Shown: positions 1-35,634, counted from the stretch's first letter. The stretch is DNA of 35,634 nucleotides from Actinomycetes bacterium (GCA_022396035.1 JAIOXO010000017.1:1-35634); one strand, 5' to 3'. Notes: a model not told the origin generated them from the sequence alone. Numbers and translations are program-made.

Positions 1-324
1 ATTTATAATCTTCTCTCCGGCAGTACTTAAAAAATTAAAATAAGGGGTCCCTTTCTGGGACTGAATAGAATCAATAAACATAATAAGGGTTAAAACCTCG
101 GGCAAATCCAGCGAAATCTTGGGCATAAAAAAGTCACTGGCCAGTGAATAACCCTCCCGGTCCGAATAAATGGGGATGCCGGCAAACCTCAGGCAATTAA
201 TGTCCCTGTAAACCTGCCGGGTAGAAATCTCTAACTCCTGGCCAATGGCCCGGGCCTTTATTTTACTGTAACGGCAGATTATAAGGATGATCCTTAACAG
301 CCGCCAGACATTAGAAACTTTCAT
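1..324 (-). CDS. WYL-type helix-turn-helix transcriptional regulator, N-terminal part (cut by window edge)
   Basis: The reverse strand reads from an ATG at 324 into the left edge without a stop, giving 108 codons. It begins MKVSNVWRLL and continues with an HTH_11-like winged helix: KIKARAIGQELEISTRQVYR, then a wing with FAGIPIYSDREGYSLA. This arrangement, with SxRTVxRDI-like spacing and a 'G(I/V)PI..xRGYxL' wing, is typical of the DeoR/HTH_11 regulators that carry a C-terminal WYL ligand-binding domain. The WYL domain itself would lie outside the window, so its presence is inferred. The gene is oriented like the helicase and nuclease genes to its right and lies downstream of them. WYL regulators are known controllers of several phage-defence loci, but a housekeeping role is equally possible. 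Confidence 0.75.
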   Translation of the reverse strand, partial: MKVSNVWRLLRIILIICRYSKIKARAIGQELEISTRQVYRDINCLRFAGIPIYSDREGYSLASDFFMPKISLDLPEVLTLIMFIDSIQSQKGTPYFNFLSTAGEKIIN

Positions 325-356
325 ACTAAAAACTAAAAAAGAACTATATTAAAATT

Positions 357-372
357 TTAATATTAATATTAA
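357..372. promoter_or_regulatory. 16-bp AT-only palindrome upstream of the WYL-type regulator
   Basis: TTAATATTAATATTAA is a perfect palindrome 33 bases upstream of the regulator's ATG, in an AT-rich gap. It could be an autoregulatory operator, but AT-only palindromes arise by chance in such gaps. Confidence 0.25.
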
Positions 373-434
373 CATATAAACTTTAAATATAAAATTTAAT
401 CTGAAAAGACTGTATAATCAAAACCAGTGCCTAT

Positions 435-2180
435 TCAGTCTAAATTTAATAATCCTTTTACCTCTTCATTTACCAGCATAATAAGGCCTGCCTTAGCCCG
501 GGACATTCCTATATATAGTAGGCTCTTATAGTAATCCAGATGGGCCCTATTCTCATTCATATCATCAAGATCTACAATAATAATATAAGAGTTATCCATG
601 CCCTTGAATTTATGAATAGTACTGTAAGTATAGGTATTTCTATCAAAGAATCGCTCAAAATCCTGGGATAGGTTAATAATATCATGCTTTTTAGTAATAC
701 CTTTTACCGTGGACTTTTCCAGTACATGCGGGGATAGAATGGTAATATCTCTGGGTCTGACCTTGTGAAGGCTTAAGCTATGTATCTCTTCTAAAAGCAA
801 CCCCAATGTATCCTTTCTATCCTTATAAAACTTATAGGTAACCGGAATGCCCGATGCCTCATCCTTTAATATATTATGGTTCTCAAACCCCACCACCCTG
901 CTTATCTCCCGGGCTATTTCTATGGTATTCCTGCAATTTATGGTTAGACTATAAGGGGTAAATAAACACCTGGACTGCAGCTGTTTAAAAATTTCCAGGC
1001 TGTCAGTATCTTCATTAAATATATTCTGCCTTTCAAAATCACAGAATATATCCCATCTGCCCTCTTCTATCCCTCCTTTAAGCAGCATATCTATTAAATC
1101 CAGGTATTCCTCACTTAAAATATCCTGGCCTTCATCTATAATTATCTTGTCAAATTTTTCAAACTTATCCCCATCTAAAGCTTCCAGAGCATAAAGGGGA
1201 AGATCTTTTTTGTAATACTCATTATTTTTCTTAACCCCCGGGGGCATACAATCCCTGGCTATCTCTTCTGAATAATCCAGAAATGCCATAGCTTTTACCC
1301 CTTTATCAAAGCCCTGTAATCTTAGCTGGGTGCCCAGCCACCCTGCTAACAGTTTATTAAAACAGGTAATAAGGGTCTTATTACCGGCAGCAGCACTTCT
1401 CTTGGCAGATTCAAGGGCCAGCATGGTCTTGCCGGTACCAGCCGCCCCTTTAAACAAGCAGCGTGGATTTCCCTGCTCCAGTCCATCCAGGCAACGGTAT
1501 TGTTCATCGGTAAACCTGGCTATAATATGCTCTATCTCTTCTACTCTGGAGCAAATTATCTTGATCTTTTCAAAATCCCCCTTAAGCATATTTTTCAAAG
1601 TTTCAACACTTTTTCTGGAAGGAAAAGAATGCACGGGGTCAAACCATTTATGCTTCTTGTAAATATCAGCGCTACGTTTAGACAGCAAAGATATATAGTC
1701 TTTAAGGGGCATGTCCATCTGTCTTCTGTCATAAATTCTCCAGGCATCGGTTTCAGCATCCTCAATATCATATTCATTGCCGGTAAAGATAAAACCGTAA
1801 GATACAAAAAGTTTGTAGTATTTACTGTTAGGACCCAGCCTCTTCTTTATGAGGCCCTTTAAATTATACATTCCCTCTGCAGCCTGCTGCAGGGGGCTTA
1901 TGGTTTTTTCATAATACCGGCCCTGGCTATCGGAGATAATCCAGACACCATCTTTTCTACAGATGCTTCCCCCTTTTACTTCCAGACAGAATATGCCCAG
2001 ACCGGGTGCCATTACCAGAAAATCTATTTCAGAACCGAAACTCTGGTCAGACTCGGGTATGTTTAATGAATGTAGTACGATCCAGTCTGCAGGTGTTTGT
2101 TCTTTGAATAAATCAAATACTAAATTTTCGCCTATATTTCGATTTGAACTATCTACATAGGGCGGTATCATCTTAGCCAT
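435..2180 (-). CDS. NERD nuclease-related domain fused to a UvrD-like helicase
   Basis: A 581-residue two-part protein. Residues about 15-130 form a NERD domain of the PD-(D/E)XK nuclease fold: E51-I-D53 and then CLEVKGG, whose E67 and K69 are the expected catalytic residues. Residues about 222-581 form a superfamily 1 helicase/ATPase: Q-motif FTDEQ (Q227), Walker A FKGAAGTGKT (243-252), Walker B IIIDEGQD (347-353), a late STIHKFKGMD motif, and the arginine-finger motif YIGMSRAKAG near the C-terminus. Such NERD-UvrD fusions are thought to unwind and cut DNA; many sit in defence or repair loci, but few have been tested. The protein is probably cytoplasmic. The gene lies 79 bases downstream of the DUF2779 nuclease on the same strand, so the two may be co-transcribed. 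Ribosome binding is weak (TTAGGCT). The region looks AT-richer than the core genes, which may point to transfer. Confidence 0.85.
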   Translation of the reverse strand: MAKMIPPYVDSSNRNIGENLVFDLFKEQTPADWIVLHSLNIPESDQSFGSEIDFLVMAPGLGIFCLEVKGGSICRKDGVWIISDSQGRYYEKTISPLQQAAEGMYNLKGLIKKRLGPNSKYYKLFVSYGFIFTGNEYDIEDAETDAWRIYDRRQMDMPLKDYISLLSKRSADIYKKHKWFDPVHSFPSRKSVETLKNMLKGDFEKIKIICSRVEEIEHIIARFTDEQYRCLDGLEQGNPRCLFKGAAGTGKTMLALESAKRSAAAGNKTLITCFNKLLAGWLGTQLRLQGFDKGVKAMAFLDYSEEIARDCMPPGVKKNNEYYKKDLPLYALEALDGDKFEKFDKIIIDEGQDILSEEYLDLIDMLLKGGIEEGRWDIFCDFERQNIFNEDTDSLEIFKQLQSRCLFTPYSLTINCRNTIEIAREISRVVGFENHNILKDEASGIPVTYKFYKDRKDTLGLLLEEIHSLSLHKVRPRDITILSPHVLEKSTVKGITKKHDIINLSQDFERFFDRNTYTYSTIHKFKGMDNSYIIIVDLDDMNENRAHLDYYKSLLYIGMSRAKAGLIMLVNEEVKGLLNLD

Positions 2181-2259
2181 TATAGCCTAATGTTTGGTGA
2201 TTATTATTTTAATATTATACTATAAAATTTAATATTAATCTTAAAAGATAATCAGCATT

Positions 2260-3810
2260 CTAATGGCAGGAGTCCTCCGCCAATTTATAAAGCTTCCTTA
2301 ATATAAAAATCATGCCTTCGGTATCCAGACCGCAGTAATCAATTAAATCCTTCCTTATTTTTTCTAACTGGATTTTATTAACTTCCTTTCCATCTTTAAA
2401 AAAACTGGTATTTAAAAACTTTAAGCTGGCCTCTTCACCATTTTTAATTTCCATATCACCATAGCTTATCCCGGTCAGCGCTGGCAGTACTCTTTTTAAA
2501 GAAGCGCTTCCCTTTTGCTTGCAGTTATAATAATAGAATTTGCCAAAAGGCTCATACAGGTCAGTTATCCTCCCTATAGCATCTTCTATCCACCAGGCAT
2601 GCTGGGGAAAGGCTTCGGCAAGTGCATTAAGGATTCCGATCTCAAAAGACTTGTAATATACCAATATGGAACCAGCAACAGGGATACCATCATGGCCATA
2701 CCCTAAAGCTTTTTTTAAATTATCCAGAAGCTCTGGCCTGGGATCATTTTGATCATCCTCTGCCAGAAAATAAAGGTTTTCAGGGAGGCCCTTAAGGTGT
2801 TTTAATATATGGCAGGAAAATTGAAAGGGGACATTCTGATAGGGCCCGGTACCATCAAATAAGGGGATGGCGGTTGAAAATGTTTCAAAATCAAGAAAAT
2901 ACAGGGGATACTCAAGCTGATCTAAAAAAAGCTTCAGAGCTTTACTATCCATAAATATACGGTTTTCTTTTATGGTTTTAATTTGAATTTGTTGTATGGG
3001 ATTAAACACGGAAGTATCCTCTATATCTAAAATTCTAGTAATACCGTTCTGGTATAAATCAAAAGCAAGATTCTTGCCCCGATAAAGCTCAAAAACATTG
3101 AATTCTGGCAGATTATTCCAGCATAAATCCTTTAGGGGACACTCATAAGGGTTATAACAATCTTTGCTCAGGGGCAAATGGGGACAGGTGCTGTCATTTA
3201 CCGTTTTTAGCATCAGGTTTACATTAGTTTCTACATCCTGTGCTAAGGCCTCTGCCTCTTCGGTTACATCTTCCAACAGAAAAAATTTTTTAGGATCTAT
3301 GGGTCCATCTTTTACAAAGTCCCGGTTCAGGTGCATTAGATAACATTTATCTATTTTTAAGCCCGCTCCCTGGTAGCAGTATTTTTGAAATGCTATATCA
3401 TGCTTGTTAATATCTTTTACCGAGGATGCACTTTTTACCTCAATGATATTCCAGGCATCGATACCGGAAGGCTGTAGAATATCTGCCCGTGCAAAAGTAT
3501 TTTTATAGGTAAAGGATGCTTCAAAAAGAGGGCGCCTACTATCATCGGAATCTGAATCAGGTCCATCAGTAAGCCGGGCCAGCTCTCTGGATCTGGTAAG
3601 CTCCGCTTCTACATCAGAGCCGTCACCTACCTCTATCCCTTGCGGAAATAAGGCCTTGGCCAGATTGCCCGCATCATGGCCCTGCTGGAAACGAAATCGG
3701 GTAGCTTCATCAAAAGGAGGAATTTTTTCGGGGTCATTTATAAGATACCAGAGGTATTTTAAGCATTGGATGCCTGCAATATATTTTGATTTTGACAGTA
3801 TGTTAACCAT
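2260..3810 (-). CDS. DUF2779 protein: Cas4/RecB-like Fe-S nuclease domain plus DnaQ-like exonuclease domain
   Basis: A 516-residue protein of the DUF2779 family. The N-terminal half looks like a Cas4/RecB-type nuclease. C16 (IQCLKYLWY) and a cluster at C218, C224 and C230 could bind a 4Fe-4S cluster. D110 (ARAD), E124 and K126 (IIEVKSA) followed by AFQKYCY match the PD-(D/E)XK and QxxxY motifs. The second half begins with YFLDFETFSTAIPLFDG; D307 and E309 resemble motif I of DnaQ/RNase-T-type 3'-5' exonucleases, and YCGLDTEGM near the C-terminus fits motif III. The protein could therefore hold two nuclease centres. The substrate is unknown; DNA repair or defence is an inference from the fold and from the helicase-nuclease next door. 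The start has an AGGGT-type ribosome site four to five bases upstream. Confidence 0.82.
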   Translation of the reverse strand: MVNILSKSKYIAGIQCLKYLWYLINDPEKIPPFDEATRFRFQQGHDAGNLAKALFPQGIEVGDGSDVEAELTRSRELARLTDGPDSDSDDSRRPLFEASFTYKNTFARADILQPSGIDAWNIIEVKSASSVKDINKHDIAFQKYCYQGAGLKIDKCYLMHLNRDFVKDGPIDPKKFFLLEDVTEEAEALAQDVETNVNLMLKTVNDSTCPHLPLSKDCYNPYECPLKDLCWNNLPEFNVFELYRGKNLAFDLYQNGITRILDIEDTSVFNPIQQIQIKTIKENRIFMDSKALKLFLDQLEYPLYFLDFETFSTAIPLFDGTGPYQNVPFQFSCHILKHLKGLPENLYFLAEDDQNDPRPELLDNLKKALGYGHDGIPVAGSILVYYKSFEIGILNALAEAFPQHAWWIEDAIGRITDLYEPFGKFYYYNCKQKGSASLKRVLPALTGISYGDMEIKNGEEASLKFLNTSFFKDGKEVNKIQLEKIRKDLIDYCGLDTEGMIFILRKLYKLAEDSCH

Positions 3811-3878
3811 CTTACCCTAGATAAGTATAAATTAAACTTTTGTTATATCCGCGTTTAAACCGCATTGTTTTAAACTCC

Positions 3879-4574
3879 TTAATATCCAACAGCTTGGGCA
3901 CCATACTCAGCTTGCTGCCTTGTAAATCCTTCAAATTCGAGTTGAGCAATTAATTCAGTTCGTGAAAATGACGAATAATCTAAGTAATCTTCAGCCTTTA
4001 ATGCTGCTTGCTCATTCCAGTCGGCTCCGCATCTATCTACTCCATACACTGCTTCTTCATGTGTATATCCCTCAAACTTTAATTGCTCCACTAACCCACT
4101 ATAAGAAAAAGGCGCGTAGGCTAGGTAATTTAATGCACTTTTTGCTGCATTCTTTTCACCTAATGTTGCGCTATCTGTTTCTCCCGGGCTATCTACATTT
4201 TCTTCTTCAGCAGGTTCTTCTGCAACCTCTTCTTCTGGCTCCGCTTCCACTGTATCAGTTGAATTCAGATCTTCTTCAACAGCCAAAAGGTTAGACTTAG
4301 CTACACTGAGTTCCCGTTTTAATTCTTCTATGAGCTCATCCTTTTCCTCAAGTTGTTCCTGTTGCTCTTCAATTACGGCGATTTGTTCTTCTATAAGATC
4401 CTCATATTGACTGGTTTCAGTAGTATTTGGATTTTCTTCTCCTTCTTCCGGCTCTTTCGCCGTTTCTTCTGCCACCTCTTCTTTAGGTTCTACTGTTTCT
4501 AAACTTCCGCTGCAGCCAATAAAAGCAAAGCAGAAAAAAACCACAAAGAGCATAAAGATTGCCTTTTTAATCAT
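3879..4574 (-). CDS. Lipoprotein with coiled coil and two C-terminal Ltp repeats
   Basis: A 231-residue protein. The N-terminus is a lipoprotein signal (MIKKAIFMLFVVFFCFAFIGC) with lipid-attachment cysteine C21. An acidic Glu/Pro-rich stretch follows, then a coiled coil (about 56-105), another acidic linker, and two related segments at about 144-183 and 190-230. These have the pattern ALxYLxYxxFSxxxLxxQLxFEG(Y/F)TxxxAxYG, which is the Ltp family (host cell surface-exposed lipoprotein). The known member from phage TP-J34 blocks DNA entry of other phages (superinfection exclusion), but many Ltp proteins are chromosomal and uncharacterised. The protein should be anchored on the outer face of the membrane, with the coiled coil holding the repeats away from it. 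A good ribosome site (GGAGAGG) precedes the ATG. The gene sits just upstream of two nuclease genes. Confidence 0.85.
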   Translation of the reverse strand: MIKKAIFMLFVVFFCFAFIGCSGSLETVEPKEEVAEETAKEPEEGEENPNTTETSQYEDLIEEQIAVIEEQQEQLEEKDELIEELKRELSVAKSNLLAVEEDLNSTDTVEAEPEEEVAEEPAEEENVDSPGETDSATLGEKNAAKSALNYLAYAPFSYSGLVEQLKFEGYTHEEAVYGVDRCGADWNEQAALKAEDYLDYSSFSRTELIAQLEFEGFTRQQAEYGAQAVGY

Positions 4575-4629
4575 AATAATACCTCTCCGTATAATTTTAT
4601 ATAGTTTTAAAAAATTTTACTTTTATATT

Positions 4630-5037
4630 CTATTTTAGATCCAAGTTATCACCACAATAAGATTCAATATTAAAGGAAAACATATCCACCGGTCTGCCCT
4701 TATTCAGCAAAGTGACACAGTAGCTACCCTGGGGCAGATAACCCTGCTTTAAAACTATCCCTCCACTGTAAATATTTTTCCTTTTTGCTGAAAGATCATT
4801 ACTTCTATAAATTTCCTTTCCTCCCAGCATCCACAATAATTCTATTTCAGAATCTTCGTTTAAATTATTAATACAGACATCCACCATCAGTATATTGATA
4901 TTACCTTTAATAACCCCTTCCTGCATGCGGTAGATATTAAACTGGTAATCAAAGCCCTGGACAGCGTCCAGATAAATCTCTTTACAAGACTGCTTTCTAC
5001 ACCTGTCCCTACTGCTATTTATAGCCCCCACAGACAA
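4630..5037 (-). CDS. Uncharacterised small beta-rich protein (TTG start)
   Basis: A 135-residue protein that I do not recognise. The second half, with LPQGSYCVTLLNKGRPVDMFSF, has the alternating pattern and 'G-x-Y' strand of an immunoglobulin-like or similar beta-sandwich domain that often ends extracellular proteins. No signal peptide is visible at this start. The start is set by AAGGGG placed before TTG at 5037-5035. An ATG four bases upstream (5041) is out of frame and reaches a stop after eight codons. The N-terminus holds two nearby cysteines (RCRKQSC). The gene lies 55 bases upstream of the Ltp lipoprotein on the same strand, so a common surface-related role is possible but not shown. 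Confidence 0.6.
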   Translation of the reverse strand: MSVGAINSSRDRCRKQSCKEIYLDAVQGFDYQFNIYRMQEGVIKGNINILMVDVCINNLNEDSEIELLWMLGGKEIYRSNDLSAKRKNIYSGGIVLKQGYLPQGSYCVTLLNKGRPVDMFSFNIESYCGDNLDLK

Positions 5038-5135
5038 TCATCCCCTTCTTAAATTCTATTGGCAAACTATAATTTTACACCAGGTCCTTACCAACAGTTT
5101 GTCAGTATAGAAAATAATTATTTAAAGCACCCTAT

Positions 5136-5164
5136 TTGCCCCTTTCACCTGAGGCTAATATAAT
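5136..5164 (+). promoter_or_regulatory. Promoter of the acyltransferase gene, predicting a leaderless mRNA
   Basis: A -35 box TTGCCC (5136-5141, 4/6) lies 17 bases before a perfect -10 TATAAT (5159-5164). The predicted transcription start (about 5171-5174) coincides with the ATG at 5174. No Shine-Dalgarno sequence stands at the proper distance; the nearest GAGG is 20 bases upstream of the ATG and would not be transcribed. Confidence 0.55.
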
Positions 5165-5173
5165 AGCCATATC

Positions 5174-6307
5174 ATGAATGATATATATAAAAAATCCAGG
5201 ATTGCCTACCTGGATAACCTTAAAGTCCTGCTTACTGCCCTGGTTATAATAGACCACGCGGCAATAACCTATGGCCCGGTAGGCTTCTGGTACTTTCGCC
5301 AGCAAACAGCCACCTCCTATCCCCTGGCATTTATTATCAGCCTGCTGCAAACCTTTATGATAGGACTGTTCTTCCTAATAGCCGCCTACTTTATAATCCC
5401 CTCCTATAACCGTAAAACCCCTGTAGATTACTTCTACAGCCGCCTGAAAAAACTGGGTATACCGGTTATCTTATACATGATCCTGATAAGTCCCCTGCTG
5501 GCCTATATAAGCCAGATAAGGGAAGGCCAAAAAAATTTCTTAACCTTTTATGTTCGTACCGTAATCCACAAACAGTATATAACCCCGGGACCCCTGTGGT
5601 TTCTGCAGGCCTTGCTGGTATTTACCATAACCTATCTGGTAATAAAAGCGGTAGGTGACCGATACCTGTCTTCCCGCTACCAGACCGGAAGGTTAAACTT
5701 TCCCTCCAACCTGAATATCCTCCTGTTTATCCTGGGCCTGGCGGCCCTTTCCTTTTTAACCAGGATCTGGTTTCCCATAGGCACCGCTACCGGTAACCTG
5801 CAGCTGAGCTTTGTGTTCATATACCTGGCCCTGTTTGTCCTGGGTATCATCTCTTACCGTAACCACTGGTTGAAAAATCTAAACCGCCGTCAGGCCCTGC
5901 TCTGGCTGATACTGGCTGCAGTATTTATACCACTATGGCCTGTCATTATGGCCGGCGCCAATGCCTTCAGCGGCAATGCCGCCTTAATTTATGGGGGATT
6001 TAACTGGCAGTCTGCAGCTTACAGCCTGTGGGAGTCAGTAGTAGGTATGGGTCTTACCATGGGACTATTGTACCTGTTTAGGGAAAAGATTAACCTTAAG
6101 ACCAAGTTTACATCAGCCTTATCTGCCAGCGCTTATGCAGCCATAATAGTGCATCCGGTAATTGTGGTACTTCTCTCTTTTAGTCTGATAGATGTCAACT
6201 TGGGTCCTATATTAAAATTCTTGCTGGTATCAGCAGCAGCCGTACCTTTATGCTTTACAGCCGGTTTCCTGCTTAAAAAGATACCGGCTGTAAAGCACAT
6301 ATTATAA
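5174..6307 (+). CDS. Membrane acyltransferase (acyltransferase 3 family)
   Basis: A 377-residue polytopic membrane protein. RIAYLDNLKVLLTALVIIDHAAITYG matches, over its length, the N-terminal signature of the acyltransferase-3 (OafA/WecH-like) family, with H34-type catalytic histidine in the DHAA motif. About ten hydrophobic segments follow, including the PGPLWFLQALLVF motif that is conserved in the family. Members move acetyl or other acyl groups onto exported sugars, peptidoglycan or lipids; the acceptor here cannot be read from the sequence. The gene stands alone between divergent and downstream same-strand neighbours, with a 154-base gap to the next gene. Its last codons contain a long perfect inverted repeat (6251-6297). 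Translation probably starts without a leader. Confidence 0.82.
   Translation: MNDIYKKSRIAYLDNLKVLLTALVIIDHAAITYGPVGFWYFRQQTATSYPLAFIISLLQTFMIGLFFLIAAYFIIPSYNRKTPVDYFYSRLKKLGIPVILYMILISPLLAYISQIREGQKNFLTFYVRTVIHKQYITPGPLWFLQALLVFTITYLVIKAVGDRYLSSRYQTGRLNFPSNLNILLFILGLAALSFLTRIWFPIGTATGNLQLSFVFIYLALFVLGIISYRNHWLKNLNRRQALLWLILAAVFIPLWPVIMAGANAFSGNAALIYGGFNWQSAAYSLWESVVGMGLTMGLLYLFREKINLKTKFTSALSASAYAAIIVHPVIVVLLSFSLIDVNLGPILKFLLVSAAAVPLCFTAGFLLKKIPAVKHIL
6251..6297. repeat. 15-bp perfect inverted repeat inside the 3' end of the acyltransferase gene
   Basis: TGCTTTACAGCCGGT (6251-6265) and its exact reverse complement (6283-6297) flank a 17-base loop. The hairpin ends 8 bases before the last base of the stop codon. 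There is no T-run after it, so it is not a standard intrinsic terminator; it could protect the mRNA 3' end or cause pausing. Confidence 0.8.
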
Positions 6308-6461
6308 GTCCAGGCCCACATTCAAACTTAAATCAAAACAATATCATAGCACAACAGCCTGACAACTGCCGGTCATAGATAAAAAATTTTATTTTTTATT
6401 AAAACATTTATAGATTTAGTAGTACAATTATTAAAGGTTATAAATTTTAAAGGATGAGATA

Positions 6462-7400
6462 ATGCTTCAAAATAAAAAGAGGTTTCTACTCATACTAATT
6501 ACCGCCATATTCCTGATATCAGCCACCATACCCTCCACCCTGCTTGCAGATCAGGGCACCGACGTACAGAACTTTGTTATAAGGTTATATGAAACCTGCC
6601 TGGGCAGAAGCCCCGATCCAGGCGGTCTGCAAAACTGGACCACCCACCTTGTTTCGGGAGATATAAGCGGCGGACAGGCTGCCTACGGGTTTATCTTCAG
6701 CGATGAACTGATAGGCCGGAACCTGAACAACGAACAGTTTTTAATTATTATGTATAAAGCCTTTTTTGGGCGTGAACCCGATCCATCAGGTTTTTCCAAC
6801 TGGCTCCAGGTTATGGCCCGGGGAGAATCCCGCCAGCAGGTGTTTGCCCATTTTGTAAATTCAGAGGAATTTGCCAATATCTGCACCAGCTACGGCATAG
6901 AGCCAGGTTCAGTAAAAGTAAGGGAAACCACCAGAGAAGGAACAGGGGACAGGGATGACCTTATTAAAGGTAGCGATCAGTTCTACTCGCTTATAACCAG
7001 AGCCCTTAACCTTTTGGCTACCTATGACCCCGAAGTATATCAGCAATACCGGCTGGCAGAAAGAATAATAGAAACGCCGCAACAGAATGCCCTGGCCTCA
7101 ACCGATGGGAAAAATGTCTATATTGATCTCTCCAAAAGGGTATTTTATGATATTGAATTTGAAAAAGAAATTGCCTGTACCCTGTCCCATGAATTCAACC
7201 ATATAGCCAACTGGGATTACTACCGTGATAGCCGAGATTACTATGGCATGGAAATAATGGCCTTTACCCAGGAGTACTATACCGCATCCCGGCTGGGCAT
7301 GCCCGCCCACTTTCTAAACTATATTGCCTGGATTATAGATAACATCTATTACCTCTACCATGCCTATACCCCTGATTATGCCCAGAATATACTAAATTGA
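6462..7400 (+). CDS. Secreted DUF4214 protein with a C-terminal HExxH zincin-like domain
   Basis: A 312-residue exported protein. Residues 1-29 form a signal peptide ending near TLLA-DQ. Residues about 34-140 are a DUF4214 domain with its two repeats, recognised by YETCLGRSPDPGGLQNW and YKAFFGREPDPSGFSNW. The C-terminal part contains HEFNH (243-247), the zinc-binding HExxH signature, followed by E264 and E271 in MEIMAFTQEYY, either of which could be the third ligand of a gluzincin. This suggests a surface or secreted metallopeptidase, though the HExxH region matches no named family I know. The start has AAAGGAT eight bases upstream. The gene ends five bases from the convergent small gene at 7406. 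Confidence 0.75.
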   Translation: MLQNKKRFLLILITAIFLISATIPSTLLADQGTDVQNFVIRLYETCLGRSPDPGGLQNWTTHLVSGDISGGQAAYGFIFSDELIGRNLNNEQFLIIMYKAFFGREPDPSGFSNWLQVMARGESRQQVFAHFVNSEEFANICTSYGIEPGSVKVRETTREGTGDRDDLIKGSDQFYSLITRALNLLATYDPEVYQQYRLAERIIETPQQNALASTDGKNVYIDLSKRVFYDIEFEKEIACTLSHEFNHIANWDYYRDSRDYYGMEIMAFTQEYYTASRLGMPAHFLNYIAWIIDNIYYLYHAYTPDYAQNILN

Positions 7401-7405
7401 TTCCC

Positions 7406-7600
7406 CTATTTTTTACCACTAAATCTCTGGACCCAGGTCTGCAGCAGATGATGGTCAATATGGGTATTCTTTTCCATATAAAGTATCCCCTCTTCACTGG
7501 ATATCAGCTTTAGAAGGTCATCTATGGATTTAATACCCATAAACGCCAGCTCTTCTATGTACTGGGGCTCCAGATCTTTAAAATCATTAACTCTGGCCAT
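7406..7600 (-). CDS. Small helical protein, helix-hairpin-helix-like
   Basis: A 64-residue cytosolic protein. LEPQYIEELAFMGIKSIDDLL resembles, over 20 residues, the first helix-turn-helix unit of DUF4332/helix-hairpin-helix proteins (proline-x-x-x-x-L-x-x-x-G-I-x-S-x-x-D-L-L), and the C-terminal part (LLQTWVQRF) could be a second helix. Related units bind DNA or mediate contacts in larger proteins; the role of a stand-alone copy is not known. The ribosome site is very strong (GAGGGGGGGG); the run of eight G (C on the plus strand at 7605-7612) is prone to slippage. A possible -10 TATAAT lies at 7646-7641. No partner gene is evident. Confidence 0.6.
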   Translation of the reverse strand: MARVNDFKDLEPQYIEELAFMGIKSIDDLLKLISSEEGILYMEKNTHIDHHLLQTWVQRFSGKK

Positions 7601-7763
7601 ATTACCCCCCCCTCTTGTAACTTTATTTACATTTTAGATGATTATAGCACCAAGCCATATGTAACAAAAGTTATTTTTTATTACTCCCCTGCAATTTTTT
7701 AGCCATTTTAATTTCTTCCCTTTGCTACTATAATTTTCTTATAAACAACTAAAAAAGGCGCTT

Positions 7764-8786
7764 ATGAAAGAAATAAACCTAACCAAACTCAGCCATCAGT
7801 ACTACCAACAGGGAAAAAGGCTGGTAGTACCCCTTCTGGGTTTTCCGGGAGTAGAACTGACCGGCAGCAATATAAAGCTGGCACAGCAGAACTTCGGGGA
7901 GCACTACAGAGCCATAAAAAAACTGGTTGACCGGTTTGAACCGGACTTGATATTTCCGCTTATGGACCTCTCCGTAGAAGCCAATGCCCTGGGCCGCTAC
8001 ACCCTGTTTCCCCAGGAAGATTCAGCCACCGTCCCCAAAAGAGAATTTGACCTGGAACAGATAGAAAAGCTTAAAAGTATAAACATCTCCTTTGACAGCA
8101 GGGTTCTGAGCTACGTAGAAACCATGAAACTTATGAGTGTGGGTCTTCCCTCCCAGGTTATAAGAGGGGCCTATATCACCGGACCCTACTCCACTGCCGC
8201 CCTTATCATGGGAGCTGACGATGCAGCCATGACCTCAGTCACCGAACCGGATAAACTGCATACCCTCTGTGACTTTGTAACCGAAAAAATAAGGGAGTAT
8301 GTAAGCCTGCTGCTGTCGGCAGGAGCAGAAGCCATATGTGTACTGGAGCCCACTGCAGTAATGCTGGGACCCAAACAGTTTGAAGAATTTTCTGCCCATT
8401 ATGTTAAACATATTATAGACAGCATCCACTACAGCCAGGCCAGCACCATTTACCATACCTGCGGCAACACCATGCATCTTATAGAAAAAATGGTACAGTC
8501 AGGCATTGATGCTATCAGTCTGGATTCTGAAGATATGGGTGTAGACTTAAAAAAGGTAGCAGAGATGATATCCCCTGAGGTAGTAGTTATGGGAAATATA
8601 AACCCCTCTACCATCATGCTTAGAAATACCCCGCAGCAAATCAAACAGAAGGTTAACCATCTTCTACAACAGATGGAAGAATTTCCCAACTACATCCTTA
8701 GTACCGGCTGCGATCTTCCCCAGGAAACTCCTCCCCAAAACATTGATGCCTTCATGCAGGCAGGAAGGCAGTGGAGGCCCACTTAG
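7764..8786 (+). CDS. Uroporphyrinogen decarboxylase-family methyltransferase, MtaA/CmuA-like
   Basis: A 340-residue TIM-barrel protein of the UroD family. It carries the zinc site of the methylcobamide:coenzyme M (MtaA/MtbA) branch: H231 and C233 in YHTCGN and C316 in STGCDLP. True HemE proteins lack this thiol-zinc site. Other family landmarks are GAYITGPYSTAA (substrate loop) and VVVMGNINP. The branch moves methyl groups between a corrinoid protein and a thiol or other acceptor, as in methanol, methylamine or O-demethylation systems. No corrinoid protein or other methyltransferase lies nearby, so the substrate is unknown. A TATAAT at 7729-7734 and AAAGGCG before the ATG give a plausible own promoter and ribosome site. 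The stop shares four bases with the convergent zinc-ribbon gene. Confidence 0.82.
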   Translation: MKEINLTKLSHQYYQQGKRLVVPLLGFPGVELTGSNIKLAQQNFGEHYRAIKKLVDRFEPDLIFPLMDLSVEANALGRYTLFPQEDSATVPKREFDLEQIEKLKSINISFDSRVLSYVETMKLMSVGLPSQVIRGAYITGPYSTAALIMGADDAAMTSVTEPDKLHTLCDFVTEKIREYVSLLLSAGAEAICVLEPTAVMLGPKQFEEFSAHYVKHIIDSIHYSQASTIYHTCGNTMHLIEKMVQSGIDAISLDSEDMGVDLKKVAEMISPEVVVMGNINPSTIMLRNTPQQIKQKVNHLLQQMEEFPNYILSTGCDLPQETPPQNIDAFMQAGRQWRPT

Positions 8787-8932
8787 AAATGGTTGGTTTT
8801 GGTGGAGCATTCCGGGCATATCCATATTACCTTGCCTCCACCCACGGTATTTGATATTACCCCATTTTTTTCCCTTTTATCTTCATCGGTACAATCAAAT
8901 ACCTTACCGCAAATATCACATTTTACTTCCAC
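8783..8932 (-). CDS. Small zinc-ribbon protein (49 residues, GTG start)
   Basis: The reverse strand encodes 49 residues from a GTG at 8932. A CDIC motif (C5, C8), C14, and CPEC (C39, C42) form an evident zinc ribbon: VKCDICGKVFDC near the N-terminus and VIWICPECSTKTNHF at the C-terminus. An AAAAAGGTG ribosome site sits eight bases upstream; a second in-frame GTG at 8941 is a less likely start because it overlaps that site. Zinc ribbons of this size occur as nucleic-acid or protein-binding modules; no function can be given. The TAA stop overlaps the TAG of the convergent methyltransferase gene. The ORF is easily missed because of its length and GTG start. Confidence 0.72.
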   Translation of the reverse strand: MEVKCDICGKVFDCTDEDKREKNGVISNTVGGGKVIWICPECSTKTNHF

Positions 8933-8989
8933 AGTTATCACCTTTTTAGTTTTTTTCCAACCTCAAACACCCAAAAATTAACCAATGTT

Positions 8990-10066
8990 CTAGCTGTTTA
9001 TAATATACTCTGCCACCATATCCCCGATCTGGGTTGTAGAGAACCCCATCCTGCCGGCAGCCAGGCTGTTTATCCGGGTACAGACCTCGGCTACCGCCTC
9101 TCCAATGGAATCAGCCGCCTGCACCTCTCCCAGGTATTTAAGCATCATCCTGGCCGCCTCAATAGCTGCCAGAGGGTTTATTACATCTTTTCCGGTATAC
9201 TTGGGAGCAGAACCGCCAATGGGCTCAAACATGGAGGTGCCCTCAGGATTTATATTGCCCCCGGCAGCAATACCCATACCGCCCTGTATCATGGCTCCAA
9301 GATCGGTAAATATGTCTCCAAACATATTGGGAATAACTATTACATCATACCATTCCGGGTTCTTGACCGCCCACATACAGGCGGCATCTATGTGATTGTA
9401 ATCAGTTTCAACCTCAGGATAGCTGGATTTCATATCCATAAAAGCCCGGTACCACAGATCAGCCACATAGGTAAGCACATTGGTCTTGTGCACCAGGGTA
9501 AGCTTGCCCGGCTTTCCTTCCTTTTTACGGTCCATGGCCATCTCAAAGGAATATTTCAAGCATCGGTCTACCATCTGCCGGTCATATACCATAATCTGGG
9601 TCGCCACCTCATAGGGAGTATCCTTACGGGTTATCCCCCCGTGGCCGGTATACAGTCCCCCGGTATTTTCCCTGATTACCAAAAAATCAATGTCCTCGGG
9701 TCCCTTGTCCTTCAGGGGACAATCTATGCCCGGATAGAGCTTGACTGGCCTCAAATTTATATACTGGTCCAGCTCAAACCTCAGCCTTAACAGTATCCCT
9801 TTCTCCAGTATCCCCGGGGCTACTTCCGGATGCCCTATGGCTCCCAGCAGTACGGCCCTGTATTGCTTAAGTTCCTGGATATCTTCATCTTCCAGGGTTT
9901 TCCCCGTAGAGAGGAACCGGTCTCCCCCAAAATCATAGCTGGTAAAGGTAAAATCCAGGCCATGCCTGCTGCCGGCAGCTTCCAAAACTTTTTTGGCCTC
10001 CCTTACTACTTCCGGGCCGGTGCCGTCCCCGGGTATAACGGCAATATGGTGCTGATTTGAACTCAT
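8990..10066 (-). CDS. leuB: 3-isopropylmalate dehydrogenase-type enzyme
   Basis: A 358-residue decarboxylating dehydrogenase. HIAVIPGDGTGPEVV is the N-terminal signature; LLRLRFELDQYINLRPVKL holds the substrate-binding arginines; VHKTNVL the catalytic lysine region; and IVIPNMFGDIFTDLGAMIQG the metal-binding aspartates. FEPIGGSAPKYTGK is the NAD-binding loop. Isopropylmalate dehydrogenase (leucine synthesis) is the best reading, but tartrate and isocitrate dehydrogenases share this fold, and no other leu gene is nearby. The start chosen is ATG 10066, which has GGAG six bases upstream; a longer frame begins at 10108 but lacks a ribosome site. The gene is divergent from glucose-6-phosphate isomerase. 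Confidence 0.85.
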   Translation of the reverse strand: MSSNQHHIAVIPGDGTGPEVVREAKKVLEAAGSRHGLDFTFTSYDFGGDRFLSTGKTLEDEDIQELKQYRAVLLGAIGHPEVAPGILEKGILLRLRFELDQYINLRPVKLYPGIDCPLKDKGPEDIDFLVIRENTGGLYTGHGGITRKDTPYEVATQIMVYDRQMVDRCLKYSFEMAMDRKKEGKPGKLTLVHKTNVLTYVADLWYRAFMDMKSSYPEVETDYNHIDAACMWAVKNPEWYDVIVIPNMFGDIFTDLGAMIQGGMGIAAGGNINPEGTSMFEPIGGSAPKYTGKDVINPLAAIEAARMMLKYLGEVQAADSIGEAVAEVCTRINSLAAGRMGFSTTQIGDMVAEYIINS

Positions 10067-10211
10067 AACTTTCTCCATCCTGAAATTATTTAGATAATAT
10101 GTAACCATTATATAGAAATATTTCAGTTTTTTAATAGCATATCCAAAATTAAGTTTGGTACTAATTTCAATCCATTTTAGTATAATAAATTAAAAAAACA
10201 GAAAGGCGGTT

Positions 10212-11852
10212 ATGCTTAAGAATTTAAACCCTACCCATACTGAAGCCTGGGAAAAATTAAAGCAGCACTACAACCAGATAAAAAATACCCACATGATGGA
10301 TATGTTTGATGAAAACCCCCAACGGTTCAATGAATTTTCACTGCAGTTTGAACATATACTGCTGGATTATTCCAAGAACAGGATAAACCGGCAAACCATA
10401 GAACTTCTTATCGGGCTGGCCCAGGAGATGGGCCTGCCCGAAGCTATTAATTCCATGTTTGAAGGCCAGAAGATAAATGTAACCGAGAACCGGCCAGTAC
10501 TGCATATAGCCCTTAGAAACCGGAGCAACCACCCCGTCATGGTAGAAGGCAAAAACGTCATGGATGCAGTAAACCGGGAACTGGAAAAGATCGAAGATTT
10601 CTCCCACCAGATCATATCCGGACATTGGAAAGGCTACACTGGTAAAAGCATAACCGATATAGTAAATATAGGCATAGGCGGTTCAGACCTGGGTCCGGCC
10701 ATGGTAACCAAAGCCCTTACCCCCTACCATAAGGGCATACGAGCCCATTTTGTTTCCAATGTAGACGGCACCCATATATCTGAAACTCTGAAGAAACTTA
10801 ATCCGGAAACTACCCTGTTCATGGTCTCCTCCAAGAGCTTTACCACCCAGGAGACCATGACCAATGCCCGCACCGCCAGAGACTGGTTTACCAACCGGTC
10901 TGGTTCTGATGAGGATATCAGCAAACATTGTGTAGCCATTACCACCAACCGGGGCAAGGCTGCCGATTTTGGCATAAACAATATGTTTACCTTCTGGGAC
11001 TGGGTGGGCGGCAGGTATTCCCTGTGGTCCTCCATCGGTCTGTCGGTGGCCTGCAGTATAGGGTATAAGGATTTTATCCGCCTTCTTGAGGGAGCCCACG
11101 CCATGGACAACCATTTCCACCAGGCTCCACTAAATAAAAATATGCCGGTTATACTGGCGCTTCTGGGCATATGGTACAACAATTTCTTTAAAGCCCAGAG
11201 CCAGGCAATACTTCCCTATGACCAGTATCTGTCCAGATTACCGGCCTACCTGCAGCAGCTGGATATGGAAAGTAACGGAAAATCCATGGGCAGGGCCGGT
11301 AAAAAGGTAGATTACAGCACAGGGCCAATTATATGGGGAGAGCCTGGCACCAATGGCCAGCATGCCTTCTACCAGCTTATACATCAGGGAACCAAACTTA
11401 TCCCCTGCGATTTCCTGGCAGCCATAGAAAGCCATAACCCTACCGGTGACCATCACCAGAAGCTGCTATCCAACTTTCTGGCCCAAACCGAAGCCCTGAT
11501 GAGGGGCAAGAGCAAAGCCCAGGTAGAAAAAGAGTTAAGCAGCGAGGTAAAAGATGAGGCTGAAACTGGCCGGATTGCCCCCTTTAAGGTATTTGAAGGC
11601 AATCGGCCCACCAATTCCATACTGTATAAAAAGCTGACCCCCTACACCCTGGGCAGCCTAATAGCTATATATGAGCACAAGGTGTTGGTGCAGGGGGTTA
11701 TATGGAACATATACAGCTTTGACCAGTGGGGAGTAGAACTGGGTAAACAGCTGGCCAGCAGCATCCTTCCCCAGCTGAAGGACAGCCAGCCGGTTAAAAA
11801 CCACGACAGCTCTACCAATTCACTAATAAACTATTACCTGGAGAACCGTTGA
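10212..11852 (+). CDS. pgi: Glucose-6-phosphate isomerase
   Basis: A 546-residue enzyme of the long (E. coli-like) form, interconverting glucose 6-phosphate and fructose 6-phosphate in the cytoplasm. Visible motifs: GIGGSDLGP (154-162) and [10 protein letters not shown] (206-215) for phosphate binding; [14 protein letters not shown] with R268; the catalytic glutamate in DMESNGKS (E353); [12 protein letters not shown] with H384; and [13 protein letters not shown] with the C-terminal catalytic lysine. All expected catalytic residues are present. AAAGGCGG precedes the ATG, and TATAAT at 10181-10186 is a likely -10 box without a clear -35. A small membrane protein follows 51 bases later and is probably co-transcribed. 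Confidence 0.96.
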
Positions 11853-11903
11853 TTAATGATGAAAACCAATATAATCTGTTTTTAAATAAGGAAAGGGGCT
11901 AAT

Positions 11904-12284
11904 ATGGCAAAAAGGGTATTTACCATAACCTATATGCTGGTTACGGGTATACTTATGATCATCATGTGGGGTTTCTTTTTAGCCACCGGACAGGTGCCTG
12001 AACTTCAAACCATACCTATCCAGATTTCCCTTCACCTGGCAGCAGAGTTCTCCACTTCACTATTGCTAATTATTGCCAGCCTGGGACTTCTAAGATACCG
12101 TAGATGGGCTCCGGCCCTGGCCAAGATTTCCCTGGGCATGCTACTTTACACCCTGATAGTCAGCCCCGGGTACTATGCCCAGCTGGCACAATTTGCCCTG
12201 GTGGCTATGTTTGGAGTCCTGTTCCTGCTGGCAGTGGTATCTATAGTATTTCTGTTTAGCCCAGAAATTTTTCTAAAAAATTAA
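11904..12284 (+). CDS. Small four-helix membrane protein of unknown function
   Basis: A 126-residue protein with four hydrophobic segments at about 8-27, 41-63, 70-88 and 95-121. The charged LLRYRRW loop between helices two and three suggests that this loop faces the cytoplasm. I do not recognise a family. A good ribosome site (GGAAAGGGGC) precedes the ATG. It follows pgi closely, which suggests co-transcription but not a shared job. Its stop codon lies in the sequence TTAA, which also holds the stop codon of the convergent xth gene. Confidence 0.65.
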   Translation: MAKRVFTITYMLVTGILMIIMWGFFLATGQVPELQTIPIQISLHLAAEFSTSLLLIIASLGLLRYRRWAPALAKISLGMLLYTLIVSPGYYAQLAQFALVAMFGVLFLLAVVSIVFLFSPEIFLKN

Positions 12285-13057
12285 ATATTCATCTTCAGCA
12301 CTACCGGGCAGTGGTCGGAGCCGGTAACCTGGGGCAGGATATAGGAATCTTTAAGTCTGGGTTGAAGGTTTTTGCTGGCAAAAAAGTAATCCAGCCGCCA
12401 TCCCACATTTCTCTCCCTGGCCCTGGTCTTGTAATCCCACCAGGTATAGTGGCCGCCCCCAGAACAATACAGCCGGAAGGTATCCACAAATCCACTATCC
12501 AGCAGCCGGTCAATCCACTCTCTTTCCTGGGGCAAAAAACCGGTATTATTCTTATTCTGTTTGGGCCTGGCCAGATCAACAGCCTGGTGCGCAGTATTTA
12601 TATCCCCGGTAACAATCAGACCTTTACGTTTACCCGGACCCTGCTTTAAATAATCCAGAAAACAGTAATAGAAGTCCATCTTGTAATCCAGGCGCACCTT
12701 ATCTCTTCCCCCGTTGGGCATATAGGTGTTAAATAGGATAAAAGAACCAAAATCCAGCCACAGCACCCTGCCCTCATCATCAAAACGCTGGATACCAAAA
12801 CCATAGCCCACCGATTCAGGTTTAATCCTGGAATATACCGCCACCCCGCTGTAGCCGGGCCTCTGGCCCGGAAAGAAATAACCCTGGTACCCTTCCAGGT
12901 TTAAAAGCTGGGAAGGAAGCTGATGGGGCCGGGCCTTTATCTCCTGCAGGCATATAATGTCAAACTGGTACTGGCGTACAACATCCATAAAGCCTTTTCT
13001 GTAAATAGCCCTCAGGCCATTTACATTCCAGGAGGCAATACTTATGTGCCCGGACAT
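12281..13057 (-). CDS. xth: Exodeoxyribonuclease III / AP endonuclease
   Basis: A 258-residue enzyme of the ExoIII (Xth/ExoA) family, which cuts DNA at abasic sites and trims 3' ends in base-excision repair. Motifs in order: SIASWNVNGLRA (Asn metal ligand), FDIICLQEIKA (catalytic Glu), SGVAVYSRIKP, NTYMPNGG (Tyr), GDINTAHQAVDLARPK (Asp/Asn catalytic pair), WRLDYFFAS, and GSDHCPVVL (terminal Asp-His). All catalytic residues are present and the length is normal. The ATG overlaps the TAA of pheT by one base (TAATG), so translation is probably coupled and the gene belongs to the translation operon upstream. Its 3' end shares its stop tetramer with the convergent membrane protein gene. Confidence 0.94.
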   Translation of the reverse strand: MSGHISIASWNVNGLRAIYRKGFMDVVRQYQFDIICLQEIKARPHQLPSQLLNLEGYQGYFFPGQRPGYSGVAVYSRIKPESVGYGFGIQRFDDEGRVLWLDFGSFILFNTYMPNGGRDKVRLDYKMDFYYCFLDYLKQGPGKRKGLIVTGDINTAHQAVDLARPKQNKNNTGFLPQEREWIDRLLDSGFVDTFRLYCSGGGHYTWWDYKTRARERNVGWRLDYFFASKNLQPRLKDSYILPQVTGSDHCPVVLKMNI

Positions 13058-15453
13058 TACTGCCTAAGGGTAGCATTAAACTTTTTGCCCAGACTGGACA
13101 GTATCCTCTCTACCTCAATCTCTACTTCCCTATCCTGAAGGGTCCGGTCCTGCCTCCTGAAGGTAAGAGAATAAGCCATGCTTTTTTTACCCGGTTCAAT
13201 CTGCTGGCCCTGATAGAGGTCGAACAGCCTTACCTGCTGCAGTATATCGGATCCGCTTTCCCGGATAGCCTGTTCTATATCCCGGTGGGAAACCTCCTGA
13301 TCCACCACAATAGCTATGTCCATATCCATGGCCGGATACAGGCCAATAGAGCTGTATTGACTGCTGTCTTTAATGCCGGCTATAAACTGGTCCAGATTAA
13401 TTTCCATATAATATACCGGCTGATCTATGTCCAGCTCGGCCAGCAGGCTGGGGTGTATCTGCCCCATAATGCCCATCTCCTGTTTGCCCACACTTACAGT
13501 TGCTCCCGCCACCGGATGGAAAAAGGCCGTCTCTTTGTGGCTAAGCTGAAGTCCGGATCCAGGGTAATACCTTTCTGCCAGATATTCAGCTATACCTTTT
13601 AAATCATAGAAGTCATAGGCTGCCTGTTCAATATTCCAGCCTTTCTTATGTTTCTGGCCGGTAAGAAGTATTCCCAGCATAACCGTTTCCCGGGGCAGTT
13701 TAGCTTCAACTTTTTTAAATACCCGGGAGGTTTCAAACAGAGCCATGTCCTGGATCCTGTATTTCAGGTTCTGGCTTACATTGTCCAGCATAGCCGGAAA
13801 CAGCGTAGGTCTCAGGTACTCAAAATCTTCATTTATGGGATTAATAATCTTTACCAGATCGCTTTCACCCGCCTGCACCCTGAACTGCTTCAGCTTCTTG
13901 CCGCTTATAAAAGAGTAATTTATAACCTGGTTCAGTCCCAGGTCAGCCAGGCAGCTGCGTATATCTCTTTCTGCTTTCTGCCCCGGGCTGTAGCCTTGCG
14001 GCCTCTGGGTTATCTGTGGAGGCCTTGATTTGAAATTATTAAAGCCGTAAATCCTGGCCACCTCTTCCACCAGGTCTATTTCTCTTTCCAGATCTTCATA
14101 ACGGAAAGATGGTATATTTACCTTTATGTCCTGCTTATCCTTCTGGCTGACCAGCCCCAGGCCGTTAAGTATGTCTAAAATCCTGTCCTGGCTAATTTCT
14201 TCTCCCAGTATCCTGGTAATTGTCTGCGGCCTTAAATTAATGATTCTTTCTCTCTGGCTGTGGCTGTAATTATCATAGATGCCGGTGGATTTTACCTGCC
14301 CGGAAATACCGGCCAGCAGCTGCTCAAACCGGTTTATGGCAAACAGGGTAAGCTGGGGATCTATCTTTTTTTCAAAACGATTGCTGGCCTCGGACCTTAA
14401 CCCCAGTTTTTTGGAGGTCCTCATTATATCCGGCCCGCTGAAATTGGCCGCTTCCAGCAGCACATTTTTGGTGCTGTCATTAATCTCGGTAGTCTTTCCG
14501 CCCATAATGCCGGCAATAGCCACCGGCCCCTTACTGTCAGCAATCACTATCATGCCTTCCTCAAGCTGGCGCTGGCTGTCATCAATGGTGCGTATCTTCT
14601 CCCCCTTACCGGCAGCCCTGACTATAATTTTGTCCGAAGACAGCAGATCCCGGTCAAAAGCATGCAGGGGCTGGCCTGTTTCCAGCATCACGTAATTGGT
14701 CAGGTCCACTATAAGGTCCACCGACCTTACGTCACAGAGTTTAAGACGGTTAACCAGCCACTGTGGAGACTGTATTTTGGGAATATCATAAAATATTTTG
14801 GCCGAATAACGGGGACACAGCTTATAATCTTTGATATCTATCTCAAGATCCTTATCCCCGGCCAGTCCCTCTTTCAGATCATAGGATGGTAATTTAAGCT
14901 CCAGCCCTTTAAGGGCAGCCACCTCCCTGGCTATGCCTATAATTGACAGGCAGTCAGGACGGTTGGGAGTAATTTCCAGCTCAAAAACTACATCATCTAA
15001 GCCCATGGCTTCAGCAAAACTACGGCCTAGTTTAAGCCCCTGGTCCAGTATCATTATACCCCCGGACTCCTCGGACAGTCCCAGTTCTGCTTCCGAGCAC
15101 ATCATGCCCTCAGAAACCTGGCCCCTTATCTTGGAACGCTTTAAGGTTATATCTCCAATCTTTGCCCCCGGAAGGGCCAGGGCCACCACATCACCGGTTT
15201 TAAAATTTTTGGCTCCACAAACAATATCGCGTATGCCCTGTCCGTCTTTTACCCTGCACAGGCTCAATTTGTCTGCATTGGGATGCGGCTGGTACTCGGT
15301 AATCTGTCCGATGATTATTTTATCAAACTTTTTCCCGGTATCCTCTACCTTCTTGACCTCGCTTCCGCTCATAGTAAGAAGTTCGGCAACCTCCCGGGCA
15401 TCCAGCTGGTCGGTATCTAAAAATTGTTTTAACCAGTTTAATGTAACTTTCAA
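13057..15453 (-). CDS. pheT: Phenylalanine--tRNA ligase beta subunit
   Basis: A 798-residue subunit of the (alpha-beta)2 synthetase that charges tRNA-Phe. Domains in order: N-terminal MKVTLNWLKQFLD; the EMAP/OB tRNA-binding domain (about 40-150, IIGQITEYQPHPNADKLSLC); the B3/B4 editing domain (about 210-390, including PLHAFDRD); the B5 domain (about 400-475); the core catalytic-like domain; and the C-terminal FDX-ACB anticodon-binding domain (about 705-798). The start codon is TTG at 15453, with AGGAAGGA about ten bases upstream; no in-frame ATG lies near. It follows pheS by 29 bases and is overlapped by one base with xth. Length is typical. Confidence 0.96.
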   Translation of the reverse strand: MKVTLNWLKQFLDTDQLDAREVAELLTMSGSEVKKVEDTGKKFDKIIIGQITEYQPHPNADKLSLCRVKDGQGIRDIVCGAKNFKTGDVVALALPGAKIGDITLKRSKIRGQVSEGMMCSEAELGLSEESGGIMILDQGLKLGRSFAEAMGLDDVVFELEITPNRPDCLSIIGIAREVAALKGLELKLPSYDLKEGLAGDKDLEIDIKDYKLCPRYSAKIFYDIPKIQSPQWLVNRLKLCDVRSVDLIVDLTNYVMLETGQPLHAFDRDLLSSDKIIVRAAGKGEKIRTIDDSQRQLEEGMIVIADSKGPVAIAGIMGGKTTEINDSTKNVLLEAANFSGPDIMRTSKKLGLRSEASNRFEKKIDPQLTLFAINRFEQLLAGISGQVKSTGIYDNYSHSQRERIINLRPQTITRILGEEISQDRILDILNGLGLVSQKDKQDIKVNIPSFRYEDLEREIDLVEEVARIYGFNNFKSRPPQITQRPQGYSPGQKAERDIRSCLADLGLNQVINYSFISGKKLKQFRVQAGESDLVKIINPINEDFEYLRPTLFPAMLDNVSQNLKYRIQDMALFETSRVFKKVEAKLPRETVMLGILLTGQKHKKGWNIEQAAYDFYDLKGIAEYLAERYYPGSGLQLSHKETAFFHPVAGATVSVGKQEMGIMGQIHPSLLAELDIDQPVYYMEINLDQFIAGIKDSSQYSSIGLYPAMDMDIAIVVDQEVSHRDIEQAIRESGSDILQQVRLFDLYQGQQIEPGKKSMAYSLTFRRQDRTLQDREVEIEVERILSSLGKKFNATLRQ

Positions 15454-15482
15454 TGTAAAAAATTCCTTCCTATCCAGTCAGG

Positions 15483-16523
15483 TTAGAATTGTTTTAAAAA
15501 CCTTAAGTCATTTTCAAAAAATGACCGTAAGTCATCAATTCCATACTTTAACATGCAAATTCTTTCTATCCCCATACCAAAAGCAAAACCGCTTACCTCT
15601 TCGGGGTCATAGCGTACAAAATCATAAAGATTGGGGTCTACCATACCTGCTCCCAGTATCTCCAGCCATCCGGAGCCCGAACAGACCCGGCATCCGGCTC
15701 CCTCACATATCTTACAGGATACGTCCACCTCTGCGCTGGGTTCGGTAAAGGGGAAATAATGGGGCCTGAATCGCACCTTTCGGTCTCTGCCAAAAATCTT
15801 TCTGGCTACCGTTTCCAAAGTCCACTTCAGGTTTCCAAAGTTAATGCCTTTGTCTACCACCAGACCTTCTATCTGGGTAAACATGGGCGTATGGGATACA
15901 TCATAGTCCCGGCGGTAAACCTTACCCGGCACTATAATGTATATGGGGGGCTGATGCTTTTCCATATACCTTATCTGCACCGGTGAAGTATGGGTCCTCA
16001 GCAGAACATCCTCAGATACAAAGAAAGTATCATGCAGGGACCTGGCCGGGTGGTCCCGAGGGGTATTTAAGGCCTCAAAATTATAATAGTCGGTTTCTAC
16101 TTCCGGGCCCTGGGCTACCTCAAAACCCATAGTGGTAAAAATATCTTCAATCTCTTCGGTAACCTGGGTCAGTATATTCCTGCTTCCCTTTGCAGGTTTT
16201 CTGCCCGGCAGGCTGAGGTCAACAGATTCTGCCCTCAGCTTGTGATCAAACTCTATGCTGGACAGTTTCTTTTCCTTATCCGTTACCCGGGATTCTATCT
16301 TTTTTTTGTATATATTGGCATTTTTTCCTATTACCGGCTTAAGCTGGTTGCTGAGCTTGCCAATATTTTTTAAAACTGATACCACCTGGCTTTTTTTACC
16401 CAGATATTTTATCTTTACCTCTTCCAGGTCTTTTAAGCTGCGGGCATCACTCAGACTTTTCTCAAACTGCCGGTAATCTTCTTCCAGCTGGTCCAATATC
16501 TCTCTGGCTTCCTGGTTCTCCAT
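15483..16523 (-). CDS. pheS: Phenylalanine--tRNA ligase alpha subunit
   Basis: A 346-residue catalytic subunit of phenylalanyl-tRNA synthetase. An N-terminal coiled coil (about 1-95) comes first, for tRNA contact. The class II catalytic core then shows motif 1 (GFEVAQGPEVETDYYNFEAL), the LRTHTSPVQIR segment, motif 2 around GKVYRRDYDVSHTPMF, and motif 3 (FGMGIERICMLKYGI). A CKICEGAGCRVC cysteine cluster before the glycine-rich loop is shared by many bacterial PheS proteins. An AAGGA ribosome site lies eight bases before the ATG. The gene starts ten bases after rplT and precedes pheT, the standard order. Confidence 0.96.
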   Translation of the reverse strand: MENQEAREILDQLEEDYRQFEKSLSDARSLKDLEEVKIKYLGKKSQVVSVLKNIGKLSNQLKPVIGKNANIYKKKIESRVTDKEKKLSSIEFDHKLRAESVDLSLPGRKPAKGSRNILTQVTEEIEDIFTTMGFEVAQGPEVETDYYNFEALNTPRDHPARSLHDTFFVSEDVLLRTHTSPVQIRYMEKHQPPIYIIVPGKVYRRDYDVSHTPMFTQIEGLVVDKGINFGNLKWTLETVARKIFGRDRKVRFRPHYFPFTEPSAEVDVSCKICEGAGCRVCSGSGWLEILGAGMVDPNLYDFVRYDPEEVSGFAFGMGIERICMLKYGIDDLRSFFENDLRFLKQF

Positions 16524-16533
16524 AATAAAGTCC

Positions 16534-16893
16534 TTATGCAGTCACTTGCTTCTTGGCTACTTCCGCCAGCTCCTTGAAAGCACCGGGGTCATTGACCGCC
16601 ATCTCTGAAAGCATCTTACGGTTTATTTCCACATCAGCTTTCTTAAGGCCATTTATAAACTGATTATAAGACAGTCCATGAGACCTGGCCGCTGCATTAA
16701 TCCTGGTAATCCATAATCTCCTGAACAGCCTCTTTTTATTTTTTCGGTCCCTGTATGAAAAACTTAAGGCCTGGTATACCTTTTCCTTGGCCACTCTGTA
16801 CCTGTTGCCTGAAGTGCCGGTATAACCCTTGGCCTGTTTTAAAACTTTCTTATGTTTTTTATTCTTTACGCTTCCTCTTTTAATCCGCGCCAT
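16534..16893 (-). CDS. rplT: 50S ribosomal protein L20
   Basis: A 119-residue ribosomal protein of normal length. Landmarks are MARIKRGSVKNKKHKKVLK, GYTGTSGNRYRVAKE, the RLFRRLWITRINAAAR core and the C-terminal AFKELAEVAKK. L20 binds 23S rRNA early in 50S assembly. In several bacteria it also represses its own operon by binding an mRNA leader; the leader upstream of infC here could be such a target. The gene lies 16 bases after rpmI and ten before pheS. Confidence 0.97.
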   Translation of the reverse strand: MARIKRGSVKNKKHKKVLKQAKGYTGTSGNRYRVAKEKVYQALSFSYRDRKNKKRLFRRLWITRINAAARSHGLSYNQFINGLKKADVEINRKMLSEMAVNDPGAFKELAEVAKKQVTA

Positions 16894-16909
16894 TTTTAAT
16901 CACACCTTT

Positions 16910-17104
16910 CTATTTTCCCAACAATCTTCTTACCTTCTTTTCATCCGCTTTGGACACTACTACTCTCTGGCCCAGTCTTCTTTTCCTAGTGGAATCCTTG
17001 GGGGCCAGTTTATGGCTTTTATAAGCCTTTTCCCTTACAATCTTGCCGCTTCCGGTCACCTTAAATCTTTTTGCCGCTCCCTTATGTGTTTTCCGCTTTG
17101 GCAT
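16910..17104 (-). CDS. rpmI: 50S ribosomal protein L35
   Basis: A 64-residue basic ribosomal protein beginning [20 protein letters not shown], the family's invariant N-terminus, and containing [20 protein letters not shown]. Length is standard. A strong AAAGGAAG ribosome site precedes the ATG. It lies 41 bases after infC and 16 before rplT. Confidence 0.97.
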
Positions 17105-17145
17105 ATGTAAACACTTCCTTTCTAATTTCTAATACTGTTAATCTA

Positions 17146-17652
17146 TTACGCAGGACCTAAAACCATGATCATATTATAGCCTTCCAGCTTGGGAGCCTGC
17201 TCCACTGCCGCCAGGCCTTCCAGATCCTTTATAAGCTGCTGCAGCATCTCCATGGCAATTTCCTTGTGTACAATTTCTCTGCCCCTGAACATTACCGTAA
17301 CCTTTACCTTGTTTCCGCTCTTTAAAAACCTTTTTATATGGTTCCTTTTGGTATTCAGGTCATTGGTGTCAATCTTGGGCCTGAGCTTTATTTCCTTTAC
17401 CACTACCTGGGTCTGCTTCTTCTTTTTTTCTTTCTCTGAAATCTCCAGCTTGTACTTGTATTTGCCATAGTCCATTATCCTACATACAGGCGGACTGGCA
17501 TTAGGGGCAACTTCTACCAGGTCCAGATCCTTCTGGTAAGCCCTTTCCTGTGCCTCCTTGGTATCCACAACCCCTACCTGGGAACCGTCTTCATCTATCA
17601 GCCTTACTTTCGGCACCCTTATCTGATCATTATGTCTAATATTTTTATTAAT
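17146..17652 (-). CDS. infC: Translation initiation factor IF-3, probable AUU start
   Basis: IF-3 binds the 30S subunit and checks start-codon pairing. The visible family core includes VPKVRLIDEDGSQVGVV, DLVEVAPNASPPVCRIMDYG, the C-terminal domain with VVKEIKLRPKIDTNDLNTK, and KVTVMFRGRE. A GTG at 17616 would give 156 residues but would cut into the conserved N-terminus. The frame continues upstream with twelve codons reading ATT-N-K-N-I-R-H-N-D-Q-I-R before V-P-K, which matches the usual IF-3 start, and is closed by TAA at 17655-17653. GGAGGTG (17665-17659) is seven bases before the ATT at 17652-17650, and no ATG, GTG or TTG is available there. An AUU start is the classical autoregulation device of E. 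coli infC. With it the protein has 168 residues, close to the family norm. Confidence 0.93.
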   Translation of the reverse strand: MNKNIRHNDQIRVPKVRLIDEDGSQVGVVDTKEAQERAYQKDLDLVEVAPNASPPVCRIMDYGKYKYKLEISEKEKKKKQTQVVVKEIKLRPKIDTNDLNTKRNHIKRFLKSGNKVKVTVMFRGREIVHKEIAMEMLQQLIKDLEGLAAVEQAPKLEGYNMIMVLGPA

Positions 17653-17808
17653 TTATTTCACCTCCGCTAATATTTGTATAAAAAAAATAGGCAAGTACAC
17701 ATCACCTACCTATTTTTTGTTTATTTATAACCAAATCAGCAAACCGGTTAGCCGCCATTTGGTGAGAAATAGATGATTTCTACTTTTTAATTTTCATATT
17801 CAATTGTC
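17652..17808 (-). promoter_or_regulatory. Structured 5' leader of the infC-rpmI-rplT operon, L20-leader-like
   Basis: The predicted leader is about 155 bases long. Reading downstream, it can form a small hairpin (17781-17765; AGAAAT/ATTTCT), a longer one (17763-17730) with ACCAAAT/ATTTGGT at its base and an inner GGCTAA/TTTGCT stem, and then the terminator hairpin at 17718-17682. A leader ending in a terminator before infC is known in low-GC Gram-positives, where L20 controls readthrough. The role here is inferred from position and structure, not from a sequence match. Confidence 0.6.
17682..17718 (-). terminator. Intrinsic terminator (attenuator) upstream of infC
   Basis: On the minus strand AAAAAATAGGTA (17718-17707) pairs with TGCCTATTTTTT (17693-17682): 12 bp with one G-U pair and a 13-base loop, ending in a run of seven T. 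It lies after the infC promoter and before the infC ribosome site, so it should act as an attenuator rather than as the end of the radical SAM gene alone. Confidence 0.75.
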
Positions 17809-17814
17809 GCCAAG

Positions 17815-17843
17815 ATTATAAGGCAAATAAAACTTTTTGTCTA
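17815..17843 (-). promoter_or_regulatory. Promoter of the infC operon
   Basis: TAGACA (17843-17838, 5/6 of the -35 consensus), a 17-base spacer, and a perfect TATAAT (17820-17815). The -35 box overlaps the TAG stop of the radical SAM gene. Transcription should start near 17808. Confidence 0.72.
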
Positions 17844-19184
17844 TACTGCCTTATCTTCTTCTTCCTGGGGCTCATACTCTTCAGCCCAGGCCTTGTCTGC
17901 AATCTTCTTATAATCCTCTGAGTACTTGTCCAGATCCTTGGCCAGGTCAGTTATAATGGTCTCCGCCCCTTCATGGGTGGCATAGGCTCCGCTTTCAGCC
18001 ACTATATCCCTTAGAGCCTGAGGAGTATCTATAATACTGCAGGGCCTCAGATGGTTTTCGGTATAAGGCTGCCTCTTCCTGAATCCCATAAAGAAATCGG
18101 AAGTAAGTACTTCTTCCAGGCTTTTTTCCTTGATATTATCAGCTGCAAAATGTACAAACACACAGGGTTCTACATCGCCGTTAACGTTTATATGCAGATA
18201 ATTTTTGCCTCCGGCCATACAGCCGTTTACCAGTGGACCGTCATTCCAGAAATCAGCCACAATGATACTCTTGGTTTTCCTTATTTCCAGAATTCTCTTC
18301 CTTCGGTAATCCCTCTGCTCGGGAGTAGGCATAAGCTCCATATTGGGTTCCTTGCCGATAGGTATATAGTTAAAGTACCAGCCTACAAAGGCACCCTTTT
18401 CTACAAACAGGTCAATAAACTCTTCACTTACCACCATCTCATTATTGGGCCTGGTGGCAGTTACTGAAAATCCAAACAGAACTCCTGCTTCCCTTAAATT
18501 ATCCATGGCCTGCATGATATTTTTCCAGGCGCCCTTGCCCCTTCTTTCATCGGTTTCTTTTTCAAACCCTTCCACGCTCATGCAGGGTACAGCATTTCCC
18601 AGTTCAGCCAGCCTGGCTGCTACTTTTTTGTCTATAAGCTGTCCATTGGTATAAATCTGGAAGAAGGAATCATTATGCCTTTCCAGAAAGTCATATAAGT
18701 GTTCCCAGCAGAATGGTTCTCCCCCGGTAATAACAAAGAAATAAAGGCCAATATCATTAGCCTCATCTATAATCCGGTTGCACACATCATAGGGCAGGTC
18801 ATCCTTCTTGGAATACTGCCAGGCATAACAGCCATAACACTTCAAGTTACATTTCATGGTGGGACTGATTACCAGATGGTTGGGTGGATTAATACCATAT
18901 TTTTCAGCAAAAGCCTTCCTCTTGGGCTGGCCCTGGATCATGGCATTATTAATCAGGTTCATAACCACCTTATTTCTAACTGATGGAGACATATCCACTA
19001 TGGCCCCCTTCAGGTTTATAAGAAGGTTCTCCAGGAAGTCTCTCTCTTCCCTGTTTTCTAACCTGTAAACCCTTCCCTTTATCATCGATAGCCATCTCTC
19101 ATCAGAGATCTTAGGAAGCACTTTCAGGGCACTTTTTATAGCTGCCTTGGTTGTGTACAGCTTTACCCTTTCTTTAATAGTCAT
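17841..19184 (-). CDS. Radical SAM protein with SPASM-like C-terminal domain
   Basis: A 447-residue protein. The radical SAM 4Fe-4S motif CxxxCxxC is C112, C116 and C119 in MKCNLKCYGCYAW. FFVITGGEPFCW holds the GGE motif for SAM binding. The C-terminal region (GCMAGGKNYLHINVNGDVEP, followed by C, then HLRPCSIID) has the cysteines of a SPASM-type auxiliary cluster domain. Relatives include peptide- and protein-modifying enzymes, but also many conserved proteins of anaerobes with no known substrate. I see no short precursor-peptide ORF beside it. AAAGGGGTG precedes the ATG. It lies between thrS and infC, genes that are usually adjacent; a possible -10 TATAAT at 19248-19243 suggests its own promoter. 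Function unknown. Confidence 0.85.
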   Translation of the reverse strand: MTIKERVKLYTTKAAIKSALKVLPKISDERWLSMIKGRVYRLENREERDFLENLLINLKGAIVDMSPSVRNKVVMNLINNAMIQGQPKRKAFAEKYGINPPNHLVISPTMKCNLKCYGCYAWQYSKKDDLPYDVCNRIIDEANDIGLYFFVITGGEPFCWEHLYDFLERHNDSFFQIYTNGQLIDKKVAARLAELGNAVPCMSVEGFEKETDERRGKGAWKNIMQAMDNLREAGVLFGFSVTATRPNNEMVVSEEFIDLFVEKGAFVGWYFNYIPIGKEPNMELMPTPEQRDYRRKRILEIRKTKSIIVADFWNDGPLVNGCMAGGKNYLHINVNGDVEPCVFVHFAADNIKEKSLEEVLTSDFFMGFRKRQPYTENHLRPCSIIDTPQALRDIVAESGAYATHEGAETIITDLAKDLDKYSEDYKKIADKAWAEEYEPQEEEDKAV

Positions 19185-19279
19185 TTAGACACCCCTTTGT
19201 TATATAGTAACATCAATATATTTTAAAAAATGCTTAAAAGTAATTATAAGAACAATTTAGTTAAAAATAAAGAATAATT

Positions 19280-21190
19280 TTACAATTCCATCTTCTTGCT
19301 TTCAATTATCCGCTTAGCCCTAGCCACAAACCTGTCCGGCTCTATCTCCTTGATATCTTTATGGCCTTTCCTTCTTACAGTTACCGTACCGCTCTGCTGT
19401 TCATTCTGCCCGATAATAACCATGTAAGGAATCTTCCTTACTTCTGATTGACGTATTTTTTTACTTAAAGATTCAACTCTGTTGTCAAATTCTACCCTGA
19501 AACCCTCATCTTTGAGCTGCCGGTAGACCTTCTGGCCGTAATGCTCATACTTTTCGGATATGGGCAATACCGCCATCTGAACCGGTGCCAGCCACAGAGG
19601 AAAATTGCCGCTGTAATGTTCGGTAAGTATACCTATGAACCTTTCCACGCTTCCCAGCACCACCCGGTGCAGCATTACCGGCCTGTGTTTCTGGTTATCT
19701 GCCCCCACATATTCTATATCAAATTTTTCAGGCATAGCAAAATCAAGCTGGACAGTAGCGCACTGCCAGGTCCTTTCCAGGCAATCCTGAATATGGAAAT
19801 CAATCTTGGGACCATAAAAAGCCCCGTCGCCTTCATTTATCTTGTAATCCAGGCCTTTATCCACCATAACTTTTTCCAGCAGCTTTTCTGCCCGGTCCCA
19901 CACAGCATCGGAACCTATCCTTTTTTTTGGCCTGGTAGAAAGCTCTACATGATAGTTATCAAAACCAAATACCGAATACATGCGGTCCACCAGCCCCATA
20001 ACCTTTCCTATCTCCGACTCCAGCTGCTCTTCGGTACAGAAAATATGGGCATCATCCTGGGTAAAGTTTCTTACCCTGAACAGGCCGTGCAGCACCCCTG
20101 ATTTTTCATGCCGGTGCACCAGTCCCAGTTCCGCATACCTTATGGGAAGCTCCTTGTAGGAATGCTGGTTGGATTTATATACCAGTATGGCCCCGGGACA
20201 GTTCATGGGCTTTACCGCATAATCATTTTCATCTATGGTTACAAAATACATATTGTCTTTGTAGTGATCCCAGTGCCCGGAAGTCTTCCATAATTCATTG
20301 GAAAGAATTATGGGTGTCTTTATCTCTTCATACCCTTCCGACTGGTGCTCCTGCCTCCAGTATTCAAGTATGGCATTTCGCAGTATCATTCCCTTGGGAT
20401 GGAAGAAGGGAAATCCCGGCGCCTGATCATTAAAATTGAACAGATCCAGTTCCTTGCCAATCTTTCGGTGGTCTGCCTGTTTGGCTCTTTCTATCATATC
20501 CAGGTACTTTTTTAAATCCTGCGGTTCAAAAAAGGCAGTACCGTAAACCCGGGTAAGCATCTGGTTTTCTTCATTTCCCCGCCAGTAGGCTCCGGCCACG
20601 CTTAACAGCTTAAAAGCACCAACTTTAGCCAGTGATGGAATATGGGGACCGCTGCAGAGATCTACAAAATCACCGGTTGTATATATGCTTACCTTGTCTG
20701 AATCAATACCCTCAATAAACTCCAGCTTATAGGGGTTGTCTTTAAAGATTTTGGCTGCCTCCGGTTTGGAGACCTCTTTTCTTTCAAACTTATAACCCTT
20801 TTTGATTATCCTTTTCATTTCCTTCTCGATAGCCGGAAGGTCATCGGGGCTTATGGTATGGTCTAAATCTATATCATAATAAAAGCCGTCTTTTATGGCC
20901 GGGCCAATGGCAAATTTAGCCTCTGGATAAAGGTTTTGTACCGCATAAGCCATTATATGGGAAACGCTGTGGTTAAGAACATCCCTGGCTTCATCTTCAT
21001 CCTGGGTTACTATGTCCACCTGGATATCATCGCCAGGAATATAATCCAGGTCCAGTTTTTTCCCGCTATCCCTGGCCACAGCAATTACTGCTTTTTTTGC
21101 CAGCTGTTTATCCCGCCGGGACAAAGCATCTTTTATGCTTTTTTCCGGAGCGGTTTCTATCTCCTGGTTATCTATAAATATCTTAGCCAT
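19280..21190 (-). CDS. thrS: Threonine--tRNA ligase
   Basis: A 636-residue class II synthetase. Domains in order: TGS (about 1-62), the editing domain (about 63-225, with HSVSHIMAYAVQ and YYDIDLDHT), the catalytic core (about 245-535) and the anticodon-binding domain. The zinc ligands appear in MNCPGAILVYKSNQHSYKELP (Cys, 20-residue segment) and in the later MLHRVVLGSVERFIGIL region. FRVRNFTQDDAHIFC is motif 2. The start chosen is ATG 21190 (MAKIFIDNQ), seven bases after AAAGG; an ATG six bases upstream sits too close to that site. No T-box fits the short leader. Upstream lies tRNA-Gly. Confidence 0.96.
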   Translation of the reverse strand: MAKIFIDNQEIETAPEKSIKDALSRRDKQLAKKAVIAVARDSGKKLDLDYIPGDDIQVDIVTQDEDEARDVLNHSVSHIMAYAVQNLYPEAKFAIGPAIKDGFYYDIDLDHTISPDDLPAIEKEMKRIIKKGYKFERKEVSKPEAAKIFKDNPYKLEFIEGIDSDKVSIYTTGDFVDLCSGPHIPSLAKVGAFKLLSVAGAYWRGNEENQMLTRVYGTAFFEPQDLKKYLDMIERAKQADHRKIGKELDLFNFNDQAPGFPFFHPKGMILRNAILEYWRQEHQSEGYEEIKTPIILSNELWKTSGHWDHYKDNMYFVTIDENDYAVKPMNCPGAILVYKSNQHSYKELPIRYAELGLVHRHEKSGVLHGLFRVRNFTQDDAHIFCTEEQLESEIGKVMGLVDRMYSVFGFDNYHVELSTRPKKRIGSDAVWDRAEKLLEKVMVDKGLDYKINEGDGAFYGPKIDFHIQDCLERTWQCATVQLDFAMPEKFDIEYVGADNQKHRPVMLHRVVLGSVERFIGILTEHYSGNFPLWLAPVQMAVLPISEKYEHYGQKVYRQLKDEGFRVEFDNRVESLSKKIRQSEVRKIPYMVIIGQNEQQSGTVTVRRKGHKDIKEIEPDRFVARAKRIIESKKMEL

Positions 21191-21221
21191 AAACATGCCT
21201 TTATTATTTAAATAATGCTAT

Positions 21222-21250
21222 ATTATACTATTTCTGAATAGATTTATTAA
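21222..21250 (-). promoter_or_regulatory. Probable promoter of thrS
   Basis: TTAATA (21250-21245, 4/6), a 17-base spacer and a perfect TATAAT (21227-21222). Between it and the ribosome site lies the AT-only palindrome ATTATTTAAATAAT (21203-21216), whose meaning is unclear. Confidence 0.5.
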
Positions 21251-21261
21251 GGCAAAAAAAA

Positions 21262-21336
21262 TGGAGCGGAAGACGGGATTCGAACCCGCGACCCTCACCA
21301 TGGCAAGGTGATGCTCTACCACTGAGCCACTTCCGC
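21262..21336 (-). tRNA. tRNA-Gly (GCC anticodon)
   Basis: The minus strand folds as a full cloverleaf: acceptor GCGGAAG/CTTCCGC, D-arm with GGCTCAGTGGTAGAGC, anticodon stem TCACC/GGTGA with loop TTGCCAT (anticodon GCC), T-arm GCGGGTTCGAATCCCGT and an encoded CCA end. Eight T follow the CCA directly (21261-21254) and may help termination. Confidence 0.97.
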
Positions 21337-21365
21337 TCGTAAAATGTGCTTTATTTTACGCTAAA

Positions 21366-21394
21366 ATATTAACCAGTTATAAACTAAAAGTCAA
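21366..21394 (-). promoter_or_regulatory. Promoter of tRNA-Gly
   Basis: TTGACT (21394-21389, 5/6), a 17-base spacer and TAATAT (21371-21366, 4/6). Transcription should begin near 21359, about 23 bases before the mature tRNA. The 5' flank (21338-21360) can form an 8-bp hairpin CGTAAAAT/ATTTTACG, possibly a processing or termination structure. Confidence 0.55.
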
Positions 21395-21399
21395 CCAGG

Positions 21400-22797
21400 C
21401 TACTGGTTTTTAATTTCTTCAAACAGCTGGGCAGTAGCCTCCGGATCATAAACCACCGCACTGGCCTCTCCTACCATCTGGGGCCAGGAAGGTATGGTGG
21501 TAATTTCTATATCCTGAGCCTTTATTTTACCCATGGCCGGAAGCAGCCTTAACACATCACCGAAATCCATATCCGTCCAGGTATAATTTAACAGGTAATT
21601 TACCAAGGCAGGCATGCTCAAAATCTTTTCCAGAGTGGTCTTCTGGTCATACAGGGCCACTATAATCTTGGCCGCTTCCCTTTCCCGGGCATAAGCGCCA
21701 TCGGTACGGTGGCGGTTCCGGGACAGGGCTAGAGCCTGTTCCCCGTTAAGGTGGTGCACCCCTTTATCCAGATAACAGTTGGAAAAACCGTCAGCCAGAT
21801 CTTCGGTTACCTCCACGGTTACCCCGCCCAGAAAGTCAACCAGGGGAACAAAACCGTCAAAATCAGTAATTATGTAGTTGTCTATCTCCAGGCCGGAAAA
21901 ATTCTCGATGGTTTCCACGGTAAGCTCATTTCCTCCCAGGGCATGGGCGGCATTTATCTTGGTGCTTCCGTGACCGGGTATCTCCACCCAGGTATCCCGG
22001 GGTATGGTCACTATGGTTCCTTTATAGGTTTCCAGGTTAAGATGCATTAATATAATTATATCGGTTCTGCCGCTGACCCTGCCTCCTGCCCGGTCAAATG
22101 CGCTGTCATCTCCCAGTATCAATATATTAACCGAATCACTTTCAGACACATTGGCAGTGGTGGCCGGGGCTTGGCCCCAGTTAAAATTGGATACCAGCTC
22201 TCCCATGGCTGACCTGGCCTCCTGCAGGCTCACCCCGCTGCCTATATATTTAAGCATATAGGCATAGCCCTGATGCTCCTGCCAGCATAACAGGTCTATG
22301 CTTTCTGTTTCCTGTTCCAGTTTACTTTCATAAACATAGCCATACAGGCTTACTTTATCCTGGCCCCAGGAAAAATCTTCCTCTATAATCTGGATCGGCT
22401 CCATATCTTCGGTTATCTCCAGGTAGCTGTCTGCAATCTGTTTATCTTCCAGATCATCTATAACTTCTGCCTCTTCCACCAATATCATCAGCGCCTGGCT
22501 GGAACCCTTGCTCAGGGTAACCCTGGATCCATTCTCTTCCTGTTTAAGATTCCAGCCTTCAGGAGATATGAAAGAGTAATTGGTAAACCGGTTTGAGCTG
22601 CTGGAGTAAAAATTGGGAATTGCTTGTTCTGTTTCCGGTTCCTGTTCTGGCTCCGGCTCTTCTGTTTCCTGCCGGACCGGGGGCTGTTCTTCTTCGGCCG
22701 GCTGCCGGGGAGCCTCTCTGTTTAAAGTAAAAAAAATAGCCACCCCGATAAGCCCAAAAACTACCAGTATAATCAAATATTTTAAATAATTTTTAAT
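21400..22797 (-). CDS. LCP (LytR-CpsA-Psr) family protein with an extra DcrB/PsbP-like domain
   Basis: A membrane-anchored, extracellular protein. After one transmembrane helix (LIILVVFGLIGVAIFF) comes a Pro/Glu-rich linker, then a segment (about 70-205) starting YSFISPEGWNLKQ that resembles DcrB/PsbP-type domains. The LCP domain follows: NILILGDD, GRTDIIILMHLN, TIPRDTWVEIPG, KINAAHALGG, FVPLVDFLGGV and ALALSRNRHRT with YARERE hold its conserved Arg and Asp residues. LCP enzymes attach glycopolymers to peptidoglycan. The start is uncertain: TTG 22776 has no ribosome site and begins right at the helix, while ATT at 22797-22795 has AAAGGG seven bases upstream and adds KNYLKY, the expected basic flank. 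No ATG or GTG is available. Confidence 0.85.
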   Translation of the reverse strand: MKNYLKYLIILVVFGLIGVAIFFTLNREAPRQPAEEEQPPVRQETEEPEPEQEPETEQAIPNFYSSSSNRFTNYSFISPEGWNLKQEENGSRVTLSKGSSQALMILVEEAEVIDDLEDKQIADSYLEITEDMEPIQIIEEDFSWGQDKVSLYGYVYESKLEQETESIDLLCWQEHQGYAYMLKYIGSGVSLQEARSAMGELVSNFNWGQAPATTANVSESDSVNILILGDDSAFDRAGGRVSGRTDIIILMHLNLETYKGTIVTIPRDTWVEIPGHGSTKINAAHALGGNELTVETIENFSGLEIDNYIITDFDGFVPLVDFLGGVTVEVTEDLADGFSNCYLDKGVHHLNGEQALALSRNRHRTDGAYAREREAAKIIVALYDQKTTLEKILSMPALVNYLLNYTWTDMDFGDVLRLLPAMGKIKAQDIEITTIPSWPQMVGEASAVVYDPEATAQLFEEIKNQ

Positions 22798-22831
22798 TTC
22801 TTTTCCCTTTCTTAAATAAGATAGTCCCTAT

Positions 22832-22859
22832 ATTTTAAAAGAATTTCTTTTTTTATCAA
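22832..22859 (-). promoter_or_regulatory. Probable promoter of the LCP gene
   Basis: TTGATA (22859-22854, 5/6), a 16-base spacer and TAAAAT (22837-22832, 5/6). The predicted transcript begins near 22825, so the mRNA would include the AAAGGG site that points to the ATT start. Confidence 0.45.
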
Positions 22860-22918
22860 ATATTATTTTATATAATTACTGCTGTTTTAAGCTTTTAACA
22901 AATAGGATGGAGAAAGTA

Positions 22919-23254
22919 ATGAGCACAACCAGCACCGAAAAATTTTTTGTTTTTATGGGACCGGATGAAAAACTGATACAGGCAGTGCCCGGCGTACTCA
23001 ACAATATCACTGGAGGAAAACTGGTTTTAACTGACAAAAAGCTGTTCTTCAGCTTTATTTCCAATATATCTGTAGACAAACAGTTTATAGCTACCTACCC
23101 CTACATAATGGAGGCCAACTTAAAGGAAGGCATCCTTTATTCTGCCATCACTGTTTCCAGCAAGAAAGATACCTTCACCATCTCCAAGATGAACAAGAAG
23201 GAAGCTAAAAAACTGTACAGTCAGCTAAAAACCATAGCAGATAAAAACAAGTAA
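22919..23254 (+). CDS. Small PH-like (bPH/GRAM-type) domain protein
   Basis: A 111-residue cytosolic protein. EKLIQAVPGVLNNITGGKLV followed by LTDKKLFFSF, and later SSKKDTFTISKMNKKEAKKL, give the pattern of seven strands and a final helix typical of bacterial pleckstrin-homology/GRAM-like domains (GxLxLTxxRLxF...). Such modules often accompany membrane-associated proteins, but no specific ligand is known. The start is ATG 22919, six bases after GGAG; a longer frame from 22907 overlaps that site. A TATAAT at 22871-22876 is a likely -10 box. The gene is divergent from the LCP gene and ends three bases from the convergent 3D-domain gene. Confidence 0.65.
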   Translation: MSTTSTEKFFVFMGPDEKLIQAVPGVLNNITGGKLVLTDKKLFFSFISNISVDKQFIATYPYIMEANLKEGILYSAITVSSKKDTFTISKMNKKEAKKLYSQLKTIADKNK

Positions 23255-23257
23255 TCC

Positions 23258-23761
23258 TTATTTATAAGATTGGGCCAGCTGTATGCCCGGATCATTTAAT
23301 TTGATCCACACATCCTGCGTGCCAAAATCCTTAGCTTCCTGTTTGGAATCAAAGTATATATCAATCCTGTTTCCCTTAATCTTTCCTCCGGTGTCTTCCG
23401 CAACAAAGGTTCCCAGTCCCTTTATCTCCAGTTCTGTACCCAGGGGTATAATATCCGGGTCTACAGCGATAATACCCTCTTCTACCTGGGTACCGGTAGC
23501 AGTAGTGGAATTGGTGCCCTGGCCGGGATCATTGGCACTATAACCGGTAGCCACAAAATAGAACCACTCCACATTTTTTTCTATCTCCACTATCACCGGC
23601 TCTTTTTCAACTTCGGTCTTTACTACTACCTCTTTTTTGTTTTTTAAAAATAAAGCGTCTGCAATGTATTCCGGGGTCACTATAGACAACACCGCCACAA
23701 AGCTGAAAAAGGCTATCAGTGTCCAGAACAATATATTTATAGTTATGTTATACTTCTTCAT
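23258..23761 (-). CDS. 3D-domain protein, membrane-anchored putative cell-wall hydrolase
   Basis: A 167-residue protein with one N-terminal transmembrane helix (about 7-30), a charged linker, and a C-terminal 3D domain (about 66-155). The domain shows FVATGYSANDPGQG, the TATGT segment, GIIAVDPDIIPLGTELEI, and the three conserved aspartates in AEDTGGKIKGNRIDIYFD. This is the fold of MltA-type lytic transglycosylases and of Rpf/YuiC-like proteins, which cut peptidoglycan. The start chosen is ATG 23761, five bases after AAGGA; a frame from 23815 adds 18 residues without a ribosome site. A perfect consensus promoter precedes it. It shares a 158-base divergent region with lexA. Confidence 0.85.
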   Translation of the reverse strand: MKKYNITINILFWTLIAFFSFVAVLSIVTPEYIADALFLKNKKEVVVKTEVEKEPVIVEIEKNVEWFYFVATGYSANDPGQGTNSTTATGTQVEEGIIAVDPDIIPLGTELEIKGLGTFVAEDTGGKIKGNRIDIYFDSKQEAKDFGTQDVWIKLNDPGIQLAQSYK

Positions 23762-23823
23762 TATCATCCTTAAGTCATTTACAAAATCAAGCAAAAACTG
23801 CTTTTTTATCTTCAAGTTTAGCG

Positions 23824-23851
23824 ATTATAGCTTCAAAAACTTAGATGTCAA
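23824..23851 (-). promoter_or_regulatory. Perfect sigma70-type promoter of the 3D-domain gene
   Basis: TTGACA (23851-23846) and TATAAT (23829-23824), both exact consensus, with a 16-base spacer. Transcription should start near 23817. The LexA-type palindrome begins 20 bases upstream of this -35 box, so LexA could affect both directions. Confidence 0.75.
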
Positions 23852-23870
23852 GGCTCAGAAAATTAAAAAT

Positions 23871-23888
23871 ACTATACATATGTATAGT
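23871..23888. promoter_or_regulatory. Putative LexA operator (18-bp perfect palindrome)
   Basis: ACTATACATATGTATAGT reads the same on both strands. It covers the -35 box (TATACA, 23873-23878) of the lexA promoter, the place expected for an autoregulatory operator. It does not match the CGAAC-N4-GTTCG core of Bacillus and mycobacterial SOS boxes or the CTG-N10-CAG box of E. coli. Confidence 0.65.
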
Positions 23889-23901
23889 TATAAGCTATAA
23901 T
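23873..23901 (+). promoter_or_regulatory. Promoter of the lexA-dnaE2-dinB operon
   Basis: TATACA (23873-23878, 4/6), a 17-base spacer and a perfect TATAAT (23896-23901). Predicted start near 23908, 12 bases before the lexA ATG; the AAGGTG ribosome site (23908-23913) falls at the very 5' end of the message. Confidence 0.6.
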
Positions 23902-23919
23902 AATGGCCAAGGTGAAAAC

Positions 23920-24528
23920 ATGAAAAAGCTTACCGTCAAACAACAACAGGTACTCAAAAACATAAGCCAGTTTATATCGGAAAAGGGCTATCCCCCTACC
24001 ATAAGGGAGCTGGCCCGGCGCCTGGGCTTTGCCTCCCCCAAAGCAGTAAGCGACCACCTGGCAGCACTGCAAAAGAAGGGTTATATAGATAAAGAGCCCC
24101 TGGCCAGATCCATAAGGATTACCGGTAAGGGCGGACTGGACCCTTCCCTAAAAAGACTCCAGGTACCGCTGATAGGAAACATAGCCGCAGGATCTCCCAT
24201 GCTGGCAGAACAGAATATAGAAACCTACATCAGCATACCCGATGATCCCGGGGGAAGGAAAATTGACTTCGCCTTAAGGGTAAAGGGTGACAGTATGACC
24301 GGAGATCACATACTGGATGGGGACATAATACTGGCCCGGTCACAGCCAACAGCCGAAAACGGGGATATAGTAGTGGCCCTTATAGGCGATGAAGCCACTG
24401 TAAAAAGATTTTATCTAACCGGCCAGTACCTTGAGCTCAGGCCTTCCAACCCCTCCTATAAGCCTATCCGGGCTGACGGGGACATTACCATACAGGGAAA
24501 AGTGCTTTCTGTCTACCGGATGCTCTAA
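23920..24528 (+). CDS. lexA: LexA SOS repressor
   Basis: A 202-residue repressor-protease. The winged-helix DNA-binding domain (1-68) includes YPPTIRELARRLGFASPKAV and DHLAALQKKGYI. The S24-type domain has the Ala-Gly cleavage site in GNIAAG (A90-G91), the catalytic serine in KGDSM (S125) and the catalytic lysine in EATVKRF (K162). On RecA-ssDNA signalling the protein cuts itself and releases its regulon. The start at ATG 23920 has AAGGTG six bases upstream; an ATG 75 bases earlier would add residues unlike LexA and would lie before the predicted transcription start. It heads an operon with two polymerases; dnaE follows after nine bases. Confidence 0.96.
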   Translation: MKKLTVKQQQVLKNISQFISEKGYPPTIRELARRLGFASPKAVSDHLAALQKKGYIDKEPLARSIRITGKGGLDPSLKRLQVPLIGNIAAGSPMLAEQNIETYISIPDDPGGRKIDFALRVKGDSMTGDHILDGDIILARSQPTAENGDIVVALIGDEATVKRFYLTGQYLELRPSNPSYKPIRADGDITIQGKVLSVYRML

Positions 24529-24537
24529 GGGGGTTTT

Positions 24538-27500
24538 ATGTTCTGCCATCTTCACCTTCACAGTCAGTACAGCATCCTCGAATCCAGTATCGCCATAGAG
24601 GATCTGGTGCAGGCTGCCTGCAGGCACCAGATGGAGGCGGTGGCCCTTACCGACAGAAATGTAATGCATGGAGCCATAGAATTTTACAGCCGGGCCCGCA
24701 GGGCAGGGTTAAACCCCATACTAGGGTGCCAGGTATATGTTAGGACAGAAGGTGTATGGAGCCTGGTTCTGCTGTGTAAAAATGAGGCCGGCTACCGTAA
24801 CCTGTGCCGCCTGGTAAGCCGGGCCCATACCCAGAAAAAGGAGCCGGTTCCCTGTCTGGATCCAGAGCTAATAAGAGCGAACTCATCCCACCTTTTTGCT
24901 CTTGGCCCGGTCAGGCAGGGCCAGATATCGGTATTGCTCAAGCAGGGCCAGGACAGCCAGGCCCGGAAAGCACTGCAGTTTTACCGGGAACTGTTTGGCT
25001 CCAGTTTCTATCTGGAAGTTCAGAGATATCCTGCCGGCTGCATGCAGGCCGGATGTTCGGAGGCCATAATCAATTTTGGCCTAAAAAACAAAGTGGAACT
25101 GGTAGCCACCAATGATGTGCATTACCTGAAGCAGGGTAACTACTCCGACTACCAGGCCATGTACAGGTTAAAATCCATGTCTACCAGAATCGACCCCTAC
25201 CTTGGGCCGGTAGAAGGAGACCAGCACTATTTTAAGACCGCCGGCCAGATGCAGAGCCTGTTTGCAGACCTGCCCTCAGCCATATCCAATACCCGGGCCA
25301 TAGCCGGAAGCTGTAAACTTGACCTTAAACTGGGCAGCCTGGATCTGCCCCGGTTCAAGCCTCCCTACCCCTGCAGCCAGGCAGACTACCTTAAAAAACT
25401 CTGCTGCCGGGGACTGGAAAAAAGATACAGGCAGCCGCAGGCCTCACTGTACCGCCGGCTGAACTATGAGCTGGATACCGTATCTGATATGGGCTACAGC
25501 GGCTACTTTCTTGTAGTCTGGGACATAGCCAGGTTTGCCCGCCGCAACCACATACCCATATGCGGCAAGGGGTCTGCTGCCGGTAGCCTGGTTTCCTATG
25601 TGCTGGGCATTTCCGATGTAGACCCGGTAAAAAATAATCTCTACTTTGAACGGTTCTTAAACCGCCAGAGAAAGCAGCCCCCGGATGTGGATATGGATAT
25701 TGCCCATAAAGACAGGGAAAAAGTAATAGAGTACCTGCAGTCCAGGTATGGTACCAAAAAGGTAGGCCGGGTCTGTACCTTTGCTACCATAAGGCCCCGG
25801 GCGGCAGTAAGGGAAACCTCCAGAATGCTTAATTACAGCAAACAGGAAACAGACCAGCTGCTGCTGGACTTAAGGTATGAAAAAAACCACACTGAAACCG
25901 GCTACCGGGAACTGTCCCTGCTGTCCTCCAAGATATCCAGCCGCATCAGGCATCTATCCACCCATCCTTCAGCAGTTATAGTATCCAACCAGGACCTGGA
26001 AGAAAAAGTGCCCATGATACTTTCTGCCGAAGGAAAGCTTATGAGCCAGTATGACATGGACAGCATAGAAGCACTGGGAATATTAAAGATAGACCTCATA
26101 AACTCCCTGAGCCTTACCCTTATACAGCAGGTAACCGCCATGCTGAAAACCGAAAACCACAACCTGGACCCAAACAACATACCCGGAGATGATCCCCGGG
26201 TTTTTAACCTGATGGCCAGAGGGGCCACCCTGGGGGTATTTCAGCTGGAAAGTACCGGCATCAGGAGCCTGATGCGGAAATTAAAGCCGGCCAGCATCCA
26301 GGATATAGCCCTGCTGCTGTCCCTTTACCGGCCCGGTCCCCGGCAATCGGGCATGGTAAAGGATCTTATCCAGAGAAAGTTTGGCCGGCAGAAGGTTACC
26401 TACCTTCACCCTGACCTTAAACCCATACTGGCTGAAACCTGCGGGATAATAGTCTATCAGGAACAGGTTTTAAGAATTGCCCGCAAGATAGCCGGTTCCT
26501 CTTTCAGCCAGGCAGACCTTTTAAGGAGGGCCATAACCAAAAGGTCAAAAAGCAGGATGCAGCTTCTAAAGCAAACCTTTTTAAACGGAGCCGTAAACAG
26601 GGGTTATTCACCCGGAACAGCCGGGCAGATCTTTGGCTATATATCCAAGTTTGCCAGCTACGGTTTCCTTAAAGCCCATGCTGCCGCCTATGCCCGGCTA
26701 AGCTATGCAACCTGTTACCTTAAGGCCTATTATCCTGCCCATTTTCTAGCCGTAATCCTCTCCAATGGATCCGGCTACTACCCGGCAGCCCAGTATGTGC
26801 AGGAAGCAAGGAGATTAGGGATAACCATACAGCCTCCCTGCATAAACGGCAACGGCTTACGGTTTATACCCTGCAAGAAAGGCAGGTCCATAAGGGTTCC
26901 CCTTATAACCGTAAAGGGACTGGGCCCGGTTACTGTAAACCATATAATAGAAGAAAGAAAAGCCGGAGGAGCTTTTGAAAATTTTACCGACTTTTGCCAG
27001 AGATGTCTGGAGCAGGGCAAAATAAGCAAAGCGGCAGTCCAGAACCTTATAAAAGCAGGGGCTTTTGATTTTGCCGCTTCCAACCGAAAAAGACTCCTGT
27101 TATACTTCTGGCAGAAGCAGAAAAAAGAAGGGCAGGATATGGGCCTGGGCCTGATAACCGACTTTTGCCTGGAAGAAAAAATCAAAATAGAAACAGAGCT
27201 TCTGGGATTTGCCGCTGCTGCCAGCCCCCTTGCCTGCTACCGGCAGCAAATGGAAAAACTGAACACTGTCGACAGCAGCAAATTTCACCATGGAAGCCAG
27301 GTTGCTGCTGCAGGAATGGTAATAAACAGAAGGATAGAAAGAACAAAGAATGGTGAGGATATGCTTTTCTGCACCCTGGAAGATGAAGGGGGCATGTATG
27401 AAGTCCTGTTCTTCCCCCCGGCTTATCGCCAGTACAAAAGAACTGTTACCGGCCATCCGGCACTTGTGGTAAAAGGCAGAGTAAACTACAGGGACGGCAG

Positions 27501-27633
27501 CCTTACGGTTATAGGGTATAAAGCCTGGAGCCTGGAAAACCTGGAAAAGGCCGGTCAAAATTTAAAAGATAACCATATTAGAAATCAGCTGCTGGCAGAA
27601 GCTAAACCGTTATGGCCAAACCGACTAAAATAA
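24538..27633 (+). CDS. dnaE2: DNA polymerase III alpha subunit, DnaE2/ImuC-like (error-prone type)
   Basis: A 1031-residue C-family polymerase, the short length typical of DnaE2/ImuC rather than of replicative DnaE. The PHP domain begins CHLHLHSQYS, but two usual metal ligands look changed: R40 follows TD where active PHP domains have His, and Q65 (GCQVYV) replaces Glu. The palm has the KGSAAGSLVSYVLGISDVDP loop and catalytic PDVDMD (D383, D385) with D519 in LKIDL. Fingers, helix-hairpin-helix (VKGLGPVTVNHI) and an OB-fold domain (about 920-1010) follow. A loss of PHP proofreading would fit translesion synthesis. It starts nine bases after lexA behind AAGGGGG and overlaps dinB by 22 bases, so SOS induction is likely. 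Confidence 0.9.
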   Translation: MFCHLHLHSQYSILESSIAIEDLVQAACRHQMEAVALTDRNVMHGAIEFYSRARRAGLNPILGCQVYVRTEGVWSLVLLCKNEAGYRNLCRLVSRAHTQKKEPVPCLDPELIRANSSHLFALGPVRQGQISVLLKQGQDSQARKALQFYRELFGSSFYLEVQRYPAGCMQAGCSEAIINFGLKNKVELVATNDVHYLKQGNYSDYQAMYRLKSMSTRIDPYLGPVEGDQHYFKTAGQMQSLFADLPSAISNTRAIAGSCKLDLKLGSLDLPRFKPPYPCSQADYLKKLCCRGLEKRYRQPQASLYRRLNYELDTVSDMGYSGYFLVVWDIARFARRNHIPICGKGSAAGSLVSYVLGISDVDPVKNNLYFERFLNRQRKQPPDVDMDIAHKDREKVIEYLQSRYGTKKVGRVCTFATIRPRAAVRETSRMLNYSKQETDQLLLDLRYEKNHTETGYRELSLLSSKISSRIRHLSTHPSAVIVSNQDLEEKVPMILSAEGKLMSQYDMDSIEALGILKIDLINSLSLTLIQQVTAMLKTENHNLDPNNIPGDDPRVFNLMARGATLGVFQLESTGIRSLMRKLKPASIQDIALLLSLYRPGPRQSGMVKDLIQRKFGRQKVTYLHPDLKPILAETCGIIVYQEQVLRIARKIAGSSFSQADLLRRAITKRSKSRMQLLKQTFLNGAVNRGYSPGTAGQIFGYISKFASYGFLKAHAAAYARLSYATCYLKAYYPAHFLAVILSNGSGYYPAAQYVQEARRLGITIQPPCINGNGLRFIPCKKGRSIRVPLITVKGLGPVTVNHIIEERKAGGAFENFTDFCQRCLEQGKISKAAVQNLIKAGAFDFAASNRKRLLLYFWQKQKKEGQDMGLGLITDFCLEEKIKIETELLGFAAAASPLACYRQQMEKLNTVDSSKFHHGSQVAAAGMVINRRIERTKNGEDMLFCTLEDEGGMYEVLFFPPAYRQYKRTVTGHPALVVKGRVNYRDGSLTVIGYKAWSLENLEKAGQNLKDNHIRNQLLAEAKPLWPNRLK

Positions 27634-28784
27634 TACATATAGATATGGATGCCTTCTTTGCCCAGATTGAGCAAAGAGACCATCCCCGGTACAAAAATGC
27701 CCCCCTTATAGTGGGAAGCCCGGTTAACCGGGGGGTTATATCTTCCGCTTCCTATGAAGCCAGGAAATACGGCCTTTATGCCGGCATGCCCATATCCCAG
27801 GCCAAACGGCTCTGTCCCCGGGGAGTATACTTGCCGGTGGACATGGAAAAATACCTGGCCGAATCGGAGGTTATAAGGGACATATTTTTCCAGTTTACTC
27901 CCCTGGTGGAAATGATAGGTTCAGATGAAGGCTTTATGGATGTAACCGGCTGCCAGAAACTGTTTGGTGAAGCGGTAGAGATAGCCAAAAAGATAAAGGG
28001 CAAAATTTATGAGCAGACCAATCTTACCTCCTCGGCGGGAGTGGCCTGCAACAAATTCTTTGCCAAGCTGGCCTCGGGCCTGGACAAGCCCAACGGCCTT
28101 ACCGTATTTGAAGACTGGAAAAAGGTAAGGGACAAAATAAGGGAGCTTCCCGTATCCTATATCTGGGGAGCGGGCAGAGTGGCCCAAAAAAACCTTAACA
28201 GCATGGGAATAAATACCATCGGACAACTGGCTGATACTCCGGAAGATATACTGCAGTCCAAATTCGGCCAACTGGGAAAAATCATGCACCAGCTGGCCAA
28301 CGGCATAGACAACCGCCCGGTAGTTCCCAACCAGGAACCCAAATCCATAGGCAGGGAAACCACCTACAGCCAGGATGTGGGTGACCTGGCAGTACTCCGT
28401 TCCACCCTTCTGGCTCTGGCCCAGAAAGTAGCCCACAACCTCAACCATAAACAGTACAAGGCAAAAACCCTGACCCTGAAGCTAAGGTTTGCTGATTTTA
28501 AGACCATAACCAGAAGCATCACATTAAGCCATTACACCTCGGATATCATGGAGATACACCGGGCATCGACCGCAGTGCTGGCCAAAACTGATATCCATAA
28601 AAAAAAGATAAGGCTTATCGGCATATCTGCCAGCAACTTAAAGCCTGCCTGCATGCTGGCCACCCTGTTTGAACAGCCGCAGCACCAGCGGGGCCAGAAT
28701 ATCACCGATGCCATAGAAAAAATTTCAGACAGATTCGGGCCGGACAAGATAACCCTGGCCCAAATTATGGATAAGCCCGGTTAA
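27612..28784 (+). CDS. dinB: Y-family DNA polymerase IV (DinB-like), catalytic residues intact
   Basis: A 390-residue translesion polymerase. IIHIDMDAFFAQIE carries D11 with steric-gate F16; SSASYEARKYGLYAGMP is the fingers region; SDEGFMD gives D105-E106. These are the three catalytic acids, so this is an active DinB, unlike ImuB, the inactive Y-family partner of DnaE2 in the usual imuABC cassettes. SSAGVACNKFFAKLAS and the helix-hairpin-helix INTIGQLADT follow, then the little-finger domain. The ATG lies within the end of dnaE2 (22-base overlap, no strong ribosome site), so translation is probably coupled. No other polymerase-accessory gene follows; the convergent THUMP gene shares the stop tetramer. 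Confidence 0.93.
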   Translation: MAKPTKIIHIDMDAFFAQIEQRDHPRYKNAPLIVGSPVNRGVISSASYEARKYGLYAGMPISQAKRLCPRGVYLPVDMEKYLAESEVIRDIFFQFTPLVEMIGSDEGFMDVTGCQKLFGEAVEIAKKIKGKIYEQTNLTSSAGVACNKFFAKLASGLDKPNGLTVFEDWKKVRDKIRELPVSYIWGAGRVAQKNLNSMGINTIGQLADTPEDILQSKFGQLGKIMHQLANGIDNRPVVPNQEPKSIGRETTYSQDVGDLAVLRSTLLALAQKVAHNLNHKQYKAKTLTLKLRFADFKTITRSITLSHYTSDIMEIHRASTAVLAKTDIHKKKIRLIGISASNLKPACMLATLFEQPQHQRGQNITDAIEKISDRFGPDKITLAQIMDKPG

Positions 28785-29290
28785 ATTTTACCCAGTACCA
28801 GAAGCTGGTCCGGTTCCAGCAGGGAAACTGCAGCATGCTTGCCTATAATTTCCACCTTTATTATCTTCTCCGGTTTTTCCAGATCTACTTCCCCCGCATC
28901 CACTACATCCGTCAGCTTGATAATCAGCTCATGGTCATCATGCTGGTGATAATGCCTCCGGGTAAGATCCAGTTTCCATTTATCATTTTCCCCTATACCG
29001 GCAGCCACAGAACTTACCGCTGCCCGCATATCTTTAACCTCTGAAGTTATCCATTTATCCACCGGCACATAATGGAAGGTCCAGTTAAAGATATCCTTAT
29101 TCTCCAGACATAAATTTCTAAGCTCTTTTACTGCTGTTTTGGGATCATCAACATCCAGCAAAAACACTCCGCCGTACTCGGACTCCAGAAACTCATGCTT
29201 TACCCCGATTTCACTGAATACTGCTTCCACCGATTGCCTGGCTACATCTTCATGAACAGGATCATAACTTATAATCAAGCTTACACCCAT
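28781..29290 (-). CDS. Stand-alone THUMP-domain protein (Tan1-like)
   Basis: A 169-residue protein made almost entirely of a THUMP domain with its N-terminal ferredoxin-like half: VSLIISYDPVHEDVARQSVE at the start, VFLLDVDDPKTAVKELRNL in the middle, and DLTRRHYHQHDDHELIIKLT with IIKVEIIGKHAAVSLLEP at the end, the RNA-binding face. THUMP domains bind tRNA and are normally fused to modifying enzymes (ThiI, RlmKL). Stand-alone forms like yeast Tan1 assist tRNA acetylation and are mostly archaeal or eukaryotic. No modification enzyme is adjacent. The start chosen is ATG 29290, seven bases after AAGGGGGG; the ATG at 29296 is too close to that site. A TATAAT at 29333-29328 is a likely -10 box. Confidence 0.75.
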   Translation of the reverse strand: MGVSLIISYDPVHEDVARQSVEAVFSEIGVKHEFLESEYGGVFLLDVDDPKTAVKELRNLCLENKDIFNWTFHYVPVDKWITSEVKDMRAAVSSVAAGIGENDKWKLDLTRRHYHQHDDHELIIKLTDVVDAGEVDLEKPEKIIKVEIIGKHAAVSLLEPDQLLVLGKI

Positions 29291-29404
29291 TTCCATTCCC
29301 CCCTTAATAATTTATGGTCACATCTAAATTATATTACCTGTACAAAAAAATTAAAGGTAAAATAATAACTATGTATTGTTTTATGCCTGTTGTATCATAA
29401 GGAT

Positions 29405-30556
29405 ATGATCCCGTTTTCCAAAAAGCTGGTAAAGTCAATAATTATAATAGCTTGCCTGTTAGGCCTGTCCCTTGCGGGAGCTGCCCCGCCTCCAATTAAC
29501 ACCAATACCGGTTTCAACTCTGGCCACAGTAAGATGATTGTCTATCCCTACCTGAGCCCCGAAGATTACCAGTTTAAGATAACCCCTGGAAACCAGAAGG
29601 GAATATACCTTACCGGTTACAGCATGGCCAGCAGGGATAAACGCCAGCAAAGTTATGAACTCATAGACCAAACCGAGCTTAATGCCATAGTATTTAATGC
29701 CAAGGACGACAGCGGACACATAGATTATGATACCCGTAACAGCATGGCCAGACAAATAGGAGCAGATCTGGGCCTGTACAGCCTGAAACAGGTAATAGGG
29801 GAAATGGACCGCAAGAATATTTACAGCATTGCCCGGGTAGTCTTATTCAAAGATCCGGTACTGGCCCAGTCCATGCCTGAGCTGGCCATAATAGACTCCA
29901 GGACCAACCAGCCCCTGAATTCAGAGGGCTCCTACTGGCCGGACTTATATAGCCCCCGGGTATGGCAGTATAATATTGATATTGCCATAGAGCTGGCTGA
30001 GGCCGGAGTAGACGAAATCCAATTTGACTATATCCGGGCGCCGGCCAGAGGAAATGTCAGCTATGCTCTCTATACCCATAACCTTAATCAGCAGACCAAA
30101 GTTGAAGCCATAACCGGTTTCCTGGAGCAGGTAAGAGAGCAGACAGAAAAATACGATGTAAAAATATCGGCAGATGTATTTGGCTTTACCCTGCTAAAAA
30201 CCGACGACCAGGGAATAGGCCAGCAGCTGGAAGCCATACTTCCCTACCTGGATTATCTTTACCCCATGCCCTATCCATCACATTATCCTCCCTATTTTAT
30301 GGGATTTCCCCTTCCCGAAGCCGAGCCCTACCAGGTGATTAGCTACACCCTGGAGAAAGGGCTGGACCGCTCCAATAATCAGGATTGCCTTATAATACCC
30401 TGGATACAGGCTTTTGGCCTGTACATGGACTACACCCCCTACCATATAATGCAGCAGATAGAAGCTTCCAGGGACCTGGGTATAGAAGGATATCTTTGCT
30501 GGAATGCCCGCAACAACTACAGCCTGGTACAGCAGGCCTTAAACTCACAGCCCTGA
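29405..30556 (+). CDS. Secreted putative glycoside hydrolase (DUF4015 family)
   Basis: A 383-residue exported protein of the DUF4015 putative glycosyl hydrolase family, a TIM barrel related to GH13/GHL-type enzymes. A signal peptide (KSIIIIACLLGLSLAGA) precedes the barrel. Family landmarks are KGIYLTGYSMAS, LNAIVFNAKDDSGHIDYD, SYWPDLYSPRVWQYN, DEIQFDYIRAP (probable catalytic Asp), ISADVFGFTL and YLYPMPYPSHY. The substrate is unknown; the family is found in anaerobes and in spore-formers. The start is uncertain. ATG 29405 has AAGG too close for good binding, but TATCAT at 29393-29398 would put a transcription start at the ATG (leaderless). TTG 29390 adds five residues and has no ribosome site. 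The gene is followed by an esterase gene remnant. Confidence 0.82.
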   Translation: MIPFSKKLVKSIIIIACLLGLSLAGAAPPPINTNTGFNSGHSKMIVYPYLSPEDYQFKITPGNQKGIYLTGYSMASRDKRQQSYELIDQTELNAIVFNAKDDSGHIDYDTRNSMARQIGADLGLYSLKQVIGEMDRKNIYSIARVVLFKDPVLAQSMPELAIIDSRTNQPLNSEGSYWPDLYSPRVWQYNIDIAIELAEAGVDEIQFDYIRAPARGNVSYALYTHNLNQQTKVEAITGFLEQVREQTEKYDVKISADVFGFTLLKTDDQGIGQQLEAILPYLDYLYPMPYPSHYPPYFMGFPLPEAEPYQVISYTLEKGLDRSNNQDCLIIPWIQAFGLYMDYTPYHIMQQIEASRDLGIEGYLCWNARNNYSLVQQALNSQP

Positions 30557-30557
30557 A

Positions 30558-30835
30558 TTACAGGTAATCTAAAATATATTGAAGCCTTTCTTCATCAAAA
30601 GCAGCAACCGTATGCAGATCATGGCCATAAAAAGGCATAACTTTCATGATTTTTTACACTGCAGCTGGTTGTATACAACCAAAATGGTAGAAGGAAGACA
30701 GACCAGATCCCTGGCAGCCAGGTGTACCACCTGGCCTTTACCCCGCTGGCCAGATTAAGGTTGTCAAAATAGCCTGAAGACCTGAATACCTGCTACTCTC
30801 TTTCATAAAAACCTCTGGATAACCTGGGCAACTTT
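30558..30835 (-). pseudogene. Decayed C-terminal end of an acetylxylan esterase (AXE1-family) gene
   Basis: Read across frames on the minus strand, this stretch gives the end of an AXE1 esterase. VFRSSGYFDNLNLASG comes first, then, after a one-base shift in a G run (near 30740), KGQVVHLAARDLVCLPSTI and VVYNQLQCKK, then, after a second one-base shift in an A run (near 30655), MKVMPFYGHDLHTV and a normal stop at 30560-30558. This matches the family order YFDxxNLA, then D-x-V-x-P-P-S-T (catalytic Asp), then the GHE/GHD histidine. A TAG also interrupts it before QVFRSS. The N-terminal three-quarters of the gene, including the nucleophile serine, are missing; the FTR gene begins where it should continue. 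Sequencing errors could explain the shifts but not the missing part. Confidence 0.75.
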
Positions 30836-31309
30836 CTAAACCGATAAAAAAATCTCGAACCGGTCGGATGTTGCCTTGCAAATGGGGCATACCCGGGGAG
30901 GATTTTCCTTGGCACAAAGGTACCCACAGACCCGGCAACGGTATACCGGAAGGCTTACCGTAAACCCGGCTTTACCATTAGAGCCTTTACTTGCAGTCCC
31001 CCTTCTTTCCGGTATGGAAGTAAGCTCTTTTTTACCGCTGGCAATATCACTGTCCACATACAGCCCGCAGTAACAGGCTCCATATTCAGCCAGATCCTGG
31101 TCCCGGTAGTCACAGGGACATATTATATCCCTGTCTTTTTCCCTTACTCCCTCTGACAGCCGGCAGGGACAGGACTGATAGCCATATCGCTCCTGGTTAT
31201 CTAAAAGGCCCTCCATTAAAGTAAGGACCAAATCCTGGTCAGGGTTAAGAATGTAGCCTGCTTCCCGGGCTTCCCTCTTCTTTTGGTCATAAAGTTCCTG
31301 GGCCTTCAT
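30836..31309 (-). CDS. Ferredoxin:thioredoxin reductase catalytic chain fused to a rubredoxin-like domain
   Basis: A 157-residue protein. Residues 1-90 are the FTR catalytic (beta) subunit: cysteine pairs CPC (C47, C49), CPC (C64, C66) and CYC (C79, C81), which carry the 4Fe-4S cluster and the active disulfide. In plant FTR the last pair is CHC; here Tyr replaces the catalytic-site His. A Ser/Gly/Lys linker follows, then a rubredoxin-like domain with C125/C128 and C141/C144 (YRCRVCGY...PRVCPICKA). FTR passes electrons from ferredoxin to a thioredoxin-like disulfide; the rubredoxin part could accept or pass on single electrons. The ATG lies one base after the stop of the glutaredoxin-like gene, which is a probable partner. 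No FTR variable (alpha) chain is present, as in other non-photosynthetic forms. Confidence 0.9.
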   Translation of the reverse strand: MKAQELYDQKKREAREAGYILNPDQDLVLTLMEGLLDNQERYGYQSCPCRLSEGVREKDRDIICPCDYRDQDLAEYGACYCGLYVDSDIASGKKELTSIPERRGTASKGSNGKAGFTVSLPVYRCRVCGYLCAKENPPRVCPICKATSDRFEIFLSV

Positions 31310-31310
31310 G

Positions 31311-31598
31311 CTAAATCTCCAGCTTTTCTTTTATTTTGCCCTGGTCAAAACCAACTATACAGTCACTGCCGTCTATTACCATGGTGGGAAATCCGCCGCT
31401 GGGATTATGTTCTTTCATCCGGGCCAGCGCTTCTTCCCTGTCCTCTCCCTGAAGCAGATCAACATCTATATAGTTGTAGGCTACTCCCATGTCCTGGAGC
31501 AAATTCTTGGTTTTCCTGCACCAGCCGCAGGTGCTGAGCGTATATATCATAATATCTTTCTTATGTTCACCCTCTACTTTTTTTGCTTCTAATGCCAC
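31311..31598 (-). CDS. Glutaredoxin-like protein (CGWC active site, GTG start)
   Basis: A 95-residue thioredoxin-fold protein. MIYTLSTCGWCRKTKNLL holds the CxxC active site (C24, C27), and GGFPTMVIDG holds the cis-proline (P71). A short charged N-terminal extension (about 16 residues) precedes the fold. The CGWC motif is unlike the CPYC of glutathione-dependent glutaredoxins and fits NrdH-like or FTR-dependent proteins. The start is GTG 31598, with AGGAGG six bases upstream, overlapping the end of ltaE. The FTR gene follows after one base, so FTR probably reduces this protein. Target proteins are unknown. Confidence 0.87.
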   Translation of the reverse strand: MALEAKKVEGEHKKDIMIYTLSTCGWCRKTKNLLQDMGVAYNYIDVDLLQGEDREEALARMKEHNPSGGFPTMVIDGSDCIVGFDQGKIKEKLEI

Positions 31599-31608
31599 TA
31601 GGACCTCC

Positions 31609-32637
31609 TTATTGTTTAAAAAAAGTTCTAATTTTATCCATAACCAGATCTATATCTTGTTTACTTATCCAGTAATGGGTAACCAGTCTGAAAAATCCAT
31701 TCATAACCGGATTTATTTTTATCCCCTGGCCGGCCAGCCAGTCTACAAATTCCTGTTGCCTGAAACCCTCTGTTGTCACTTTAAAGAACACCATATTTAT
31801 ATCCAGTCTATCCTGTTCCACCTCTATTCCCTCTATCTGTTCCAGCCGTTCTGCCAGATATCCGGCATGTTCATGATCCTCGGAAAGCCTGGCCGCCATA
31901 TCCCTTAATGCCACCAGTCCGCATGCGGCTAGATAACCAGCCTGCCGCATGCCTCCCCCCATAAGTTTTCTGTATTTACGGGCTTTGGCAATAAACTTAC
32001 TGCTGCCGCAGACCATTGAACCTACCGGGCAGCACAAACCCTTGGACAGGCAGAACATAACCGAGTCACTGTAAGCAGCAATTTCTTCAGCCTTAACCCC
32101 CAGACTTACAGCAGCATTAAATATCCTGGCCCCGTCCAGATGCAAAGGTATACTGTGCCTGCTGGCCAGACGGTAGAGATCTTTCATCTCATCCAGGGAC
32201 AGTACCGTTCCGTCGGAATGAGCATTTTCATTACATATCAGCCCCGTATCCGGATGGTGCAGGTCTTCCTCCCTGATTAAGGATTCAACCTGGCTGGTCT
32301 GTACATGTCCCCACCGGTCATCTACCAGCATCAGCTGCACATTGGAAAGAAAGGCAGCCGCACCTGCTTCATGCTGCACAATGTGGTTGGAGCGAGCAAT
32401 AATAACTTCATTTCCCCTGCGGGTATGGGTAAGTAAACACAATTGGTTGCCGAAAGTTCCTGAAGGAACAAACAGGGCTGCCTGTTTGCCCATCAAATCT
32501 GCTGAGACCTCTTCCAGCTGATTAACCGTAGGGTCGTCAGCATAGACATCATCCCCTACCCTGGCATGGGCCATGGCTTTTATCATATCCGTTGTAGGAT
32601 GAGTAACCGTATCACTTCTTAAATCAATACAATCCAT
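31609..32637 (-). CDS. ltaE: Low-specificity L-threonine aldolase
   Basis: A 342-residue PLP enzyme that splits threonine or allo-threonine into glycine and acetaldehyde. Visible: IDLRSDTVTHPT and MAHARVGDDVYADDPTVNQL at the N-terminus, FVPSGTFGNQL (phosphate loop), HLDGARIFNAA (D168, pyridine nitrogen contact) and CLSKGLCCPVGSM, whose K199 forms the Schiff base. The motif usually reads LSKGLGAPVGS; here Cys-Cys precede the proline. Length is normal. It is the first gene of an operon with the glutaredoxin-like and FTR genes, its stop TAA being joined to the next ribosome site (TAAGGAGG). Nothing in the sequence explains why a threonine aldolase is co-expressed with them. Confidence 0.92.
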   Translation of the reverse strand: MDCIDLRSDTVTHPTTDMIKAMAHARVGDDVYADDPTVNQLEEVSADLMGKQAALFVPSGTFGNQLCLLTHTRRGNEVIIARSNHIVQHEAGAAAFLSNVQLMLVDDRWGHVQTSQVESLIREEDLHHPDTGLICNENAHSDGTVLSLDEMKDLYRLASRHSIPLHLDGARIFNAAVSLGVKAEEIAAYSDSVMFCLSKGLCCPVGSMVCGSSKFIAKARKYRKLMGGGMRQAGYLAACGLVALRDMAARLSEDHEHAGYLAERLEQIEGIEVEQDRLDINMVFFKVTTEGFRQQEFVDWLAGQGIKINPVMNGFFRLVTHYWISKQDIDLVMDKIRTFFKQ

Positions 32638-32755
32638 TTAAAAAACCTAAATATTCTTATTGCTATAAATAATACAGGACAATAAACAATAGATAAAATA
32701 AAAATTATTTTATCTATTAATACTAATTACTATCTACTAATTTAATTTAACTTAA

Positions 32756-32785
32756 TTGCCATATATGATAATATTATATTAATAT
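32756..32785 (+). promoter_or_regulatory. Possible promoter of the korAB operon
   Basis: TTGCCA (32756-32761, 5/6) and TAATAT (32780-32785, 4/6) with an 18-base spacer, in a very AT-rich gap. Other -10-like hexamers nearby (TATATT at 32775-32780) have poorer spacing. Confidence 0.35.
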
Positions 32786-32808
32786 ATTTAAACGCTTTAG
32801 GAGTAAAG

Positions 32809-34542
32809 ATGAAGACAGAAAATGTTTCCATAAAGATAGGCGGGGAAGCAGGCTATGGGATAATGTCTACTGGTTTTATGCTTTCTAAGGTTTTTGCCAA
32901 AAAGGGCTATTTTGTCCTGGATACTAATGAATATCCATCACTTATAAAGGGCGGCCACAACACCTATACCATACGGGTAGGTACCAGCCCCATATATTCT
33001 ATTTCCAAAAGCATTGATATCCTGATAGCCCTGGATAAAAAGACCATTGATATTCACCGGGAAGAAATATCCTATAACAGTCATATTATCTATGATGAAC
33101 AGGATTACAGTTCCCAGGATATAGGCGGGAAGAGAAAAGACCTTAACTATATGGCGGTCCCCTTTACCAAAATAATAGAAGAAGTAAAGGCTCCCCGGGT
33201 TATGAGAAACAATGTTGCACTGGGAGCAGTACTGGCTCTGGTAGGGATAAGTTTTGATCTGCTGGAAACAGCAATAAAGCAGCAGTTTCAGCACAAGGGA
33301 GACAAAGTTGTAGAGCTTAATACCCGGGCTGCCGGGCTGGGCTACAAATACATAAAGGAAAAGCTGAACAATTCCACCCCCTATAGTCTGGAAGAAGTTA
33401 AACAAAAAAATAAGATGCTGGTAACCGGCAATGATGCTGTGTTTCTGGGTGCGGTAAGATCAGGCTGTAAATTTTATGCAGCCTACCCCATGACCCCATC
33501 ATCTTCCATACTGCATTCTTTTGCCAGCATAGAAGATGACTATAATATTGTTACCAAACATGCGGAAAGCGAACTGGCAGTGGTTAACATGGCCCTGGGG
33601 GCTTCTTTTACCGGAGCCAGGTCTATGCTGGCCACCTCGGGAGGTGGTTTTGCACTGATGAATGAAGGCCTTTCTGCTGCTGCCATGACCGAAACACCCC
33701 TGGTAATGGTTTTATCCCAGAGACCTGCGCCGGCCACCGGTCTTCCTACCTGGACCGAACAGGGAGATATGCTGTTTGCAGTACATGCAGCACATGGCGA
33801 ATTTTTGAGGATAGTCCTGGCCCCCGGAGATCCGGAAGAGTGCTTCTACCTTACCGGAAAAGCATTTAACCTGGCCGATAAATACCAGATACCAGTAATA
33901 ATACTTCTGGATAAACACCTCTCGGAAAGCCATTTTTCCTATGAAAAATTTGATTCCTCAAAAATCAAGGTAGATCGGGGAAAACTGATTTCAGAACCCA
34001 TAAAGGAAGGCAAAGACTACAAAAGATATGAGATAAATTCCAGTGGTGTATCTCCAAGAGTGGTATGCGGCACCCCTGGGGGCGTACATATTGCCAATAC
34101 TGACGAACACGACCAGCATGGCTTCTCCAATGAAGATGCCAATAACCGTAAGGAAATGATGGACAAAAGATTCGATAAAATTAAAGAGCTGGTAAAAGAT
34201 ATTGACCCTCCCAGGGTTTACGGACCCCCGGAAGCTGAAATAACCTGCTGGAGCTGGGGATCCTGCAAGGGTCCCATTCTGGAAGCCATGAAGACACTTA
34301 ACCGGGACCAGAAAAAAGTAAACCTGGTACACTTTAACTACCTCTACCCCTTCCTGGTAGACCCGGTAGTTAAACTGATGAAGGACAGCAACCGTAATGT
34401 AATAATTGAAAACAACAAAACCTCCCAGCTGGGCAAACTATTGATGCTGAATACCGGAACCAAGATTAACAACCGGATACTGAAATACAATGGGAGACAG
34501 TTTCTGCCGGAAGAAATTATTTCGGGCATAGAACAACTATAA
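32809..34542 (+). CDS. korA: 2-oxoacid:ferredoxin oxidoreductase, fused gamma-alpha subunit
   Basis: A 577-residue subunit. Residues 1-185 are the gamma domain (IKIGGEAGYGIMSTG, NEYPSLIKGGHNTY). Residues about 200-577 are the alpha part: GNDAVFLGAVRSGCKFYAAYPMT over the start, KHAESELAVVNMALGASFTG, LATSGGGFALMNEGLSAA and ETPLVMVLSQRPAPATGLPT, the PYR-type domain. With the beta subunit it oxidises a 2-oxoacid and CoA to acyl-CoA and CO2, reducing ferredoxin, or runs in reverse. Which acid is used (2-oxoglutarate, pyruvate or a branched-chain acid) cannot be decided. AGGAG lies six bases before the ATG. The beta gene follows after 13 bases. No ferredoxin-like (delta) subunit gene is next to it, as in other two-subunit enzymes. 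Confidence 0.92.
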   Translation: MKTENVSIKIGGEAGYGIMSTGFMLSKVFAKKGYFVLDTNEYPSLIKGGHNTYTIRVGTSPIYSISKSIDILIALDKKTIDIHREEISYNSHIIYDEQDYSSQDIGGKRKDLNYMAVPFTKIIEEVKAPRVMRNNVALGAVLALVGISFDLLETAIKQQFQHKGDKVVELNTRAAGLGYKYIKEKLNNSTPYSLEEVKQKNKMLVTGNDAVFLGAVRSGCKFYAAYPMTPSSSILHSFASIEDDYNIVTKHAESELAVVNMALGASFTGARSMLATSGGGFALMNEGLSAAAMTETPLVMVLSQRPAPATGLPTWTEQGDMLFAVHAAHGEFLRIVLAPGDPEECFYLTGKAFNLADKYQIPVIILLDKHLSESHFSYEKFDSSKIKVDRGKLISEPIKEGKDYKRYEINSSGVSPRVVCGTPGGVHIANTDEHDQHGFSNEDANNRKEMMDKRFDKIKELVKDIDPPRVYGPPEAEITCWSWGSCKGPILEAMKTLNRDQKKVNLVHFNYLYPFLVDPVVKLMKDSNRNVIIENNKTSQLGKLLMLNTGTKINNRILKYNGRQFLPEEIISGIEQL

Positions 34543-34555
34543 GGGAGCAAAAGTT

Positions 34556-35431
34556 ATGAATAAAAAAGAAACAGAACTAAAACCCGAGGACTTTAACACC
34601 CATATTAGGCCCACCTGGTGCCTGGGATGCGGAAACTACGGTATATGGAATGCAATGAAACGTGCCCTGGTAACCCTGGGCTTAAAAAACCACCAGGTTC
34701 TGGCGGTATACGGCATTGGCTGTTCGGGAAACGGTACCAATTTTACCAAAACTTATGCCTTCCATTCCCTGCATGGCCGCTCACTTCCGGTAGCTACCGG
34801 CGCCAAGCTGGCCAACCACAAGCTTAATGTAATAGTTATGGCTGGTGACGGCGATGGAGCAGGAATTGGCGGAAATCATTTCATGCATACCTGCAGGCGA
34901 AATATTGATATCACTTTCATTATGCATGATAACCGGATTTACGGCCTGACTACCGGGCAGGCATCGCCTACCTCTGACCAGGGGTTTAAAAGCAAATCAA
35001 CCCCCAAGGGAGTACTGGAGGAACCGGTAAACCCCATAGCCCTAGCCTTAAGCTCGGGAGCTACTTTTGTAGCCAGGGGTTTTTCCGGTCAGGTAAAACA
35101 CCTGTCAGGGCTTATGGTTGAAGCCATAAAGCACAATGGCTTTTCTTTCGTGGATGTCCTGCAGCCCTGTGTTACTTTTAATAAGAAAAATACTTATGAA
35201 TGGTACAGAGACCGGGTATACAAGCTGGAGGATGAACCGGATTACAAAAGTGATGATTTGATGCAGGCTTTTGAAAAATCACAGCAAAAAGATAAGATCC
35301 CCATAGGCATATTCTACAAAATAGACAAACCTACCTATGAAGACGGCCTGAAACAGATAGAGAGAAAACCTCTGGTAGACCATGTAATAAGTGATGTTGA
35401 TATAAATAAACTGCTGAATGAATATTTTTAA
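34556..35431 (+). CDS. korB: 2-oxoacid:ferredoxin oxidoreductase, beta subunit
   Basis: A 291-residue subunit with the thiamine diphosphate and iron-sulfur site. PTWCLGCGNYGIW holds C22 and C25; YGIGCSGNG holds C56; GDGDGAGIGGNHF (97-109) is the Mg-ThDP motif, with N107. A C-terminal cysteine in VDVLQPCVTFN is the likely fourth cluster ligand. The segment IYGLTTGQASPTS is the substrate and CoA-side loop. It forms a complex with the upstream fused subunit, and both have AGG-type ribosome sites. A hairpin 19 bases beyond the stop may end the transcript. Confidence 0.94.
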   Translation: MNKKETELKPEDFNTHIRPTWCLGCGNYGIWNAMKRALVTLGLKNHQVLAVYGIGCSGNGTNFTKTYAFHSLHGRSLPVATGAKLANHKLNVIVMAGDGDGAGIGGNHFMHTCRRNIDITFIMHDNRIYGLTTGQASPTSDQGFKSKSTPKGVLEEPVNPIALALSSGATFVARGFSGQVKHLSGLMVEAIKHNGFSFVDVLQPCVTFNKKNTYEWYRDRVYKLEDEPDYKSDDLMQAFEKSQQKDKIPIGIFYKIDKPTYEDGLKQIERKPLVDHVISDVDINKLLNEYF

Positions 35432-35449
35432 TATATAGTAAGTAAAGTT

Positions 35450-35479
35450 ATAAGGGCAATGTTTTAGCATTTCCCTTAT
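35450..35479 (+). terminator. Putative terminator after korB
   Basis: ATAAGGGCAATG pairs with CATTTCCCTTAT (one C-T mismatch), with a six-base loop. There is no proper T-run afterwards, so termination may be weak or factor-dependent. It lies between two genes that converge. Confidence 0.4.
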
Positions 35480-35515
35480 TGTGAGGTTGCTGTTTACTTA
35501 TACAGCTTTTCGAGC

Positions 35516-35634
35516 CTATGTATAATAATCTTCTTCTTCTAAAGCATTTACCTTTAAATCATTCAGATTTTCATTAATTGATTTCAGTACCTCCAAAATT
35601 TCATCCAGCTTTTCCTGTAATTGTACATTCACCT
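35516..35634 (-). CDS. Small coiled-coil protein, probably cut by the window edge
   Basis: The minus strand is open from the right edge to a TAG at 35518-35516. From a GTG at 35632 it would encode 38 residues: NVQLQEKLDEILEVLKSI and NENLNDLKVNALEEE, a heptad pattern of Leu/Ile with charged residues, ending DYYT. This looks like a short parallel coiled coil. The GTG could be the true start or the frame could go on beyond the edge; the two bases before it do not decide. Function unknown. Confidence 0.4.
   Translation of the reverse strand, partial: VNVQLQEKLDEILEVLKSINENLNDLKVNALEEEDYYT

Follow-up and report, generated by a model that had tools for sequence, protein, structure and literature searches.

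A tentative DNA-end-processing pair of DUF2779 nuclease and NERD-UvrD helicase beside a resident WYL regulator in an actinomycete

We tentatively interpret two adjacent genes of an actinomycete, encoding a DUF2779 nuclease and a NERD-UvrD helicase, as an accessory two-gene module for processing DNA ends that lies beside a passenger gene for an Ltp lipoprotein and between two resident genes, ORF5 and a WYL-type regulator; our confidence in this reading is slightly less than even. The genes occupy one end of a 35,634-nt window, which is the whole of contig C17 in a genome of 1.6 Mb (97.8% complete). An earlier note on this DNA had described four same-strand genes with HTH, NERD plus SF1 helicase, Fe-S nuclease plus exonuclease, and Ltp features, and all four are present, with the domains and the catalytic motifs of both enzymes in place. 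They are transcribed in the order Ltp, DUF2779, NERD-UvrD, WYL, all from the minus strand, and the gaps between them (68, 79, and 110 nt, respectively) do not suggest one tight operon or transcript. ORF5, also on the minus strand, falls just beyond the span considered earlier (1-4574) and mattered for the comparison of sites below. The features are as follows.

1-324, minus strand: WYL-type regulator, N-terminal 108 aa (HTH_11), with the contig end inside the gene; resident flank.
352-379, no strand: AT-rich element ahead of WYL that includes ATATGTTAATATTAATA (361-377) and is also found in both sister species; putative promoter/operator of WYL.
435-2180, minus strand: NERD-UvrD protein, 581 aa, assigned from domain matches and motifs.
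2224-2251, no strand: second copy of the WYL upstream element, 24/28 identical, ahead of NERD; putative WYL-controlled promoter.
2260-3810, minus strand: DUF2779 nuclease, 516 aa, with Cas4-like and DnaQ/RNase H-like domains, assigned from domains, alignment, model, and the domain description in PMC3985635.
3879-4574, minus strand: Ltp-family surface lipoprotein, 231 aa, with lipobox and repeats; probably an unlinked passenger.
4630-5037, minus strand: ORF5, 135 aa, no Pfam family; resident flank that adjoins WYL in sister species G001 and G003.
5174-6307, plus strand: divergent acyltransferase (Acyl_transf_3); the outer resident flank, which G001 and G003 also have.

The other window genes belong to the core chromosome (PheST, ThrS, phosphoglucose isomerase, a POR-type oxidoreductase), and no recognized defense genes beyond the four were seen among the window genes scanned. 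At 23845-28784, LexA, a 1031-aa DNA polymerase III alpha, and a Y-family polymerase (IMS) follow one another in a single run that resembles an SOS mutasome cassette.

Catalytic features of the two enzymes

The DUF2779 protein matches PF11074 (7e-36, profile search) and, weakly, Cas4 over residues 105-233. Its N-terminal DUF83/Cas4-like PD-(D/E)XK nuclease carries D110, E124-x-K126, and Q142 together with cysteines 16, 218, 224, and 230, and its DnaQ/RNase H-like 3'-5' exonuclease domain has the DEDD-type residues D307, E309, and Y492-x3-D496, so that every hallmark of the family is found in one chain. In an alignment of 36 DUF2779 proteins, all of these residues are invariant save Cys16, which is nearly so. 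The predicted structure (pLDDT 93.6) is closest to type I-C Cas4 (E 6.8e-5), with weaker matches to Cas4 SSO0001, AdnAB, Exo5, and TREX1/2; by sequence, no solved structures were found to match. The earlier label of a Cas4/DnaQ-like nuclease is thus right, resting as it does on domain matches and on a confident fold that resembles Cas4 and, weakly, TREX1/2. The domain make-up is already published: PMC3985635 places DUF2779 in the 3'-5' exonuclease clade of the RNase H-like superfamily (F.17) and notes that it contains DUF83, an identical composition that makes the window protein a plain member. The part of PMC3985635 that treats the family describes it by domain make-up, without gene context or biological role. 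As for the Cas4 of CRISPR adaptation, neither Cas1 nor Cas2 occurs among the window genes scanned; the repeat search near the pair covered 300-5100.

The neighboring protein combines a NERD domain (5e-13) with UvrD_C_2 in a profile search, and PADLOC assigns it to RTasNERD-Hel (166 bits) and to "NERD+UvrD" (62 bits). The nuclease residues E18, D53, and E67-x-K69 are followed in the same chain by Walker A GAAGTGKT (245-252), Walker B DEGQD (349-353), and UvrD C-terminal motifs that include motif VI GMSRAK and R561; E18, D53, E67, K69, the Walker A lysine, the D-E-x-Q-D residues of DEGQD, and R561 are invariant among 13 NERD-UvrD relatives. The predicted structure (pLDDT 83.7) matches the helicases UvrD, SLFN11 (Schlafen), and Dna2, and this helicase fold, with the NERD, UvrD_C_2, and PADLOC matches, upholds the identification of a NERD protein with an SF1 helicase.

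Known systems that employ such helicases have distinctive partners, and these were sought. Within 1-8786 no gene for a defense reverse transcriptase stands beside NERD-UvrD (the contig stops 435 nt beyond NERD), DrmA and DrmB (DUF1998) of DISARM are absent around the pair, and for Gabija there is no GajA OLD/TOPRIM nuclease, with GajB helicase matches that are weak, at about 32 bits or less. Elsewhere, NERD-UvrD is followed directly by DrmA-like and DrmB-like (DUF1998) genes at 6 of 20 NERD-helicase loci; this DISARM-like arrangement is seen at L062:5572-12829 and at L126, L205, L206, L208, and L217. In viral contigs neither protein was found; phage records held no DUF2779 and one weak, partial match to the NERD helicase.

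The site in sister species and its regulator

The truncated regulator of the window matches HTH_11 (6e-10) and the PADLOC WYL profile (59.8 bits). Its assignment to the HTH plus WYL class takes the WYL domain from the full-length ortholog in G003 (72.7 bits), and a search of the other contigs of the assembly did not turn up the remainder of the window gene. The N-terminus is 86% identical to that of G003 (L203) and 85% to that of G001 (L204), and in both of these sister species WYL directly adjoins a homolog of ORF5 (36-40%) and the divergent acyltransferase (50-51%). The ORF5-WYL site in G001 and G003 lacks Ltp, DUF2779, and NERD-UvrD, all three of which lie in between in the window. Since WYL, ORF5, and the acyltransferase stay together without the block in both sisters, the three genes were either inserted here or lost there, and on this comparison WYL and ORF5 are resident genes in either case. 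The Ltp-DUF2779-NERD block shows no clear terminal repeats at its ends, and neither a transposase nor an integrase borders it; the repeats near 352-379 and 2224-2251 flank NERD alone and match the WYL upstream element. That WYL was an original part of an inserted block was considered and rejected, as it occupies the same position without the block in G001 and G003.

The lipoprotein (Lipoprotein_Ltp, 6e-24, in two stretches) has the full architecture of its family: a lipobox (FIGC), a Glu-rich spacer, and two C-terminal Ltp repeats. Of the 35 family genomes, 4 have Ltp (PF07553); the three besides that of the window carry it and DUF2779 on separate contigs, and a search with the window protein found it neither in G003 nor in about 100 DUF2779 neighborhoods; no prophage genes were seen around it. 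Ltp is therefore probably an unrelated, unlinked passenger, in keeping with the caveat in the earlier note that the lipoprotein might be unrelated. That note had nevertheless raised a combined system, in which Ltp would block injection at the surface, the nuclease-helicase pair would act inside, and WYL would regulate all. Strand and order are shared, superinfection-exclusion lipoproteins have their prototype in the Ltp of phage TP-J34 (PMC3952083), and the WYL-like element is repeated before NERD, but Ltp is linked to DUF2779 or NERD nowhere else, which largely refutes the surface component; WYL resides at the site without the other three in two sisters, and the G003 pair has neither Ltp nor WYL beside it. 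We regard such a system as very improbable, and a four-gene operon was rejected on the empty site and the unlinked Ltp.

The core ATATGTTAATATTAATA upstream of WYL is common to the window and both sister species. The copy of this element upstream of NERD agrees at 24 of 28 positions, a level reached in 0 of 300 composition-preserving shuffles, and its presence there suggests that WYL may have been recruited. The core sequence TTAATATTAA is absent ahead of NERD in G003, G001, and G007, so putative control by WYL is supported in the window only; it is possible, though unproven, that the resident regulator has taken control of the inserted genes. G007 has a DnaJ-like gene and a HIRAN gene after its NERD-helicase gene (L061:2338-5365), and homologs of the latter two lie downstream of WYL and DUF2130 in G003 (L203:11136-14860), suggesting a variable site in common.

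WYL genes also accompany DUF2779 far from this genus. In Omnitrophota, 7 of 18 DUF2779 loci have a downstream WYL (L143, L145, L146, L148, L149, L154, and L156), and of the 12 WYL genes in the 17 DUF2779-bearing genomes, 7 follow DUF2779 on its own strand at a distance of no more than about 1.2 kb. Chance would give 0.005 as compared with the seven observed, a calculation that ignores relatedness and is not to be taken at face value; the WYL-linked sequences fall into two separate tree clades, hence there were fewer than seven independent events. On plasmids, WYL lies directly downstream in Aliarcobacter and Rhodoferax and upstream in Sphingobium; across the Omnitrophota loci and the plasmid loci L123, L124, and L125, it is adjacent or one gene off, mostly directly downstream and on the same strand. 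On a Selenomonas plasmid, WYL is 3.3 kb from DUF2779 on the opposite strand. The literature searched held no mention of a DUF2779-WYL link, which is a stronger association than that of DUF2779 with NERD. Because WYL is a recurrent neighbor in other phyla, its place beside the window DUF2779 may not be pure accident.

Recurrence and company of the pair

Among the 35 genomes of the family, 24 encode DUF2779 and 4 encode NERD-UvrD; both occur only in the window genome (G000) and in G003, and they are adjacent in each. The G003 pair, on contig C199, has its two genes the other way round, 21 nt apart, and adjoins an O-methyltransferase gene. The congener G002 (98% complete) has neither gene. In the DUF2779 tree, the family sequences form one clade with a single Woesearchaeota sequence, so descent within the host family appears largely vertical, and the G000 and G003 sequences are sisters inside that clade, from which it follows that DUF2779 is the lineage's own gene and that the pairing probably arose once in the genus. 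The adjacency search proposed earlier found the pair again outside the family: in Azospirillum brasilense, NERD-UvrD and DUF2779 are divergent neighbors, and on Selenomonas pSRC1 they share a strand but are separated by 3.8 kb that holds AAA, phosphoesterase, and hypothetical genes.

Recurrence of this kind could also arise if two unrelated nuclease genes entered the same permissive sites, the repeated encounters reflecting common defense islands. Among 297 Actinomycetota (24 genomes with DUF2779, about 25 with a strong NERD-helicase match), co-occurrence is not above chance, with both genes only in G000 (observed 1, expected 2); NERD lies near DUF2779 at 0 of 52 loci (18 in Omnitrophota, 34 in Woesearchaeota); and the intervening genes in Selenomonas and the loose window gaps fit chance as well. 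Yet the genes are adjacent in both family genomes that have both, in opposite orders and at different sites, and adjacent again in Azospirillum, and we judge mere coincidence improbable. The pair, as gauged by these gene neighborhoods, is real but rare. Of the two observations that the earlier note would have counted against its four-gene cluster, the unlinked Ltp was found; the pair is indeed seldom adjacent, though not unique to the window.

Relatives of both enzymes occur in defense loci, as had been claimed: NERD-UvrD stands before DrmA and DrmB, and DUF2779 directly follows QatABCD on the Aliarcobacter cryaerophilus plasmid pACRY43158 (L131:4298-13279). Helicobacter has DUF2779 in the vicinity of HaeIII R-M, and in Woesearchaeota its immediate neighbors are a DUF3320 helicase and type III R-M. 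The QatABCD-DUF2779 stretch lies inside a region bounded by SbcCD and dgt whose contents differ among the related plasmids L131, L132, and L133. In the host family, DUF2779 usually lies beside an HD nucleotidase and metabolic genes, with 12 loci in the HD/YfbR-type nucleotidase cluster. At L144:7600-16632 (G497 C12), a 3010-aa open frame joins DUF2779 to HD, DeoC-like, and nucleoside deoxyribosyltransferase-like regions, and on Arcobacter plasmids (L131-L133) a dGTPase is a few genes away; this fusion and the HD/YfbR and dGTPase neighbors hint at a link to nucleotide metabolism.

Possible role and relation to known systems

We posit that NERD-UvrD loads onto exposed or unusual DNA ends and would unwind them at the expense of ATP as its NERD domain introduces nicks, and that DUF2779, much like AddAB/AdnAB, would then digest the strands, attacking one with its Cas4-like Fe-S domain and trimming 3' ends with its DnaQ-like domain; this joint action and its polarity we infer from the domains and motifs. 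The likeliest substrate would be incoming phage or plasmid DNA, the main alternative being repair of the cell's own breaks, and WYL may repress NERD through the copy of WYL's own upstream element. If the task were housekeeping, DUF2779 would be a resident end-trimming exonuclease and NERD-UvrD an accessory repair helicase, the two acting on the cell's own broken DNA. The mostly vertical descent of DUF2779, its presence in about two-thirds of the family genomes (24/35), and its nucleotidase and metabolic neighbors suit a cellular role, as do the otherwise core chromosome of the window and a Clostridiales UvrD/Cas4-like operon without defense context (PMC5704561). Against repair speak the patchiness of NERD-UvrD (4/35), the lack of both genes in G002, the different sites of the pair in sister species, and the defense settings of distant relatives, and we consider it unlikely, though a serious contender. 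Because NERD-UvrD is patchy and the pair sits at different sites in close relatives, a role in defense is somewhat ahead of repair. A bolder and improbable extension is that DUF2779 could supply the central nuclease of a WYL-controlled anti-phage family, so far undescribed and widely scattered, with interchangeable ATPases or helicases (NERD-UvrD, AAA, DUF3320-type, or none), the window module having moved beside the resident WYL and come under its control via a copied operator.

A helicase with a Cas4-like nuclease is a known kind of arrangement, of which the window pair appears to be a variant. UvrD-Cas4-like fusions and operons (Hudaiberdiev et al. 2017, PMC5704561) likewise unite an SF1 helicase with a Cas4-like nuclease, some of them with type III R-M and WYL regulators and others without defense context. 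Their Cas4-like domain is of the pfam12705 type and is either fused to a plain UvrD or encoded next to one, whereas the window genes are adjacent and unfused, DUF2779 has an added DnaQ-like domain, and the helicase has its own NERD nuclease. AddAB and AdnAB, the latter among the structural matches, similarly apply an SF1 helicase and an Fe-S PD-(D/E)XK nuclease to DNA ends; the window differs in having two separate proteins with predicted extra NERD and DnaQ-like activities, and the systems are not orthologous. The NERD-UvrD of DISARM-like and RT-associated loci (RTasNERD-Hel, NERD+UvrD) belongs to the same helicase family, but that of the window has no recognized DrmA, DrmB, or reverse transcriptase alongside. 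BrxR and the CBASS-associated WYL factor (PMC9122601, PMC9122588) are likewise HTH plus WYL regulators beside nuclease genes, in contrast to which the window WYL appears to predate an insertion at the site and sits downstream of the genes it possibly controls.

The window and its sister species offer a clean example of a nuclease-helicase pair at different sites, one of them beside a resident regulator, a situation that bears on how defense genes acquire regulation. As a by-product, the DUF2779-WYL linkage is the most useful result: its recurrence in several phyla, along with the links of DUF2779 to helicases or ATPases in defense neighborhoods, makes a testable candidate of a common orphan domain with two active sites.
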